This document shows, piece by piece, positions 1 through 64,000 of a DNA stretch of 64,000 nucleotides (position 1 is its first letter; the number at the start of each line of letters is the position of its first letter). This stretch comes from Candidatus Cloacimonadota bacterium. Its GTDB lineage: Bacteria; Cloacimonadota; Cloacimonadia; Cloacimonadales; JAIOQZ01. The stretch lies in assembly GCA_021108395.1 (NCBI GenBank), contig JAIOQZ010000023.1, forward strand, positions 1-64,000, given 5' to 3'. The position numbers and the translations under genes were made by a program. The notes beneath the pieces are model-generated. The model saw only the letters and a program-made list of their open reading frames with translations. It had not been told where the DNA came from and did no database searches.

Positions 1-18
1 TTACACAATACAACAGGG

Positions 19-1191
19 ATGCACAACATGTATGAAAACATCGGATTAGAAAAGAAAAGTGCCTCCTGCAAGGAGCTATCCATCGACGGGATAGTCGGCA
101 GTTTCAACATGAGCAAGGCGTCAGCCTACAGGCTGGCCAAACGCAGGGGCTGGAACAAAGAATCCAGACCACTGGATAAGGGCGGCAGGAAGATTATCTA
201 CCTGGTGCCTGATGCGGATTTGCCTGAATCGTTTGAGGTTGATGATGAGAAACGGCTACCTGAGCCAGTCGAGCTTGAAACTGGCAAGCATGTTGTCTCG
301 GAGTTACCGTCTCCTGCCGTATGTGAGTCCTACAATGATGTCCCTGATCTTGTACCTGCCACGACGATTCCAGAGCATGAATTGCATCGAGCGCAGTTGA
401 AGGCGGAAATCTGCAATCGGATATTATCTCTCACCGCAGAGACTGGAATCAGGAAGTCCGCTATTGATGATGTGCTGGAGGCCTACAATTCCGGTTTCTT
501 CGTAGCCGATTTATTCAAACTCGAGGGCAAGCGCAGTAGTCGGACGTTTCGCAATTGGCTTCAGGCTTACGAGGAGAGCGGTCGTGATTTCAAGTCGCTG
601 GTGCGAATTCCTCGAACCTCCAACCAGATGAAGACGACAGTGCAGGAGCAGAACTTCCTGCTCAACTTGCTACTGGACGCCAACCGCATCAAGATTGGCT
701 CCGCAATTCGCAAGCTGAAGCAGCTCGAACGAGTTGGTATCCTGAAATCGCCAACCAGTGAACGCTCCCTACGCCGCTGGTGCGAGAACTGGCGGGACGC
801 TCATGTCCAGCAGTGGAGCTTATTGCGTAAGGGCGCTAAATTCGCCAAAGACAACATGCTGCTCACTATACTGCGAGACTCCTGCCTGAAAGTGGGTGAT
901 GTCTGGGTAGCGGACGGCCACAAGCTGGCATTCGACATCATCGATCCGAAAACGGGCAGACCCAAACGGATGACACGCACAGCGTGCTCAGGTAAAATAC
1001 ACTTAGGCTCCACCTGCAAACACGACAAGACCAAGGGTAACATCCGCAAGCTGGTAAAAAAAGCAATAATAAATTTGACAATAATTATGGCTTGGATGAT
1101 TAGTAATTCTAAAATAAAAGTAGAAGAGCGTTTCTACTTCAAAAATGCTAAAGTGGCTATCCACAAAAGTGTACCAAATATTAATAAATAG
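19..1191 (+). pseudogene. Mu-type transposase, truncated
   Basis: The N-terminal ~70 residues look like the winged-helix DNA-binding domain of MuA-type transposases (FNMSKASAYRLAKRRGW). A helical linker follows (about residues 125-290), and then GDVWVADGHKLAFDIIDP, which matches the start of the MuA catalytic domain with the first acidic residue in VADGH. Homology stops about 20 residues later, near base 990-1060. The reading frame then runs through AT-rich sequence coding for a lysine- and isoleucine-rich tail unlike the rest. The remaining catalytic acidic residues and the Mu C-terminal domain are absent, so the enzyme is almost certainly dead. A start at base 28 is equally possible. It marks the left part of the window as mobile-element territory. 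Confidence 0.7.
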
Positions 1192-1214
1192 GAATAATGC
1201 AAAAGGAGAATAAC

Positions 1215-1945
1215 ATGAAAATGAAAGCCATTTTAGATGCACTGATTCCAAGAGAAGATTTCGATGTGGAGGATGATACAGGGTACGCAATTGCAAGAAA
1301 TAAAATGACTATTTCTGTTACTGAATTGGAGTTTAATTCGTTTTTTTCTCTACAGTAAAAAAACCTGATTTCCAAAGAGAAACAAATGAGTGGGAGCCAA
1401 AGAAAGTACATCAATTAATAAAAAGCTTTTTGGAAGGAGAACTAATTCCATCTGTAATATTATGGAAAAGTGCAAGCAATCACATTTTTATTATAGATGG
1501 ATCGCATAGATTAAGTGCTCTTTCAGCTTGGATAAACGATGACTATGGAGACGGTACTATTTCTTTGAAATATTATAACAGATACATTCCTGAGGAACAA
1601 TTGGCTTCTGCGGAAGCTACCAGAATATTGATAAATAAGAACATCGGCTCCTATCTTCAGTTAAAGGAAGCCAACAAAAAGGAAAATCCAGATAGAGATT
1701 TATTACTTCGGGCAAAAAGCCTTGGTTCATTAGCATTGCAAGTCCAATGGGTTGAAGGAAATTCTAGAAAAGCAGAAGATTCCTTTTTTAGAATTAATCA
1801 GCAAGCAAGCCCCATAAATCTAACTGAAATAAAATTAATAAAATCCCGAACAAAGCCTAATGGTTTAGCGACTAGAGCAATCTATAGAAGTGGAACAGGG
1901 CACAATTATTGGTCTAGATTTGAGAAGAGCTTCCTTTCATTGTGA
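1215..1945 (+). pseudogene. DUF262 / ParB-like (GmrSD-type) protein, frameshifted and truncated
   Basis: Reading starts at ATG 1215 after an AAAAGGAG ribosome site. It breaks in a run of seven T at 1341-1347 and resumes one frame over with FSTVKKPDFQRETNEWEP. A long open frame follows containing FIIDGSHRLSALSAWINDDY. The DFQRE...W.P..V..LI.S and IDGSHRLSAL blocks are the hallmark of the DUF262/ParB-like nuclease family, which includes GmrSD-type restriction proteins. The gene is AT-rich compared with its neighbours, which suggests transfer. The C-terminus ends abruptly at about 1920-1945, where it meets a fragment of a secreted-protein gene. Two lesions (frameshift and missing C-terminus) make it a pseudogene unless the T-run is a sequencing error. 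Confidence 0.6.
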
Positions 1946-1959
1946 CTTGGCGAATAGGT

Positions 1960-2576
1960 ACGTCTTGATAATTCTGTCTCTACCGATGACCGATTACAAC
2001 ATCAACGTAAATAAACCCGCCCTGCTTCAACAATCCAACGATGGTAATCTGCTGCTTTTCTATTCGAACAATGATGGAGATGTCCACAAGATAGATCCGG
2101 ACTTCAACATTCTGTGGAGCAGGGACATTCTTCTTGGCGGCACTTCCAACTACAGCCGTATGATTGGTCGGGGGGATCAAGCCGGTCGTGTTCTCGACAA
2201 CGGTGATATTCTGTTTGTAGCCAGCTACATTACGCAAGCAGAACTTCCAGCGGTTCTTGTCCATGCCGATCCGGAGGGTTATGTGTCGGTGGATGATACG
2301 GAGACGCCGGCGCCAACAGAACAAACACTGACCGCTTACCCTAACCCGTTTAACCCGGAAACGACACTACGCTTCGATCTGGAACATCCAGGACAGGTTA
2401 GTTTGGACATTTACAATGTACGCGGCCAACTCGTCGCCACACTGCTGGATGAGCCTCGCCCAGCCGGAGCGCACACAGTCACTTGGACAGCCGATGGTTG
2501 CACCTCTGGCATTTACTTCGCAAAGCTGAAGATAAACAATCAAAACACAACAACCAAGCTGCTGTTGCTGAAATAA
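1960..2576 (+). pseudogene. C-terminal fragment of secreted beta-propeller-like protein with sorting domain
   Basis: The open frame holds the last ~195 residues of a protein related to the three genes downstream. It has propeller-like strands (DPDFNILWSRD) and ends in YPNPFNPETTLRFDL, SGIYFAKL and KLLLLK, the C-terminal sorting domain seen in secreted FCB-group proteins. There is no signal peptide or clear start, because the 5' half is replaced by the DUF262 remnant. The exact junction (about 1920-1985) cannot be fixed by eye. It is best read as the leftover of a fourth paralogue in the tandem array. Confidence 0.6.
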
Positions 2577-2634
2577 ACTTGACGAGTTTGCAGACGAAGT
2601 AGAGACTATATTTCGATGCTTCAGGGAGGACAAC

Positions 2635-4043
2635 ATGCGCTACTACATTTTTCTGCTCTTGCTATTCACCGCCCTGCTCACCCTCTCCGCCGAGGTGCTG
2701 TGGGAGCAAACCTACCTTATTACCGAGTACTCCGATGAACTGGGCGTTACCAGCGTAACCCAGTGCGCCGATGGCGGCTTTCTGCTCTCCGGCTGGTGGT
2801 ATTGGGACTGGACTCCACAAATAAACAGCGGCTGGGTTGTACGCACCGACGCCAACGGCCTGCAACAGTGGGTGGACTGGGACACGCTCAGCTTCCCCAA
2901 CAACAACACCAACGCGACACATGTCTTTGAGTTGCAGGATGGCAGCGTTGTGAGTATAGGCTGCTACCACACCGGGCACCCGGGAAACCCGCCCAGTGGA
3001 ATCGTCTGGTACTTCACTAAACGCAACGCCGATGGCCAATTGACGAACTTCGTGAGCCAGATTGATTCAGAGATTGGGGTTAGAGACGCCATTCTCACGG
3101 AGAATGATAATATCCTGCTCGCTGGCCATGGGGGGGGGGGCCGAGACTCACTCTCATCGACTCTACCGGAACGGTGCTGTCGGACGAGCAGTACATGACA
3201 CACATCGAAGGAAGTGGCAGTATTCGCTCCGTCATCCAGACCGCTGACGGTGGGTTCGCCGGAACGGGGTATATAAATTCTTGGACACTTTTCGCGTTGA
3301 AAGTTGACGCTGATGGGGATACCCTTTGGACTCATGTAGATCCCGACACAACGCATGGAGAACAAGGGGCGGATTTATGCGAAAACAACGACGGGAATAT
3401 ACTCGTCGGTGGTTTCGCACCAAACCAACCCTATCCGGACGGTCCCGGCGGCTATGCAGCTCTGTTTGCTCCTGACGGCGAGAGATTATGGCATCATTAC
3501 ACCACAGAGTTTGATTCGGCGGCGACAGCTATCTGGCAATTGGAAAATCGAGCTGATTACTCAAAATTTATCATGACTTCAGCATCTCCGGAGACTGTGT
3601 ACCTTCTCCAGACAGACTATGACTACAACATCGAGTGGGCAGCAACGGATGTCATGCGTGATTCCAAGTACGTCGCACCGGACAACATGCTGTTCTACGA
3701 GGAGGTGAGCAACTGGGAAACAAGGATGATACTAACAGATATGAATCTTGTCTCCGTCAACGACAACGACATTCCATCGCCCAATGGAGTGGCTGTTTCA
3801 GTATATCCCAATCCGTTTAACCCCGAGACGACGATAGCGTTCAATCTAACAGAACCAGCCCACAGCACACTGTGTGTGTACAACATCAAAGGACAACTTG
3901 TAACCACATTGCTGGATGAACCCCTACAAGCCGGTGCGCACACAGTCACTTGGACAGCCACAGGCTGTTCTTCGGGTATTTACTTCGCAATGCTGAAGAT
4001 TAACAATCAAAGCACAACAACCAAACTGCTACTGTTGAAATAG
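2635..4043 (+). pseudogene. Secreted beta-propeller-like protein with sorting domain, split at an 11-G tract
   Basis: The gene starts at ATG 2635 after GGGAGGAC and codes for a signal peptide (MRYYIFLLLLFTALLTLSA) followed by repeats of the type ADGGFLLSG...WVVRTDANGLQQW, typical of secreted beta-propellers. The frame is lost in a run of eleven G at 3130-3140 and hits a stop at 3198. The next frame continues in register (PRLTLIDSTGTVL) to a complete YPNPFNPETT...SGIYFAML...KLLLLK sorting domain ending at 4043. Alignment with the two paralogues downstream (GH, four residues, P) shows that twelve G would restore the frame exactly. It is therefore either a phase-variable gene in the off state, a real pseudogene, or a base-calling error in the homopolymer. 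Confidence 0.75.
3130..3140 (+). repeat. Poly-G tract (11 G) inside coding sequence
   Basis: Eleven consecutive G interrupt the propeller gene. Twelve G would give GHGGGGP, aligning with GHSASFP in the paralogue starting at 4054. Long intragenic G tracts are classic sites of slipped-strand phase variation in surface-protein genes. Confidence 0.9.
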
Positions 4044-4053
4044 GAGGATGAAG

Positions 4054-5466
4054 ATGAAGAAGTCACTCATCGCCTTGCTCTTTCTCACCGCCCTCACCCT
4101 CTCCGCCGAGGTGCTGTGGGAGCACACGTATCTTGTTGGCCCGGGCTGGGCAGATGAAATAGCAGTTAACAGTGTGAGCCAATGCCAGGATGGCGGCTTC
4201 CTGATTGGTGGGTACTGGTATGTTGGTGGACCTGAAACTGAAAGATGCGGTTTTGTTGTCCGCACCAACGCAGATGGTTTACAGCAATGGGTGGACTGGG
4301 ATTCTCTGATGAACACCCATCCTGTGGACCATGTCACACAATGCCTCAATGTGTTTGAGATGCCCGACGGCAGTGTGATGTCCGTCGGTGGATATTATAG
4401 CTCTCCAGAAGGTTACTACCTAATCCAGAGAGATTCCAACGGGAATCGGATTTGGGTGGAGGAATGCGAAGATGCTGACATCTATCCAAAGGATGTCATT
4501 CTCTGCTCCGACGGCAGTATTCTACTATCAGGGCATTCGGCCTCTTTCCCTATGTTGATTAAATTGAATCAGTATGGGGATATCAGCTGGGAGAATACAT
4601 ATTTTACAGATATGATCCAATCTGGGGCTTTTCTGAGTTTGATGGAAACCTCTGATGGAGACCTTGTTGCTACTGGTTATGGAAACGTCTTTGTGACCAA
4701 TAGTTATACACTGCTTGTACACAAGATAAGCTCCGAGGGTGATTCTCTGTGGAGCCACACCCATCCAGACAGCACAAGGGCTACAAAAGGACTGGGGCTG
4801 TGTGAAAACAATGACAACGACCTGTTTGTGGTGGGCTGGGCTACTCACAATCCACATCCTGACGGCCCTGCAGGCTATGCTGCTCTCTTTACCCCCGATG
4901 GCGACCGTGTGTGGCATCATTTTACCGAAGTCGATACAATCACAACAACTAATGATTATGTCATCAATATTCCCTCCATATCAAAATTCCTGATCTCAGC
5001 CAGCCCAACCTTTTTTAATGAGTGGGTGTATCAAACCGATTATGACTACAATATCGAATGGCAACGAAATGACCTTCCACACATATTCTGTCTGGCCGGG
5101 GAACAAAACATTGTCTTTGCCAGTTCGTATAACACCTGGGGCATAACACTGATGCTGACCGACCTTGATCTGGCACCTGCTGGCGATGAAAACATACCCC
5201 CGCCCGAGCGCAATTTACAGGCCTATCCCAACCCGTTCAACCCAAGCACGACCATCGAGTTCAACCTGGCAGAACCCGCCCACAGCACACTGTGTGTGTT
5301 CAATATTCGCGGGCAGCGTGTGGCTACCCTACTGGATGAGCCTCTACAAGCCGGCACCCATAGCGTTACGTGGGAGGCCACAGGCCTTGCCAGTGGTGTT
5401 TACTTCGCAAGATTAACTACTAATAACCAACAGATGTCACTCACTAAACTCTGTCTGATCAAATAG
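4054..5466 (+). CDS. Secreted beta-propeller-like protein with C-terminal sorting domain (paralogue 1)
   Basis: The ~470-residue protein has a signal peptide (MKKSLIALLFLTALTLSA). Its body of repeated short motifs (QCQDGGFLIGGYW, VVRTNADGLQQW, LCENNDNDLFVVGW) suggests a propeller. The C-terminal domain begins at YPNPFNPSTTIEFNL and ends SGVYFARL...LTKLCLIK, which should direct export and surface attachment or release by a type IX-like route. ATG 4048 is also in frame, but the ribosome site TAGGAGG abuts it with no spacer. ATG 4054 has normal spacing and matches the start of the next paralogue. The stop of the upstream gene overlaps the ribosome site, so the genes form one operon. The ligand or role is unknown. 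Confidence 0.8.
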   Translation: MKKSLIALLFLTALTLSAEVLWEHTYLVGPGWADEIAVNSVSQCQDGGFLIGGYWYVGGPETERCGFVVRTNADGLQQWVDWDSLMNTHPVDHVTQCLNVFEMPDGSVMSVGGYYSSPEGYYLIQRDSNGNRIWVEECEDADIYPKDVILCSDGSILLSGHSASFPMLIKLNQYGDISWENTYFTDMIQSGAFLSLMETSDGDLVATGYGNVFVTNSYTLLVHKISSEGDSLWSHTHPDSTRATKGLGLCENNDNDLFVVGWATHNPHPDGPAGYAALFTPDGDRVWHHFTEVDTITTTNDYVINIPSISKFLISASPTFFNEWVYQTDYDYNIEWQRNDLPHIFCLAGEQNIVFASSYNTWGITLMLTDLDLAPAGDENIPPPERNLQAYPNPFNPSTTIEFNLAEPAHSTLCVFNIRGQRVATLLDEPLQAGTHSVTWEATGLASGVYFARLTTNNQQMSLTKLCLIK

Positions 5467-5476
5467 GAGGAAGAAA

Positions 5477-6895
5477 ATGAAAAAGTCACTCCTTGCCTTG
5501 CTCTTTCTCACCGCCCTCACCCTCTCCGCCGAGGTGCTGTGGGAGCACACGTATCTTGTTGGCCCGGGCTGGGCAGATGAAATAGAGGTTAACAGTGTGA
5601 GCCAATGTGAGGATGGCGGCTTCCTGATTGGTGGATACTGGCGCACCGGTGAGCCTGAAATGGAAAGATGTGGTTTTGTTGTCCGCACCAACGCCGATGG
5701 TTTACAGCAATGGGTGGACTGGGATTCCCTGCAAAGCTACTATCCTGCAAACCATAAAACACAATGTCTCAATGTGTTTGAGATGCCCGACGGCAGTGTG
5801 ATGTCCGTTGGCGGGTATGGTCGCTTTAGCAGCCCAGATGGTTACTACCTTATCCAGAGAGATTCCAACGGGAATCGGATCTGGGTGGAGGAATGCGAAG
5901 ATGATGACATCTATCCAAAGGATGTCATTCCCTGCTCTGATGGCAATATTCTGCTATCAGGGCATACGAACTCTTTCCCTACATTGATTAAATTGAATCA
6001 GAATGGGGATATCATCTGGGAGAATACATATTTATCTGGTTCAATCCAAGGGGGAACTTTCCTGAGTGTGATAGAAACCTCTGACGGAGATCTTGTTGCT
6101 ACTGGTTATGGAAATGTCTTTGTGACCATTAGTAATACACTGCTTGTACACAAGATAAGCTCCGAGGGTGATTCTCTGTGGAGCCACACCCATCCAGACA
6201 GCACAAGGCATACGCAAGGACTGGGACTGTGTGAAAACAATGATAATAATCTGTTTGTGGTTGGCTGGGCTAGTCAATATCCACCCCCGCCAAGCTCAGC
6301 TGGCTATGCAGCGCTCTTTACTCCCGATGGCGACCGTGTGTGGCATCATTCTGCCGAACTCGACACACTCGTTTCTGAACTTGGTTTTGTCATCAATATC
6401 CCCTTCACATCAAAATTCCTTGTATCAACTGGTCGCAACAGTGCTAATGACAAGGTGTATCAAACCGATTATGACTACAATATCGAATGGCAACGAAATG
6501 ACCTACCATTTATGTTCTGTCTGGCTGGGGACCAAAACATTGTTTTTGCCAGTTCCTATTACACCTGGGGCATAACACTGATGCTGACCGACCTTGATCT
6601 GGCACCTGTTGGCGATGAAGACATACCCCCGCCCGAGCGCTACTTGCAGGCCTACCCCAACCCATTCAATCCGAGCACTACTATAGAGTTCAACATGATG
6701 GAGTCTGGTCAAACCACACTGTGTGTTTACAACATCAAAGGACAACATGTTGCCACCCTGCTTGATGAACCCCTACAAGCCGGAAACCACACCGTCACAT
6801 GGGAGGTCAGTGACCTCGCCAATGGTGTTTACTTCGCAAGATTAACAATTAATAATCAACAGATTTCACTCACAAAACTTTGTCTGATAAAATAG
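5477..6895 (+). CDS. Secreted beta-propeller-like protein with C-terminal sorting domain (paralogue 2)
   Basis: This is a 472-residue near-duplicate of the preceding gene, nearly identical over the signal peptide and first ~50 residues (AEVLWEHTYLVGPGWADEIE). Differences cluster in the middle: GRFSSPDGYY against YSSPEGYY, and NSFPTLIKLN against ASFPMLIKLN. The same DGGFLIGGYW, NADGLQQW and PDGDRVWHH repeats are present. It ends in YPNPFNPSTTIEFNM...NGVYFARL...LTKLCLIK. Ten bases separate it from the upstream stop and TAGGAGG overlaps that stop, so the two are translationally linked. The pattern indicates a recent tandem duplication. The function is not known. Confidence 0.8.
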   Translation: MKKSLLALLFLTALTLSAEVLWEHTYLVGPGWADEIEVNSVSQCEDGGFLIGGYWRTGEPEMERCGFVVRTNADGLQQWVDWDSLQSYYPANHKTQCLNVFEMPDGSVMSVGGYGRFSSPDGYYLIQRDSNGNRIWVEECEDDDIYPKDVIPCSDGNILLSGHTNSFPTLIKLNQNGDIIWENTYLSGSIQGGTFLSVIETSDGDLVATGYGNVFVTISNTLLVHKISSEGDSLWSHTHPDSTRHTQGLGLCENNDNNLFVVGWASQYPPPPSSAGYAALFTPDGDRVWHHSAELDTLVSELGFVINIPFTSKFLVSTGRNSANDKVYQTDYDYNIEWQRNDLPFMFCLAGDQNIVFASSYYTWGITLMLTDLDLAPVGDEDIPPPERYLQAYPNPFNPSTTIEFNMMESGQTTLCVYNIKGQHVATLLDEPLQAGNHTVTWEVSDLANGVYFARLTINNQQISLTKLCLIK

Positions 6896-6905
6896 GAGGA
6901 TGAAA

Positions 6906-9900
6906 ATGAAGAAGACTCTTGCACTGATGATCGCAGTTTTTCTACTCAGCGCCCTCTCCGCTCAAAACGTTGTAAATTCGACACTGACATTGGACATCAA
7001 TCATGTCACGGCTCTGCGCGCCGCATGCAACGGCGCCAGTAATGATGGATATATGCCTTTATGGTCAAACGAAATCCGCGAAGGCGATGAATCTGGGCAG
7101 TTTCCCTTTGCCCCGACAGTAACCTGGCCTCATGAAGGAATGAACACACACAGCACCTATCGGAATCACGCATTCAGCGGGATACTCATGGCTGATTCTC
7201 TTGCTGCAGCAGCTAATAGGTTACTTGTTTATCAATTCATGTTTGATCCCATGGCAGATCAATATCTCCAAGTATGGCATGATACAGAAGATGATATATG
7301 GGATGAGTACTATGAGCATGGGGGTGGACAGTATTTACAATATGCCGTCACCCTGTATCATTCCTACTTGCTCACCGATTATACGATGATGGTGGATTGT
7401 CTGTGGGACATGCCTGCAAGCGAAGCGACTCTACACGGCTCACAACAGGCCTTTCGAGAAGACCTTTTCAGAAATCTCACCGTGTTGACAGAGTTCGTCT
7501 ATCGGGTTTTGCAAGACACACCGCCGAATTCGTCAAGTACACTTGGAGGTGCATCCAATGCAGAAAACGCTCTAGGTATTTCTATCGATTATCGTGCCCA
7601 CAACTTACAAACCTATACCGCCAATGGTAGGCTCCGTCTGGGTGGCGCTTTGGGTTATGCCGGTTGCATTCTGGAGCAGATGCGCCAGGAGCTATATCCC
7701 ACTGATCCTGCTTACCTGTTTACACAGGACTATATTGCGCGTGCAGACTCGGATCTCTTCAGTGTCCTTATTGCGGATGGTACACCAGCAGAAGCAAACG
7801 GTTTTCTGGAGTACAACATCCAGAACAGTGGTGTTTACCAGGAGGGGCACGGTTATACCAACTACGTGTTAAACGCAATAAATCCGTATTTCACCGCTCG
7901 AAAGCGACTTGATGGTGTTGATTATTTCAACGATCCAATGATTATTGATTTATACAGGGAGACCCTTAAGTTAGTTACTCCTGTCTTTTCTCAATATAGT
8001 GGAGATACTTCGTACTTCCATCCTGATGTTAATACAGGGGAAGTAGTATATATTCAGGGTTTTCCCGAGTTGATCAACTTCTACTATCAGAGTCCGACAG
8101 CCCTTTCTGAAATGCAAAACGACATCGCCTTTTATATCGATGGAATTATTTCGATAAGGACAAATCCGGCATACTATGCAAATCCGTTCTTTTGTTACAA
8201 CCCAGACAGGGAGCTCATACTCGACTCCGCCACTGTTCCGCAATATCTGAACCACGGTTCATGGTCTAACCAGGAATTCACAGTGATGCAACAGAGATCT
8301 AATTCACTAATGGAAGCACGAGACAGGCTGTCACTCGCCATCAATCATGAAAACAGTTATACTAACTATGGGCATGAGGATAGTGACCAGAGCTCATTCA
8401 TCCTGTTCTTCAAGGGCAGACCAATTCTTATTGATCCGGGATATCGCCCGACAAATCATAACTATTGGTATGGAAAGGCTTGGCTGGCTTCGCCGTACGC
8501 GCATAATCTAATTCTTGCAAATCCCTCGCATGGTCAAGGGAGTAATCAGAATGAAGAAAATACAATTGAATCATTAGCCCTGGACAATTATGTGGATGAC
8601 AGAACCAACGATGATCGTTGGCGAGGTGAAGTTGATACTGGCAATGGTTTTTTATTGCATTTGCCACATCTTGAACCGGTCGGCTTATCGGCAGATTGGC
8701 CAAGCCTTCTTGATGGCACCTACTCAGCAGAAACGAAAAACCCTGCATTCAAAACGGATGAGTACTATCGGGATAACATCGAGCATGTTCTGGTTCAATG
8801 TGTTTATGACCACCCACAGGGCACGGCAGGTTATCCATCTGATAATGTCTCTGACATCCTGACGGTCAATCGCAACTTCTATCTGCTCAACAAGGATAGC
8901 GATGCTCCCTGCGTAGCGATATTCGATTACATGGAAAGCTCTAATCACTCGGTAGCCAATGTCCTGGCCAATCAACTACACTTCTCTACTACAACTGTAG
9001 ATTTAGCCACTCATGTTATGGATGATGATCTTACGTATTCCACAGCTAATGGCACCTTTCTCTATGAAGATTGCGGCTTCGCAAACACAGTGTATGGCAA
9101 TGGTGATATCCATTATCTTCATGGCGCAATGGGTAGTGTAGAAGATGCTCTACTGGAGGGAACAGCGAATCTTCCTCAAGGTCTATTTATAGCGTCGCAT
9201 AGCAACACAAATCCGTTAGATAGCACACCACTTCAAGAGCATAGGATGCTTAGACTGACAACTGGAGATGAACCCGGTGATGTGAGTTTTCTGACCGTAT
9301 TGCTTCCTTCTCAATCGGATACAGATCCAATCACTCAGGTAATACAAAACAGCAATGGGAGTGAACAACGCTACTACGGCGTCAACTACCAGCAGGCTGT
9401 TAATCACTCGATCTACATATCAATAGCCCGTCCTGACGAAAACAATGACTACCCGGATCTTACGTTCACTGATACTGCTGTGCGTTTCAGCACGGATGCA
9501 GACTTGTCGATTGTGGATTTGGTGGATCATGATGAGGTCAATTACTTCACACTTCGGAATGCCAGTCATTTCGAGATTCAAGATCCACAGGTTAACCCGC
9601 CACTCTTTGCGGATTACCTTGTTCTGGAGGCGGAGGACATCATTCAGGACATAACCATTTCGTATGGCAATGATTCCCTGGATGTTATGATATTCATTCC
9701 AGATGAAGACCACCCGCAGTTCAAGGTTGCACGGCAGGGAGTCGAAGCCGCCTATGTACGGATTCGCAAACGTACTGCGACATCTTACTCCGACGGAACA
9801 CTTGACATTGTTATCGGTGATCCGGTTGACAGCTTTGCATACGACAATGAATACTTCTACATCAACTACGAGTGGGACGACCTGCCACACACGGACGACC

Positions 9901-11696
9901 TCGTGCTGTGCAAGGGAACATATCCGGTGTTTGATTTGACGCACAACCTGTGTGTTGACGGCAATGTGACATTCGAGGCTACTGAAGTAAACTCTCTACA
10001 AATACGCCCTGGTTGCACACTGACCGTACAACCGGGTTCGTACCTCCATTTCGATGAAGAGGTTCAACTCAGTGTGGGCGGTCAACTTATTGCCAGTTCC
10101 GAAGACGAGTTGATTACATTCAGCCGCGCAGTAGCTGTCTTAGGTTTTTGGGATGGCATCAATCTGAAGCCCGAGGCTTCGGCTGTGATCGAGGGATGCA
10201 ATATCCAATATGCGGACCTTGCCATTTCCACGCATGGTATCCTCGAATTCAGCAACAACGAAATCACCCAATGCAACAACGGTATCCGCACTTTGAATGG
10301 TGAATTCGCTATAGCCGATAACTACATCCACAATGCGGAAGGTCAAGCTGGCTACAGTGCGGGTATCGGTATTGAAATCGCGGGAGGAGAGCTCATCGAA
10401 GACCAATTCGGCGGTGAATTCGATGGGATCAGTGGCAACGAGATTTGCGGCTTTGATGTCGGCATACAGTGTCAGCAATCGTGTATCCAGTTGATATACA
10501 ACAATGTCTATGGAAACACGGTCTCCGGCATTCGCTTGCAACAGAACTCATCTCCTCGCATACAGTACTGTTATGTCGGTGAGAACAGATACTCAACCGA
10601 AATGGATGCACCGGAAATCTTCCTTATCAGCGGATCGTTCCCGGAGCTGAATCGCTATAACGACATCATCTTCGCTCTGGCCGAGGATTGTTGGTCCATC
10701 TACAATGTGAACGAAGAGTATGAAGATATGAAGTACCTCGAAAACAACTGGTGGGGCGAAGACGTCAGCGAAGATGATGTACAGGATTCGTTCTATCCGA
10801 ATGGATGGGAACCCATCATCATACCGATGAGTGAAGAATCCAACACCGGCTTTGAACCGCCTTCAGGCGGAACCTTTCCCGACCGCTCCTACTTCAACGG
10901 CTACGCCCTCGAGGAAGACGGCGACCTGACCAGCGCAAGCGTGGCATACATGCAGGCCATCAGCGAGACGCCCGACAGCCTCGAAGCGCTGTGGTCGCTG
11001 AACCGGCTTCTGCATTGCGTGGGCGACACGATAGGCGTCAACCTCTACACGTTGCAGGCCTACTACGGCACTATAGCTGCTGACACTCTCGCTTACCCTA
11101 GTCTGCATGAGGCCGCCCAGCTCAACTACATCTACTGCAACCGCATGGCCGAGCAGTACCAGATAGCAATCGACGACTACCTTGTCCTGCTGGACGAAGC
11201 CGAGACGCTCATCGACACGCTGATGACGCAGCTTGACATCATCAACACGTACGAGCAGTCAAACGGTGGTGGCGGAGGTGGCCGCGCGGCGGTATCGGTG
11301 GTCAACAGCCCGTACATCACCATCACGAGCTTGGCTGAGGCGGAGAAGCTGCGCCGGGACATCTACGCTCAGCTCAAGGAACTGAGCAGTGCTTCGCGGG
11401 TGTTCGCACCAGTGTACACTACCCCGCAGGTGCGACAGAACTACCCCAACCCCTTCAACCCCGAAACGACGATCCGGTTCACGCTGCCTCGTGATGTGCA
11501 TGTGGAACTGGCGGTGTACAACATTCGCGGACAGCGGGTGCGCACACTCGCCAACGAGGACATGATTCGCGGCTACCACGCTGTTAAGTGGGATGGTCGT
11601 GACAGCAACGGTAGCTCCGTAGCCAGTGGCGTGTACTTCTACCGCCTGTCCACCGGCTCCTGGTCAACCGTGAAGAAGATGCTGCTACTGAAGTAG
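6906..11696 (+). CDS. Heparinase II/III-like secreted protein with beta-helix and sorting domain
   Basis: The protein of ~1,596 residues begins with a signal peptide (MKKTLALMIAVFLLSALSA). ATG 6900 is also in frame but abuts the GGAGG site, so 6906 is preferred. Residues ~20-430 resemble the alpha-helical toroid of polysaccharide lyases. Residues ~455-620 carry the heparinase II/III-type sandwich signature (NHENSYTNYGHED, FKGRPILIDPGYRP, PYAHNLIL). Residues ~1080-1300 form a right-handed beta-helix-like stretch (NNEITQCNNGI, DNYIHNAEG). A helical, TPR-like section follows, then a six-glycine linker. The end is YPNPFNPETTIRFTL...SGVYFYRL...KKMLLLK. It probably degrades an acidic polysaccharide outside the cell; the substrate cannot be told. 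It closes the secreted-protein operon and is followed by a terminator. Confidence 0.7.
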   Translation: MKKTLALMIAVFLLSALSAQNVVNSTLTLDINHVTALRAACNGASNDGYMPLWSNEIREGDESGQFPFAPTVTWPHEGMNTHSTYRNHAFSGILMADSLAAAANRLLVYQFMFDPMADQYLQVWHDTEDDIWDEYYEHGGGQYLQYAVTLYHSYLLTDYTMMVDCLWDMPASEATLHGSQQAFREDLFRNLTVLTEFVYRVLQDTPPNSSSTLGGASNAENALGISIDYRAHNLQTYTANGRLRLGGALGYAGCILEQMRQELYPTDPAYLFTQDYIARADSDLFSVLIADGTPAEANGFLEYNIQNSGVYQEGHGYTNYVLNAINPYFTARKRLDGVDYFNDPMIIDLYRETLKLVTPVFSQYSGDTSYFHPDVNTGEVVYIQGFPELINFYYQSPTALSEMQNDIAFYIDGIISIRTNPAYYANPFFCYNPDRELILDSATVPQYLNHGSWSNQEFTVMQQRSNSLMEARDRLSLAINHENSYTNYGHEDSDQSSFILFFKGRPILIDPGYRPTNHNYWYGKAWLASPYAHNLILANPSHGQGSNQNEENTIESLALDNYVDDRTNDDRWRGEVDTGNGFLLHLPHLEPVGLSADWPSLLDGTYSAETKNPAFKTDEYYRDNIEHVLVQCVYDHPQGTAGYPSDNVSDILTVNRNFYLLNKDSDAPCVAIFDYMESSNHSVANVLANQLHFSTTTVDLATHVMDDDLTYSTANGTFLYEDCGFANTVYGNGDIHYLHGAMGSVEDALLEGTANLPQGLFIASHSNTNPLDSTPLQEHRMLRLTTGDEPGDVSFLTVLLPSQSDTDPITQVIQNSNGSEQRYYGVNYQQAVNHSIYISIARPDENNDYPDLTFTDTAVRFSTDADLSIVDLVDHDEVNYFTLRNASHFEIQDPQVNPPLFADYLVLEAEDIIQDITISYGNDSLDVMIFIPDEDHPQFKVARQGVEAAYVRIRKRTATSYSDGTLDIVIGDPVDSFAYDNEYFYINYEWDDLPHTDDLVLCKGTYPVFDLTHNLCVDGNVTFEATEVNSLQIRPGCTLTVQPGSYLHFDEEVQLSVGGQLIASSEDELITFSRAVAVLGFWDGINLKPEASAVIEGCNIQYADLAISTHGILEFSNNEITQCNNGIRTLNGEFAIADNYIHNAEGQAGYSAGIGIEIAGGELIEDQFGGEFDGISGNEICGFDVGIQCQQSCIQLIYNNVYGNTVSGIRLQQNSSPRIQYCYVGENRYSTEMDAPEIFLISGSFPELNRYNDIIFALAEDCWSIYNVNEEYEDMKYLENNWWGEDVSEDDVQDSFYPNGWEPIIIPMSEESNTGFEPPSGGTFPDRSYFNGYALEEDGDLTSASVAYMQAISETPDSLEALWSLNRLLHCVGDTIGVNLYTLQAYYGTIAADTLAYPSLHEAAQLNYIYCNRMAEQYQIAIDDYLVLLDEAETLIDTLMTQLDIINTYEQSNGGGGGGRAAVSVVNSPYITITSLAEAEKLRRDIYAQLKELSSASRVFAPVYTTPQVRQNYPNPFNPETTIRFTLPRDVHVELAVYNIRGQRVRTLANEDMIRGYHAVKWDGRDSNGSSVASGVYFYRLSTGSWSTVKKMLLLK

Positions 11697-11706
11697 CTGA
11701 TTGATA

Positions 11707-11732
11707 AAGCGGGGGAGTTTTCTCCCCCGCTT
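11707..11732 (+). terminator. Rho-independent terminator after the secreted-protein operon
   Basis: An eleven-base stem (AAGCGGGGGAG / CTCCCCCGCTT) with a TTTT loop lies ten bases after the stop at 11696 and is followed by TCATTTTAT. The perfect GC-rich stem and T-rich tail make this the clearest terminator in the window. Confidence 0.9.
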
Positions 11733-12246
11733 CATTTTATCTCGATTTACACTTTTTTCATTGACAGATGGCCGCATTGGAGGGAGTTAACTGCTAAGTA
11801 GCTGTTAATGAGATGTATGGTATAAATCTGGGCATCAGTAGTACATAATAGAATCAGTAAATAGGAGAAACTATGGCTCTGGAAAAACCAGATGATTTCT
11901 GGGAGCTTCGTGTACATGATGTAGGTCAACCAATAGGTGTTACAGGCCTCTGTGTTGGATATGAGCAAAATGAGTGGCGATATCAAGCGTTCGCAGACTA
12001 TATAATGGAATGGCTACCAGAGTTTTGTCTGAACTACAAAGAACTGATGAATTTGGTTGCAGCGAATTTAGTCCAAAAACTTAGAAATGCAGCAAGTATA
12101 GTATATCAGTCTGATGAGTACAGGAAAAGAGGAGAATTCGGAGAAATTTTATTGCATGCAGCTGTTCGTTCTGTCTTTGTCATTGAAAAATCAGCACAAT
12201 TATCAGAGACCATGCTCAGAATAAAATGCCAGCATGTTTTCATTTT

Positions 12247-12270
12247 GGAAAAATTGCCGTCACTGGAAGT
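12247..12270 (+). repeat. Left copy of 24-bp inverted repeat
   Basis: This 24-base sequence (core TTGCCGTCACTGGAAGT) occurs again, perfectly but inverted, at 19771-19794. The two copies bracket about 7.5 kb containing the ExbB/ExbD/TonB-like operon. Confidence 0.9.
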
Positions 12271-12300
12271 GGCTGAAATGAAAAATGCCGTCACTGGAAG
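12251..12300 (+). repeat. Short direct repeat (CCGTCACTGGAAG, two copies)
   Basis: The core ATTGCCGTCACTGGAAGT is followed 14 bases later by a second copy, AATGCCGTCACTGGAAGT. This doubling exists only at the left end; the right end has a single copy. It may reflect a nested insertion or a transposase-binding site array. Confidence 0.8.
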
Positions 12301-12337
12301 TTTTCAAGAACGACTGCATCAAAGCGACGGGACATGA

Positions 12338-12634
12338 AAGAGATAAAGTTGTTCTTTGTCCATTCAACAAGTGGAAGTAGTGAAATCATGCTGTCACAAA
12401 ATTGTTTACTATCGCCTGAGTCTGGCCATATCGACTTGTTTCAGATGGATGAAAAGGTATAGAAAAACGCCGTTCAAAGGTGATGGGCGGACGATCTACA
12501 ACTGAAGGTCAGGTTCAAATGGAAAGCGGGGAACATGCCTGTTGACAGTATAATCTTCTTGACATTTTACGCATTTCTGGACTCATGCGCTCATAATAAC
12601 ATTTCAGAGTTACTCAGTGAAATAAGGGGAGCGG
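12338..12634 (+). other. Non-coding stretch at left end of the repeat-bounded segment
   Basis: No convincing gene was found in these ~300 bases. At 12382-12400 lies a 19-base sequence (GAAATCATGCTGTCACAAA) that recurs inverted at 19675-19693, at nearly the same distance (~92 bases) from the 24-bp repeat. The stretch between also aligns weakly with the right end, so about 150 bp of diverged inverted termini are shared. A TATAAT is visible at 12549-12554 without a well-spaced -35, so no promoter is claimed. A GGGGAGCGG site precedes the GTG start at 12635. Confidence 0.6.
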
Positions 12635-13324
12635 GTGAAAAGTTTGCTCAGACGTGTTTGCTTTGCTTCGTTACTTTCCTATACCAGTATCGTTTCTCTC
12701 GTCGGAGATTTCCCCTATATCCGTATCTGGACCACGGACATAGTGCATACCTCTGTTGCTTTCGCTCAGGCCGAATATCTCGCTGCCAAACTCGCTCACT
12801 ACGAGGCATCCCGTGCTATCCTGCTCAGGCAATATCAGGTTTTGACAAGTATGCGGAATGTCAGTGAGGAAGATCTTGAAGCCTTTGCGCTGGCCCATCA
12901 TCTTTATCTTCTTCAAGCTACATATTTACTTGATGATGAAACCATCGAGAAGTTCGATGCTGACTCTTTAGGTCTGAACATAACCGTCACAGACTCGCTG
13001 AATCTTCCGGATACGGTGGATAAAGGCAAGCTTGAAGCTTTTCGAGACTCACTTCTGGCAAATGCTCCCCCTCCCGTCACGCTTCACTTGTATAGAGAGG
13101 AAGTTAACATCATACTGGAAACGCCCCCCGGGCATGGTGATTTCACCATCAGGCGTAACGAGATTCTTCTTCGATATGCTCTGGCCGAATCCATACCGGA
13201 AAAGAAGATGAAAGTGCGTCTCATCCTGACGGAATCTGAGGTCAGAGTCCTTTCGATACCGAGACACAGTATCTGGGCACCATTTATTTGGATTTGGGAA
13301 CAGATGATATCGATTTTCCAATAG
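12635..13324 (+). CDS. Exported or membrane-anchored protein of unknown function (first gene of ExbB/ExbD operon)
   Basis: The 229-residue protein begins at GTG 12635 (site GGGGAGC upstream). It has a hydrophobic N-terminus after KSLLRR that could be a signal peptide or anchor, then a helical region rich in alanine and leucine (residues ~40-110). A beta-type C-terminal half (TLHLYREEVNIILETP, KKMKVRLILTESEVRVL) follows, with a tryptophan-rich end (WAPFIWIWEQM). No family is recognised. It lies 10 bases before the ExbB-like gene with a shared AGGAGG site, so it probably encodes an envelope partner of the motor. The C-terminal aromatic segment could sit on or in a membrane. Confidence 0.7.
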   Translation: MKSLLRRVCFASLLSYTSIVSLVGDFPYIRIWTTDIVHTSVAFAQAEYLAAKLAHYEASRAILLRQYQVLTSMRNVSEEDLEAFALAHHLYLLQATYLLDDETIEKFDADSLGLNITVTDSLNLPDTVDKGKLEAFRDSLLANAPPPVTLHLYREEVNIILETPPGHGDFTIRRNEILLRYALAESIPEKKMKVRLILTESEVRVLSIPRHSIWAPFIWIWEQMISIFQ

Positions 13325-13334
13325 GAGGAATGTT

Positions 13335-13973
13335 ATGTGGAATGTGGTTTATCAGTTCATTCAAAATGGTGGGCTTTTCATGCATGTGATCTCATTCTGG
13401 CTCGTAGTTGCCCTATACGTTGTTCTGGGTAGAGTGTATCATCTCTGGTTCGGAAAGAGTGGGAAGTTGGTTCATGTTCTGAATGAATTGAAACCCGATG
13501 TGAATACCATAAATCAATGTCATGAATGGATTAACGAAACCGTGTCGAAGACCCCATCCTCTGAAAATCCCGAGCAGCTTGCTTGGAATATCAAGTATAA
13601 GGAAAGCATAATCGCCGAAAAGGAATGGCGCTTCAGAAATCGTTTGGCTTTATACCAAGCCAAGGCGATTCATCAGGTGGAATGGTTGTTTCAGGTCGCG
13701 AATCTTGCCACCCTGACCGGGCTGCTCGGAACAGTATTCGGTTTGATCAAGGCCTTTTCCGCTCTCTCTGAAGCCGTTCCCGCACAGAAGAACATCATCA
13801 TGGCCACAGGCATCTCTAATGCCATGAACACGACGGCTTACGGCTTGATGGTCGCCCTGCCCTGTCTGTTTTTCTATCAGCTTCTGCTCGACGTAGTGGA
13901 GAGTAGAATAGAAGTCCTTGATAACGAGATTCGAAGCTCGGAACTGGAGAAGAAGAATGACAAAGAAGTTTAA
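13335..13973 (+). CDS. ExbB/TolQ/MotA-family proton channel subunit
   Basis: The 212-residue protein has an N-terminal membrane helix (residues ~10-35), a cytoplasmic loop of ~100 residues, and two C-terminal helices. These carry the family motif LATLTGLLGTVFGLIKAF and then GISNAMNTTAYGLMVALPCL. The family forms a pentameric inner-membrane channel that converts proton flow into motion of ExbD/TolR partners. Length and topology match TolQ/ExbB. It is followed by two ExbD-like genes and a TonB-like gene, the same order as in TonB, Tol and AglQRS-type motors. It overlaps the next gene by 17 bases. Confidence 0.88.
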   Translation: MWNVVYQFIQNGGLFMHVISFWLVVALYVVLGRVYHLWFGKSGKLVHVLNELKPDVNTINQCHEWINETVSKTPSSENPEQLAWNIKYKESIIAEKEWRFRNRLALYQAKAIHQVEWLFQVANLATLTGLLGTVFGLIKAFSALSEAVPAQKNIIMATGISNAMNTTAYGLMVALPCLFFYQLLLDVVESRIEVLDNEIRSSELEKKNDKEV

Positions 13974-14436
13974 TAAACGACCCCATAAAGAGATTCTACT
14001 TGTGCCGATTCTCGGCTTGTTTATGGTTCTGATTCCGCTTCTGTTGCTTGGGATGGCTTTTGTCAAGCCTGAGGCGCTGGAGCTGACGTTCCCCTCCAGC
14101 GATCAGAAGATCGCGGTAGGCCATTTGCCCCAAACCGAAATTCACAGGCTGGAGATTGTCACGCAGCTCGGAGATCATGGCCGCCGCTTCGTCAAGGTGT
14201 ATCCCGATAAGGGGGATTCTCTTCACCTCGAATACACTGGAAGGGACCTTTCCCTTATTCTTGACCAAGTGATTGAACCCTCCGATTCGGTGGAAACCAT
14301 CGCCGGCATCGAAATGGACGACCATCTGCCTTATGATGATCTAGTGCAAATTCTGGATGTTCTGCGCAAGAACGGGGTTGTCAATACGTTGATTTATCCC
14401 CCAAAGACTTGGATGGAGGAGATCATTGAGCCATGA
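13957..14436 (+). CDS. ExbD/TolR-like protein 1, transmembrane Asp missing
   Basis: This is a 159-residue protein with one N-terminal membrane helix (residues ~12-32, LVPILGLFMVLIPLLLLGMAF) and a periplasmic domain. The domain ends in LPYDDLVQILDVLRKNGVVN, similar to the helix-strand unit at the end of ExbD/TolR. The proton-carrying aspartate that ExbD and TolR have in the membrane helix is absent; no acidic residue lies in this helix. The following paralogue has it. The start at 13957 is chosen because it gives a normal ExbD length, although an in-frame start exists at 13918 inside exbB. An asymmetric pair of ExbD-like proteins also occurs in the AglR/AglS system. Confidence 0.72.
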   Translation: MTKKFNKRPHKEILLVPILGLFMVLIPLLLLGMAFVKPEALELTFPSSDQKIAVGHLPQTEIHRLEIVTQLGDHGRRFVKVYPDKGDSLHLEYTGRDLSLILDQVIEPSDSVETIAGIEMDDHLPYDDLVQILDVLRKNGVVNTLIYPPKTWMEEIIEP

Positions 14437-14927
14437 TAAATAGAAAGCCTTTACACTTTCGTCCAGTTCTGATGACTCTTTCTCGTAGGAAAAGTATCCG
14501 CATTATATCCCTGCTCGATGCTTTCACGATTCTTCTGGTTTTTCTACTCAAGAATTTTGCCGCCGATAATTCTCTGGGAATCGCTCTTCAGCAGAATATC
14601 GTCATTCCCAAGGCGACGACAACGCAATCCCTTGAGAGTCTACCTTATGTCACGGTAAACTCAACAACCATTGCCGTCAATGAAAACACAATCACCGACA
14701 AGGGGATTGATGGTATCTTCACAACCGAACATTACAGGCACATGGGCGAAAGGATAAAGGTCAAAGCAGCCAGATTCATTGAACGATATCCAGATTATCC
14801 AGGGGAAATCATCATCGCCGCAGACCGCAATGTTCCCTCGGGTACTGTGAAACGGATCATGGCCATGGCAACTCTCGCTGGATTCGGTAAGATACGTCTG
14901 GCCGCATCCCAGAAAGAAGAGAGATGA
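14433..14927 (+). CDS. ExbD/TolR-like protein 2, with transmembrane Asp
   Basis: The 164-residue protein starts by an ATGA overlap with the previous gene. Its membrane helix (residues ~22-42) reads IISLLDAFTILLVFLLKNF, with the aspartate expected for proton coupling (LLDAFTILLVFLL corresponds to the L.D..L.LL.F.. motif of ExbD/TolR). The periplasmic part contains GEIIIAADRNVPSGTVKRIM, matching the ExbD pattern of a strand, an acidic turn and then a helix. It likely pairs with the Asp-less paralogue inside the ExbB-type pentamer, one active and one structural subunit. Confidence 0.82.
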   Translation: MINRKPLHFRPVLMTLSRRKSIRIISLLDAFTILLVFLLKNFAADNSLGIALQQNIVIPKATTTQSLESLPYVTVNSTTIAVNENTITDKGIDGIFTTEHYRHMGERIKVKAARFIERYPDYPGEIIIAADRNVPSGTVKRIMAMATLAGFGKIRLAASQKEER

Positions 14928-15862
14928 AAACGATTGTCCCTGTCTTTCTGATGTATACTTGCTATGGCCTACTGATGGTCTTGCTTTGGGTGAAGTATCA
15001 TGACTATACTGAGCCGGCGAAAGAAACACCCTCTCTTGTCAAGTACGAGACACGGATGAACGTCCCTGAAGATCCGAAAGACACGGAGCCTCAGGAAATC
15101 CATCCGGAGAAACCACAAGAACTTTCTGCGACAGACAATCCATCACAACCGGAATCGCACGAGCGGAATGCCGGGCCTTCTACGACTGTAGATAAGACCG
15201 AACCGGAAAGGATGGAAAGAATCTTAATCGAACCATCCGGGAGAACAAATCGTGAAACTACGCCAGGTCACGGTGTTCAGCCGCGGGTGGAAATCGAGTT
15301 GCCTGAAAGACCTATCGTCACCACCGGCCCCTCCTCTTTCGTAATGCCGAAAATCGAGATAATTCCAGAGGAGAGGACGCAGCCCAAGAGAGTGAATCCC
15401 GATGTCCGAATCGACATACCAGAGCGTTCACTCGGTGAGGATGAGCAGGAAGGAGAGTCTCTGGAGCCGGTGGAACCCATTATCCAACCTCAACGAAGGA
15501 CACAGCAGACTGCGCAAATCCAAGATGATGACATCATTCCCATCGAACAGGTCGCCAGAGTGATGAATCAACGGGGGCTCGATCCCATCAGCGGTGCTTT
15601 TCTCAGTGATGTAAATCAACGTCTATCAACACATGCGCTTCGCCAATATTATTGTGAACTGCGACAGAATGGTCAGACGCACCTCACTGTGAATCAGAAA
15701 ACTCTTGCCGGTGGTGTCGTTCGCATTGTTCTCGATATTCGCACGGTTCCGCCCGGAATCTCTTTCTACGGAGATGAGCTGGAGTATCTTATCGAAGAAT
15801 CGGGGCGGATTGAACACTATCTTAAGACCCTATGTGAAATTTTAGAAAGGGAGAACTCATGA
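14924..15862 (+). CDS. TonB-like periplasm-spanning energy transducer (putative)
   Basis: The 312-residue protein starts by ATGA overlap. It has one N-terminal membrane helix (residues ~3-24), then ~190 residues rich in proline, glutamate and charged residues with repeated P-E-R/I-P units. A compact C-terminal domain of ~90 residues (from about QVARVMNQRGLDP to LKTLCEILERE) follows. This is the layout of TonB, TolA and the AgmX/GltJ group: anchor, extended linker, outer-membrane-contacting tip. The tip has the LR.YY....QNG sequence style seen in AgmX-type C-termini, but I cannot assign a known family. It is predicted to transmit work from the ExbB/ExbD complex to an outer-membrane partner. 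Confidence 0.6.
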   Translation: MKTIVPVFLMYTCYGLLMVLLWVKYHDYTEPAKETPSLVKYETRMNVPEDPKDTEPQEIHPEKPQELSATDNPSQPESHERNAGPSTTVDKTEPERMERILIEPSGRTNRETTPGHGVQPRVEIELPERPIVTTGPSSFVMPKIEIIPEERTQPKRVNPDVRIDIPERSLGEDEQEGESLEPVEPIIQPQRRTQQTAQIQDDDIIPIEQVARVMNQRGLDPISGAFLSDVNQRLSTHALRQYYCELRQNGQTHLTVNQKTLAGGVVRIVLDIRTVPPGISFYGDELEYLIEESGRIEHYLKTLCEILERENS

Positions 15863-18186
15863 AACACTGGGAAGGAATATTCCTCATCTTCTGTATGATC
15901 TGTCTGCAAACACCGCTTAGCGCAGGACGATTGATGAAACCGGACATAGAGTTGAGTAACCGGTATGCGCATGCTTTCAACGAAGCCATCAAAGACAATA
16001 ACCTTTCCGCGGCCCGTGAAGCGGCCTCGAATCTATCCCGCGCATTGCCTCCCAATGAACGTATCGACTACATGAGGGATGTGGGTATTCGCTTCATCGA
16101 TTACGGTGAGGACGAAGACCGTTCTATATCGAAACGTATCGAAGCCTTCGAGGGCGCTGTCGATGTTTTCATGGAACTTCAAGTACGCGAGAAGAACTAT
16201 GCGTTGAAGTTTTACGAAACCTTATCCCGACTTAAGGTGAACGAACTATCCGATTGGCCCCAGAGCGGTAAAGAGCAGGTGAATGAACTCTGGTCACTGA
16301 TTACAGGCATGGAGGAGGATGCCGCTGTGGTGGGTGCCACAGTGAATATTCGGTTCTACACGGACTTCTTCAGTGCAACGGTCGCGGCCGCCCTGAGCGA
16401 AGAAGAGCCTGGAGAAGCCACGTACTATCTCAACTACCTGTTGAGCTGCTGCACCCGAATCATCCAACTTAGCCAACGGGAAAGCGCTATGGAATGGGAT
16501 CAGACCCGCATCAACCTCTATTTCGATGACTCCAATCTCTATACGAGTCTCCGGTATCACCTCGGTGATGACGAAGCCAGACTTGCATTGGCAAACCAAG
16601 ATTATAATAGACTCGAATACACCTTCAGAACGTTCCTCAGGCCCGCAGCAGAAAAGGCGGTCTTAAACGAAGTCAGAGCAGAAATCCACTATCGAATGTT
16701 TGAATATTACTACCAACCCGAGATCGGCGATAAGGCGGCATCTCTGGAACAAGCGAGAAAAGCCTGGGAAGCGAACTCCACTAATTATCGCTACAGGGAT
16801 ACATATGCCAAGATCCTGTATGAGAGGTTTATTCATTACTGGGATGCGGGTAAAACAAATGAAGCCGAACGAGAAAAACTGTATGATGTAGCCCTGAGCT
16901 ATTGCGAAGAATACGCGGCACAACCTTGGACATGGTCGTACAAACTGCCGGGGCTGATAGATGCTGCGGAATTCAATTTCGAGCTGCATCAGACTACACT
17001 ATATACCGAAACGACCGAAGGGACGAGTCGATATATCAACAATGCCCTGACCTACATTTTAAACGCGCTCCCTCTACTTACTCCCGACCTCAATGCGGAA
17101 ACCAGGAATCGGTTCTGGGAATTAATTGTGCGTATCTACAATGCCGCGTATTATGATAGTTACTCGAAACTGAGAGATGATCTGGTGACGCTTCATTTCT
17201 CGCGAAGCGTACTCCCAGAGGATGTAATGAAATCGATAGGACTCTACTTCACGGATGACGAGACTGTAGCAGATACGCACAGTGACTTGGTACGTCCGAT
17301 CGGTCAAGGGTCGACAAACACCGGTCAGGGAGGATCGAGGCAACCCCGCGAATTCCCCACTATTTTCAGGGACAGGCTGGATGATGTTCTCCAGGCGCTG
17401 GAACACTCACCGGAAGACATCGCAACCCTCGATCAATTGAAGGAAACCGGCGAAGTACTGCAAGCCGACGTACAGATCTTCATGGACGAGAATCCGAACA
17501 ATCAAGAAGCCGATCGTTTCATGACAAAAGTTCAAAATGTGTTGAAGCAGATCGAGCAACATTTGACAAAAGCCAGAATACAAGAAGACGAAGAAAAATG
17601 GGCTCAGACATCAGAGGATGAATTCCGCCGAATCAAATCACTGGTTGATCGGGAGTTTACGAACCTGGATACGTTAGCCGAATTGAAAAGGGATTATAAG
17701 AAGCTGTATGAAGAAGTGGATGACTTTTTTTCTGGTGACCCCAATTCACAAAACAAACAAGCTTGGTTTGCACGAATGGTCAGTCTATGTGATGATATCG
17801 ACCTACAGGTGAACAAGCTATTCGAGGAAATTTACGACCCGATCAGAGATTGGAAGATTTTCAAAAATGAACATGATGCTGAGAATTTTGCTGTGGTGTT
17901 CACGAATTCACTGAAAGCATGTGAATCGGGCCTCTTTGACCAGATGGACATTGACTCAGTCTACGTGGCTTTTGCACGCAGATTCGGGCGCTGGATTGAT
18001 AATTATGTGTTCAGACAGCCAGCTGACGGAAAGGGAGGGGATTTTTATATGAAGTTTCTACCATTTTATGACTCTCTGGAATCTAATGAACAGAGAGAAC
18101 TGGAATTGCTTTCAAAAATAAATGAGTTCTGTGATAAAGTCGAACGACGTAGAGATGCTTTACATACCACAGTTGATCCCGAGTAG
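15859..18186 (+). CDS. Large exported helical-repeat protein
   Basis: The 775-residue protein starts by ATGA overlap with the TonB-like gene and has a signal peptide (IFLIFCMICLQTPLSAG). The rest is almost wholly helical, with TPR-like periodicity (LEQARKAWEANSTNYRYRDT, AEREKLYDVALSYCEEY). A low-complexity Gly/Ser/Thr-rich hinge lies near residue 480-495 and a second helical, coiled-coil-like section around residues 500-620. No enzyme motifs are visible. Its position suggests a periplasmic or outer-membrane scaffold that receives the TonB-like protein. The function is otherwise unknown. Confidence 0.65.
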   Translation: MKHWEGIFLIFCMICLQTPLSAGRLMKPDIELSNRYAHAFNEAIKDNNLSAAREAASNLSRALPPNERIDYMRDVGIRFIDYGEDEDRSISKRIEAFEGAVDVFMELQVREKNYALKFYETLSRLKVNELSDWPQSGKEQVNELWSLITGMEEDAAVVGATVNIRFYTDFFSATVAAALSEEEPGEATYYLNYLLSCCTRIIQLSQRESAMEWDQTRINLYFDDSNLYTSLRYHLGDDEARLALANQDYNRLEYTFRTFLRPAAEKAVLNEVRAEIHYRMFEYYYQPEIGDKAASLEQARKAWEANSTNYRYRDTYAKILYERFIHYWDAGKTNEAEREKLYDVALSYCEEYAAQPWTWSYKLPGLIDAAEFNFELHQTTLYTETTEGTSRYINNALTYILNALPLLTPDLNAETRNRFWELIVRIYNAAYYDSYSKLRDDLVTLHFSRSVLPEDVMKSIGLYFTDDETVADTHSDLVRPIGQGSTNTGQGGSRQPREFPTIFRDRLDDVLQALEHSPEDIATLDQLKETGEVLQADVQIFMDENPNNQEADRFMTKVQNVLKQIEQHLTKARIQEDEEKWAQTSEDEFRRIKSLVDREFTNLDTLAELKRDYKKLYEEVDDFFSGDPNSQNKQAWFARMVSLCDDIDLQVNKLFEEIYDPIRDWKIFKNEHDAENFAVVFTNSLKACESGLFDQMDIDSVYVAFARRFGRWIDNYVFRQPADGKGGDFYMKFLPFYDSLESNEQRELELLSKINEFCDKVERRRDALHTTVDPE

Positions 18187-18211
18187 ATAACTGGCACAAG
18201 AGGAGGTATCA

Positions 18212-18985
18212 ATGGGTTTTAATGAGGTGTTCAGGGTGTTAAAGGTGTGCTCGTTAATCACGAGGACCAAGAGGGCACTTGGCAGATGCCATAAGAACGT
18301 ACTTTGTTGGACGATTGTGATAGTGATAGTTTTGATTATCTTGTCGTATCACCTTTTTGGTGCTTTAGTGATAGAAAAAGTATATGAGCGCATTACGCGT
18401 CCGGTTGATTCTATGGAACTACCATATGAGAAATGGGCTGACCGCACTGCAAAACAAACTAAAACTAGTAGAGAAAGCAAAAAGGAATTGTCCAATTGGC
18501 TGCATGAGATGTTTGAGAAGAATCCCCAAGTGGACGAAAATTGTGTGATTAGACACTGGATCAAGGATATAAACGAGGGAATAGAGAAATTGCGAGAGAA
18601 CAGCAACGAGGCAGAAGAAATGTTCGAACGTGCAAGGAAAAGGATGCCAGATTTCCCCACGGCTCATCTTGGAATCGGATACTCATACTACAGAACCGCT
18701 ATGGGCGAAAATAAAAATGATCCGGTTCGGATAGAGTATTTACAATATGCAAAAGAACATTACGAGGCATGTTATGATAAGTTAGATGATTATGCCGAAA
18801 TATATGGAACTGATTACCTATATATATGTGGTTATTTAGATGAGAAGAAAACTGACAATTCAGAGGATTCGGGATATAATTACAAACTTGTGACATTGGA
18901 AAATTTTAAGTGGTTACTTGATATGTACATTGCAGAATGTGTATCTGAACTGGAAACCAGAGTAATCCATAAGGTTGACGATTAG
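18212..18985 (+). CDS. Membrane-anchored TPR-like protein
   Basis: The 257-residue protein starts at 18212 after AGGAGGT. A hydrophobic segment at residues ~30-55 (TIVIVIVLIILSYHLFGAL) is preceded by a basic stretch (RTKRALGRCHK), giving an N-in anchor. The exported part contains TPR-like helices (AEEMFERARKRMPDFPTAHLGIGYSYYRTA). Codon use becomes more AT-rich toward the 3' end, where the mosaic right boundary begins. It is the last gene of the operon, separated by 25 bases. No specific family was recognised. Confidence 0.6.
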   Translation: MGFNEVFRVLKVCSLITRTKRALGRCHKNVLCWTIVIVIVLIILSYHLFGALVIEKVYERITRPVDSMELPYEKWADRTAKQTKTSRESKKELSNWLHEMFEKNPQVDENCVIRHWIKDINEGIEKLRENSNEAEEMFERARKRMPDFPTAHLGIGYSYYRTAMGENKNDPVRIEYLQYAKEHYEACYDKLDDYAEIYGTDYLYICGYLDEKKTDNSEDSGYNYKLVTLENFKWLLDMYIAECVSELETRVIHKVDD

Positions 18986-19129
18986 TTTTTCATTTTCATG
19001 GATTCGAAGATATATAAGGATCTATCGCTTATCCGTATTCTGTAGTACCCGCCATTATTTACTAACTCATGTTGCCGATGAAACCGCCTTCGATTATGAT
19101 GCCCATATCCAATATCAACCTGCGAGTCT

Positions 19130-19432
19130 TCCCGTCGAGACGCCCCGGTAAGCTGCAGACGGCTCTTGATGGCAAGCACATCAATCAGTACCGGCGCGTT
19201 CAATGCTGACCGCATCCCGACGCTGGCGCAGAGCAAAATTAGTGGCCTGACAACGGCTCTGACAGGCAAGGTGGAGACTACAACCAAGGTCAACGGCATC
19301 GCGCTGGACCGTGATATTGTCCTCAAATCAACGGACATCATCGAGGAGGTAGAAGAGCTTCCCGCTGACGGCATCATCGGAGAACTCATCGCGTTCGAGG
19401 GTGTGCTTTACGTGTGGAAGGGTGCGAAATAG
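19130..19432 (+). pseudogene. Phage tail-fibre C-terminal fragment
   Basis: The open part (from 19166) reads GAFNADRIPTLAQSKISGLTTAL...VNGIALDRDIVLKSTDI and ends GVLYVWKGAK. The pattern I..L..AL..K followed by VNG..L..DI.L is typical of phage tail-fibre or collar repeats. Just upstream, KLQTALDGK reads in another frame and fits the same repeat, showing a frameshift near 19170. No start codon or ribosome site is convincing. It is a remnant that lies directly before an IS3 end. Confidence 0.5.
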
Positions 19433-19435
19433 GTT

Positions 19436-19464
19436 TGAACTGTCCCGTCCTGAAATAGTTGACC
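19436..19464 (+). repeat. IS3-family-like terminal inverted repeat (one end)
   Basis: The sequence starts TGAACTGTCCCGTCCTGAAA and ends TAGTTGACC, the style of IS3-family ends. It lies downstream of the transposase remnant at 19501-19749 (minus strand) and three bases after the stop of the tail-fibre fragment. The opposite end of the insertion sequence is missing. Confidence 0.5.
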
Positions 19465-19500
19465 AGTTTTTTCTTGTTTGTTTCCATTTTGATGTGATCC

Positions 19501-19749
19501 CTATGCTGCCTTCAGGATTTCAATTGGTGTTCGATAGTTTTGAGTGATGATAATACGTTCTTCGTTGTAGATCCGAATCGCTTCCTCCACATACCGCAGG
19601 GCTTCGTCGTAGTCCCTGAATCTCTGCTTCAGCCCCAGCTCATACTTTACATAAAGTGACACCTGTGTTTTCAATTTGTGACAGCATGATTTCCATTCCA
19701 AATCGGTCGAACGGTCAAAAGAAGCGTTATCCTGCTGAATGTCCGACAC
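19501..19749 (-). pseudogene. IS3-family transposase (OrfB) C-terminal remnant
   Basis: Only the last ~50 residues are recognisable: FRDYDEALRYVEEAIRIYNE followed by ERIIITQNYRTPIEILKAA. This matches the C-terminus of IS3-type OrfB integrase domains (I..YN..R......TP.E). The catalytic DDE residues lie upstream in intact copies and are absent. The first ~35 codons belong to unrelated repeat sequence shared with the left end near 12.4 kb. The element is dead. Confidence 0.65.
19675..19693 (-). repeat. Right copy of 19-bp inner inverted repeat
   Basis: Read on the minus strand this is GAAATCATGCTGTCACAAA, identical to 12382-12400 on the plus strand. The spacing to the outer 24-bp repeat is almost the same at both ends (91 against 94 bases), which argues for homologous termini rather than chance. 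Confidence 0.85.
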
Positions 19750-19770
19750 TTACGAGACGAGTGTCTTCAA

Positions 19771-19794
19771 ACTTCCAGTGACGGCAATTTTTCC
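19771..19794 (-). repeat. Right copy of 24-bp inverted repeat
   Basis: This is the exact reverse complement of 12247-12270. Beyond it, at about 19795-19866, the sequence returns to the core chromosome with a short leader for the PilZ gene. Confidence 0.9.
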
Positions 19795-19866
19795 TTGTCC
19801 CTGTCTTTTCGCTTGACGATTGTCGTTCATAGAGTATCCTTTTGACAATAACCGGGAGGATGCAGC

Positions 19867-20205
19867 ATGAAATCACGGCCTGAGCGGGCTTCGCTGACCT
19901 ACTATCCCACCATACGCAATCTTCGCGACGATACCGAACTGGGTCATCTCATTGATCTTTCGCCCGAAGGGATGAAGATGCTGAGCGAGAAACCGGTCAA
20001 AACGGATACATACTATCATCTGAGCATCGATGTCCGGTCTGACAAGGGTCTTTCGCGGGAACTGGCTGTGGAGGCGAAGTCACTGTGGAGCAAGCGGGAC
20101 ATCAACCCCGATTTCTACGACACGGGCTTCACTTTCCACAATCTCACTGCGGCCGCCCACAAAATAATCGCTCGGTTGATGCGCGAGTATCCCTTCAACG
20201 GCTGA
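19867..20205 (+). CDS. PilZ-domain-like protein
   Basis: The 112-residue protein starts after GGGAGGATGCAGC. Its residues ~8-100 fit a PilZ beta-barrel: RASLTYYPTIRN at the front, GHLIDLSPEGMKMLSE as the D.S..G motif, and a C-terminal strand (DTGFTFHNL) followed by a helix. PilZ domains bind cyclic di-GMP through an N-terminal RxxxR and the D/NxSxxG motif. The DLSPEG part is present while the arginine pair is poor, so binding is uncertain. It is a stand-alone gene, convergent with cca, and the first gene right of the mosaic region. Confidence 0.65.
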   Translation: MKSRPERASLTYYPTIRNLRDDTELGHLIDLSPEGMKMLSEKPVKTDTYYHLSIDVRSDKGLSRELAVEAKSLWSKRDINPDFYDTGFTFHNLTAAAHKIIARLMREYPFNG

Positions 20206-20216
20206 CGCCGTTCAGT

Positions 20217-21482
20217 TCACTTCTTGCGTCTGCGGCCTCTGTGCTTCAGTCGCCGGTCAATTTCCGCGCGTTCCGCCTGTTCATCGGGCAGCAGCCCGTC
20301 CCGTTTCATCTCCAACAGCTTACGCAGCAGCCTCCCTGCCGAGCGCGTGCCCATGCCGCGTTCTTTCAGGGATTCGGCGGTGGTGGCCAGCCGCGTCTTG
20401 CGCCACTTCTGCCAGTAGTCTCTCACCAGGTCGCTATGGCTGCCGGCGCTCAGCACAGCCAATGCCGGCGGCTGCAAGTGGCCGAACCTTAGGGAGAGCG
20501 CTCCGGGAGTCAGTTCCCACCATCCGTCCGGTAACTGGCGCAGGCGGTGTGCCTGACGATGCAACAACCCGGGGAAACGGTACGTCCGCGAGAAGGTCTC
20601 GGCCTGGTCGGCGGAGAGATGGCGGGTGAGGGCGAGCATACAGGTCATCCAGCGGTCTCCGGCCTGCTTTCCGAACAGCTCTCTGGCATCCAGCGTACGG
20701 TGCAGAAATGCTTTGTCGTTGCTGGTAAAGCCCAGCCCGGGCAGCATGATGTCCAGCAACCCCAGATCATCCATGCGTGAGAAGAAGCGTGAGGGGTCTT
20801 GTTCGTCCGAGGCCAGCTTGAGTTCGTTCATCACGCGCTCGCCGGAGATGGTGGAAAGCGCTCCGTGAGTGGCTGCGGCGCGTAGCAGGCTTTCCGTGTG
20901 CGGCTCGATGGTGAGTCCCAGCCGCTGCTCGAAGCGCACTGCGCGCAGCATCCGCGTCGGGTCTTCCTCGAAGCTGGCGTCGTGGTTGACGCGCAGCAGT
21001 TTCGCATCGAGGTCGGACAACGACGTGGGCAGGGTATAGAGCTTGCCGAAGTTTTTTGGCGAGATGTCCATGGCCATGCTGTTGATGGTGAAGTCGCGGC
21101 GCGGCAAGTCTTTGTCGATGGTGGAAGGAGTTACCACCGGCAGGGCGCCGGGCTTGCGATAGGCCTCGTCGCGGGCGGTGGCGAAGTCGATGGTGGTGGT
21201 GTGCAGCACGGCGGTGGACGACCCGAAGCGGGGTGTGCTGTAATAACCCGAGCGGTACTTGCGGGCCACCTTTTTGCCAAAGGCAACGGCGTCGCCTTCG
21301 ATGGTGATGTCGATGTCGTCGTTGGGGCGGTCGAGGAAGAGGTCGCGCACGAATCCGCCCACCACGGCGGCGGTCATTCCTTCTTTGTCGGCCAGGCGTC
21401 CGATGGTGCGCAGCAGACGATACCGCGACTCTGGCACTCGGTCAAGCAGCAGGCTCGCGATGTTTTTCATCGTGTTGTTCAT
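20217..21482 (-). CDS. cca: CCA tRNA nucleotidyltransferase / poly(A) polymerase family
   Basis: The 421-residue protein belongs to the class II nucleotidyltransferases. The head domain contains VVGGFVRDLFLDRPNDDIDI with the catalytic acidic residues in DDIDI. The neck motifs are RRDFTINSMAM and EDPTRMLRAVRFEQRLG. The tail is helical and ends in a lysine- and arginine-rich stretch. It adds or repairs the 3' CCA end of tRNAs, although the three canonical tRNAs in this window already encode CCA. A pure poly(A) polymerase cannot be excluded, since the two look alike. It is transcribed with recO upstream, 27 bases apart. Confidence 0.88.
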   Translation of the reverse strand: MNNTMKNIASLLLDRVPESRYRLLRTIGRLADKEGMTAAVVGGFVRDLFLDRPNDDIDITIEGDAVAFGKKVARKYRSGYYSTPRFGSSTAVLHTTTIDFATARDEAYRKPGALPVVTPSTIDKDLPRRDFTINSMAMDISPKNFGKLYTLPTSLSDLDAKLLRVNHDASFEEDPTRMLRAVRFEQRLGLTIEPHTESLLRAAATHGALSTISGERVMNELKLASDEQDPSRFFSRMDDLGLLDIMLPGLGFTSNDKAFLHRTLDARELFGKQAGDRWMTCMLALTRHLSADQAETFSRTYRFPGLLHRQAHRLRQLPDGWWELTPGALSLRFGHLQPPALAVLSAGSHSDLVRDYWQKWRKTRLATTAESLKERGMGTRSAGRLLRKLLEMKRDGLLPDEQAERAEIDRRLKHRGRRRKK

Positions 21483-21509
21483 AGTATTCCCAATAGTTAA
21501 TGTAAAGTA

Positions 21510-22253
21510 TTAGCCATATAATTGCAAGCTCTTGAAATGGAACGGCTTGTTAAAGTGCGAGGAGAGATGCGCCAGCAATATGCGGTTTACCTGCTGAATA
21601 GTTTCATCGGGGATTTCAATTTCATCCAGCACGTTGCCGATGTGGGGCAGGGCGTGCAGCAGGCGCGAGGTGGATTCGCTCAGTGGCAGCAGCGCCGGCT
21701 CCGCCAGGCTGGGTTGGCAGTTATTGCAAACCAGGCCGTTGCGCATGGGGAAGAAGGCGGCCCATTCATTGTCCGTTTGGCCGCACGCCACACAGCGCTC
21801 GATGTCGAGATCGATGCCCAGCAGGTGGCACACGTGCAGCGCGAACCGCCAGAAGATGGCGATGGGATGCCGCTTTTCGTGTTGCAGATAGTCAAAGAAG
21901 GCCAGCAGCAGATCCCAGTGGGAGCGGGCGTCTTCGGGCGGCAACACGGTTTGTTCGTACAGCTCGCAGGCGGCATACATCACGGTGTCGCGCCGGTAGT
22001 CTTTGCGCAGACTGCGCACCAGATGCGAGCTGCGCAGGAACCAGGGGCCGTTGCTGTGATATAGGCTCATCTCGTACTCGGCCAGCGGCTCGCTGCCACC
22101 GGCGTTCTTTTCGCTGCGCGCTCCCTGCGCGATAGCCGTAATGCGGCCCAGGTCGGGCGAGAACAGCTCGAGCAGGAAGCTGGTCTCCTTCCAGGGCTTA
22201 CGCCTCAGCACCACCGTGCGGGTGGTTGTGGTGCGGCTATTCGACCGTGACAC
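21510..22253 (-). CDS. recO: DNA repair protein RecO
   Basis: The 247-residue protein has the RecO layout. An N-terminal OB-fold (TRTVVLRRKPWKETSFLLEL, LGRITAIAQGARSEK) is followed by a helical domain and a zinc finger (CVACGQ...CNNC). RecO helps RecR load RecA on SSB-coated DNA in gap repair. The start is GTG 22253, which overlaps the end of glmS by 17 bases, so the two are translationally linked. Length and all four zinc cysteines are normal. Confidence 0.88.
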   Translation of the reverse strand: MSRSNSRTTTTRTVVLRRKPWKETSFLLELFSPDLGRITAIAQGARSEKNAGGSEPLAEYEMSLYHSNGPWFLRSSHLVRSLRKDYRRDTVMYAACELYEQTVLPPEDARSHWDLLLAFFDYLQHEKRHPIAIFWRFALHVCHLLGIDLDIERCVACGQTDNEWAAFFPMRNGLVCNNCQPSLAEPALLPLSESTSRLLHALPHIGNVLDEIEIPDETIQQVNRILLAHLSSHFNKPFHFKSLQLYG

Positions 22254-24075
22254 TCTTAGCCAGGTTTCTCGGTTGGTCCACGTTCATGTTTCGCAGGTCG
22301 GCAACATGGTACGCCAGCAGTTGCAGCGGGATGACTGACAGTAGCGGCTGCAGTGTCGGTAGTGTGGCGGGGATGCACAAGGTGTGGTCGCTCAGGGCTT
22401 CGATTTGATCGTCCAACCCATCGACAATGGTGATGAGGCGGCCATGCCGGGCTTTCACTTCCTGCAGATTGCTCACAATCTTATCGTACAGGGCGTCTCG
22501 CATGGCGATGGCCACCACCGGCATTTCCTTGTCGATGAGGGCGATGGGGCCGTGCTTCATCTCGGCGGCGGGGTAGCCCTCGGCATGAATATAGCTGATC
22601 TCCTTCAGTTTGAGCGCACCTTCGAGGGCTACGGGATAGTGCACACCGCGCCCCAGATAGAGGGCGTTGCGATCGTCCACCATCGAAGCGGCGATGGCGC
22701 GTATTTCGACGTTCATGTCCAGAATCGTCTGGATTTTGTCTGGAATGTGCTTGAGTTCATTGAGGATTTCGGCGCCCTCGAGCGGCGAGAGATGTCGCAT
22801 TCGGCCCAGCAGCACAGCCAGCAGAGTCAGAACGGTCACCTGTGAGGTGAAGGCCTTGGTCGAGGCCACCCCGATCTCGGCGCCGGCGTGGATGTAAACG
22901 CCGCCATCGGTCTCGCGGGCGATGGTGGAGCCGACGACGTTGGTGAGGCCCAGTACGCGCACGCCGCGAGCTCTGGCCTCGCGCAGGGCGGCCAGGGTGT
23001 CTGCGGTTTCGCCCGACTGGCTGATGACCAGCACCAGCGTGTCTTCGGGAATAATGGGGTTGCGGTAGCGATATTCTCCGGCATATTCCACCCGCACCGG
23101 CACCCGCGCAATATCCTCGATGATGTAGCTGCCGATGAGCCCGGCGTGCCACGATGTGCCGCAGGCGATTATCTGAATCTGTTTGATGCGGCGCAGTTCC
23201 TGTGGGGGCAGGCCCAGCCCGCCGAGCCTGGCGGTGGAGAGAGAGTCGGCGATACGTCCGCGAAAGGCGTTGGCCACGCTCTCTGGCTGCTCGAAGATTT
23301 CCTTGAGCATGAAATGCTTATACGGCCCCTTGTCGATTGAACTGACATCCCACTCGACGATGCTCACCTTGCCTTCGACGCTGATGTTGTCCAGTGTGCT
23401 TATCTCGAAGCCGTCACGGCGGACAGTGACGATCTCGCGGTCTTCGAGGTAGATGACTTTCTTGGTGTGGATGATGATGGCGCTCACGTCGCTGGTGACG
23501 AAGAACTCGTCGTCGCCGATGCCCAGGATGAGTGGGCTGCCCTTGCGCGCCGCTACAATGCGGTCTGGCTGCTCTGTGTCCACCACGGCTATGCCATAGG
23601 TGCCATCGACGAGTTGCAGCGTCTCGCGCACAGCCTCGGTGAGGTCGAGACCCTTTTGGCGGAAGAAGCCGATGAGGTGAGGCAGCACTTCGGTGTCGGT
23701 CTCGCTGGCGAAAACGCAGCCTTCGGCTTCGAGGCGGTCACGCAGGGCTTTGAAGTTCTCGATGATACCGTTATGCGCCACGGCCAGCGTTTTCTCGCAG
23801 TTGGTGTGCGGATGGGCGTTGCGCTCGGAGGGTTCGCCGTGAGTGGCCCAGCGCGTGTGCGCAATGGCCACGTTCCCGGCGCTTTTGCTGGGGGCCGGTA
23901 GCGAGCGCTCGAGCTCGATGACCTTGCCCTGGCGACGGAACAGGCCCAGCGTGTTTTCGCTTCCGATAACCGCGACCCCAGAGCTGTCATAGCCTCGGTA
24001 CTCGAGTCGTTTGATACCTTCGATGACGATGGGAATGGCGTTGCGATGTCCTATGTAACCAACTATGCCACACAT
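22237..24075 (-). CDS. glmS: Glutamine-fructose-6-phosphate aminotransferase
   Basis: The 612-residue protein has the expected length for GlmS. It begins MCGIVGYIGH, with Cys2 as the nucleophile of the glutaminase domain. It contains RLEYRGYDSSG, HTRWATHGEPSERNAHPH and the two SIS sugar-isomerase domains (CGTSWHAGLIG, SQSGETADTLAALREA, AKSVTVE end). It makes glucosamine-6-phosphate for peptidoglycan and lipid A. The gene lies one base after the NatB-CPBP stop, with a GGAGG site overlapping that gene, so it is likely cotranscribed. No glmS ribozyme fits in the one-base gap. Confidence 0.97.
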   Translation of the reverse strand: MCGIVGYIGHRNAIPIVIEGIKRLEYRGYDSSGVAVIGSENTLGLFRRQGKVIELERSLPAPSKSAGNVAIAHTRWATHGEPSERNAHPHTNCEKTLAVAHNGIIENFKALRDRLEAEGCVFASETDTEVLPHLIGFFRQKGLDLTEAVRETLQLVDGTYGIAVVDTEQPDRIVAARKGSPLILGIGDDEFFVTSDVSAIIIHTKKVIYLEDREIVTVRRDGFEISTLDNISVEGKVSIVEWDVSSIDKGPYKHFMLKEIFEQPESVANAFRGRIADSLSTARLGGLGLPPQELRRIKQIQIIACGTSWHAGLIGSYIIEDIARVPVRVEYAGEYRYRNPIIPEDTLVLVISQSGETADTLAALREARARGVRVLGLTNVVGSTIARETDGGVYIHAGAEIGVASTKAFTSQVTVLTLLAVLLGRMRHLSPLEGAEILNELKHIPDKIQTILDMNVEIRAIAASMVDDRNALYLGRGVHYPVALEGALKLKEISYIHAEGYPAAEMKHGPIALIDKEMPVVAIAMRDALYDKIVSNLQEVKARHGRLITIVDGLDDQIEALSDHTLCIPATLPTLQPLLSVIPLQLLAYHVADLRNMNVDQPRNLAKSVTVE

Positions 24076-24076
24076 A

Positions 24077-26167
24077 TTAAACCTCCTCCAATATATCAGT
24101 CTGGTTGTCCGGTGGCGGGTTCAGCCGTCGGAACGAGATGAGCAGCCCGGCCAGCAGCACAGCCGAGGCAGGGTAAACCCACCAGGCAAAGCCGTCATCG
24201 TGAATGAGCGCATTACCCAGCGGACTGCCGACGACGAAGCGGTCGAGCAGAACGGCGGTGGCGTTGTGGAGAATGTGCGCCAGTATGGGTGCCCAGATGC
24301 TACCTGTGCGCCACAGCAGATAGCCGAAATAGATGCCCATCAGGGTGGCGGGCAGCAGGCGAAACAGGTCGAGGTGCAGCGCGCCGAACAGCGCTCCCGA
24401 AATCACGATGGCGGGCCAGGGGCCATATTTACGGAAGGCGCGGTAGATGTAGCCGCGCAGAAAGAATTCTTCGCAGAACCCCGGGGCGACGGCCAGGACC
24501 AGCAAAACGCCCCACAGGCTTAGAGAGTCCATGCGCACCGCTCGTTGTATCATGTCGATGTATTCCGGCGGCATCGGCCAGACGAGATCGATCAGCTGCA
24601 TCATGCCCACCGACAGTATATAGGCGGGTACCACCATGAGCATGACAGAGACGACGCCGCTAGGCGAGGGCAGGCGAAAGCGCAGCTCCTGCTTTATATT
24701 CACCTTTGCAATGCGCATGAGCAGGTATGCGGGCAGCAGGATGATGAAGAACTGCGTTTGCACGAGGCCACGCGCTAAATTGGTGGCCTGCCAGCGTCCG
24801 CCCAGATAGAACAGCAGCAGCAGCACACCGAAGAAGAAGGCAAACGCCAGCCCCGTCGAAAAGATATTGCGCCTGTGCCTGCCCCAGAACTTCAGGCTCT
24901 TCTCCTCCTCGACGCGGAACAGCACAGATTCGCTGTTGAACAGCTTCACGGTGAGCGCGAGCACCAGCACGTCCAGCAGCAACGTCGAGCCGATGGTGAT
25001 GATGACCCACAGCGGATTGAGCGCCGCCGGGTTGAGCATGATTTCTTTGAACAGCATGGCGATGTTGAGGATGGGAACAAAGGCGAATCCCAGATTCATC
25101 TGCATACCCGGCAGCATCGTCAGCAGCGACATCATCATGGCCACGATCATCAACGGGCTGAGATAGGTGTTGGCTTCACGCATATTGCGCGAGTATGCCG
25201 AGATGGACAGCAGCAGCCCGGCGAAGAACATCACCAGCGGAATCATGGTGAGCAGCACCAGCCCAAAACTGAGCAGTGGTACCTGGTCGAGCGTGAACGG
25301 AACGCCTTGTTGGGAGCTTATCTGTGAGGCCATGTGGCGGATACTGAAGAACATGCTGAAGATATTCATCAGTACGCTGATGAGCGAAAAGGTGATGACG
25401 GTGAAGAATTTGCCCAGCACGATCTCGTTGCGGCTGGCCGCGCTCACCAACAGGGTTTCGAGCGTGCCGCGTTCCTTTTCACCGGCCACGAGGTCGCTGC
25501 TGATGACCGCGCCGCTGCTGATGGTGAGCAGGATGAGGAAATAGGGCAGCAGACGGCCAATGAGAAAACCCAGCATCGCTTTCTGGGTGGCAACAGTGTG
25601 ACGCTGCAACAGAACCGCTTCGAGAATGCCTGCTTCGACGTCCTCCGGCGGCAGGCGTTTGCTCACCAGCGAGGCCTCGGCGTTCAGCAGCACTTCCTCC
25701 ACCTGGTCACCGGCCATCGAGCTTAGTTCGTCGGCGCTGTTATAGAATACCTGCACCGTATAGCGCGGGTAGCGCCCTTCCAGCGAATCCGCCGGCAGCG
25801 CTGGGATGACCACCACAGCCTGATAGAATTCCTCGTCCAGCCGCTGGCGTAGCGAGAGGTCGAGCCTGCCGTCGTGATAGGGCAGTCGGTCGGGGCGTTC
25901 GAGCGGGTGCAGCTCGAAGTTGGGCATTGCGGCCAGACTATCACGCAGGAGGTGGGAGTCGGCGTTGTTGGCTTCGTCAACGAGGTAGATGCGCATACGG
26001 CCGGCGGCCAGTTTGCTCTCCTGGCGCATCAGCATCGACGAGAAGCCGATCATGATGAGCGGATAGAGAAGGATGGGCAGCACAATGGAGGTGATGACGG
26101 TGCGGCGGTCGCGCAGGAGATCCAGCAGCTCCTTGCGGTAGATGATGCCTATCTTTCTAATACTCAT
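24077..26167 (-). CDS. ABC-2 (NatB-type) permease fused to CPBP intramembrane protease
   Basis: The 696-residue membrane protein has two parts. Residues ~1-400 are a NatB-like ABC-2 permease: KIGIIYRKELLDLLRDRRT, an extracytoplasmic loop, then membrane helices with SDLVAGEKERGTLETLLVS, the EKE..T.E.LL motif of the family. Residues ~540-690 are a CPBP (CAAX-protease-like) domain with FCEEFFLRGYIYRAF (the EE..R motif), FGALHLDLFR and APILAHILHNA supplying the histidines. The partner ATPase overlaps by 11 bases upstream. NatAB systems export sodium or other substrates. The protease half is known in other bacterial fusions, but its substrate is unknown. Confidence 0.85.
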   Translation of the reverse strand: MSIRKIGIIYRKELLDLLRDRRTVITSIVLPILLYPLIMIGFSSMLMRQESKLAAGRMRIYLVDEANNADSHLLRDSLAAMPNFELHPLERPDRLPYHDGRLDLSLRQRLDEEFYQAVVVIPALPADSLEGRYPRYTVQVFYNSADELSSMAGDQVEEVLLNAEASLVSKRLPPEDVEAGILEAVLLQRHTVATQKAMLGFLIGRLLPYFLILLTISSGAVISSDLVAGEKERGTLETLLVSAASRNEIVLGKFFTVITFSLISVLMNIFSMFFSIRHMASQISSQQGVPFTLDQVPLLSFGLVLLTMIPLVMFFAGLLLSISAYSRNMREANTYLSPLMIVAMMMSLLTMLPGMQMNLGFAFVPILNIAMLFKEIMLNPAALNPLWVIITIGSTLLLDVLVLALTVKLFNSESVLFRVEEEKSLKFWGRHRRNIFSTGLAFAFFFGVLLLLFYLGGRWQATNLARGLVQTQFFIILLPAYLLMRIAKVNIKQELRFRLPSPSGVVSVMLMVVPAYILSVGMMQLIDLVWPMPPEYIDMIQRAVRMDSLSLWGVLLVLAVAPGFCEEFFLRGYIYRAFRKYGPWPAIVISGALFGALHLDLFRLLPATLMGIYFGYLLWRTGSIWAPILAHILHNATAVLLDRFVVGSPLGNALIHDDGFAWWVYPASAVLLAGLLISFRRLNPPPDNQTDILEEV

Positions 26168-26927
26168 CGCCCACCACCTTTTCGCCCTCGTCTTTCATGC
26201 GGTTGACGAATTCGATGAAGATGTCGTCGAGGTCGGTCATGCCGGTATCATCACGCAGCGCTTCCAGGGTACCCTCGGCCAGCAGGCGGCCACGGTGGAT
26301 GACCACGATGCGGTCGGCGATGCGCTCGGCTTCGCGCATGATGTGGGTGCTGAACACCACGCATTTGCCTTCTTCGCGGCATTTGCGGATGAACCCGACG
26401 ATGTTGGCGGCGGTGAGGATGTCGAGCCCGGCGGTGGGTTCGTCGAATATCATCACCGGCGGGTCGTGGATAATCGAGCGGGCGATGCTGACCTTCTGCT
26501 TCATGCCGGTCGAGAGGAAGTCCACCTTGCGGTCGAGAAACTCGCCCATGTCGAGGAATTCGGCCAGCTCGGTGATGCGCCTGGCGATGGTGGCGTCGGG
26601 CACGTCGTACAGACGGCCAAAGTAGGTGATGACCTCACGCGCCTTTAGCCTGGGGTAGAGGCCGGTGTCGCCCGAAAGGAAACCCAGGCGCCGTCGCACC
26701 TCGCCAGGCTGAGTGCGGATGTCGCAGCCCTCGAGGGTGGCTGTGCCGGAAGTGGGGCGCAGCACGGTGGACAGCATGCGCATGGTGGTGGTTTTGCCTG
26801 CGCCATTCACGCCCAGCAGCGAGACTATCTCGCCCTTGTTCACCTGAAAGCTCAGGTTGTCAACAGCCACCAGGTTTTCGCCGCTTTTGCGGCGGAATGT
26901 TTTCGTCAGCCCTTTCACTTCAATCAT
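26157..26927 (-). CDS. ABC transporter ATP-binding protein, NatA-like
   Basis: The 256-residue ATPase has Walker A (GVNGAGKTT), a Q-loop region ([14 protein letters not shown], with S-G-D in place of the usual glutamine context), the signature [13 protein letters not shown], Walker B ([12 protein letters not shown]) and the switch histidine ([11 protein letters not shown]). The LSTGMKQK signature is typical of the NatA group. It works with the overlapping NatB-CPBP permease. Confidence 0.88.
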
Positions 26928-26936
26928 AAGTTCCTC

Positions 26937-27063
26937 ACCCCCCTGTCAAGGGGGGCAGCTGAGCGAAGCGAAGCAGGGGGGTATCGCCTTTTCGTCTTTT
27001 GAATCACCTGGTTTCTATACCCCCCTGACCCGTGTACGGGTCTTTCCCCTTTGACAGGGGGGT
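26937..27063. repeat. Intergenic palindromic element with 13-bp inverted ends
   Basis: The ends are ACCCCCCTGTCAA and TTGACAGGGGGGT, a perfect 13-base inverted pair. Each end has its own hairpin (CCCCCCTGTCAAGGGGGG at 26938-26955), and an inner inverted pair AGGGGGGTAT / ATACCCCCCT lies between. The whole fills the gap between natA and the next gene on the minus strand. It looks like a REP- or MITE-like element and may also act as a terminator or mRNA-stability structure. Confidence 0.65.
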
Positions 27064-27078
27064 GCAAATTTGACCGGC

Positions 27079-27693
27079 TCAAGCTTCCGGCTCCGGTTCG
27101 TCGTCGTCGGGTTCTTGGCCTTCCTCGTCGAACAGGCCGGGGATGCTCCAGCGCCAGGCAAGCGGGATGTAGATGCGCTCTGCCAGGGTAATGCCCACAC
27201 TGATTGCCAGCGCCGCCAGCAGCCCTATGCGAAAATCGTGCAGGATGGTCAGCGCCGTCACCTCGGTGGAGTTGACTATAGAGCCTGCGAGTCCGGCAAG
27301 AGTGTTTGCCGCCGCCGCCAGGATAGCGAACATCAGGTTGCGCAGCAGCGACAGCTTTGGCGTACCCCAGAAGGCCTCGAACGTTAGCGCGATGAGCGCC
27401 AGCGCCAGCGGTATCACAATGAACATCGGCTCGGCGTCGCCCAGGCGGCGTGCCCACAGCGCGGCGGCGCCCAGTCCCAGCAACACAGCCACTGGCAAGC
27501 CAAGCTTGAGGCCATAGAAGCGCATAACGGCATAGATGATGGGGATGCACACGGCCCAGGTAAGCAGCAGGGCGCTGTCGGGGTTGGCGGCGAACAGCCC
27601 CGCGCCGACAATGAGGCCCACCACCCACGACAGCGCGAGGCTGAGGGCGAGGCTCAACACGAGAACGAACAGACGGAACAGGCGTGGATGCAA
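27079..27693 (-). CDS. Integral membrane protein of unknown function
   Basis: The 204-residue protein has about six hydrophobic segments (for example LFVLVLSLALSLALSWVVGLI, MFAILAAAANTLAGLAGSIV) and an acidic C-terminal tail (FDEEGQEPDDDEPEPEA). The start is TTG 27693, preceded by AAGGAG at proper spacing. No family was recognised. It is 13 bases downstream of the barrel protein gene and may be cotranscribed with it. Confidence 0.6.
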   Translation of the reverse strand: MHPRLFRLFVLVLSLALSLALSWVVGLIVGAGLFAANPDSALLLTWAVCIPIIYAVMRFYGLKLGLPVAVLLGLGAAALWARRLGDAEPMFIVIPLALALIALTFEAFWGTPKLSLLRNLMFAILAAAANTLAGLAGSIVNSTEVTALTILHDFRIGLLAALAISVGITLAERIYIPLAWRWSIPGLFDEEGQEPDDDEPEPEA

Positions 27694-27706
27694 GTGTATC
27701 TCCTTG

Positions 27707-29632
27707 TCAGTTGATAAACGCCCAGCGCAGGCTCACGTTGACATGCGTGGGAGCGGCATATTGCCCCAGCAGTCGCTCGGCGTTGGTAAGGTTTTGCGCC
27801 TGGACGTAGATGCTGAACCAGCGGGTGATGCCGATGCGCAGCCAGGCGTCCAGTGAAAGGGAATCCTGCTCGCGGATTCCGGCGGGTGTCGTATATTCAT
27901 CGCTCCAGGTGCAGCCGGCGCCCACAGCGATGTGGTTGTCGTGGGGAAGGGGCAGCTCGATCTCCGGCTGCACACGGCCAACGAAGCGTGGCAGATACCA
28001 CAGCGAATCCACGCTTATGGCTTCTTGGTCAAGGCGCAGGCGCAACACCAGCGGCCCGGTGTTGGCTTCCAGCGCAACATCGAGGCGAAAGGCCACGGCG
28101 TCGGCATCCTGGCGCTCACCGCCAACAGTTTGCTCAAGCTCGACCGCCCCTGCCTCCAGTCGCACAGAATTCGGCTCGTTGCCTAACAGCAGGCTACCCA
28201 TCAGCCTGCGTTCGCCGCGCTCGATGCCGCCACGCAGTCGCAGCGGCCTGTCGGCAAAAGACACGCCCAGCGTCAGCCAGGGCAGCGTGTTCAATCGTAG
28301 CGCATAGTGCTGCTCCGGGGCGAATGTGTTGGCGTCTTGCAGCAGCAGTGACCATGAAAGCGTCTGCCAGCCGCCATCGGCGCGTAGCGTCCACAGGTTT
28401 TCGTCTGAAGTGCGCTCGAGCTGCGCCAGCAGGCGTTGGCCAATCAGGTTGTGCTCGGCTCGCAGCAGCCATGTGCGGCGTAGGCTGTCCCATAGCGCGC
28501 CCTGCTGCCCGATCTCACACCTCGTTTGCCGTACCCCGGCAGTGTAGCTATGCCAACTCAGGGTGGCCGTCACCTCGTCGAGCCGGTGGTTTACCTTGCC
28601 CAGGCTTGTCTGGATGGACGGACTGAGCCGTGCGGCAGGGATTTCCTGGTCGAACTGGACGAATTGCAGCCGCAGTTCGGCGCCGGCCAGGCTGTCTGCC
28701 AGTTGGACGAAAAAGTCTCCGGCGGTCTCGTTCTGGCCAGTCCAGCGGCCTTCATAGCCGGCGTAGTCGAAACGGGCGCGCAGGGTTGGCCTGCTAAACA
28801 TGTGTCCCTTGCGTAACGAGATGGCCGCGTGATTCATCTGCTCGCCGCCCACGCCAAGAATGGCGCGGGAGTAGGTGGGAGCCAGCACATATGGTGTCGT
28901 GTTCAGGTGCAGGGCATCATTGTGGCGGTCGAGGTGATAGAACGGCAGCCACTGCTGTAGCTCGAACATGGGCAGAAACGCCCCCTCGTGCACAGAAAAG
29001 CCGTCGCGGAACAGTGGCTCTGAGTTACCGGGCAGGCCAAGCAGGTGAAAGTTTTCTCGCAACGCGCCCACTGGCAGAGCAGCGGATGACTGGTGCCGCA
29101 CATGCGCCTGATGCCAGGCCTCGATGTTCTCGCGTTGACGAATCCGCAACGCTGCCAGGCTGTCTGCGGACACCCCCCCTGTGGTCTCAGGCTCCTCGAA
29201 TATGAAGGTGACGCGGACGGTGTCGGCAACGGGCGTTCCGCCGATTGTGGCTGGAACGAGGCTTGCGGCGCGCAGTATCTGCACAGCCAGGCTGTCTAAC
29301 GGCGGCTCGGCATAGACGATGCTCACCTCGCCCAGGGTGCTGTCGGGCAGCACAACGGCAAGCAGTATAACCGGCACGGGCGGCGGTGAGCCAGACCAGT
29401 CGGCGGGCAGCGGCAAAGAACTCGGCACAGCGATAATCGCCTGCACCCGTGTCGAGTCAGGCGGGGTCTGAACTTGGGCAGATTCAGGCAAAGCCTGAAC
29501 TATAGAAGATTCAGGCAGAGCCTGAAAGGCACAAAGCGACAACGGCAGCCACAACAGAAGCCACAGTGGAAGGGGGGCGCACATAACGCTGCCCACAAAG
29601 CCGTTTATTCCGAATATCAGTACGCTTTTCAT
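27707..29632 (-). CDS. Outer-membrane beta-barrel-like protein with TonB-C-like N-terminal domain
   Basis: From ATG 29632 the protein has ~641 residues; an in-frame start at 29752 would add 40 residues before the signal peptide. It shows a signal peptide ending near SLCAFQ, then three ~10-residue repeats (QALPESSIV, QALPESAQV, QTPPDSTRV). A domain follows with PPLDSLAVQILRAASLVPA...GTPVADTVRVTFIF, the pattern of the TonB C-terminal domain. The remaining ~450 residues alternate in beta-strand fashion and end NLTNAERLLGQYAAP...VSLRWAF, as in TonB-dependent receptor barrels. A TonB-C-like fold on a barrel is unusual. The substrate is unknown. Confidence 0.6.
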   Translation of the reverse strand: MKSVLIFGINGFVGSVMCAPLPLWLLLWLPLSLCAFQALPESSIVQALPESAQVQTPPDSTRVQAIIAVPSSLPLPADWSGSPPPVPVILLAVVLPDSTLGEVSIVYAEPPLDSLAVQILRAASLVPATIGGTPVADTVRVTFIFEEPETTGGVSADSLAALRIRQRENIEAWHQAHVRHQSSAALPVGALRENFHLLGLPGNSEPLFRDGFSVHEGAFLPMFELQQWLPFYHLDRHNDALHLNTTPYVLAPTYSRAILGVGGEQMNHAAISLRKGHMFSRPTLRARFDYAGYEGRWTGQNETAGDFFVQLADSLAGAELRLQFVQFDQEIPAARLSPSIQTSLGKVNHRLDEVTATLSWHSYTAGVRQTRCEIGQQGALWDSLRRTWLLRAEHNLIGQRLLAQLERTSDENLWTLRADGGWQTLSWSLLLQDANTFAPEQHYALRLNTLPWLTLGVSFADRPLRLRGGIERGERRLMGSLLLGNEPNSVRLEAGAVELEQTVGGERQDADAVAFRLDVALEANTGPLVLRLRLDQEAISVDSLWYLPRFVGRVQPEIELPLPHDNHIAVGAGCTWSDEYTTPAGIREQDSLSLDAWLRIGITRWFSIYVQAQNLTNAERLLGQYAAPTHVNVSLRWAFIN

Positions 29633-29781
29633 CCGGTTCAGTTTCAGCAAGTAGCGCAGGCGGTCAACGATTTTGTTTTGGCAACCTTGAACGAACATGG
29701 GCCAGATGAAGGGAAAACTTGACGAAAACACTCCCATCTGCTGATAATACACTCCTACAAGGTATGCATAAGGAGACAGTG

Positions 29782-30423
29782 ATGGCCAGACTTGCCTTCA
29801 TGGGAATTCAGGGTAGCGGCAAGGGCACCCAGGCCGACCTGATGCAGCATAAGCACGGGCTCGCGCATATTACGGTGGGTGACCTTTTCCGCTCAAACAT
29901 ACGTCGGGGAACCGACATTGGCGAACAGGCGAGAGACTATGTCGAGAACGGCCTGCTCGTTCCCGACAATCTCGTGCTGCACCTCGTCGAGAAAGCGCTG
30001 GCGGCAGCCGGAGACCGCTATGTTCTCGACGGCTTTCCACGCAACCAATTTCAAGCCGAGCACCTGCTGGAGGCCATCCCCATCGAAAAGGCCGTTTTGT
30101 TCGTTCTCAGCGACTCTGACGCCCGTGCTCGCATCACGGCGCGTCGGATGTGCAACAATTGCGGCGCTACTTATCACATCCAGTTTCACCCACCCAAAGT
30201 GGACGGCGTGTGCGACCGCTGCGGCGGCGAGGTTATCTGCCGCGATGACGACAACCCCGAGGCCGTGAGCAAGCGCATGAAAGACTTTCACACCCAGACC
30301 GACAACGTCGTTCGCCTGTTTGACGAACGCGGTATATTGCTGCGCGTCGATGCCAACCAGCCAGTAGAGAACGTTTACCGCGATGCCGTGCGCGTTTTGA
30401 GAGACGCCGGTATCAAGCTGTGA
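29782..30423 (+). CDS. adk: Adenylate kinase
   Basis: The 213-residue protein has the P-loop GIQGSGKGTQ, the NMP-binding domain (GDLFRSNIRRGTDIGEQAR), LDGFPRN, and a zinc-type LID with four cysteines (CNNCGATYH...CDRCGGEV). It balances ATP, ADP and AMP. ATG 29782 is preferred because AAGGAG lies seven bases upstream; the in-frame upstream sequence is not conserved-looking. It starts a plus-strand run with the potassium transporter and is divergent from the barrel gene. Confidence 0.95.
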   Translation: MARLAFMGIQGSGKGTQADLMQHKHGLAHITVGDLFRSNIRRGTDIGEQARDYVENGLLVPDNLVLHLVEKALAAAGDRYVLDGFPRNQFQAEHLLEAIPIEKAVLFVLSDSDARARITARRMCNNCGATYHIQFHPPKVDGVCDRCGGEVICRDDDNPEAVSKRMKDFHTQTDNVVRLFDERGILLRVDANQPVENVYRDAVRVLRDAGIKL

Positions 30424-30439
30424 GGTTATCGCACTCATC

Positions 30440-32275
30440 ATGAGTTCCCGCTCCCTGCGTGAGTGGATGCGCGGCCTGCACCAGGCGCTGCTCAACTGGA
30501 CGCGCATTCTCGAGTGGGCGATGCACCTGTTCGCTCTGGCGCACATCGTCCTGCTGCTGATGAGCTATCACTGGAGCGCTGACCCGGCATATCAGAGCGC
30601 TCAGTGGATACTGACACGTTCGCTGCTGTGGATGTTCGTGTTTTACATGGTGGTGCGCACCGCAAGCGTCGCGCCCAATCCGCGTTCATTGCGCAACCTC
30701 GTCATCGACTACCTGGCGCTGGGGCTGGCGCTCATCAGCGGTGTGCAGGCGCTAAGGTTCTTTCGCCTGTTCATTATTGGTCGTCAGACACTGCTGTTCG
30801 TACGCTCGGCTGCCTCGCGGCATTATCACGCGCTCGTTTTCGGCAGGCTGTCTCGCAACCCGCCGGGGTTTGTGCTGCTCACCTTCGCCATCACTATCGT
30901 CGTGGGCACGTTTCTGTTGTCTTTGCCATGGGCCAGGGCCGAGGGCGCACACAGCGGCGCCCCCCTGCTCGACGCCTTCTTCACCGCCACCAGCGCCACC
31001 TGCGTCACCGGGCTGATTGTTCAGGACACCGGCGCCTACTGGTCGTCGTATGGGCAGCTGGTCATTCTGCTGCTCATCCAGATTGGCGGACTGGGCATCA
31101 TGACGATCTCGACAGCGCTGGCGATTTTGTTGGGGCAAAGGCTCACCTCACGCAGCGAAAACCTGCTTTCCACCGTAGTGGGCGAGGCCCACCGGCTCGA
31201 CATCATCTCACTCGTGAAAAACATCTTTTTCGTCACCATCAGTTTCGAGGCGCTGGGCGCGGTGTTCTATTGGGCAGGCTTCGTGTCCAGTGCAAACCCG
31301 CCGCCCGATCCTGTCTATTACGCCATCTTTCACTCGGTATCGGCCTTCTGCAACGCCGGGTTCAGCCTCTTTTCCGACAGCTTTGTCAGCTACCGCTCGA
31401 GCCTGGGCGTGAACCTGACAACGGTCGGCCTCGTCATTGTGGGCGGCATCGGGTTCTCGGTGCTGGTGGACTTGCGCCGCAACGTGCTGGAACGCCGCAG
31501 GCCAGGCCTGTTGAGCCTGCACACCAAGCTCGTTCTGGGTACCACCCTTGTGCTGCTGCTGGCCGGTTTCATCATCTTTTTCATTAGTGAATACAACGTG
31601 ACGATGCGCGGCATGAACCTGGGAGAACGCTCCCTGGCGGCGATGTTCCAGTCGGTGACGACCCGCACAGCCGGTTTCAACACCATCGATAACGGCGAGA
31701 TGAGCGACACATCGGCGCTGGCCACGCTGCTGCTGATGTTTATCGGCGCTTCGCCCGGTTCCACCGGCGGCGGCGTGAAGACCACCACGTTTGCCGTCAT
31801 TATGCTGAGTGTGGTGGCCATCATCCGTTCGGGAGAGGGAGTGTCTGTGTTTCGCCGCCGCATCTCCGACGAGATGCTCAAGCGGGTGCTGGCACTCATC
31901 GCCGCCTCCATCGGCTTCCTGTTCCTCATGGTTTCCGTGCTGTTTCTGGTCGAAAAGAGCGCCGGGATTCCGTTGCAGGAGGTTGCCGTTGTCGAGGTGG
32001 CCAAGAAAACCGCGCCGCCTGTCGTCTCTGCCGAACCTCAGGTGACGGAAGTGAGCAAAGATTTCCGCTCGCTGGTGTTCGAGGCGATGTCGGCGTTCGG
32101 CACGGTGGGGCTTTCGCTGGGTGTTACCGGGCATCTCACCAGCGCCGGTAAGTTCGTCATCATCATCCTGATGTTCATCGGGCGGGTGGGGCCGCTCACG
32201 TTCATCTATGCCCTTTCGGAAACAAAGAACAAAAAGACGCTTGCCTATACCGAGGAAAAGATCACTGTAGGCTAA
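30440..32275 (+). CDS. Potassium uptake membrane subunit, TrkH/KtrB family
   Basis: The 611-residue protein has the four TrkH/KtrB repeat units with their filter-like segments: TSATCVTGLIVQ, SAFCNAGFSLF, TRTAGFNTID and MSAFGTVGLSLG. GASPGSTGGGVKTTTF, characteristic of the family, is also present. An extra N-terminal ~130 residues with several membrane helices, and a ~30-residue insert around KTAPPVVSAEPQ near residue 525, make it longer than KtrB or TrkH. It pairs with the RCK protein encoded 220 bases downstream to import potassium. Confidence 0.92.
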   Translation: MSSRSLREWMRGLHQALLNWTRILEWAMHLFALAHIVLLLMSYHWSADPAYQSAQWILTRSLLWMFVFYMVVRTASVAPNPRSLRNLVIDYLALGLALISGVQALRFFRLFIIGRQTLLFVRSAASRHYHALVFGRLSRNPPGFVLLTFAITIVVGTFLLSLPWARAEGAHSGAPLLDAFFTATSATCVTGLIVQDTGAYWSSYGQLVILLLIQIGGLGIMTISTALAILLGQRLTSRSENLLSTVVGEAHRLDIISLVKNIFFVTISFEALGAVFYWAGFVSSANPPPDPVYYAIFHSVSAFCNAGFSLFSDSFVSYRSSLGVNLTTVGLVIVGGIGFSVLVDLRRNVLERRRPGLLSLHTKLVLGTTLVLLLAGFIIFFISEYNVTMRGMNLGERSLAAMFQSVTTRTAGFNTIDNGEMSDTSALATLLLMFIGASPGSTGGGVKTTTFAVIMLSVVAIIRSGEGVSVFRRRISDEMLKRVLALIAASIGFLFLMVSVLFLVEKSAGIPLQEVAVVEVAKKTAPPVVSAEPQVTEVSKDFRSLVFEAMSAFGTVGLSLGVTGHLTSAGKFVIIILMFIGRVGPLTFIYALSETKNKKTLAYTEEKITVG

Positions 32276-32355
32276 GGGGAAAGAGCTTTGCATAGTAAAC
32301 AAGCATATTTCGAGACTGGTATTTATGTTGAGACAAGATTTCGAGTTGTATTTGC

Positions 32356-32405
32356 CTTATCTACAGGACTCAATGTGTAACAACACACTGTCGTCTGTAG
32401 ATAAG
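32356..32405 (+). promoter_or_regulatory. Stem-loop between the two potassium-transport genes
   Basis: An 11-base inverted pair (CTTATCTACAG / CTGTAGATAAG) encloses a second small hairpin (TGTGT / ACACA). It lies in the 220-base gap between trkH/ktrB and trkA/ktrA. No U-tract follows, so it is not a standard terminator. It could set the expression ratio of the two subunits. Confidence 0.5.
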
Positions 32406-32422
32406 ACAAATAATATCTCGAT

Positions 32423-32474
32423 CTGTTTTTGAAAAAACAGAACAAAAACTTAGCCTTTGCAATGATGCAAAGGC
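32423..32474 (+). repeat. Diverged copy of the double-hairpin intergenic repeat
   Basis: Hairpin CTGTTTTTGAAAAAACAG is followed by AACAAAAACTTA and a perfect second hairpin, GCCTTTGCA-ATGA-TGCAAAGGC. The order (A/T-loop hairpin, CAAAAACT, second hairpin) is that of the repeats at 38827-38972 and 63175-63239. The match is structural more than sequence-level. Confidence 0.5.
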
Positions 32475-32495
32475 CTCGAACATAACGGAGTGGAT

Positions 32496-33218
32496 ATGGG
32501 ACGCTTTCTGGTAATCGGACTGGGGAAATTCGGCACGACAGTGGCCACCAAGCTGTTCGACAACGGCGCTGATGTCGTGGTCATCGATAACGACGAGAAA
32601 CTCATCGAAGAGGTGAAGGGGCGCGTCAGTTCGGCCATCCTCATGGATAGCACAGACGAACGCCAGCTCAAGCAGATTGGCGTGGACGAGATGGACGGCA
32701 TTATTCTGGCCATTGGTAAGAACATCGAGGTAAGCGTGCTCACCAGTGTCATCCTCACGCGGCTGGGGGCGGTCAACATCCATGCCAAAGTGGACAGCAA
32801 GCTCCACGCCCGCATCCTCAAGCTGATTGGCGTGAAGAACATCGTTTTCCCCGAGGAGCAGATTGGCAGCCAGCTTGCCATGTCGATGCTGTCGGGCAAG
32901 GTGCAGCACTATTACAGTCTCTCGACCGGCCATTCCATCGTCGAGATCGAGGTGCCGCGCAGCTATGTGGGGCGCACGCTACAGGAGCTGGCCCTGCCTT
33001 CCGAAATGGGGGTGCACATCGTCGCCATCAAGTATGAGCATCTCGATGTGAGCGAGGACGGCGAGAACCGCATGGAGAAACGCACCAACGACATGCCTGG
33101 CGCAAACGACATCATCAAAGAGGGTGACGTGCTGGTGCTGCTGGGTCCCAAGGCCCGCATCAACGACATCATCCGCGACACCTCGGAGCAGAGCGAGAGC
33201 ACGGGAGGCAAGGCATGA
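32496..33218 (+). CDS. Potassium transport regulatory subunit, TrkA/KtrA family
   Basis: The 240-residue protein has an RCK_N domain with a Rossmann nucleotide-binding motif (FLVIGLGKFGTTVATKL, then VVVIDND as the acidic end) and a C-terminal RCK_C domain (residues ~140-225). An insert of charged residues (EDGENRMEKRTNDMPG) lies in RCK_C. It gates the membrane subunit in response to ATP/ADP or NAD(H). ATG 32496 has the better spacing to ACGGAG than the in-frame GTG at 32490. Confidence 0.92.
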   Translation: MGRFLVIGLGKFGTTVATKLFDNGADVVVIDNDEKLIEEVKGRVSSAILMDSTDERQLKQIGVDEMDGIILAIGKNIEVSVLTSVILTRLGAVNIHAKVDSKLHARILKLIGVKNIVFPEEQIGSQLAMSMLSGKVQHYYSLSTGHSIVEIEVPRSYVGRTLQELALPSEMGVHIVAIKYEHLDVSEDGENRMEKRTNDMPGANDIIKEGDVLVLLGPKARINDIIRDTSEQSESTGGKA

Positions 33219-34012
33219 AGTATTCCCTCACACGCCGCATCCGTGGCTTCATCATCACGATTCTGTTGTTGTGCGTGGCGCTGGTGGCGCTGTTGCAGAT
33301 TACCCGCATCGACATTGACGAGGTGCAAAACGCCCAGCAGCTCGAAGAACGCATTGTTGAGCGCCAGAAAGAGATTCAAAACATCTGTATCATCTTCCTC
33401 GTTTTCATTTTCATCGTTGGAGTGGTGTTCTTTTTCAATGTGTCGGGGTTTCAGTCACGCTCGCTCACCGACTTGCGCCACCTGTTACAGGAAATTGCGA
33501 GGGGCAACTATAACCTCGCCATCGACACCGATGTTTTCGAAGAGCGCAACGACGCAGCCGTTCAGGAACTCATCGAACTGACGGCCAAAGCGGTTTCCAC
33601 CGTCAGTCACTTTGACCAGGCGAAGAAGGAGAAAATCGTCGAGCACCTGGGACGCATTCAGGCTATGCTGAAACTGACCGAGAACGGCTACATAATCCTC
33701 ACCTTCGAGGGCCAGATCAAGTTTATCAGCGATAATGTAATCGATGTGTTTCCCGTGCTGTCCACCGAGGTGAATGTGCGTGAGTCGAACTTCCCGCCGG
33801 AAGTCGATAACACGGTGATTCGTTACATCAACGACCTGTTGCGTGACCGCGGCAAAGCCGAGCCGCAGCAATATTTCATCCCGGCGCTCAAGCGTCACAT
33901 TACGTTGCGCAGCGCTGTCGTGCGGGACACCGGCGGCATCCCCATCGGCGCTGTCGTGGGATTGTATAACATCGAGAAGCGAAAAGGCGGCAAGGAGCAC
34001 GACGACTCGTGA
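33215..34012 (+). CDS. Two-TM HAMP/PAS-like sensor without kinase domain
   Basis: The 265-residue protein overlaps trkA/ktrA by ATGA. It has two membrane helices (residues ~11-28 and ~57-75) separated by a short exported loop. A HAMP-like segment (SRSLTDLRHLLQEIARGNYNLAID) and a PAS-like domain (ENGYIILTFEGQIKFISDNVIDVFP, VVRDTGGIPIGAVVGLYNIEKR) follow. No histidine kinase, GGDEF or methyl-accepting part follows. The tight coupling to the potassium genes suggests it senses membrane or osmotic state for the transporter. This is an inference from position only. Confidence 0.6.
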   Translation: MKYSLTRRIRGFIITILLLCVALVALLQITRIDIDEVQNAQQLEERIVERQKEIQNICIIFLVFIFIVGVVFFFNVSGFQSRSLTDLRHLLQEIARGNYNLAIDTDVFEERNDAAVQELIELTAKAVSTVSHFDQAKKEKIVEHLGRIQAMLKLTENGYIILTFEGQIKFISDNVIDVFPVLSTEVNVRESNFPPEVDNTVIRYINDLLRDRGKAEPQQYFIPALKRHITLRSAVVRDTGGIPIGAVVGLYNIEKRKGGKEHDDS

Positions 34013-34998
34013 GCATTCCCCAGCAGCAGCAACCCGATTTGCTGTTTATGTGCAGTCGAGAGGGCGACCGCCTCGACCGCTTTCTGGCAGAGCAGGACAC
34101 GCAGGAGCTGTTCTCGCGGTCGTTCATCGAGCGGCTCATTGCAGCAGGCCAGGTACGCGTGAACGGCGAGGTAGTTCGTAAGAGCCACCGGCTGTCGCCG
34201 GGCGAGGAAATCGCTGTGTGGCTGCCCGAACCTGTTCCGCGCCAAATCGTGCCGGAGAATTACCCGCTCGAGGTGGCCTTCGAGGACGAGTGGCTGGCTG
34301 TGGTGATGAAACCCGCCGGCATGAGCGTTTACCCTGGCCCTGGCCACGCCGCGGGCACGTTCGCCAACGCCCTGGCGCATCGCTTTGCGGCGTTGGCCGC
34401 CGGGCACGGCCCCTTGCGCCCCGGACTGGTGCATCGTCTGGACAAAGACACCAGCGGCCTGCTGCTGGTGGCAAAGGACGACCGTACGCACAGCCTCTGC
34501 TCCACGCTTTTCCGCGAGAGGCAGGTGCGCAAAGAATACATCGCCCTTGTGTTGGGCGAGCCGGTGGAAGACGCCGGCAGCCTGGATACCGGCATTGGCA
34601 GGCACCACCGTGACCGCAAGCGCATGGCTGTGCGCGACGACGGCAAGCAGGCCGTCACTCACTGGTTCGTCGAGGAGCGGAGTGGCCGCTTCGCGTGGTT
34701 GCGTGTGCACATCGAGACAGGCCGCACCCACCAGATACGCGTTCACCTCGAACACATCATGCACCCCGTGCTGGGCGACCGCGCATACAGTACCGCACGG
34801 CGGGAACTGGCCGCAACGCCAGGGTATCTTCACAAGCGCCTGCGCGCCATACAGAAGAAACATCTTCAGCGCCAGATGCTGCACGCGGCGCGGCTGGCGT
34901 TCACGCATCCCTGCACCGGCCATGTGATCGACATCACCTCTCCGCCGCCGGAGGACATTGCAAACGCCTGGCAGGCTTTGTTGAAAATGGAAGACTGA
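34009..34998 (+). CDS. RluA-family pseudouridine synthase
   Basis: The 329-residue protein has an N-terminal S4 RNA-binding domain (RLDRFLAEQ...FIERLIAAGQVRVNG) and the RluA catalytic core. The active-site aspartate is in GLVHRLDKDTSGLLLV, and ETGRTHQIRVHLEHIMHPVLGD is also present. The RluD/RluC type modifies 23S rRNA; which position cannot be told. The start is GTG 34009, overlapping the stop of the PAS gene. Confidence 0.9.
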   Translation: MSIPQQQQPDLLFMCSREGDRLDRFLAEQDTQELFSRSFIERLIAAGQVRVNGEVVRKSHRLSPGEEIAVWLPEPVPRQIVPENYPLEVAFEDEWLAVVMKPAGMSVYPGPGHAAGTFANALAHRFAALAAGHGPLRPGLVHRLDKDTSGLLLVAKDDRTHSLCSTLFRERQVRKEYIALVLGEPVEDAGSLDTGIGRHHRDRKRMAVRDDGKQAVTHWFVEERSGRFAWLRVHIETGRTHQIRVHLEHIMHPVLGDRAYSTARRELAATPGYLHKRLRAIQKKHLQRQMLHAARLAFTHPCTGHVIDITSPPPEDIANAWQALLKMED

Positions 34999-35058
34999 TG
35001 CAGAAGAAATTGATGGAAGAAAAAGGTTGAACAGTTTGGGCTGTGCGCAAACCCTGAC

Positions 35059-35154
35059 ATGAACATACGAATTACCGAACAGTCCGATTGCCCTGATGCG
35101 GCTGTCATCGGCGACGGCCATTGCTGTTTGTCAGGCTGTTTCAAGGATAACTGA
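35059..35154 (+). CDS. Possible small cysteine-rich ORF (31 codons)
   Basis: ATG 35059 opens a 31-codon frame with four cysteines near [19 protein letters not shown]. Its TGA lies one base before the ATG of the DUF6485 gene, which would allow translational coupling. It has no good ribosome site and no family match I know, so it may be chance. It fills most of the gap between the RluA-family gene and DUF6485. Confidence 0.25.
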
Positions 35155-35155
35155 T

Positions 35156-35359
35156 ATGAACTGCGAGAACAAGAAGCGCAACCTGCAATGGTGCAACTGT
35201 ACCTATAGTTGCAACAAGAAAGGCATCTGCTGCGAATGCGTTGCCTACCACCGCAACATGGGGGAACTCCCCGCCTGCTACTTCCCGTCCGACGCCGAGC
35301 GAACCTACGACCGCTCGATACGCTATTTTGTCCAACTGCATAACGAAGGCCGCGTCTGA
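35156..35359 (+). CDS. DUF6485-like small cysteine-rich protein
   Basis: The 67-residue protein starts at ATG 35156 after AAGGA. It has eight cysteines arranged as C...C-N-C-T-Y-S-C...[10 protein letters not shown]...LPACYF. The pattern C.CTY.C..KG.CC.C..YH......PACYF matches the small conserved family DUF6485, probably a metal-binding or redox protein. Its stop overlaps the ribBA start by one base. Confidence 0.7.
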
Positions 35360-36564
35360 TGAGCAATTTTTGCACCGTCGAGCAGGCTGTCGAGGACATC
35401 CGCGAGGGCCGCTTCGTGCTGGTGGTGGACGATGAAGACCGCGAGAACGAGGGCGATCTGATTTGCGCCGCCGCGAAGATAACGCCGGAGATGGTCAATT
35501 TTCTGATACGTGAAGCGCGTGGCCTGCTGTGCGCTCCAATGATGTCCAAGCGTGGCAAGGCGCTCGATCTGCCGTTGATGACCGAGCGCAATACCGAGAA
35601 GCACGGTACCAAGTTCACGCTGTCTGTGGATGCCCGCGCTAACACCACCACCGGCATCTCGGCCAGTGACCGCTGCCAGACCCTGCTTCGGCTCGCTGAT
35701 TCTGCCGCGAAGGCAGGGGACTTCGTCCGCCCGGGGCACATCTTTCCCTTGCTGGCAGAGCCGGGCGGTGTGCTCAAACGCGCCGGACACACCGAAGCTG
35801 CCGTCGATCTGGCGCGCCTCGCGGGCCTCGAGCCTGTGGGCGCCATCTGCGAGGTCATCCGCGACGACGGCGAGATGGCCCGGTTGCCAGACCTGGAGGC
35901 GTTCGCCGCCAAACACGACATCCGCCTGCTCACCATCCGCGATCTCATCCGCTGGCGCAGCCGCACCGAAAGCTATGTGCAGAAGGTATCGGAGGCGAAG
36001 CTGCCCACGCGCTTCGGGGAGTTCCGCATCATGACATACAGCAGCCGGTTGACCGGTGAGTATCACATTGCGCTGGTGAAGGGCGAGGTGGCTGGGGTGG
36101 AAAACGTGCTGGTGCGCGTTCACTCCGAATGCCTCACCGGCGACGCGCTGTTCAGCATGCGCTGTGATTGCGGCGAGCAGCTCGAACGCGCCTTTGCCAT
36201 GATCGAGAAGGAGGGCAGGGGCGTTATCCTCTACATGAAGCACGAAGGGCGCGGCATCGGGCTTATCAACAAGATTCACGCCTATCGCTTGCAGGACAGC
36301 GGTCTCGATACTGTCGAAGCCAACGAGCGCCTCGGCTTCCACGCCGATCTGCGCGACTACGGCATTGGCGCGCAGATATTGCGAGACATCGGTCTGCATC
36401 GCATTCGGCTGCTCACCAACAACCCGCGCAAGCTGGTGGGACTGGCCGGCTACGGCCTCGAAGTCACCGAGCGCGTACCCATCGAGATAAAGCCGCGTGA
36501 GGACAACCGTGAGTACCTGCAAACCAAAAAGGCTAAGCTTGGCCATATTCTGGATGAGGTATAG
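35359..36564 (+). CDS. ribBA: Bifunctional riboflavin protein: DHBP synthase / GTP cyclohydrolase II
   Basis: The 401-residue fusion has RibB at residues ~1-200 (LVVDDEDRENEGDLICAA, HGTKFTLSVDAR, RPGHIFPL). RibA follows at residues ~205-400 (VRVHSECLTGDALFSMRCDC, a zinc site with three cysteines, then ILYMKHEGRGIGL). It makes both the four-carbon unit and the pyrimidine precursor of riboflavin. No FMN riboswitch is seen upstream, and the other rib genes are not in the window. Confidence 0.96.
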   Translation: MSNFCTVEQAVEDIREGRFVLVVDDEDRENEGDLICAAAKITPEMVNFLIREARGLLCAPMMSKRGKALDLPLMTERNTEKHGTKFTLSVDARANTTTGISASDRCQTLLRLADSAAKAGDFVRPGHIFPLLAEPGGVLKRAGHTEAAVDLARLAGLEPVGAICEVIRDDGEMARLPDLEAFAAKHDIRLLTIRDLIRWRSRTESYVQKVSEAKLPTRFGEFRIMTYSSRLTGEYHIALVKGEVAGVENVLVRVHSECLTGDALFSMRCDCGEQLERAFAMIEKEGRGVILYMKHEGRGIGLINKIHAYRLQDSGLDTVEANERLGFHADLRDYGIGAQILRDIGLHRIRLLTNNPRKLVGLAGYGLEVTERVPIEIKPREDNREYLQTKKAKLGHILDEV

Positions 36565-36567
36565 ACA

Positions 36568-37155
36568 ATGATCGCGCTGAAAGCTCTGATATTGCTTCTC
36601 GCCAACATCGGCATCGGTTGCTTCTATGTTTGGCTCATCATGGCGTTTCTGTTTTTACCCAGGCGGCGGCTGCGTGTTTTTGGCAAGCTGGTGCCCTTCA
36701 CTCCCGGCTATCTCTGGCGCAAGAAGGTGTGGCTTTTCCACCTGGTGAATCGCTACATCGATGATTTTCTGTACGCCGCCGTGAACGAAGAGGACACCGA
36801 GTCGGTGGTGTGCGCGTGGGAGCAGCGGGCTTGGAAGGCAACCTGGGAGCGGCTGGCAACCCTCGAGCAGAGCGGGAAAATCCCCGCGCCGGTGGCACGT
36901 GGGTTGCGCCGGTTTATCTCGCAGCTTGCCTATGAACTGACGCGACAGGCCCTGCGCAATCTCGTCCCATACCTGATGGAGCACTATAAGGCGCGCTCCT
37001 GGCTCGACCTTGCCGAGCAGAAGCTCGATGTCGCCGTGGTGATGGCCTATGCCCAGCGATATGTTTTCAAATACCTATATCTGTTCATGTTGGCTCTTTG
37101 TGGGCTCATCGGCCTGTTCAACGTAGTCGTATATCTGCTGCTACAGCTATTCTGA
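36568..37155 (+). CDS. Membrane protein, DUF445-like
   Basis: The 195-residue protein has N-terminal (LKALILLLANIGIGCFYVWLI) and C-terminal (LYLFMLALCGLIGLFNVVVYLLL) membrane helices around a cytoplasmic region. That region begins RRRLRVFGKLVPFTPGYLWRKK. The K.VPF.PG...+K+ motif is reminiscent of the DUF445 family, but the protein is shorter than most members. It lies three bases after ribBA and 14 before the TolC-like gene. Confidence 0.5.
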   Translation: MIALKALILLLANIGIGCFYVWLIMAFLFLPRRRLRVFGKLVPFTPGYLWRKKVWLFHLVNRYIDDFLYAAVNEEDTESVVCAWEQRAWKATWERLATLEQSGKIPAPVARGLRRFISQLAYELTRQALRNLVPYLMEHYKARSWLDLAEQKLDVAVVMAYAQRYVFKYLYLFMLALCGLIGLFNVVVYLLLQLF

Positions 37156-37169
37156 CAACTGGGGGATTC

Positions 37170-38408
37170 ATGAAAAAAACTATCATCGCCACCATACTGT
37201 GCTGCTTCGCGCTGGCTCTTGCAGCCCAGCCATATTCTTTGGAGACACTCGTCGAGCACGGCGTTGAGAACGCAACCGCCATTCGGCAGCAGTTGCTGGA
37301 TGAACTGAGCACGCGCAGTTCGCTCACCTCGAGCTTCCACAACTTCCTGCCGCAGGCCTCGGTCAGCTATTCCTACAGCGAGAGCGACGTCTCCGCGAGC
37401 TACACCTCGTCGCTGAGTATTTCCAAGAGCGTTTCTCTGCAAGACAGCGACTGGTATGAATACCGTCGCCAGTACATCTATCTGGCTATGGCCGAGCTGT
37501 CTCTGGAAGCCCTGCGCAAACAAATCGCCTGCACTGTGGTGTCGCAGTATCTGGGCGTCATCGAGGCGGAACGCACCGGTGAAATCCTCACGGCACAGTA
37601 CGCTATTGAACAAAAAACACACGAACAGACGCAGATTCTGTTCGACACCGATAAACGTTCGCTGCTCGATCTCAAGCAGAGCGAGATCAATCTCATCGAT
37701 GCCCGCATCGCCATGGAGAATCAGGCAATCGTTCTCGCAACACTGCGGCAGAACCTGTTCAACCTGCTCAATCTCGAAGATATGGGCTGGGCGCTGGCCG
37801 ACCCCGGCCTCGACCTCGAACCGCTGGCGCTTTCCTGGCAAAAGCCGCTTGCAGTGCGTCTCGAAGAGGAGGGCATCGACGCCGACCGCATCAGCCTGCG
37901 CGAATCGTTCCGGCGTTTCATGCCCAATCTCACGCTCTCCGCAAGCTGGAGCTATGGCGCCTCGGGACCCGACGCCGGTGACCCCATCGACAGCGATTTG
38001 CTCGATGACAGCTATTCACTGGGACTCACCGCCAAGTATAACCTGCTGAACTTCCTCACGCACGGCCAGACGCATCGTCGGCAGAAGTGGGCAATGCGCC
38101 GCCGTATGCTGGGGCTGGAGGACATGCTGCAACAGAAGCGGCTCGAGTTCGAGCAGCAGGTGGCGGACTGGAATCATCTGCGCTCGATGCACGACCTTTA
38201 CATCCAGAAGCTGGAACTGGCCGCGGACAACCACGAGATGGCGCAGGAGAAGTATCGTCTGGGCATGTTGAGCTTTCTGGATACCGAGCGCGTTCGCCTC
38301 GATTATTTTCAGGCGCAGATTACCGTGAATCGCAGCCATTTCAATCTTCTGCGGCAGCGCGAGGAGCTGAACCTGCTGCTCTCGCGACCCATCCTGGGGC
38401 GCTGGTAA
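37170..38408 (+). CDS. TolC-family outer-membrane protein
   Basis: From ATG 37170 (site GGGGG) the protein has 412 residues. A signal peptide (KKTIIATILCCFALALAAQ) precedes two long helical-coil regions separated by beta-strands (NLTLSASWSYGAS, YSLGLTAKYNLL). The C-terminal helix YRLGMLSFLDTERVRLDYFQAQI has the Y..G..S..D...A repeat style of TolC-type factors. It should form a trimeric exit duct. No membrane-fusion protein or pump is adjacent, so the substrate is unknown. Confidence 0.75.
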   Translation: MKKTIIATILCCFALALAAQPYSLETLVEHGVENATAIRQQLLDELSTRSSLTSSFHNFLPQASVSYSYSESDVSASYTSSLSISKSVSLQDSDWYEYRRQYIYLAMAELSLEALRKQIACTVVSQYLGVIEAERTGEILTAQYAIEQKTHEQTQILFDTDKRSLLDLKQSEINLIDARIAMENQAIVLATLRQNLFNLLNLEDMGWALADPGLDLEPLALSWQKPLAVRLEEEGIDADRISLRESFRRFMPNLTLSASWSYGASGPDAGDPIDSDLLDDSYSLGLTAKYNLLNFLTHGQTHRRQKWAMRRRMLGLEDMLQQKRLEFEQQVADWNHLRSMHDLYIQKLELAADNHEMAQEKYRLGMLSFLDTERVRLDYFQAQITVNRSHFNLLRQREELNLLLSRPILGRW

Positions 38409-38494
38409 GCGAATTACTGAGAAAGTTGTTGACAGTAAATGGGCATAAATGTCCTTTCGTCACATGTTTGCAACAATGAAAACGGAGGTGGCAA

Positions 38495-38767
38495 ATGCCC
38501 AATCATGCTTCATGCGAAAAACGACTGCGCCAGGACAAAAAGCGCGCCGCTCGTAACCATTACGTCCGCAACACCATAAAGAGTCTCGCCCGCAAGATGC
38601 GCAGTGATATGCCCATCGAAGAGAAAGAGAAGCTGTTGCACGAAATCTACGCCCAACTCGACAAGGCCGCCAAGCGCCATGTCATTCACAAGCGCACAGC
38701 CTCGCGTCGCAAGAGCCGGCTGGCACTGCACTTCAACAAGCTAAAAGCCGAACAAACGCAGTCATAA
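38495..38767 (+). CDS. rpsT: 30S ribosomal protein S20
   Basis: The 90-residue, strongly basic protein starts after GGAGGTGG and shows the S20 pattern (CEKRLRQDKKRAARNHYVRN, KAAKRHVIHKRTASRRKSRL). It binds 16S rRNA during early 30S assembly. Confidence 0.95.
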   Translation: MPNHASCEKRLRQDKKRAARNHYVRNTIKSLARKMRSDMPIEEKEKLLHEIYAQLDKAAKRHVIHKRTASRRKSRLALHFNKLKAEQTQS

Positions 38768-38776
38768 CGCCAAAGA

Positions 38777-38996
38777 CAGGGGTTCCACCCCTGAACCTCT
38801 TAAAGAAACACTGAACTATGCCGTAGCTCGCTTTTTGTAAAAAGCGAGACCAAAACTTTTAACGGAAACTTCGTTTCCTGTGTACAAAACATCCAATGCA
38901 AAAATTATCTTGTACATAGGATGCGTTAGCATCCGCCAAGAGTTTTTGATTCCACTTTTTGCAAAAAGTGGATGGGGTTCAGGGGTAGCGCCCCTG
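38777..38996. repeat. Double-hairpin intergenic repeat, two units head to head
   Basis: Unit one (38827-38888, plus strand) is hairpin CTCGCTTTTTG/TAAAAAGCGAG, then ACCAAAACTTTTAACGGA, a second hairpin and TGTACAA. Unit two (38910-38972) is the same layout on the minus strand: CCACTTTTTGCAAAAAGTGG, CAAAAACTCTTGGCGGAT, GGATGC/GCATCC, TATGTACAAG. The pair is closed by inverted GC-rich hairpins CAGGGG-ACCCCTGAAC and GTTCAGGGGT-CCCCTG. The minus-strand unit is nearly identical to the unit at 63175-63239. It fills the gap between rpsT and the tRNA-Sec-like gene; no gene is seen in it. Confidence 0.8.
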
Positions 38997-39051
38997 TTTC
39001 TTTAGCAGAAAGCAGTTGACAGCCAGGCGCGCCCTCTGCTTTGCTTCCGGT

Positions 39052-39146
39052 AGAGAGGATGGGTCTGGTGGCTCAGCCGGCCTGCAAAGCCGGTAGCGGG
39101 CGGATAACACCGTCCGTGGCAGGTTCGATTCCTGCCCTCTCGGCCA
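39052..39146 (+). tRNA. selC: tRNA-Sec-like gene with GCA (cysteine) anticodon
   Basis: The fold is that of a selenocysteine tRNA. There is a six-pair D stem with a four-base loop (39060-39075), anticodon stem CCGGC/GCCGG with loop CTGCAAA (39082-39088), an eight-pair variable arm (39096-39117), T arm GCAGG-TTCGATT-CCTGC, and encoded CCA. Anticodon bases 39084-39086 are GCA, not the usual TCA. The acceptor-T helix shows only 11 contiguous Watson-Crick pairs (6+5), plus an A-G apposition at 39052/39142; the usual Sec layout is 8+5. A sixth T-stem pair (39118/39136) would compete with the last acceptor pair. The 5' end may be 39052 or 39053. The gene sits 21 bases before selA. A canonical tRNA-Cys(GCA) is present at 60518-60591. 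Confidence 0.8.
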
Positions 39147-39167
39147 TTTTTGCCGTGAGGAGCGCTA

Positions 39168-40553
39168 ATGAGCAACACATCTTTGCGCCTGCTCCCAGGC
39201 GTCGATACGCTGCTGGAGCACCCCGTCATCAAGCCGCTTGTGGAGCGGTTCGGGCACCCGCTGTCCGTGTGGGCCGCACGCGCCGGCATCGAGCTGGCCC
39301 GCAGCCGCGCTGTCGAGTCGGGCTTCGAGGTTGACCTCGATGCCATCGCCGCCGAGACCGCCGCCACCATCCGCCGCATCAGCGAACCATCCATGCGCCC
39401 CATCATCAACGGTACCGGCGTGGTCATCCACACCAACATCGGCCGTGCGCCGCTGGGTCGGGCGCTCACCCTCGAACTGGCGCGTACCTGCGCCGGTTAC
39501 TGCAATCTCGAGTTCGACCTGGACAGTGGCGGGCGGGGAAGCCGCATCGAGCTGATCCGCGAGCTGCTACGGTTTGTCACCGGCGCCGAGGACGCGGTGG
39601 TGGTGAACAACAACGCCGCGGCTGTGCTGCTCATTCTCAAGACATTCGCTGAGGGACGCGAGGTCATCATCTCGCGGGGAGAACTCATCGAGATCGGCGG
39701 CAGCTTTCGCATACCGGAGATCATGGCGGCCGGCGGTGCGAGGATGGTCGAAGTGGGCACAACCAATCGCACCCATCTGCGCGACTACGAAGAGGCTATC
39801 ACCGAGAACACCGCGGTCATATTCAAGGCGCACAAGAGCAATTTTTACATCGGCGGGTTCACCGAAGACGTGGATCTGGAAGAGCTTGCCGCTCTGGCGA
39901 GAGAACATAATCTGCTGCTGGTCTATGACATCGGCTCCGGCCTGCTGCGCAAGCCGGAATCGCTTGACCTCGAACGTGAGCCGGATGTGAAAAGCAGTCT
40001 GTCCGCCGGCGCCGACCTCGTCTGCTTCTCTGGCGACAAGCTGCTGGGCGGCCCGCAGGCCGGTATCGTGGTGGGCAAGGGCTGCCACGTCGAGCGCCTG
40101 GCGCGTCACCCGATGATGCGCGCCCTGCGAGTGGGCAAGCTCACCCTCGCGGCGCTGTCGTTCGTTGTCCGCGCCTTCCTGCGCGATGAAGACCTGTTGG
40201 CCAGAGTGCCGCTGTTCGCTATGCTCGACCGCAAACCGCAGGAAATCGAAAGACTGGCCACGAAGCTGCTGGCCGCGTTGCAGTCGGCTGGCGTTGCGGC
40301 GGAGATAATCGACAGCAAAGCCCAGGTGGGCGGTGGCACGTTGCCGCATCTTGTCATCGACAGTCGCGCTGTGCGTCTGCTGTCTTCCGACCGTCGCGAC
40401 CGCCACTTCGCCGAGAAAGTCCATCATCGCTTGCTGCAACGCGACAAGCCTGTGCTGGGCATCCTGCGCGAGGGCAGCCTGCTGTTCGACGTTCTCAGCC
40501 TGTTCGACGACGACATCCCCGTTGTGGCGGAGGCGGTGAAGGAGACGCTGTGA
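39168..40553 (+). CDS. selA: L-seryl-tRNA(Sec) selenium transferase
   Basis: The 461-residue PLP enzyme turns Ser-tRNA(Sec) into Sec-tRNA(Sec) with selenophosphate. It shows RPIINGTGVVIHTNIGRAPL, NNNAAAVLL, SRGELIEIGGSFRIPEIM and the PLP lysine in CFSGDKLLGGPQAG. Length is normal for SelA. It begins after GAGGAGC and overlaps selB by ATGA-type coupling. SelD, which supplies selenophosphate, is not in the window. Confidence 0.95.
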   Translation: MSNTSLRLLPGVDTLLEHPVIKPLVERFGHPLSVWAARAGIELARSRAVESGFEVDLDAIAAETAATIRRISEPSMRPIINGTGVVIHTNIGRAPLGRALTLELARTCAGYCNLEFDLDSGGRGSRIELIRELLRFVTGAEDAVVVNNNAAAVLLILKTFAEGREVIISRGELIEIGGSFRIPEIMAAGGARMVEVGTTNRTHLRDYEEAITENTAVIFKAHKSNFYIGGFTEDVDLEELAALAREHNLLLVYDIGSGLLRKPESLDLEREPDVKSSLSAGADLVCFSGDKLLGGPQAGIVVGKGCHVERLARHPMMRALRVGKLTLAALSFVVRAFLRDEDLLARVPLFAMLDRKPQEIERLATKLLAALQSAGVAAEIIDSKAQVGGGTLPHLVIDSRAVRLLSSDRRDRHFAEKVHHRLLQRDKPVLGILREGSLLFDVLSLFDDDIPVVAEAVKETL

Positions 40554-42529
40554 AGCATCTCATAATGGGTACCGCCGGGCACATCGACCACGGCAAGACC
40601 ACCCTCATTCAGAAACTGACCGGCGCTTGGTGCGACACGCACAAGGAAGAGGAACTGCGCGGCATCACCATCAGTCTCGGCTTCACCCACCTCGACCTGC
40701 CCTCCGGCAATAGCCTGGGTGTTGTCGATGTGCCTGGCCACGCCGATTTCATCGGCACGATGGTGGCCGGCGCCAGCGGCATCGACTTCGCGTTGCTTGT
40801 GGTGGCCACCGATGAGGGCGTGATGCCGCAGACACGCGAGCACCTGGCCATCATGCAGACATTGCAGATTCAAACTGGCCTGGTGGCGCTCACCAAGAGC
40901 GACCTCGTTGATGATGAGGTCATCGAACTGGCGCGTGAGGAGATATGCGAGCTGACCGGGGGCAGCTTTCTCGAAGACTGCCCGATTGTGCCGGTGTCGT
41001 CACGCACCGGCGCCGGGCTCGATGAACTGGTGCGGGAACTCGAAGCAATGCCCCAGCGTGTTCCCGAACGCGCTGAAGGCCACATATTTCGCCTTTTCAT
41101 CGACCGCCATTTCTCCGTACCCGGTCACGGCACAGTTGTCAACGGCTCGGTGTTGAGCGGCTGCGTTCGCCGCGAGGGGCAGCTATACATGCTGCCGGGC
41201 GCCCAGAAACTGCGTGTGCGCAGGCTCGAACGTCATGGACGCGAGGTGGACGAAGTGCGCACCGGTGACCGCGCCGCCCTCAACCTGCCCGGCCTCGACC
41301 GCGCCGACGTGCATCGCGGTATGGCCTTGTCGGATCGCGTATTGCAGCCCACCGGCATTCTCGACGCCCACCTGCGCCTGTTTGCGCATGGCAAGGCGCT
41401 CGAGCTGTGGTCACAGGTGAACTTTCTGCTGGGCACGGTGCACACAGTCGCCCGTGTTCACCTCATCGACCGCAATCGCCTTGAAGGCGGCGACGCGGCC
41501 ATCGTGCAAATTCATCTCGACCAGCCGCTGATTGCCATGCACGGCGATTGCTTCGTCATTCGCAGCAGCAGTGGCGACCGCACACTTGGCGGCGGCGAGA
41601 TATTCGATCCACAACCGCTGCATCACCGGCGCAGGCCGGAAAAGCTCATCGAGCGGCTGCGCGAGATTGCCGAGGGCGGGCTGCCGGAGCTTGTGGCGGC
41701 CGAGGTGCGCAAGCGTGTGTCGCCCGTTGGCCACGAGCGCGTGGCCGACCTGCTGGGCGCTTCGGCGCAGGAGGTGCTCGAGGTGGTCTCGCATGGCCTG
41801 TCCGACGACATCCTCACGCTGGCCGGAAAAGAGAAAGTTTACCTCTGGCAGCGCAAGCGCAAGGAAAAGATGGCCAAGCGCGTGGTGCGCAACATCGAGC
41901 TGCACCACAAGCGCAATCCGCTCGTGGCAGAGGGTCGCAGCTTCGAGGAATTGATGGGGCTGTTTGGCGTTGGCCGCGACCCCGACACCGAGTCGGCCAT
42001 GCACCTGCTGCTGGATGAGCTGATACAAACCAGCCGGCTGAAGCGCGAAAAGCATACCTGGACGCTGCCCGACCACTCGGTGAAGCTGGATCGCAAAGAC
42101 TGGAGCCAGATAGACTTTGTCGATAACTACCTGCGCAACGAAGGCATGCACCTGCCGCTGCTCAACAACCTCATCGAGAGAGCCGCCGAGAAGGGCTTTG
42201 ACGAGGGCCGCCTGCGGCAGATTCTGCGACTGCTGGTGCACCGAGGCCGGGCCTATTACATCGAGGGTAACTGGATTCACGCCCATGTGGTTGACGGCGT
42301 CCGCCAGACGTTGCTGAAGCGCCTGGTCGCCACCGGCGAACCCATCACCGTGGCCGATTTTCGCGACCTTGTAAAGGGCAACCGCCGCATGTGTCTGCCA
42401 CTCATCAACCAGTTCGACAAGGAAGGCGTCACCACCCGCGAGGGCGATTATCGCCACCTCACCCGCAAGGGCAGCGCGCTGGTGGAGCAATGGGAGCAAG
42501 CCGAAACCGGCGACGCGAAAGCTGACTGA
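40550..42529 (+). CDS. selB: Selenocysteine-specific elongation factor
   Basis: The 659-residue protein has an EF-Tu-like GTPase domain (GTAGHIDHGKTTL, DVPGHADFIGTM, TKSD) and beta-barrel domains. A C-terminal half of winged helices (from about residue 420; LLNNLIERAAEKGFDEGRLR) would read the SECIS hairpin. It delivers Sec-tRNA to the ribosome. The complete winged-helix part indicates mRNA-directed insertion is still in use, which matters given the altered anticodon of the neighbouring tRNA. Confidence 0.95.
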   Translation: MKHLIMGTAGHIDHGKTTLIQKLTGAWCDTHKEEELRGITISLGFTHLDLPSGNSLGVVDVPGHADFIGTMVAGASGIDFALLVVATDEGVMPQTREHLAIMQTLQIQTGLVALTKSDLVDDEVIELAREEICELTGGSFLEDCPIVPVSSRTGAGLDELVRELEAMPQRVPERAEGHIFRLFIDRHFSVPGHGTVVNGSVLSGCVRREGQLYMLPGAQKLRVRRLERHGREVDEVRTGDRAALNLPGLDRADVHRGMALSDRVLQPTGILDAHLRLFAHGKALELWSQVNFLLGTVHTVARVHLIDRNRLEGGDAAIVQIHLDQPLIAMHGDCFVIRSSSGDRTLGGGEIFDPQPLHHRRRPEKLIERLREIAEGGLPELVAAEVRKRVSPVGHERVADLLGASAQEVLEVVSHGLSDDILTLAGKEKVYLWQRKRKEKMAKRVVRNIELHHKRNPLVAEGRSFEELMGLFGVGRDPDTESAMHLLLDELIQTSRLKREKHTWTLPDHSVKLDRKDWSQIDFVDNYLRNEGMHLPLLNNLIERAAEKGFDEGRLRQILRLLVHRGRAYYIEGNWIHAHVVDGVRQTLLKRLVATGEPITVADFRDLVKGNRRMCLPLINQFDKEGVTTREGDYRHLTRKGSALVEQWEQAETGDAKAD

Positions 42530-42546
42530 GACGTTATCCGGGGGGA

Positions 42547-43701
42547 ATGATGCAACCTGTTTATCTCGACTACAATGCCACAACGCCGGTCGCGCCGGAG
42601 GCGCTCGAGGCCATGATGCCCTATCTGTGTGAGCATTTTGGCAACCCCGTCAGCGGCCACGCTTTCGGAGAACAGCCCGAAGAGGCCATTTACGCCGCCC
42701 GTGAGCAGGTTGCCGCCTGCGTGGGCGCGTGTCCCGATGAAATCATCTTCACCAGCGGGGGCACCGAGTCCAACAATCTCGCCCTCCTGGGAGTGATGCG
42801 AGCGCTTAAGCGGCGCAATGCCCATGTTGTTATCAGCATGGTCGAGCATCCATCCATAGAGAATGTTTGCCGTCACCTCGAAAGCGAAGGCCACTGCGGT
42901 ACGCGGTTGCCGGTGGACGCCACAGGCCGTGTTGCCCCCAGCGATCTGCGCGTCGCTCTGCGGCCTGAAACGGCGTTGGTGAGCGTGATGTTGGCCAACA
43001 ATGAAGTCGGCACACTGCAACCGGTGAAAGAGCTGGCGGCCATAGCCCACGAGCATGGGGCGCTGATGCACACAGACGCCGCTCAGGCGGTGGGCAAAGC
43101 GCCGGTGGATGTGGACGAGCTGGGCGTTGATTTACTGAGTATCGCCGGGCAAAAGATGTATGCTCCCAAGGGTGTCGGCGCGCTGTATGTGCGTCGCGAC
43201 ACGCCGCTATATCCGCTTATGTACGGCGCGAACCAGGAGAACGGACTACGCCCCGGCACACAGAACGTGCCATACATTGTGGCGCTGGGCGTTGCTTGCC
43301 AACTGGCCTCGGCGCGACTGGATGAATATGCCGGCCACATGCGCGCCATGCGTGATCGTCTCTACCGCGCCCTGCTCGACGCCGATCTCTTTCCCCGACT
43401 GAACGGCCATCCAGAGCTGCGGCTGCCCAACACGCTCAGCGTGGGCTTTGCCGGCCTGTTGGCCGCCGACCTGCTGTTGGCTATGAAGGGCGAGGTTGCC
43501 GCGTCTGCCGGATCGGCATGCCACACGGGATCGATAGAGATATCATCAGTGTTGCAGGCGATGGGTGTGCCTTTGGATGTCGCGGCAGGCACACTGAGGT
43601 TGTCAACGGGACGCGGAACGACCGAAGTGGATATCGACCGCGCAGCGGCGGTCATCATTCAGGCGGTGCAGAGCTTACGGGCGCAGCAACTGCTGCGCTG
43701 A
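42547..43701 (+). CDS. Cysteine desulfurase family protein
   Basis: The 384-residue PLP enzyme is of the NifS/IscS class: YLDYNATTPVAPEAL, TSGGTESNNLALLG, VEHPS, the PLP lysine in SIAGQKMYAPKGVGALY, and the catalytic cysteine in AGSACHTGSIEIS. The AGQK and SACHTG variants differ from IscS. They fit a group I associate with selenium loci, where the enzyme may release selenium from selenocysteine for SelD. It lies 17 bases after selB, so it is probably in the same operon. A housekeeping sulphur role remains possible. Confidence 0.85.
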   Translation: MMQPVYLDYNATTPVAPEALEAMMPYLCEHFGNPVSGHAFGEQPEEAIYAAREQVAACVGACPDEIIFTSGGTESNNLALLGVMRALKRRNAHVVISMVEHPSIENVCRHLESEGHCGTRLPVDATGRVAPSDLRVALRPETALVSVMLANNEVGTLQPVKELAAIAHEHGALMHTDAAQAVGKAPVDVDELGVDLLSIAGQKMYAPKGVGALYVRRDTPLYPLMYGANQENGLRPGTQNVPYIVALGVACQLASARLDEYAGHMRAMRDRLYRALLDADLFPRLNGHPELRLPNTLSVGFAGLLAADLLLAMKGEVAASAGSACHTGSIEISSVLQAMGVPLDVAAGTLRLSTGRGTTEVDIDRAAAVIIQAVQSLRAQQLLR

Positions 43702-44292
43702 ATGTTCGAGAAAGGTTCTATTGCGAAGCACGTCATTGCCGGCGTACTTTTCTGATTTCCCGTAGCGCTGACGACGCTGGTCGAAACGCTGGATAACAGC
43801 AGGCAACGCCGACAGCCAGCGGCCTGGGTCGAGAGGAAGGCGAGCGCGGTACGCTCCGATGAACACCTGACAGGTGTGCATGAAGGCATCGTGCGGCTGG
43901 TTGGCAGCCCAGAACAGCAGGAAGTGAATGAGGTCGGGTTCAGGGTAGTCGAGGGCGATGTGCGAGAAATCGATGAGCCAGCCCCGGCTGGATCCCTGGA
44001 GGAAGTTTCGCGGGTTGGTGTCAACCATCGTGAGCGCCATTTCCTTGTGCCGCTGGAACATATGCAGATCGGCCAGCAATCCCCCAGCCATATGGAAATC
44101 GGGGGTGTCGCACTCGATGAGCGGAATGCCAGGCACTCGCTCGATGATAATCATGTCGCTGCCGTTGTCGCTCAGCAGGGTTGGGGCAAAGTCGGGATGC
44201 GCATCGTAAACCCGTTTCTCGCGCAAGAAATGCTCGTGATCGTCAAACCGCTTGATAACGCGGTCTTCATGCAACGTCACCCGCTTGTTCAT
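43675..44292 (-). CDS. Small kinase-fold (APH/RIO-like) protein
   Basis: The 205-residue protein carries the catalytic core of the protein-kinase-like phosphotransferases. MVDTNPRNFL (D..NPRN catalytic loop) is followed by WLIDFSHIALDYPEPDLIHF (the DF metal site). A short N-lobe holds VIKRF as the likely ATP lysine and IIIERVPGIPL as the hinge. It is much shorter than aminoglycoside phosphotransferases. It overlaps the upstream TPR/DHp gene by four bases (ATGA), so it is translationally coupled. Its 3' end overlaps that of the convergent desulfurase by 27 bases. Confidence 0.65.
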   Translation of the reverse strand: MNKRVTLHEDRVIKRFDDHEHFLREKRVYDAHPDFAPTLLSDNGSDMIIIERVPGIPLIECDTPDFHMAGGLLADLHMFQRHKEMALTMVDTNPRNFLQGSSRGWLIDFSHIALDYPEPDLIHFLLFWAANQPHDAFMHTCQVFIGAYRARLPLDPGRWLSALPAVIQRFDQRRQRYGKSEKYAGNDVLRNRTFLEHSAQQLLRP

Positions 44293-45893
44293 TTTTCTGG
44301 AGGCGTGTTCTGGACTGTTTCTTCGTCATCGAACTCTGCCATGTCTTCAAATACAATCATGGGCGTGTTCTTGGCGTAGTTATCGAAGGTGAGGTGGGTG
44401 GATGTCTTGAACTTGTTCAGAATCTGAGTCATCCGAGTGAAGGACTGCTCGATTCTGTTGAGGTAATGGATCTGTTTTACCGTGAGCTTGTCTTCCGGGG
44501 TTTCGAGGTGGAACATGTCGAGATTGCCTTTCATCACCATGAGCGGTTGGTTGAGTTCATGGTGGGCTGTAACAGCCAGCGCCAGAGCCGAGTTGCGCTT
44601 CTCGAGGCGGATTAGCTCGTTCTGCGTATCCTGGAGTATGTAGTAGGAGTTCTCGAGTTCTTCGTTTTTCTGGCGCAGCAGTTCGGCTTCCTTTTCTTTC
44701 TGCACAGTTTCATACTTTGTCTGCATCTCGGCGATGGCTTTGCTCTTTTCTTCATTGAAAATATTGTCTTTGAGCAAGGCGTATTTGCGGTATGCGTCCA
44801 GCGCCTCTTTGTAGCGCTCGGTTTTCTCGAACAGTTTTGAAAGCGCGAGACAGGTGTGCATGGATTCGCGGCGTAGCTGTGCCGCTTCGGTCACGGCCAG
44901 GCTTTCGTCGAGATAGCGTCGGGCATCGTCCCAGTGTTGTTGTTGAATCTTTACCTTACCCAGGCTGCGCAGGCAACTTGCGATTCGGTCTTTGTAATTG
45001 ATTTCACGGGCAATTTGCAGCGCCATCAGCAGATTCTGCTCTGCCTTGTCGATGTGGCCAAGCTCCAGCTCGACAAGCCCGATATCGTAATGCGAATATG
45101 CAATGCCCTCTTTGTGTCCGGTTTGCGTGGACAGATCGAGCGCCAGGTTGAAGGAGGCCAGCGCTTCTTTATAGCGTTTGGCGAGGCTGTGCATATGCCC
45201 GATCTTGCTGCTGGTTTGCGAGGCGCGCTCTTTCAGGCCAATCTTTTTGGCAATGGCCAGCGCGCGCACATAAAAATCCATGGCTTTTTCGGGGTTGTTT
45301 TGCGCCGCGTAGATGTTACCGATGTTTGCCAGCGGGTCGATGATAATGTCGAGGCGCTCGATGGCTTCGGCAATCTCGAGGCAGTGAAGCTGGTATTGCA
45401 GCGCTTTCTCGTTGTCGCCCCAACCGAAATACAGTTCGCCGATGTTCATGTTGCAGACGGCTACGCAGGCTTTGTCGTCGATTTGCTTGGAAATGGCGAG
45501 TGACTGCCGATAATAATCGAGCGCTTCCTTGTGCTTGCCTGAGTTGTGATAGTTGATTGCCAGGTTGTTAAGGCATCGCGCTACACCTTTATCGTAGCCA
45601 ATCTCACGCGCAATGTTCATCGACTGAATGTAGTTTTCATCCGCTTTATCTGGCATACCCTTAACGCCGTAAGCTACACCGATGTAGCGCAACGCCAGCG
45701 ATTCGATATGCCTGTCATGAAGCTCACGGGCGGCGCCGAGCGCCCGAAAGCCACAATCAAGGCTTTTTGCCACGTCCACCAACGCATAGGCGTATGACAG
45801 GTCACAGAGCGTCTTCGCACGTTCGCGCTGTGTTTCCGTGTCACAGCCGTTGAGAAGACCAAGTTGCTGATCGAGCGCTTCAATGCTTTTCAT
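44289..45893 (-). CDS. TPR protein ending in a histidine-kinase DHp segment (paralogue 2)
   Basis: The 534-residue protein has nine or so TPR repeats (residues ~20-380; DKADENYIQSMNIAREIGYD, HKEALDYYRQSLAISKQ). A coiled coil (~385-440) follows, then ALAVTAHHELNQPLMVMKGN, an H-box of the HisKA dimerisation domain with the phosphorylatable histidine. The chain ends about 70 residues later. The N, G1 and G2 boxes of an ATPase domain are absent. There is no signal peptide, so it is cytoplasmic. It is a tandem duplicate of the next gene upstream and shares a 134-base block with it without a difference. Confidence 0.75.
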   Translation of the reverse strand: MKSIEALDQQLGLLNGCDTETQRERAKTLCDLSYAYALVDVAKSLDCGFRALGAARELHDRHIESLALRYIGVAYGVKGMPDKADENYIQSMNIAREIGYDKGVARCLNNLAINYHNSGKHKEALDYYRQSLAISKQIDDKACVAVCNMNIGELYFGWGDNEKALQYQLHCLEIAEAIERLDIIIDPLANIGNIYAAQNNPEKAMDFYVRALAIAKKIGLKERASQTSSKIGHMHSLAKRYKEALASFNLALDLSTQTGHKEGIAYSHYDIGLVELELGHIDKAEQNLLMALQIAREINYKDRIASCLRSLGKVKIQQQHWDDARRYLDESLAVTEAAQLRRESMHTCLALSKLFEKTERYKEALDAYRKYALLKDNIFNEEKSKAIAEMQTKYETVQKEKEAELLRQKNEELENSYYILQDTQNELIRLEKRNSALALAVTAHHELNQPLMVMKGNLDMFHLETPEDKLTVKQIHYLNRIEQSFTRMTQILNKFKTSTHLTFDNYAKNTPMIVFEDMAEFDDEETVQNTPPEK

Positions 45894-45929
45894 CTATCTC
45901 TCCTGCATCACCATCAATATCTGAAATAT

Positions 45930-47534
45930 TCATTTCTCTGGAAGCGTGTTCTGGACTGTTTCTTTATCCCCGAATTCTGTCTTATCTTCAAATACAATCA
46001 TGGGCGTATTCTGAGCGTAGTTGTCGAAGGTGAGGTGGGTTGATGTCTTGAACTTGTTCAGAATCTGCGTCATTCGATTGAAGGACTGCTCTACTCTGTC
46101 AAGGTAATGGAGCTGCTTTTCTGTGAGCTTATTCTTCTGGGCTTCGAGGTGGAACATGTCGAGATTGCCTTTCATCACCATGAGCGGCTGGTTGAGTTCG
46201 TGGTGAGCGGTAACAGCCAGCGCCAGAGCCGAGTTACGCTTCTCGAGGTTGATAAGCTCGTTCTGCGTATCCTGGAGCATACTGTAGGAGTTCTCGAGTT
46301 CTTCGTTCTTCAGACGCAGCAGTTCGGCTTCCTTCTCTTTTTGCTCAGTTTCGTACTTGGTCTGCATTTCGGTGATGGCCTTGTTCTTTTCTTCATTGAA
46401 GATACTGTCCTTGAGCGAAGTGTATTCGCGGTATGCTTCCAGAGCTTCTTTGTAATGCTCGGTTTGCTCGAACAGATAGGAGAGCGTGAGCAAGGTGCGA
46501 AGCGTTTCGCGTGGGAACTTTGCCGACTTGGCAACGGCGAGGCTTTCATCCAGATAGCATCGGGCGGCGTCCCACTGTTCAGTCAATATCTTCACTTGCC
46601 CCAGGCTGCGCAGAAAGCTTGCGATTCGGTCTTTGTAATTGATTTCACGGGCAATTTGCAGCGCCATCAGCAGATTCTGCTCTGCCTTGTCGATGTGGCC
46701 AAGCTCCAGCTCGACAAGCCCGATATCGTAATGCGAATATGCAATGCCCTCATTATGCCCGGTTTGCGTGGATAGCTCGAGCGCCTGGTTGAAGTAGATC
46801 AGCGCTTCTTCGTAACTATTGGCGCGACGATGCAAGTGGCCAATTTTGCTGCTGGACTGAGAAGCTCGCTCCTTGAGGCCTTCTTGTTCGGCAAGGGCCA
46901 GCGCTCGTGTATAATACTCCATGGCTTTTTCGGAGTTGTCCTGCGCCGAGTAGATTCTGCCGATTTGAATCAGCGGGTCGATAGTGATGTCGGGGCGCTC
47001 GATGGCTTCGGTTATCTCGATGCCTTGAAGCTGGTATTGCAGCGCTTTCTCGCTGTCGCCCCAGTCAAAGTACAGTTCGCCGATGTTGATATAGCTGATG
47101 GCTACGCCGGACTGGTCGTCGATTTGTTTGTATATGGTAAGAGCCTGATGATAGAAATCGAGCGCTTCCTTATGCCTGCCTGTGTTGTGATAGTTGATTG
47201 CCAGGTTGTTGAGGCAACTTGCAACACCATCCTCGTAATCAACTTCACGTGCGATGGCCATCGCCTGCATGTAGTACTCAACCGCTTTGTCTGCATTGCC
47301 CTCTGTGCCATAGGAAATGCCGATGTAGCGCAATGCAAGCGATTCGAGAGTCTTGTCATGGAGCTCACGCGCCTGACTCTGCGCTTTGATCGCGTATTCA
47401 CGGGCTTTCTTCACATCCACCAGCGAGTAAGCGTATGCCAGCTCGCAGAGCGTTTGCGTGTGCTTGCGCTGTGTGTCCGGATTGCACCCGTTTAAGAGAG
47501 CGAGTTGTTGCTCAAGCTTTTCAATGCTTCTCAT
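45930..47534 (-). CDS. TPR protein ending in a histidine-kinase DHp segment (paralogue 1)
   Basis: This is the ~534-residue paralogue of the previous entry with the same order: TPR array, coiled coil, H-box AVTAHHELNQPLMVMKGN, and a tail ending in NTPMIVFEDKTEFGDKE. The ATPase domain is again missing. ATG 47534 (MRSIEKLEQQ) matches the paralogue's start; an in-frame ATG at 47558 would add eight residues. The start overlaps the end of mobB. Possible roles are a phosphotransfer or sensing subunit that borrows an ATPase from another kinase. Confidence 0.75.
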   Translation of the reverse strand: MRSIEKLEQQLALLNGCNPDTQRKHTQTLCELAYAYSLVDVKKAREYAIKAQSQARELHDKTLESLALRYIGISYGTEGNADKAVEYYMQAMAIAREVDYEDGVASCLNNLAINYHNTGRHKEALDFYHQALTIYKQIDDQSGVAISYINIGELYFDWGDSEKALQYQLQGIEITEAIERPDITIDPLIQIGRIYSAQDNSEKAMEYYTRALALAEQEGLKERASQSSSKIGHLHRRANSYEEALIYFNQALELSTQTGHNEGIAYSHYDIGLVELELGHIDKAEQNLLMALQIAREINYKDRIASFLRSLGQVKILTEQWDAARCYLDESLAVAKSAKFPRETLRTLLTLSYLFEQTEHYKEALEAYREYTSLKDSIFNEEKNKAITEMQTKYETEQKEKEAELLRLKNEELENSYSMLQDTQNELINLEKRNSALALAVTAHHELNQPLMVMKGNLDMFHLEAQKNKLTEKQLHYLDRVEQSFNRMTQILNKFKTSTHLTFDNYAQNTPMIVFEDKTEFGDKETVQNTLPEK

Positions 47535-48300
47535 CTGTTTTTCCCGCATCGCTGTCATTATCTGAAATAGTCAGTTCGATAGACCCTGGTCGCACGCCTT
47601 TCAGGTTGCTCACAATGCCGCGCACCACGTCGCGCAGAATTGTCTGGATGAACGGCACAATGTGCAGGTCTTGCCCTGCCACGCGCAAGCGCACGCTTCT
47701 GTCGTCGCGGCTGCAAGCTTCTCGGGGGTTGTCGCCGCTCAGAATGGAGCCAACCATTCCATAGCACCCTAACCCACAGGCAAAACAGCAGGCGTCGTCA
47801 ACGAGAGGCAGCACGTCGAACACCTTGCGCTCGACAAGCTCGACCAGCGCCTCGGGGTCGTTCAGCGCCGAAATCACCGGAATGCCGCGCCATTCGCGCA
47901 GGTTGTCGGCAATCTTGCCGGAAATGGCGAACACCGTGTCGTCAACCAGTTCTTCGAGCTGCGCTTCGGTCTCGGCGCAGACGATGCGCGGAATGGCCGT
48001 GTCCTTCATGCCCTCGACAACCACCCAGTCGGCGTCGAGATAGGTGAGCATCTGCGGCAGGCCGAGCGCCCGTCGCCACAGAAGCCCTGTCTCGCGCAGT
48101 CCCCTGGCGAACACCGGCTCGGCGCCGGCATCTGCGTGTTTCCAGGAGTTGCTCCCCTGGCTGTCCAAAGTAAAGCCTTCGCTGTGGATGTCCTTGATAG
48201 ACATCACCTTGTGCCCGCGCTTGCGCAGTCCGCCGATGAGTCGGCAAACCGCAGTGGTCTTGCCGGTGTGGTGGTACCCCGCTACACTGAAAACTTTCAT
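47521..48300 (-). CDS. mobB: MobB-like GTP-binding protein with C-terminal cysteine cluster
   Basis: The 259-residue protein has the MobB pattern: Walker A GYHHTGKTT, then DIHSEGFTLDSQGSNSWKHA and DWVVVEGMKD. MobB assists guanylation of molybdopterin for molybdenum or tungsten enzymes. It carries an added ~80-residue C-terminal region with CCFACGLGCYGM (C-C-x2-C-x3-C), which could bind an iron-sulphur cluster or metal. Standard MobB proteins are about 170 residues. It is the first gene of a minus-strand run with the TPR/DHp genes. Confidence 0.75.
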   Translation of the reverse strand: MKVFSVAGYHHTGKTTAVCRLIGGLRKRGHKVMSIKDIHSEGFTLDSQGSNSWKHADAGAEPVFARGLRETGLLWRRALGLPQMLTYLDADWVVVEGMKDTAIPRIVCAETEAQLEELVDDTVFAISGKIADNLREWRGIPVISALNDPEALVELVERKVFDVLPLVDDACCFACGLGCYGMVGSILSGDNPREACSRDDRSVRLRVAGQDLHIVPFIQTILRDVVRGIVSNLKGVRPGSIELTISDNDSDAGKTDEKH

Positions 48301-48347
48301 TGTCCCTCACGATAGTAATGTATGATCATAGAGCTTGTTGCACTCGA

Positions 48348-48989
48348 TTATTGCGGCAAGATGCCCAGCCAGTCGCCCAGCAGGAACTGCAAACGCCCGA
48401 TGAGCAAACTGATACGCGCCATGGCCGTATATCCGAAGGCGGCGCCGAAGCTGACCATGAGGAAATAGATGCCCACACGCGCAGTCACGCCCACAGCGCC
48501 TTCATGCTTTTTGCTGAAATAAAAATATACAATTGCACAAAGAGTTCCAACCACCAGCAATACCTGCCCCACAACCATGACCCAGTCGCTGCCGGTGAAC
48601 GGGTTTATGATCGTCGCGTTGAGCTGATTGAGCACATCCGACGACAGGTAGCGCACGAAGCCGATGCCTGCCGTAGTGCCAATCATCATGGCGATGGGGA
48701 ACCGGCTCAGCCACTCCGCCTGCGGCAGCAGCCGCAACAGCATGAACACACCCAGCAACGCCGGGATGAGCAACAGCCAGTTGTCGGCGAAGTTGGCGCT
48801 CAGTTTCACGTAGAGATTGGGGATGAGGATGCTGTAGATGGTGTAGATGAACCAGTAGCCAGCCGACAGCCCGACGAATATCTGCTCGGCGACCTTGTAC
48901 ACCGGGTTGTCCTTGTACAGAAAGCTGAAAATGGCGAAAGTGAAGAATGCGCCCAGCCAGACGCCCAGTCTTGTTGCAAAGACTTCCAT
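48348..48989 (-). CDS. Multi-pass membrane protein of DUF6754 cluster
   Basis: The 213-residue protein has about six or seven membrane helices (LGVWLGAFFTFAIFSFLY, VGQVLLVVGTLCAIVYFYF, VGIYFLMVSFGAAFGY). No enzyme motif is visible. It is the last of four tightly spaced genes, three bases after the previous stop, all encoding membrane proteins that probably form one complex. Confidence 0.65.
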   Translation of the reverse strand: MEVFATRLGVWLGAFFTFAIFSFLYKDNPVYKVAEQIFVGLSAGYWFIYTIYSILIPNLYVKLSANFADNWLLLIPALLGVFMLLRLLPQAEWLSRFPIAMMIGTTAGIGFVRYLSSDVLNQLNATIINPFTGSDWVMVVGQVLLVVGTLCAIVYFYFSKKHEGAVGVTARVGIYFLMVSFGAAFGYTAMARISLLIGRLQFLLGDWLGILPQ

Positions 48990-48992
48990 GGG

Positions 48993-49823
48993 TTAACCTC
49001 GCTGCTTCTTTTTATCGAGATGATAAGTCACGTTGGCGATGACAATGAACAGGATGATGATGAGATGGGCGATGGAGAGCGCGTCCATTCCGGCGGTGGC
49101 CGGACCTGGCTGCTCGATGAGCAGTTCGTATTCAGCGGCGGCCTTCATTCCGCCCAGCAGGCCGGTAAGCTGTTGCTGCTGGTTCACATATGGCAGGATG
49201 GACGGCGCGCTGACGGCGGTGGTGCCGCCGGTTGTGGGCACGTCATAGTCGTCGTGGGCCACCATCACCCATTCCTTGATGCCGGGAACGCCTGCGGAGA
49301 ACGAACAGACGAAGGCGATGCCGTCGAAGTTCTTCTCGATGCCCTTCATGATGGGCAGCTCTTCGACGGGGATGCCGGTGATGTCGGTGGGGAAGACGTC
49401 TCGCAGGTTCTTGCCCATTTTCTGCATGGTCACCATGCCCCCGGCTTTATAGCCGAGGTTTACCCAGTCCACGCCATAATCGAGGTTGGGGAAGTCGTCG
49501 TCGAGCGAGTCGAAGGTGTCCTGGCACATCTTCACGCCCATCGGCCACATGGCCACGCAGAGAATCTTCATATCGTGCGAGAGAGCGTGGTGGATGACCG
49601 CCCACGCCATCGGATGCAGCTCCGGCTTGCTGCCGGGGTCGTAGTCGAACGATACGAGGATGGTTTTGTCACGGCGGGCGGCGGCGGTCTGCTCGACCAG
49701 ATTATACACCATGCGCACGTTCTCGGTGGTTTCCATGCGGAACCCCAGCGGTACCATCAGGGGCACAATCACGCCGACGAAGATGAACAGGAAGATAATG
49801 CGGCGGTCGAGGCGTTTCATCAC
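48993..49823 (-). CDS. Membrane-tethered protein of DUF6754 cluster
   Basis: The 276-residue protein has an N-terminal helix (IIFLFIFVGVIVPLMVPLGF) and a C-terminal helix (ALSIAHLIIILFIVIANVTYHL). Between them lies a soluble alpha/beta domain (RRDKTILVSFDYDPGSKPEL, HDMKILCVAMWPMGVK, GIEKNFDGIAFVCSFSAGVPGI). The domain should face the periplasm or cytoplasm as a unit; no family name is known to me. The start overlaps the upstream gene by ATGA. Confidence 0.65.
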   Translation of the reverse strand: MMKRLDRRIIFLFIFVGVIVPLMVPLGFRMETTENVRMVYNLVEQTAAARRDKTILVSFDYDPGSKPELHPMAWAVIHHALSHDMKILCVAMWPMGVKMCQDTFDSLDDDFPNLDYGVDWVNLGYKAGGMVTMQKMGKNLRDVFPTDITGIPVEELPIMKGIEKNFDGIAFVCSFSAGVPGIKEWVMVAHDDYDVPTTGGTTAVSAPSILPYVNQQQQLTGLLGGMKAAAEYELLIEQPGPATAGMDALSIAHLIIILFIVIANVTYHLDKKKQRG

Positions 49824-51010
49824 TCACCTCCCAGGTAGCTGCGCTCGATGCCGAGGATGATGCGCAGCGACGAGCCGATGATGCCCAGTCCCGCGCATAT
49901 CATAATGGCGCGCTGACCGGCTGTGTTGGGATATTTCATGATGAACGCCGAAACGTTTGGCAGGTGCAGAAAGCTCATCGAGTCTGGCAGCCAGCCGGTG
50001 AGGTTGCTGCCCATGGTTGTGTTGCCCAACATCACCAGCACGGCTGCGCCCAGCAACAGGTTGGACTCGATGGTGCGCCCGATGAAGGCGCGGTAGGCTG
50101 CCGAGGCGATGAAGAACGCCAGCAGAGCGAACATTGTGGCCGACAGGTGCTGATAGACGTTGTCGAAGAGGTAGTCGAACGGCTTCTTGCCGCCCACGAA
50201 GGTTCCGGTTTCTCCGCCCTCCATATAGCTGCGTCCCAGCAGGAACAGTGCCGCTGTGTCGTCGGGGGCAAGAGCGGTGGCTTGTAGCAGCGCCTTTGTT
50301 GCAGCGCCATAGTCTTTCAATTCAAAGTGGGTGCGTCCCAGTTCCAGCCAAATCGAGGCGCTGGCGGGATTGTCGGCGCTCTGTTGCGTCAGGTTGACCA
50401 GTTGCTGTTCGAGCGCCTGCTCATCCACAACTGGCTTGAGCATTACATCGTGCAGCGGGAATGCCGCCAGCCGGGCGCGGGTCTGCTCGGCAAGCTCCGG
50501 CTGCCCGCGTGTATCGTAAACTACGGCAAGCTCGGTCAACGCTGTTCGTTTGCCGGGGTCCAGTTCGAGAGCGCGGGTGTAGGCCTCGACAGCCTTGCCC
50601 AGGCGGTTGCGGCGGGAGCTGGCCACGCCAATCTGCACCCAGGCGTCCACGTTGTCGGGGTCGTGTTGCAGGACAAGCTCGAAGGTTTCGATGGCCTGCT
50701 CATATTTGCCGTCCAGCAGCCCCTTGCTCTGCTGAGTACCCCAGAACAGCCCTGCGAGCACCATGATGCCGAACGAGGCCAGCGTGACGATGAAGTATGG
50801 CCAGTTTTGCACGCGGCGCTTCACCTTGAGCGTGTTCACCCTGATGAGGTTGAGCTGGCCCAGGATGATGGCGAAGCCGGAGATGATGAGAAACCAGTCT
50901 TCGAGCCCGCCGGCTATCTGGTTGAACGGACGATGGGGGATGAACTCGGAGATGAGCACGAGCACGCCCACGAAGAATGTTATCAACAGCGGAATACGAC
51001 GTTTGAGCAT
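49820..51010 (-). CDS. Membrane protein with TPR domain, DUF6754 cluster
   Basis: The 396-residue protein has three N-terminal membrane helices (residues ~7-95) and a TPR domain (residues ~100-270: YEQAIETFELVLQHDPDNVDAWVQIGVAS split over two repeats, DYGAATKALLQATALAPDD). Two or three C-terminal helices follow. It may organise the complex with its neighbours. It lies 12 bases after the DUF6754 gene. Confidence 0.65.
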   Translation of the reverse strand: MLKRRIPLLITFFVGVLVLISEFIPHRPFNQIAGGLEDWFLIISGFAIILGQLNLIRVNTLKVKRRVQNWPYFIVTLASFGIMVLAGLFWGTQQSKGLLDGKYEQAIETFELVLQHDPDNVDAWVQIGVASSRRNRLGKAVEAYTRALELDPGKRTALTELAVVYDTRGQPELAEQTRARLAAFPLHDVMLKPVVDEQALEQQLVNLTQQSADNPASASIWLELGRTHFELKDYGAATKALLQATALAPDDTAALFLLGRSYMEGGETGTFVGGKKPFDYLFDNVYQHLSATMFALLAFFIASAAYRAFIGRTIESNLLLGAAVLVMLGNTTMGSNLTGWLPDSMSFLHLPNVSAFIMKYPNTAGQRAIMICAGLGIIGSSLRIILGIERSYLGGE

Positions 51011-51022
51011 AATCTGTCCCCG

Positions 51023-52129
51023 TTAAAAGTTCGTCAGGAAAGTTTTGATGGAGAGCACATTCATCCCGATAATCTGCTGAACTACGCCCAGCACGAGCAG
51101 GATGACGATGATCGCTTTGCCGAAGTCCTGTCCCTTGAGGCTGCCCAGCTGATGCGGATCACGCGATAGATAGGCGGAAGCGGCAAACAGTTCCTCGCCG
51201 ATGAGTGTAAAGTCGCAGGCGGCGACGAAGAAGGGAAGCTGGCTGGGCATGGCGGTGCCGGCTGTCTGGATGGAGCCGCTGGCGAAGCCTGTCTCCGCCA
51301 AAATGAGCGATTCGGCGTAGAAGGCGCCGAGAAAGAAGTTCGCCGCTGGTTTCTCGCGTACCATAATGCCGTCCACGCCGGCCACGAACCCGAACTGGTC
51401 GTCGGTGAGGTAGAAGACGGAATCAGGCTTGTAGGCGTCGGGGCGGCCAGCCTTTAGAAACGACTCCTTCACAATCTCGCGGGCGGTGGATAGCACCATC
51501 GAACGGCTCACCGGTACCAGTATCTCGGCGTCGTACTCCGCGGCCATTTGCGCCAACTTGCCCAGAATAGTCAGTCCGGCGATGGTTTGCATGTCGTCGA
51601 TGTCGTTGATGCCCGGCACGAAGAGGATGGGCCTGCCCATCTCGGTGGCGCGGCCCACCGCCTCGTCCATAGAATCCAGCCCGGCGATGTGGCGAATGAA
51701 CAGTTCCTTGCCGCGTCGCGCCGAGAAGATAAAGTAGAGGATAGCGCCAATCAACAGCAGCGACATGATGAGCAGCGAGAGCTTCGTCGAGTTGAACCAC
51801 TGCGCTACGGGCGCCCCTGAGGCTTTGGCCGTCGCCATCACTTCGCCGTCTGGACCGGTGAGAGTGAGGCGATAGGCGTATGACTCGCCGGGGGTGAGGT
51901 CGCGGCTGTCGATGACAGAGCCATAGCCGGCGTCAACCAGAGTGAACAGCTCCCACGCGCCGTCGGGCGTCTGGCGGTCGATGCGGGCGCTGTCGGCCCA
52001 CTCGGCTGTCCAGCTTACCACGAGGGCGCTGCCGTCGTCGTTGGGCTGGTCACTCACCGTAAAGGCGACGTCCTGCGCTACGAGCGCGTTCAGGCTCAAC
52101 AGAAAACAGAGAAACAGGCATTTTCGCAT
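51023..52129 (-). CDS. DUF6754-domain membrane protein
   Basis: From ATG 52129 (site GGAGA) the protein has 368 residues. It has a signal peptide (RKCLFLCFLLSLNALVAQ), a fibronectin-III-like domain (residues ~20-110; DSARIDRQTPDGAWELFTLV) and a membrane helix (LSLLIMSLLLIGAILYFIFS). The DUF6754 region (GRPILFVPGINDIDDMQTIA, PSQLPFFVAACDFTLIGEEL) ends in a C-terminal membrane helix. DUF6754 is a family of unknown function. It heads the four-gene operon. Confidence 0.75.
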   Translation of the reverse strand: MRKCLFLCFLLSLNALVAQDVAFTVSDQPNDDGSALVVSWTAEWADSARIDRQTPDGAWELFTLVDAGYGSVIDSRDLTPGESYAYRLTLTGPDGEVMATAKASGAPVAQWFNSTKLSLLIMSLLLIGAILYFIFSARRGKELFIRHIAGLDSMDEAVGRATEMGRPILFVPGINDIDDMQTIAGLTILGKLAQMAAEYDAEILVPVSRSMVLSTAREIVKESFLKAGRPDAYKPDSVFYLTDDQFGFVAGVDGIMVREKPAANFFLGAFYAESLILAETGFASGSIQTAGTAMPSQLPFFVAACDFTLIGEELFAASAYLSRDPHQLGSLKGQDFGKAIIVILLVLGVVQQIIGMNVLSIKTFLTNF

Positions 52130-52198
52130 GGACTCTCCTATTGTAATTATATATTCTTGTAATAATGTCATTTAATCAAATGTTTGTCAATTGTTTTA

Positions 52199-52951
52199 TT
52201 ATTTGTGCGCTAACAGCCGTCCGACAATATAGCCAACGGTGACAAGCAGAGCAGCCGACTGGATGAACCAGTCGCGCAGGCGCAAACGCGAGCTAGCGCG
52301 CCAGGTGCGGGTGGGATGCAGACGAAAGGCGCGCAGCTCGAGCGCCTCGGCGCGACGGCGCACATCGTGCAGGGCCTGTCCCAGCACCGGCAACAGCAAG
52401 GACACATAGGCTCTGGGCCGTTGAGCCAGCGGGAGCTTGTCGAGACGGACACCGCGTTGCAGCAGGGCCTCTCGAACCAGTTTGAAGCGGCGGTCGAACT
52501 GCGGCAGGAAGTGAATGGTGGTGGTGACGAGAAAGGCGATTTCGTAGGGGATGCGCCAGGCGCGGAAGGCGAGCAGGAACTCGCTGAACGGCACCCCGAA
52601 CAGCAACCCGGCCAGCAGCAGGATGAGCAGCAGCCGCAGGCTGATGGCCACAGCCATGCCCAGTCCGCCGGTTGTTACCTGCAAGATGCCCCACGACCAC
52701 AGCACAGTGCCCTCGTGGCGGAACAGCACCTGAAAAACGAACATCGAAAGAACCACGAACAGCAGCGAGCGCAGCCGATGCGAGAGACGCCGCAATGCCC
52801 CCTTGCCACCGCTGAATGGGAAGAGCGCCACCGTGAACAGCACCAGAACAAGCTGCACCAGCGGCTCCTGAAACACCACTGCCACCGAGGTGGTGCATAG
52901 CGCCAGCGCCAGCAGCGTCCGCAGGTTCAGGGGCCGTGAACGCTCGGCCAT
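52199..52951 (-). CDS. ECF transporter transmembrane (T) component
   Basis: The 250-residue protein has five or more membrane helices and the C-terminal coupling helices of EcfT/CbiQ. FLLAFRAWRIPYEIAFLVT is followed by RRRAEALELRAFRLHP, corresponding to the A-R-[GF] motif that docks on the ATPases. It would couple the two ABC ATPases and the S component encoded in the same locus. It is the last gene of the minus-strand ECF operon. Confidence 0.8.
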   Translation of the reverse strand: MAERSRPLNLRTLLALALCTTSVAVVFQEPLVQLVLVLFTVALFPFSGGKGALRRLSHRLRSLLFVVLSMFVFQVLFRHEGTVLWSWGILQVTTGGLGMAVAISLRLLLILLLAGLLFGVPFSEFLLAFRAWRIPYEIAFLVTTTIHFLPQFDRRFKLVREALLQRGVRLDKLPLAQRPRAYVSLLLPVLGQALHDVRRRAEALELRAFRLHPTRTWRASSRLRLRDWFIQSAALLVTVGYIVGRLLAHK

Positions 52952-52952
52952 G

Positions 52953-54896
52953 TCAGAAAAGCTCCGTCTCGACGCTCAACAGGAAATCGATGCCAGGCCC
53001 CGGATAGCCCCACTCCTCCTGGTAGTTTTCATCCAGCAGGTTCTCGACGCCCAGGCTCACGCGCCAGCGGGTGAAGTCGCGGTGCAGGTGCACGTCGTGC
53101 AGCCAGTGCGAAGGCAGCCGGTGCAGATGATCGATGTCGTCTCCACTGTCGCGGGCGTCTGTCCAGCGGGAGCGCCAGATGAGGGTGAGCCGCCAGGGCA
53201 GGCCGATGGTTTCGCGGGCGGCAAAGCTGTGCGGCGCGGATTCGAGCAGCGGGATGTCGCTGCCCGGCGTATAGCGCAGCAGGCTGAAGCTGTAGTGATG
53301 CTCCCAGACCAGCCGCAGGCGCAGCGTGGTTTCGCCGCCCCACGAGCGCACCTGCTCGATGTTCGTGTAGGTGCCGCCCACTGTCTCGATGAGATCGCGG
53401 ATGTCGTTGAAAAAGGCGGTTTGCTCGACCTTGCCGCTCAGTCTGTCGCAGACGAAGGGCAGAGCCAGCGCCAGCTCGAACTTATCGGCCACTTCCGGCG
53501 ACAGGTCGGGGTTGCCCTTGCTGCGACTGAACAGCTCGTGCAGCGAGGGGAACTTGCCGCTGTGGCTCCAGGCCAGCCCGGCGGCGCGGCCACGCTCGTC
53601 CTCGACCCGCATTCCCAGAGACGGTTCGACGTGCCAGACCCAGGCGTTGCGGTTTTCCTGGGTGAACAAATAGCCGCCCAAACCGGCAGTGAGGTGCAGC
53701 GGCGCGAGCCGCCATTGCGTTTGCGCAAACAGGTTGTGATGTTGCTGCCAATAGCCTGTCCAGGTGAGATAGCCACCATCGTCGCGGCGGTTATAGTCGG
53801 CGTATTCCCAGCGATAGCCGCCCTGTAGTCGTAGCCGCGGCGAGAGTGACCAGTCGGTGGCCGCAGTGCAGCCCAGCCTGCCGTTTTTGAGCACGGAGTG
53901 CAGCGTTGCATTGGTGTGAGAATCGTCGGAGTATTCCTCGTAGGTGTCGTCATAGGCGTCCCAGTAAATGGACGTATCGAGGCTGAGAGCCGGTTGCAGT
54001 TGAAACGTGCCGTTGGCGGCAAGCTGCCAGCGGAGCCAGTTGGTAAAGCGTCGGTGCTCCGACTCGTAGATGCCCGGGGGGATGCCCTTTCCGTCCATCC
54101 ACGTCCAGCCGCCATGCATCTCGACGCTGTGGAGGTCGCCGAGGTCGTGCCGCAGCCGGAGCTGGGCGTCGTATTGCTCGCGGTCGTCGTTGTTGCGCAC
54201 TTCGCCGTTTTCGCCGCTGGTAGGTTCGAACTTGGCGGATAGCATCATGCCGTCGGTGGCGGCGCGAGCGAAGTAAGCCCAGTAGTCCCAGTGTCCCATG
54301 TCACGCGAGGAGGAGAGCCAGGCCCGACTGGCGCTGTTGCGCCTGGTCTGAAGACCTGTGCGCAGCCAGCTTTTGTTGTTTGGCCTGCGGGTGAGCACGT
54401 TGATGACTCCGCCCATCGCGTCGCTGCCATAGAGCGCGGAGACAGGGCCCTTTATCACCTGCACCGCCTCGAGTTCGCTGACGGGCAACAGATGCAGGTC
54501 AACGCTGCCGAAGTAGCCGCCGCCGATGGGTCGGCCATCGAGCAGCACCTTCACCTGGTCTTTGTCGAACCCCCGAATGCTGAGGTTGCTCGTGCCCTTG
54601 CCGCCGGTGGTCAGTGAGAGGCCGCTGATGTCCGCGAGCGTGTCCGAAACGCGCATCTCGGTGACGGCGCGGTCGGCGGGGAAGCTCTTCTGTTCGACGC
54701 TGCCGATTGCCTCGCCGGGCCTGTCGGCCACCACGCGAATCCCCTGTAGCCGGTAACGCGGGGCGACACACCCGACTTTTTGGGCTGATGAGCCGACACT
54801 GTCGGCACTTTGGGCTACCAGATCGACACTGTCGGCGTTTTGGGCAAAAACTGCGGAAAAGCCGCATAAGATGAGTAGAAGGGTTATCTGTCGCAT
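52953..54896 (-). CDS. TonB-dependent outer-membrane receptor
   Basis: The 647-residue protein has a signal peptide, short repeats of AQ.ADSV in the mature N-terminus, and a plug domain (SLTTGGKGTSNLSIRGFD, VKVLLDGRPIGGGYF, VQVIKGPVSALYGSDAMGGV). A ~470-residue barrel ends in VETELF. The plug motifs fit the BtuB/FepA class. The ligand is unknown, but the neighbours form an ECF importer, so receptor and importer likely move the same cofactor or metal complex across both membranes. Confidence 0.88.
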   Translation of the reverse strand: MRQITLLLILCGFSAVFAQNADSVDLVAQSADSVGSSAQKVGCVAPRYRLQGIRVVADRPGEAIGSVEQKSFPADRAVTEMRVSDTLADISGLSLTTGGKGTSNLSIRGFDKDQVKVLLDGRPIGGGYFGSVDLHLLPVSELEAVQVIKGPVSALYGSDAMGGVINVLTRRPNNKSWLRTGLQTRRNSASRAWLSSSRDMGHWDYWAYFARAATDGMMLSAKFEPTSGENGEVRNNDDREQYDAQLRLRHDLGDLHSVEMHGGWTWMDGKGIPPGIYESEHRRFTNWLRWQLAANGTFQLQPALSLDTSIYWDAYDDTYEEYSDDSHTNATLHSVLKNGRLGCTAATDWSLSPRLRLQGGYRWEYADYNRRDDGGYLTWTGYWQQHHNLFAQTQWRLAPLHLTAGLGGYLFTQENRNAWVWHVEPSLGMRVEDERGRAAGLAWSHSGKFPSLHELFSRSKGNPDLSPEVADKFELALALPFVCDRLSGKVEQTAFFNDIRDLIETVGGTYTNIEQVRSWGGETTLRLRLVWEHHYSFSLLRYTPGSDIPLLESAPHSFAARETIGLPWRLTLIWRSRWTDARDSGDDIDHLHRLPSHWLHDVHLHRDFTRWRVSLGVENLLDENYQEEWGYPGPGIDFLLSVETELF

Positions 54897-55510
54897 GGTT
54901 CCTCGCCGGATTGTTTCAGCTCGATGATACGGTGCGGCATGAAAGCGTAGCGGCTGGGGTCATGGGTGACGACGAGAGCGCCGGGCGATGCGTGCTCGGT
55001 CAGCAACTGGCGCAGCAGGGCGAATCCCGCCTCGTCGAGGCCACTTTCCGGCTCGTCAAGGAGCCACCAGGCGGTGGGGCGCAGTTGCAGTCCGGCCAGG
55101 GCCGTGCGGCGTGTCTGGCCGCCGCTCAGTTCCCACACCGGTTGGGCGGCCGCTTCGGTCAGTTGGGCAAGGCTGAGAATGTCGCGGCGCCGGTGGTGGT
55201 CGGCGTCGGTGCTCTGGCGATGGAAGCGGTGCTGCCACACGGCAAGGTCGTCATCGGGGGTGAGCGCCACCAGGTTGGCCGCGCCTTCCTGCTTCAGATA
55301 TACCACCTCGCAGTCCATTCTGTCGATGCTGCCTGCTTGAGGCTTCTCCAAACCCGCCAGCAGACGGCAAAGCGTTGTTTTGCCGCTGCCATTTGGCCCC
55401 ACCAGCAGCGTGAGGCCACCGGTGTCGATGTCGAGGCTGAGGCGATGGAAGACCGTCTCGCCCCCGGGCCAGGCGAAGCTGAGTTCATGTAGGCGCAAAG
55501 GTATCTCCAT
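54884..55510 (-). CDS. ECF-type ABC ATPase A
   Basis: The 208-residue ATPase has Walker A GPNGSGKTT, the signature ELSGGQTRRTALA, Walker B WWLLDEPESGLD and switch histidine VTHD. It overlaps the receptor gene by 13 bases downstream and the second ATPase gene by 26 bases upstream. It forms the ATPase pair of the ECF module with the next entry. Confidence 0.82.
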   Translation of the reverse strand: MEIPLRLHELSFAWPGGETVFHRLSLDIDTGGLTLLVGPNGSGKTTLCRLLAGLEKPQAGSIDRMDCEVVYLKQEGAANLVALTPDDDLAVWQHRFHRQSTDADHHRRRDILSLAQLTEAAAQPVWELSGGQTRRTALAGLQLRPTAWWLLDEPESGLDEAGFALLRQLLTEHASPGALVVTHDPSRYAFMPHRIIELKQSGEEPCDR

Positions 55511-56189
55511 CCATGTATGGCATAAAGAGCCGCTGTGTGGGCGGTGGCAGCAGTGACTCGTCGTGAACGGCGGCCACGAGGACGTGAGCCTCGCGGTAAG
55601 CGTGCAGCACGGCGCTCACGCGGGCCGCGGTGGGCTTGTCCAGTCCGGCGAATGGTTCGTCGAGCAGCAGCACGGCGGGATCCAGCGCCAGCAGCGCCGC
55701 CAGCGCCACCAGCTTGCGCTTGCCCCAGGAGAGGCTGCCAGGGTCTGCGTGGCGCAGAGGCAGCAGCCCCAGGCTGTCCAGCGCCGACTCCAGTCGCGTG
55801 TTGATTTCATCCACCGGCAGGCAAAGGTTCTCGAGCGCGAAGGCCACCTCGTCCTCCACCCGCGTGAAGAACAGCATCTGGTCGGGGTCTTGCCACAGCA
55901 GGTTCACATGCGGCGCCACCTCCGGCAGGCGCATGGCAGCAAGCGGTTTGTCGTTCAGCAATACCTCGCCGGTGCGTTCCTGCCCGGCTTCATTGGGCAG
56001 AATGCCGCACAGCAGGCGCAGCAGCGTGCTCTTGCCGCTGCCGTTGGCGCCACGCGCAGCCAACACGTCGCCGGGGGAGAGGCGGAGGTCGAGGCTGCGC
56101 AGCAGCCAGGGGGCGTCGGGTGCGTAGCGGAAGCTCAGTCCGCGAGTGCAGAGCAAGGGCATCTCACTCCAGCTCGAGGCGGCGGACAT
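55485..56189 (-). CDS. ECF-type ABC ATPase B
   Basis: The 234-residue ATPase has Walker A GANGSGKST, Q-loop NLLWQDPDQMLF, Walker B VLLLDEPFAGLD and switch histidine AVHD. Its signature reads SLSWGKRKLVALA instead of LSGGQ; the first glycine of the pair is a tryptophan. ECF heterodimers often have one degenerate site. The start may be ATG 56189 or the in-frame ATG nine codons later. Confidence 0.8.
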   Translation of the reverse strand: MSAASSWSEMPLLCTRGLSFRYAPDAPWLLRSLDLRLSPGDVLAARGANGSGKSTLLRLLCGILPNEAGQERTGEVLLNDKPLAAMRLPEVAPHVNLLWQDPDQMLFFTRVEDEVAFALENLCLPVDEINTRLESALDSLGLLPLRHADPGSLSWGKRKLVALAALLALDPAVLLLDEPFAGLDKPTAARVSAVLHAYREAHVLVAAVHDESLLPPPTQRLFMPYMDGDTFAPT

Positions 56190-56583
56190 ATTTCAGCCAG
56201 TGCTGCGCAAACTCGTCGTCGGGCAGGATGAGGCGAAAGTAGCTCTCGCCGTCATTCTTCACCAGCGCCAGGTGCGGACGCACCATCGAGTCGCGGTGCA
56301 GCACAACGCGGCCACCGTCGTCACTCACGAGAATCACGCGCTGCCAGGCGTCGTCAACCTCGGCGGCTTGCAGAAATGCCTCGAGCGGGTAGCCCTCGAA
56401 GCTCACAGCGTGGCCGGTGTCGATGCTGACCATCTCCAGCGTGCGCCAGTTCTCGAACAGCGACATCCTGTCGCCCTGAACTATCAGGATCCCAGTCTGC
56501 GGCGGGTTGTTATACTTCCAGTAAATGCTCAACAGAACCAGTATAATGACCAGTGCGGCCAGCACTATCCAGGTGATTTTCAC
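56164..56583 (-). CDS. Membrane-anchored G-Y-P-L domain protein
   Basis: From GTG 56583, which overlaps the upstream stop, the protein has 139 residues. An N-terminal helix (ITWIVLAALVIILVLLSIYW) is followed by a small exported domain with VSFEGYPLEAFLQAAEVDDA, then RVILVSDDGGRVVL. The GYPLEAFL...V.SDDG pattern resembles part of the oxidoreductase molybdopterin-binding (sulphite-oxidase-like) fold. It recurs in two other exported proteins of this locus. The role is unknown. Confidence 0.6.
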   Translation of the reverse strand: MKITWIVLAALVIILVLLSIYWKYNNPPQTGILIVQGDRMSLFENWRTLEMVSIDTGHAVSFEGYPLEAFLQAAEVDDAWQRVILVSDDGGRVVLHRDSMVRPHLALVKNDGESYFRLILPDDEFAQHWLKYVRRLELE

Positions 56584-57767
56584 AGCTTGCCCCACATGGC
56601 AATGTAGCGATGCCTGGCGTCGAGGCCGACGTCGGCGGGCAGGCCGACTATGTAGGCAGCGCCGGGCCAGCGGGCCGCAAGGTTGGCGATGCGAACGCAA
56701 TTGCGCCGTGCCTGCTCCACCGCTTCGTGACTGAACGCCCCATGTTGCGCCTGCGCCTCGGCCAGTCCGTTGAAGTATGCCACCAGTGAAGCTGGCGTGT
56801 CCTGTATGCGCATCAGCGTGCCGGCATAAACATCGGAATCCACGTCACCGTCGTTGTCAAAATCGCGCACCACGATACGTTTCACGCCGGTTGCCAGCGT
56901 CACTGGCGCACTGGTGACCACTGTCGTTCCGGCGGGGAAGCGGGGCATGATGGCGGCATCATCAGAATGCAGCACGGCGGCGGGCATCAAGCAGCCGTCG
57001 GGCAGGCCGGTCTCCACGCCAAGCGCTTGCAGGTGAGCGACAACAGGCCACGAGAGGCCTTCGACAACGCACACCAATATCGCGCTGTCGTCTGCGAGGG
57101 AAGCCAGTTGGTCGCGGGGGGTGCGCAGAGACGCGGGTGGACTGAACCACAGCGCGGCCAGCGTGTCGGCCCCTGCCAGAACATGCGTGCCTGCGAGAGC
57201 AAGCGTATCGGCATTCACCTCGCGGGGCAGGCCGTGCAGCACAATGGCGGTGTGGCGGCCGCTCCAGGGCGAGGCGGCTTCGGCGCAGGAATATTTGATG
57301 ACCTGATAGCCGTTGCGGCCGGCGGTTCCCTCGATGGCGAACTCGCGCAGACGCAGGGCGAATGGCGTTGCCGTTGTGCCGCCGCTGACGCCATGCAGTA
57401 CAGAAACAGCCAGACGTGGTCGGGATGTTTGCAGGCAGATTTCTTGCAGCTCGTTCAGGTTGCACGAGGGAGGCAGGCTGTCGCCTGTGACCACCCAGCC
57501 AGACCACTCACGGCGCAGTTCGAGCTGGCCGAACGCCTCGCGCCCGATGCGTACGGCGGCGCCGTCTTTGGCCACAATCAGCGCGGCATCTGCGGTCAGG
57601 CCAAGTTTATTCAGGGCTTCGGCGAGGGTGCCCTGATGGTGTATGGCCAGTCCAGCGCCGACGTCGCCGGTCAGCGGAAGAGGTTTGCCCCAGAATGGTG
57701 CGCAGGCTGCCAGCAGCGACAGCAGAATACTCAGCGCAACCAGGTAAAGCGTGTAACGTCTGTCCAT
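56580..57767 (-). CDS. Lipoprotein of ECF locus, unknown function
   Basis: From ATG 57767 the protein has 395 residues. It begins with a lipoprotein signal (LVALSILLSLLAACAPFWG, lipobox LAAC). A mid-part reads VLHGLPREVNADTLALAG, and an aspartate-rich loop (DFDNDGDVDSDVY) looks like a calcium-type site. No enzyme family was recognised. It overlaps the upstream gene by 37 bases. Confidence 0.6.
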   Translation of the reverse strand: MDRRYTLYLVALSILLSLLAACAPFWGKPLPLTGDVGAGLAIHHQGTLAEALNKLGLTADAALIVAKDGAAVRIGREAFGQLELRREWSGWVVTGDSLPPSCNLNELQEICLQTSRPRLAVSVLHGVSGGTTATPFALRLREFAIEGTAGRNGYQVIKYSCAEAASPWSGRHTAIVLHGLPREVNADTLALAGTHVLAGADTLAALWFSPPASLRTPRDQLASLADDSAILVCVVEGLSWPVVAHLQALGVETGLPDGCLMPAAVLHSDDAAIMPRFPAGTTVVTSAPVTLATGVKRIVVRDFDNDGDVDSDVYAGTLMRIQDTPASLVAYFNGLAEAQAQHGAFSHEAVEQARRNCVRIANLAARWPGAAYIVGLPADVGLDARHRYIAMWGKL

Positions 57768-58621
57768 GCGGCGTCTCCAGGTGGTGTCAGATTTGTTTGG
57801 CGGACATCGCCGTTCAGGTGAAGCGTTTCGATGGCGGTGGGCGCTTCGCTCCAGCCCAGAAGCCGGGCTACATCGTGCCAGGTGTCGAAGCGTTCGAGCA
57901 TGAGCAGGGCGCGGTTGCCGCACTGCATCCACGCGAGGTCGCGCAGCCACATGCCGCCGGGCATCGAGACGCTGCGCAGGTGCAGGCTGTCACCGCCGGC
58001 CACCAGCGCCGCCTCGTCGAGGTAATCGTTCCAGTCGAGCGTGTGGCTCACGCCGTCGCGGCTCACCAGCAGGAACTCGCCCGCCAGCGTGGGAAAGACG
58101 TGCTGGGCGAGGTCTGCGAGGTGGTAGCCGGTGACGTCGGGGAACGGCGGCAGCGTGGGGCGAAGCGGCGTCTGGCGGCGCAACCCGGCGCTGAGGTAAA
58201 TGACCCGTGGCGCGGGCATTGGCTCGGTGTCCCTCGTCTCGAAGCGTGTCGGGCCGCGCACCCAGTGCATTTCGCGCATACCAGGCCACACCACGCGCAG
58301 CTCGGGCAACGGCTCGCCGTCGCGGTTCCACGCCAATATCGGCTCGTCGGCCACATCGACGGGAATGGCTACCTGGTAGCCGTCGGGCGAGGTGATGACC
58401 ACCTGCTTCCAGTCCTCGTCTACGCGGGTGGCGAGGAATTCGTCGATGGGCAGCCCTGTCCAGGTTTCGCTCACCAGTTTGCCGTGCTTCTCGCGCTCGG
58501 TCGTCACCTGCACGCCTTCGCCCTCGCGCAGGGCGCTTGTGTCGGCGTCGGTCAGCTCGAAAACGGTGGCAATCGCCATCAATGGCAATAACAGCATTAT
58601 GGTAATGAGAGTTTGTGTCAT
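57731..58621 (-). CDS. Exported protein with sulphite-oxidase-fold-like motifs
   Basis: The 296-residue protein has a signal peptide (LITIMLLLPLMAIATV), then TWTGLPIDEFLATRVDEDW and VVITSPDGYQVAIPVD. This closely follows the W.G.PL..LL...V.F.S.DGY pattern of the PF00174-type molybdopterin-binding domain, though the cofactor-binding cysteine of that family is not evident. It may bind a cofactor or metal for the importer rather than act as an enzyme. The start overlaps the S-component gene by ATGA. Confidence 0.55.
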   Translation of the reverse strand: MTQTLITIMLLLPLMAIATVFELTDADTSALREGEGVQVTTEREKHGKLVSETWTGLPIDEFLATRVDEDWKQVVITSPDGYQVAIPVDVADEPILAWNRDGEPLPELRVVWPGMREMHWVRGPTRFETRDTEPMPAPRVIYLSAGLRRQTPLRPTLPPFPDVTGYHLADLAQHVFPTLAGEFLLVSRDGVSHTLDWNDYLDEAALVAGGDSLHLRSVSMPGGMWLRDLAWMQCGNRALLMLERFDTWHDVARLLGWSEAPTAIETLHLNGDVRQTNLTPPGDAAWTDVTRFTWLR

Positions 58622-59172
58622 GTCACCTCGATGTGTTTAATTATCTTTGTTGCGGCCAGCTTCACCCAGACGGCCCTGGCCAGCAGGCCGCCCACGATTC
58701 CCGATATGGCCGCTGCCGTCAGGGCGATGAGCATGGGCACCAGGGGCAGCCGCATCAGCACCACTGTCACTGCGCCACTGCCGGCGAGGTTGGCCAGTGT
58801 GCAAATCCACACAAGGGCGGCGGTGGTGTGCTTGCGGCGAAAGAACAGTCCCGCCAGTTCCGCCGCCACGCCGGGCAGAGTGTAGCTTATCAATGAGAAC
58901 GCCCCGTGACTGCCGAAGAACCCCAGCACCAGCACCACGATGCCCTGCACAAGGCCAACAAGCACCCCGGCGCCTGGTCGCCGCACGACGGCCATTGCCA
59001 GAGCAATCCACATCATATAGAACCCGCCGGCCAGCGATCCGCCCGGAATGAGCAGTGGCCGCGAGATGGCCAACGCCAAAGGATTGACAAGCTGCTTCAC
59101 GGCAAGGCCCAGCGCCGCGAACACGGCGATGTGAAGCAGGTCGAGGGCGCGAAAACCGGCCAGCAGGCGCAT
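58618..59172 (-). CDS. ECF transporter substrate-binding (S) component
   Basis: The 184-residue protein has about six membrane helices (LLHIAVFAALGLAVKQLV, LVGLVQGIVVLVLGFFG, MLIALTAAAISGIVGGLLA). RRPGAGVLVGLVQG and YTLPGVAAELAG resemble S components of the YkoE/ThiT type, which carry thiamin-related molecules. The substrate cannot be decided from sequence alone. It belongs to the ECF operon with its own receptor and exported proteins. Confidence 0.65.
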   Translation of the reverse strand: MRLLAGFRALDLLHIAVFAALGLAVKQLVNPLALAISRPLLIPGGSLAGGFYMMWIALAMAVVRRPGAGVLVGLVQGIVVLVLGFFGSHGAFSLISYTLPGVAAELAGLFFRRKHTTAALVWICTLANLAGSGAVTVVLMRLPLVPMLIALTAAAISGIVGGLLARAVWVKLAATKIIKHIEVT

Positions 59173-59178
59173 GATTGG

Positions 59179-59988
59179 TTACTCGGACAGGCTGACGCCG
59201 ACGACGGACTTGACGGTTTTGTACATCTGGTAGCCGTCATTGCCCACAAAGACGACGCGGTTCTTCTCCGGCACCCACCAGCCCTTCTCCATGTCGCTCC
59301 AGGTGAAGGTGTTGTTGGTGTCGTCATTCACCCAGCCATCGCTGGCGACGAAGATGAAGCTGTAATCGACAGGCGTTTCCGTCACATACTCGGTGATGAT
59401 GTTGGTGATGGGGAAGGCGTCGTAGGTGACCATCTCGGTGTCGTCGTCGTGGTAATAGTAGCTGAGCGCCTTGACATCGTACTGACTCAACTCGAAGGGC
59501 GTCACCAGGCCGTCGTCGCCCGTTACCATGATGGTGCGATACATGTTCACGTAATCGGCATACTTCACGTTGTACGCCGAGGCGACATCGTCGCTGGGAA
59601 ACCAGGTGCGGCCATCTGCGTCGGGCAGCAGGTAGCCAGTCTCGAAGGTCGCCCAGTCGAGATCCCAGGTGGTGTTGCTGCTGTTGCGCGGGTTCCAATC
59701 GTCGCTCGCTACAATCTGGTAGTGATACTCGGTTGGCTCCATGTCGCGTTGTTCGATGGGGAAGAACTGCGCCAGCGGGTAGCCCTGCATGGTAACGTCG
59801 TCGTAATTGACGTCTTCGCTGGTGTAGCCATCGAGCGATTCGGGGAACTCGAAGGTGGCGTCCGGTGTGTCGGAGAGAACCGGTGCCGCGGGGCCGTTGC
59901 CGCCGCCAGTGCTGTCCGATTCACTGCATGCGGTGAGGGCGAACAGTGTGGCCAGCAGCAGAATGATGAAAACTCGCGAGTGCTTCAT
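59179..59988 (-). CDS. Lipoprotein with G-Y-P-L domains, first gene of ECF operon
   Basis: From ATG 59988 (site GGAGGT) the protein has 269 residues. It starts with a lipoprotein signal (FIILLLATLFALTAC, lipobox LTAC). It contains VTMQGYPLAQFFPIE followed by YHYQIVASDDWNPRN, and later YVNMYRTIMVTGDDGLVTPF and YSFIFVASDGW. These repeated V.SDDG/DGW strands match the motif of the other exported proteins here. Being first behind the structured leader, it is probably the most expressed. It may be the periplasmic or surface binding protein of the system. Confidence 0.6.
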   Translation of the reverse strand: MKHSRVFIILLLATLFALTACSESDSTGGGNGPAAPVLSDTPDATFEFPESLDGYTSEDVNYDDVTMQGYPLAQFFPIEQRDMEPTEYHYQIVASDDWNPRNSSNTTWDLDWATFETGYLLPDADGRTWFPSDDVASAYNVKYADYVNMYRTIMVTGDDGLVTPFELSQYDVKALSYYYHDDDTEMVTYDAFPITNIITEYVTETPVDYSFIFVASDGWVNDDTNNTFTWSDMEKGWWVPEKNRVVFVGNDGYQMYKTVKSVVGVSLSE

Positions 59989-60010
59989 GATACCTCCAAA
60001 GTGTTTTTTG

Positions 60011-60040
60011 AAGGCAGAAAAGTAGTGTACTTTCCGCCTT
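60011..60040 (-). promoter_or_regulatory. Hairpin just upstream of ECF operon ribosome site
   Basis: On the minus strand AAGGCGGAAAGTA / TACTTTTCTGCCTT form a stem with a CAC loop and one or two bulges, ending about 12 bases before GGAGGT. No U-run follows, so it is more likely a translational control element than a terminator. Confidence 0.5.
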
Positions 60041-60050
60041 TCCAAGCACG

Positions 60051-60199
60051 GGAGGCATGTCCGTTTCCAGGCATACCCTATCGGTGACGCGCCATACCAA
60101 CGCTATGTTACGTTGGCTTCAGGCCACGCCACTCGGCGTAATGCCAACTTCGCGGGGCGCACGGGGGTTGTCAAGAAAAGCCCCTGAGCGATAGGTATG
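60051..60199 (-). promoter_or_regulatory. Structured leader with alternative pairings (candidate riboswitch)
   Basis: On the minus strand an 11-pair closing stem (CATACCTATCG with CGATAGGGTATG, one bulged G; 60189-60199 with 60072-60083) encloses several arms. These are GGGGC/GCCCC, GTTGGC/GCCAAC (60112-60148) and CCAACG/CGTTGG (60097-60116). The last two share five bases, so only one can form. The 3' side of the closing stem can instead pair downstream (GGTATG with CATGCC). Such exclusive pairings are the mark of a switch. No known riboswitch consensus is recognised; a repeat element is the alternative. Confidence 0.45.
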
Positions 60200-60235
60200 G
60201 ATGTCAGAGTGAATGTCAGAAGCAGGAAGGAATTG

Positions 60236-60386
60236 TCTGAATCGGGATTAGAAATTTGTCAGCATCGGGATTTTTAGGATTCAAGATATTTTCAGGATAA
60301 GAGGCAAGATTAGGACAAGGACGAGTCAATTTCTTACTCTTATCTTAATCCTGTAAATTTCCCTAATCCTGTAAATCTTGATTCAG
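60236..60386. repeat. AT-rich intergenic inverted-repeat element
   Basis: The stretch begins CTGAATCGGGATTA and ends CTTGATTCAG. Related inverted words lie between, and a direct pair (TTAATCCTGTAAAT at 60345, CTAATCCTGTAAAT at 60363). No coding sequence is seen. It looks like a small non-coding repeat element placed between the ECF leader and the tRNA cluster. Confidence 0.5.
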
Positions 60387-60407
60387 AATAAAAGAAATTG
60401 AAGAAGA

Positions 60408-60495
60408 TGGTGCCGAAGGCCGGAATCGAACCGGCACGGAGACATGCTCCGAGGGATTTTAAGTCCCTTGTGTCTACCAATTCCACCACTCCGGC
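60408..60495 (-). tRNA. tRNA-Leu (TAA)
   Basis: On the minus strand acceptor GCCGGAG pairs with CTTCGGC, discriminator A, CCA encoded. The anticodon loop CTTAAAA gives TAA. A long variable arm (CGGAGCATGTCTCCG) is typical of Leu. The T loop is TTCGATT. Confidence 0.95.
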
Positions 60496-60517
60496 AAACA
60501 GAGGGTTTTCAAAAAAA

Positions 60518-60591
60518 TGGAGGCGACACCCGGATTCGAACCGGGGATGAGGATTTTGCAGACCCTTGCCTTACCACTTGGCCATGTCGCC
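60518..60591 (-). tRNA. tRNA-Cys (GCA)
   Basis: Acceptor GGCGACA pairs with TGTCGCC, discriminator T and encoded CCA, as expected for Cys. The anticodon loop CTGCAAA gives GCA, and the variable loop is short. This is the standard cysteine tRNA and contrasts with the Sec-shaped GCA tRNA at 39 kb. Confidence 0.95.
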
Positions 60592-60603
60592 TCATACAAA
60601 AAA

Positions 60604-60679
<76 letters not shown>

Positions 60680-60740
60680 TCTCAAGTTAAGCCAGAAGTA
60701 TTCACCCGACCTGTGCTGTCAAATCATTTTTCTGCTTTCT

Positions 60741-61310
60741 TCATGCTTGGCTGTTCTGTATTCCAAGTTCCTTTTCGCCGAACACAACAGCCTCGAAGCT
60801 GAGGATTCTGGTGCCTGGGCGCTGCCAACTATCGGGCGCGAGGCCGGCCTTCTGGCAGGTGTGTTGCAGGAATGTTTGCCTGTCCCAGCCCCACTCCGTG
60901 GCCACCTGCGGTAACAGCAGCCCAGAGGCGTAGTCCCTCTGGATGAGCAGGCCGTGTTTGCCCACTTCGATGTTTTCGACGTTCGTTACCTCTTCGAGTG
61001 GTGAGAGAATGCTGATTTCGATGTCGATGTCGTCAAGCTCGGCCAGGCGAATCTGCGGGAAACGCGGGTCCTCAAAGGCGGCGGCCAGCGCCATTTCGCA
61101 AATAGTGGCAAACAGCGGCTTGTGGCCAACGATATGGCCGATGCAGCCGCGCAGGTTGCCCTGCTTGTGCAGCGTTACAAAAGCGCCGTTCTTTCGCTGA
61201 TACACGGCGTCTTCGGGCTGCTCGACGCCTAGGGGTTCGCGCTCGAAGTGGCTGCGGATGGAGTGGCGCGCCAGTCTCAGCAGAAAGCGCTTTTGCTCGT
61301 CGTTCAACAT
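60741..61310 (-). CDS. AMMECR1-domain protein (AmmeMemoRadiSam protein A)
   Basis: The 189-residue protein has the AMMECR1 fold marks: GAFVTLHKQGNLRGCIGHI, the invariant LRGCIG, DDIDIEISILSPLEEV, and LLLPQVATEWGWDRQTFL. The family occurs with MEMO-like and radical SAM proteins in many prokaryotes; its reaction is not settled. It overlaps the GNAT gene by seven bases. Confidence 0.88.
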   Translation of the reverse strand: MLNDEQKRFLLRLARHSIRSHFEREPLGVEQPEDAVYQRKNGAFVTLHKQGNLRGCIGHIVGHKPLFATICEMALAAAFEDPRFPQIRLAELDDIDIEISILSPLEEVTNVENIEVGKHGLLIQRDYASGLLLPQVATEWGWDRQTFLQHTCQKAGLAPDSWQRPGTRILSFEAVVFGEKELGIQNSQA

Positions 61311-62170
61311 TGGCTCTCCTTGTTGGAGTCGGTGATAAAAGCAATCTCTTTCCAGTCAGATACAGGTTTGTAGCCGATCTTGCGGTAGATGCTGTTCGAT
61401 ATCGGGTTGGCCAGGTCGGTGAACAGTGTGCAACGGCTGTAGCCATGCGCCAGCCCCTGGCGGCTCAGTTCGGCTACCAACGCCGTGGCGTAGCCGCGTC
61501 GGCGTAACGGGAGCGGTGTATAGACCAGGTTGAGGCAGACGGCGTTGCCCGATGGCCTCACCAGCGCCGCCATCGAGACAGGGGCGCCATCGTGCCACAC
61601 CAGCAGTGTGTCGTTGCCCATACGCCTGGCGAGCAGCTTTTCGGCGTCAACGGGCGGGGAGCCTGGCGTGGCTTCGTCGTGAAAGGCGCGAACCCAACCG
61701 GCAAGCACAGGGGTGTCGCTTTCTGTGAGCCAACGGGCCTGGCCGGGTACGTCGCTCACGTCGCTCACTTCGTTCAGTACATGCAGCCGCATGTACATTC
61801 CCACCCTCGAAGATGCGCCGGTGAGCCTGCGCCACAGCGCCGACCATGCCTCGGCCACATCGTCAGTGGCCAAAACGCCCGGCAATGTCGAGTCGTGCCG
61901 CGCCAGGTGTTGCGCCAGCAGTTGCAGCGCTTCGGGTTGAGCGCCGCTTGTGTAGAGCAGCAGCTTGTAGGGCGGCGTTCGCAACGCGGCCACCAGCAGG
62001 CGCTTTCCCTCGCGCACCGTTGCCATCAGGTTGTTGCCCGGGTAAAGCATTGGGTCTGAGCGGATCTGCTTCAGTATGCCCAGCATCAGGCTGAACTCGA
62101 CCTCGCGCTCGCGCAGGATTGTTCCCGCCTGCCTGTCGAACAGCTCAGGGCCGCAAAGTGTGAGCTTCAT
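61304..62170 (-). CDS. GNAT-family acetyltransferase
   Basis: The 288-residue protein has an N-terminal ~130-residue region of its own. A C-terminal GNAT domain follows: NLVYTPLPLRRRGYATALVAEL, where RRRGYA binds acetyl-CoA, then FTDLANPISNSIYRKIGYKPV. The substrate is unknown. It sits between the MEMO- and AMMECR1-type genes and is coupled to the latter. Confidence 0.8.
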   Translation of the reverse strand: MKLTLCGPELFDRQAGTILREREVEFSLMLGILKQIRSDPMLYPGNNLMATVREGKRLLVAALRTPPYKLLLYTSGAQPEALQLLAQHLARHDSTLPGVLATDDVAEAWSALWRRLTGASSRVGMYMRLHVLNEVSDVSDVPGQARWLTESDTPVLAGWVRAFHDEATPGSPPVDAEKLLARRMGNDTLLVWHDGAPVSMAALVRPSGNAVCLNLVYTPLPLRRRGYATALVAELSRQGLAHGYSRCTLFTDLANPISNSIYRKIGYKPVSDWKEIAFITDSNKESQC

Positions 62171-62203
62171 ATTGTTGCCTGTGACAGCGTTATCTGCACT
62201 TCG

Positions 62204-63028
62204 TCACCTGTGAAAGACGCTGGCCAGGTAGCCGACGACCTGACTGTTATCGCCGCTTATGTCACCGGAATGAAAGTATTTCAGTGTTTCGCACTTGTCG
62301 TAGCCAAGCATCTGGACCATGTGCATGAGCGTGAGCGCCGCGCCAAAGCCGCAAGCTTCGCAGTTGCCGGCGGCGATGTCGGCTGCCAGTCCATCGGCGT
62401 CGAGCCTTTCGACGTGTGCGGCAAATCGCCTGTCCATTTGGCTCGCAGTAGCGGCATTGTAGAAGTGGGAAAGGTCGGTCGAGGCGATGAAGGCTGTGCG
62501 GTCGAGCCTGTCGCTGAACAGCTCGGCGAGAATGTCGGCCAGTGCGGCGCTGTTTGCCGGGCTCTGCCTGCCCAGCACAATGGGTACCAGCCGTGCGTGG
62601 GGATGAGTTACTTGCAGGAACGGCAACTGCACCTCGAGCGAGTGTTCGTTGCTGTGGGCAGCCTCGTGAAAGCCAAAGCCATCCTGCCGCAGCAAGGCGT
62701 CCACAACCTCGCGGTTCACCTCGACATCGCCCAGCGGGGTGCGGTAGGCAGTGTAATCGCCCACCGAAAACGTGAATCCGCCCACACGATGGCTGGGCGC
62801 GATAATGACAGCCGTGTCGATGGCCTTGCTCCTGATGGCCTGAAAGGCGCAACCCGCGCCGAGACCGGAGAATACGTAACCGGCGTGGGGCGAGATTACG
62901 CCAAGCACATCGCTGTATGTGGTGTCGAGGACAGCCTTTCTCAGGTATTCCTCTACATGAAGACGCAACACATTTTCCTCGGCTGAATAGAAACTGCCTG
63001 CAACCACTGGTTCCCTGATTCCTGCCAT
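62204..63028 (-). CDS. MEMO-family protein (AmmeMemoRadiSam protein B)
   Basis: From ATG 63028 (site AAGGAGGT) the protein has 274 residues. MEMO-family marks include REPVVAGSFYSAEE, VISPHAGYVFSG, IIAPSHRVGG, EHSLEVQLPFLQ and STDLSHFY. These supply the histidines, aspartate and cysteine of the metal-binding pocket, with CEACGFGAALTLM near the end. The radical SAM partner of this system is not in the window. Confidence 0.9.
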   Translation of the reverse strand: MAGIREPVVAGSFYSAEENVLRLHVEEYLRKAVLDTTYSDVLGVISPHAGYVFSGLGAGCAFQAIRSKAIDTAVIIAPSHRVGGFTFSVGDYTAYRTPLGDVEVNREVVDALLRQDGFGFHEAAHSNEHSLEVQLPFLQVTHPHARLVPIVLGRQSPANSAALADILAELFSDRLDRTAFIASTDLSHFYNAATASQMDRRFAAHVERLDADGLAADIAAGNCEACGFGAALTLMHMVQMLGYDKCETLKYFHSGDISGDNSQVVGYLASVFHR

Positions 63029-63118
63029 ACGCACCTCCTTGGTAAATCGCATGATACACAGAACGCTCCATGCTGCAATCTTTTTTTGCTTAAAAAGCAT
63101 GGCACTGCCATATGAATC

Positions 63119-63271
63119 AGGGGTTCAGCCCCTCATACCATTGAAAAAATCACTTTGCTTCGCTATTCAACATGCTCACCTTTTTGCAAAAAGGTGAGAC
63201 CAAAAACTCTTGACGGATACTGTGTATCCTATGTACAAGTACATAATTCATTGAGGGGGCGGAGCCCCATC
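63119..63271. repeat. Double-hairpin intergenic repeat, single unit
   Basis: Hairpin CTCACCTTTTTGC/AAAAAGGTGAG (63175-63198) is followed by ACCAAAAACTCTTGACGGAT, the hairpin GGATAC/GTATCC and TATGTACAAG. It matches the minus-strand unit at 38910-38972 almost base for base. GC-rich end hairpins (AGGGG-CCCCT at 63119, GGGGC-GCCCC near 63256) close the element. It lies in the divergent gap between the MEMO gene and pyrE. Confidence 0.8.
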
Positions 63272-63318
63272 TCTAAAAAAGTTTATCTTGCAATCTGAAT
63301 TAGAATACAGGGGGACAC

Positions 63319-64000
63319 ATGAGTTTCACGGTTATCAGACGATTCGGCACGGACGTGGAAGCCAACCTGGCGCTGGGGCTGTTGCGCACCAACGGTATCG
63401 AGGCGCATCTCAACGACGAGCACCTGGTCAGCGACGCGCCGGGATTCGCCGGTATGCTGGGCGGCATCAAGCTGGTAGTGCCTGCCGACAGGGAAATCGA
63501 AGCACGTGCGCTGCTCGATGAATACGTGGCCATCGATGAAGACACGCTGGCGGCGGCGGACGACTCGCAGGTCGAGATTATGCTGCGCGAAGCCGGAGCG
63601 TTGCTCACCGGCCACTTCAAGCTCACCTCGGGACGCCACAGCGATGCCTACGTCGAGAAGATACGCCTCATCAATCAACCGCAGATGGTGGTGAAGCTTT
63701 GCGCCATGCTGGCTGCCCGCATGCGTCACATCGAAAGCGACGTCGTGGTTGGCCCTGCCATGGGCGGCATTGTGCTGGCCTACGAGGTGGCGAAGGCGCT
63801 GGGGCGACGATTCGTCTTTTCACAGCGGTTTGACGGCAGGATGGGCGTTCGCAGCGGCTTTCCGCTCAAACAGGGCAACCGCGCCATCATCATCGAAGAC
63901 ATCACCACCACTGGCGGCAGCATCGTCGAGGTGATTGACTGCCTGCGCGAGCGTGGGGTGGAGGTGGCCGGGGTTGGCCTCATCGTTGACCGCTCAGGCG
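63319..64000 (+). CDS. pyrE: DUF2007 domain fused to orotate phosphoribosyltransferase (partial, runs off window)
   Basis: ATG 63319 follows GGGGG. Residues ~1-70 (TVIRRFGTDVEANLALGLLR, IKLVVPADREIEARALLDEY) fit a DUF2007 signal-transducing-type domain. From about residue 88, LREAGALLTGHFKLTSGRHS begins a PyrE domain with GPAMGGIVLAYEVAKALG and the PRPP loop IIIEDITTTGGS. PyrE makes orotidine monophosphate in pyrimidine synthesis. The frame is open at base 64000, so the C-terminus is outside the window. Confidence 0.88.
   Translation, partial: MSFTVIRRFGTDVEANLALGLLRTNGIEAHLNDEHLVSDAPGFAGMLGGIKLVVPADREIEARALLDEYVAIDEDTLAAADDSQVEIMLREAGALLTGHFKLTSGRHSDAYVEKIRLINQPQMVVKLCAMLAARMRHIESDVVVGPAMGGIVLAYEVAKALGRRFVFSQRFDGRMGVRSGFPLKQGNRAIIIEDITTTGGSIVEVIDCLRERGVEVAGVGLIVDRSG

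Follow-up and report, generated by a model that had tools for sequence, protein, structure and literature searches.

The window, a stretch of 64,000 nucleotides from the genome of a Candidatus Cloacimonadota bacterium (G000), carries at 39052-39146 an intact tRNA-Sec (selC) gene with the anticodon GCA, followed on the same strand by selA, selB and a gene for a NifS-type cysteine desulfurase (Table 1). A tRNA with a long variable arm, a six-pair D stem and the anticodon loop CTGCAAA had been read directly from the letters in the earlier note, 21 bases before selA, and this observation was confirmed by a full-length match to the Rfam tRNA-Sec model (RF01852, 39049-39145, forward strand, 62.0 bits with a gathering threshold of 47, E 3.5e-10). 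At the same locus tRNA-Cys(gca) was called by ARAGORN (39053-39142), because this program names tRNAs by their anticodon.

Table 1. Features of the tRNA-Sec locus and of other parts of the window
Feature	Position	Strand	Basis and remarks
tRNA-Sec (selC), GCA anticodon	39052..39146	+	RF01852, 62 bits; ARAGORN tRNA-Cys(gca); sequence; 'Cloacimonetes type' 7+5 acceptor/T arm, long variable arm, CCA encoded
Acceptor stem, 7 bp, first pair A·G mismatched	39052-39058/39136-39142	+	sequence
D arm, 6 pairs and 4-base loop	39060..39075 (stem 39060-39065/39070-39075)	+	sequence; pairs 8/8 across GCA genomes
Anticodon stem, loop CTGCAAA	39076-39081/39089-39094	+	sequence
Anticodon GCA (G34 replacing T34 of TCA)	39084..39086	+	sequence; common to 9 genomes of the phylum
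Long variable arm, 7 bp (SerRS identity)	39097..39116	+	sequence and GCA-genome alignment
T-stem	39119-39123/39131-39135	+	sequence
Discriminator G73 (Ser/Sec type)	39143	+	sequence
Encoded CCA	39144-39146	+	sequence
selA, L-seryl-tRNA(Sec) selenium transferase	39168..40553	+	TIGR00474, 527 bits (cutoff 268); SelA Pfam, 440 bits
selB, Sec-specific elongation factor, SECIS-binding winged-helix end	40550..42529	+	TIGR00475, 335 bits (cutoff 242); SelB-wing_3
NifS-type cysteine desulfurase	42547..43701	+	TIGR03402, 453 bits (below cutoff 531)
Repeat protein, TPR-like by eye	44289-45893	-	
Repeat protein, TPR-like by eye	45930-47558	-	
Molybdenum/tungsten cofactor riboswitch	60019-60150	-	RF01055, 66.7 bits
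Ordinary tRNA-Cys (GCA, T73)	60518..60591	-	ARAGORN; RF00005

The D arm agrees with the 5-6 bp stem and 4-base loop of bacterial tRNA-Sec, an extended arm that is recognised by SelA (PMC7609411), and the long variable arm and G73 correspond to the SerRS identity features of bacterial tRNA-Sec. The acceptor branch has 7+5 pairs with the first one mismatched in place of the canonical 13 bp (8+5), and the gene was therefore assigned to the 'Cloacimonetes type', a published exception whose body is shared with the TCA relatives. The anticodon is GCA in place of the usual UCA, and the gene was classed as an anticodon variant, a class of tRNA-Sec accepted in the literature (PMC8124441). A second selC with TCA, proposed earlier as a check, was searched for, and no second tRNA-Sec over the RF01852 cutoff was found in G000 genome-wide (2.89 Mb, 62 contigs, 98.3% complete).

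SelA, SelB and SelD, all of which are called for by sense-codon Sec recoding, are full length in G000. The SECIS-reading half of SelB is kept, as had been stated in the earlier note, and the best named match of this protein is from Candidatus Zophobacter franzmannii (Candidatus Cloacimonadota), with 47% identity. The NifS-type desulfurase may possibly serve as a selenium donor step. The riboswitch lies upstream of an ORF at 59179-60045, for which no NCBIfam match was obtained, and its presence agrees with a molybdenum- or tungsten-dependent enzyme such as the FdhA of G000. The two repeat proteins on the reverse strand are very similar to each other and form a tandem pair, which is apparently a recent duplication.

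GCA tRNA-Sec genes across the phylum

The tRNA-Sec model was searched against 59 genomes, 33 of which gave matches over the cutoff. The anticodon is TCA in most of the 33, and GCA was found in nine genomes (G000, G005, G006, G007, G008, G009, G013, G014 and G020) belonging to six families (f1, f5, f6, f7, f8 and f9). When 125 genomes of the phylum were scanned with a sequence pattern, one that misses the form of G009 and G020, no GCA tRNA-Sec beyond these nine was found. When eight GCA genes were aligned, every pair except the first acceptor pair was formed in seven or eight of the eight rows, compensatory changes were present in the acceptor (A-U to C-G), D and anticodon stems, and G73 was kept in all GCA tRNA-Secs. 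Most TCA relatives likewise have a mismatch at the first acceptor pair, and the 7+5 body is common to them, so that the odd acceptor is order-wide. Of the suspicion that a non-standard acceptor helix might mark a decayed gene, the first half thus stands (7+5, first pair A·G), and the decay was rejected, since the phylum normally has this form and the stems, with their compensatory changes, are intact. An assembly or base-calling error at 39084, where a true T had been considered, would need only a single base, by which TCA and GCA differ; it was nevertheless excluded, with a probability close to nil, since the GCA tRNA recurs in eight other genomes with different flanks and with TGY (TGC or TGT) codons to match.

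In the SelB tree, the SelBs of the GCA genomes fall outside the main TCA clade, with weakly supported deep branches. The G008 SelB groups with that of G000 (86/91), though the family of G008 is otherwise TCA, which hints at a horizontal transfer of the GCA system. In G008, selA, selB, yedF, selD and a desulfurase gene are located within about 12 kb (L135, G008:C16:258349-277441), and no selenoprotein other than SelD was found in this genome. In G001, the window's only same-family relative, selB is broken by one TAG (G001:C274:600-2480; L156, L190) and no tRNA-Sec match was obtained (genome 81% complete); the Sec system is possibly being lost there, or the assembly is at fault.

Codons and SECIS hairpins in SelD and FdhA

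For SelD, one in-frame TGA within AG*GAKLGPG or a variant of this motif, usually followed by a SECIS hairpin, is present in most TCA genomes and in none of the GCA-only genomes. The codon at the aligned site is TGC in G000 and G013 and TGT in G008; SelD of G005, G006, G009 and G020 is of the ordinary Cys type. For FdhA, TGA was found in ten genomes with a TCA tRNA (G019, G029, G032, G034, G036, G044, G053, G096, G097 and G101), usually with a SECIS hairpin after it; each of the eight GCA genomes in which the gene is present has TGC or TGT. The codons thus match the tRNA: the putative Sec sites of G000 are a TGC in SelD (contig C10:85458-85460) and a TGT in FdhA (contig C15:9162-9164), where TCA relatives have TGA, and by standard wobble the anticodon GCA reads both UGC and UGU.

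Both sites of G000 are followed by a SECIS hairpin, so that the Cys-codon fdhA and selD genes with SECIS that the earlier note had proposed to look for are both present. In SelD of the three GCA genomes, a perfect 7-bp stem with the loop CGUGY comes downstream of TGY (G000, TTAGGAC-CGTGC-GTCCTAA; G013, TTAGGGC-CGTGT-GCCTTAA; G008, CTAGGAC-CGTGT-GTCTTAG), and one pair is changed on both sides, from A-U in G000 to G-C in G013. In FdhA, the loop is GGUCU (GGTCT) in all eight genomes, as it also is in the SECIS of Escherichia coli fdhF, and seven pairs are formed in seven of them. The hairpins were evaluated by synonymous-codon resampling with the codon usage of each gene itself, and the P values, which are not independent because the tested genomes are related, were 0.0003 (G000), 0.005 (G013) and 0.01 (G008) for SelD, and for stem plus loop of FdhA 0.006-0.014 in each of seven genomes and 0.07 in G009. 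The outer FdhA pair, both bases of which are third codon positions, is G-C in G000, G005 and G013, A-U in G007 and G020, and U-A in G006 and G014, and only in G009 is it unpaired (C·U); this covariation is not explained by the protein sequence alone. The inner pairs are invariant among the GCA genomes and part of the stem is fixed by the protein sequence, which was counted against the reading of these sites as Sec.

The SelD stem has seven pairs in the GCA genomes versus five to six in the TCA genomes, and its loop is CGUGY versus a CGGGG-like sequence, with GU placed as in the FdhA loop GGUCU. These changes may strengthen the binding of SelB, and the longer stem and changed loop are in line with a competition at UGY by Cys-tRNA(Cys) on EF-Tu.

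For the background, 888 kb of G000 (31% of the genome) were scanned for a 7-bp stem with an NGTNN loop and a spacer of 8-13. Such a hairpin follows 15 of 62,794 TGY sites (2 in 10,000), two of which, those of SelD and FdhA, had been predicted before the scan, and no further convincing TGY and SECIS site was found in these 888 kb. One match in L286 (a 137-codon frame with a low-complexity peptide) and one in L277 (173 codons, spacer 13) appear fortuitous. In several TCA genomes FlpD/MvhD is a selenoprotein with TGA, and the six TGA copies examined all have the hairpin ATTACCA-GGT-TGGTAAT; the Cys-type FlpD of G000, G015, G025 and G042 has no hairpin, and FlpD/MvhD was accordingly rejected as a third UGY selenoprotein in G000. 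No hairpin was found either in the fused or Cys-type SelD of G005, G006, G009, G020 and G042, and GrdB is absent from G000 and from all GCA genomes searched. By these controls, the hairpin is missing from Cys homologues, and G000 also has Cys homologues that are not Sec proteins.

An exception is G098, with a TCA tRNA only, one SelB and an FdhA that has TGC together with an intact hairpin (contigs C58 and C131; L257 and L256). This FdhA groups with those of the TCA genomes and is probably a recent Sec-to-Cys change, from which it follows that a hairpin can outlast such a change for a while. A single hairpin after TGY is therefore not proof, and the argument for the GCA genomes is built on breadth, covariation and a tRNA that matches the codons. 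The same exception, together with the imperfect look of the A·G first acceptor pair, speaks for a relic, in which Sec has been lost and plain Cys is coded at the former Sec sites, with the tRNA, selA, selB and hairpins left over. Such a relic was judged improbable, because the tRNA stems are intact over six families, the three Sel proteins are full length, the outer FdhA pair covaries after TGY, the Cys-type copies of FlpD and SelD are devoid of hairpins, and the first acceptor pair is mismatched in TCA relatives as well.

Predicted insertion of Sec at cysteine codons and its relation to known systems

Based on the tRNA, the sel genes, the aligned codons and the hairpins observed, G000 very probably has a Sec-tRNA(GCA) system by which Sec would be inserted at SECIS-marked UGC and UGU codons, and the corresponding proposal of the earlier note is thereby supported. 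The general roles of SerRS, SelA and SelB/SECIS in the Sec pathway have been described (PMC7609411). In G000, the GCA tRNA would be charged with serine by SerRS through the long variable arm and G73, and the serylated tRNA would be converted into Sec-tRNA(GCA) by SelA, through recognition of the extended D arm and with selenophosphate from SelD. Sec-tRNA(GCA) would then be brought by SelB to UGC or UGU codons whose SECIS hairpin begins 9-11 bases downstream, the predicted targets being SelD itself (UGC) and the formate dehydrogenase FdhA (UGU). The competitor at these codons would be Cys-tRNA(Cys) on EF-Tu and not release factor 2, and cysteine would be placed at UGY codons without SECIS, all of which would be read by the ordinary tRNA-Cys of the window. 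When selenium is lacking, the Sec site would likely be read as Cys and a full-length protein still be made, which suggests a fail-safe design, a Cys enzyme rather than a truncated product being formed in selenium shortage.

The 12-bp length of the 7+5 acceptor/T arm is the canonical one accepted by EF-Tu, which was counted against the insertion of Sec restricted to UGY codons with SECIS and would allow Ser- or Sec-tRNA(GCA) to be delivered independently of SECIS, putting Ser or Sec at many Cys codons. This was regarded as very unlikely, as a replacement of Cys by Ser throughout the proteome would be harmful, the hairpins are kept at the two putative Sec sites and rare elsewhere, and an identical 7+5 body serves the TCA relatives. 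A similarly low probability was given to a selC*-like tRNA-Cys, which would be charged with cysteine and have its Cys delivered by SelB, as in the delta-proteobacterial selC*/SelB* pair. The selC* tRNA-Cys (Mukai 2017, in the account given by PMC7609411) resembles the window tRNA in its tRNA-Sec-like body, a possible GCA anticodon and a SelB partner in some lineages, and selB is nearby in the window. It is marked, however, by U73 and a modified 8/4 arm with a bulge, and the window tRNA has G at 39143, the 7+5 arm and SelA as partner; these features argue against a selC* identity. Moreover, selA adjoins the tRNA gene, selD is conserved, and nothing would be gained by SECIS delivery of Cys at Cys codons.

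The Sec-at-Cys-codon mechanism is, as a kind, already known. Anticodon variants of tRNA-Sec using UGC/UGU are mentioned in PMC8124441, citing Mukai 2016, and Sec at UGU in Aeromonas salmonicida in PMC10778597, citing Mukai et al. 2016 (Angew Chem). As far as these accounts describe it, sense-codon Sec recoding shares with the present case the Cys-codon anticodon, the matching UGC/UGU Sec site, the downstream SECIS and SelA/SelB/SelD, and the present case differs by its occurrence in Cloacimonadota, the 7+5 body, both SelD and FdhA as predicted targets, six families, and one relative with apparently both UGA and UGC systems. The 'Cloacimonetes type' of tRNA-Sec (7+5, 12-bp acceptor branch; Mukai 2016 according to PMC5330540) is from the same phylum and, to the extent given there, has the same acceptor/T arm and G73, with UCA instead of GCA. 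The canonical bacterial UGA system is alike in SelA, SelB, SelD, the SECIS hairpin and SelD and FdhA as selenoproteins, and differs in the codon and in the competitor. In a literature search for Cloacimonadota and selenocysteine named together no paper was found; Mukai 2016 may already list Cloacimonetes GCA tRNAs. What is new here is the matched codons, hairpins and controls phylum-wide, the depth in one phylum and the apparent dual code of G007.

G007 is a possible INTERMEDIATE. A TCA tRNA lies beside one selB, the GCA tRNA is on another contig, and a second selB is located beside selA; SelD has TGA, and FdhA has TGC with a hairpin. Of the two SelBs of G007, the one on the TCA side is placed inside the main TCA clade of the SelB tree and the other one outside. 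The five contigs concerned (C92, C116, C82, C30 and C101; L132, L131, L184, L101 and L258) have mutual tetranucleotide correlations of r 0.95-0.98, versus at most 0.94 to other genomes, and the bin (family f7) is 100% complete with 1% contamination, so that a mixed bin is unlikely. On balance, with a slight preference over the contrary, G007 may run UGA and UGC Sec codes together, the UCA tRNA and one SelB being assigned to the UGA of SelD, and the GCA tRNA and the second SelB to the UGC and SECIS of FdhA. If true, G007 represents an intermediate state in a transfer of Sec from stop to Cys codons. Such a state would explain the origin of single-code GCA genomes such as G000.

The annotation of selenoproteins relies on in-frame UGA, and Cys-codon selenoproteins are consequently invisible to it; SelD and FdhA of G000 would both pass for ordinary cysteine enzymes in an annotation. 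If the present reading is confirmed, the Sec code has been moved from stop to Cys codons across a broad range of Cloacimonadota from several families. Close relatives stand on both sides of this change and one genome apparently has both codes, so that the course of a natural codon shift becomes open to testing. Among the TCA relatives, three TGA copies of FlpD/MvhD lie close together in several genomes (G044:C80, G019:C34, G004:C439, G046:C85 and G042:C165), forming an unusually Sec-rich cluster.
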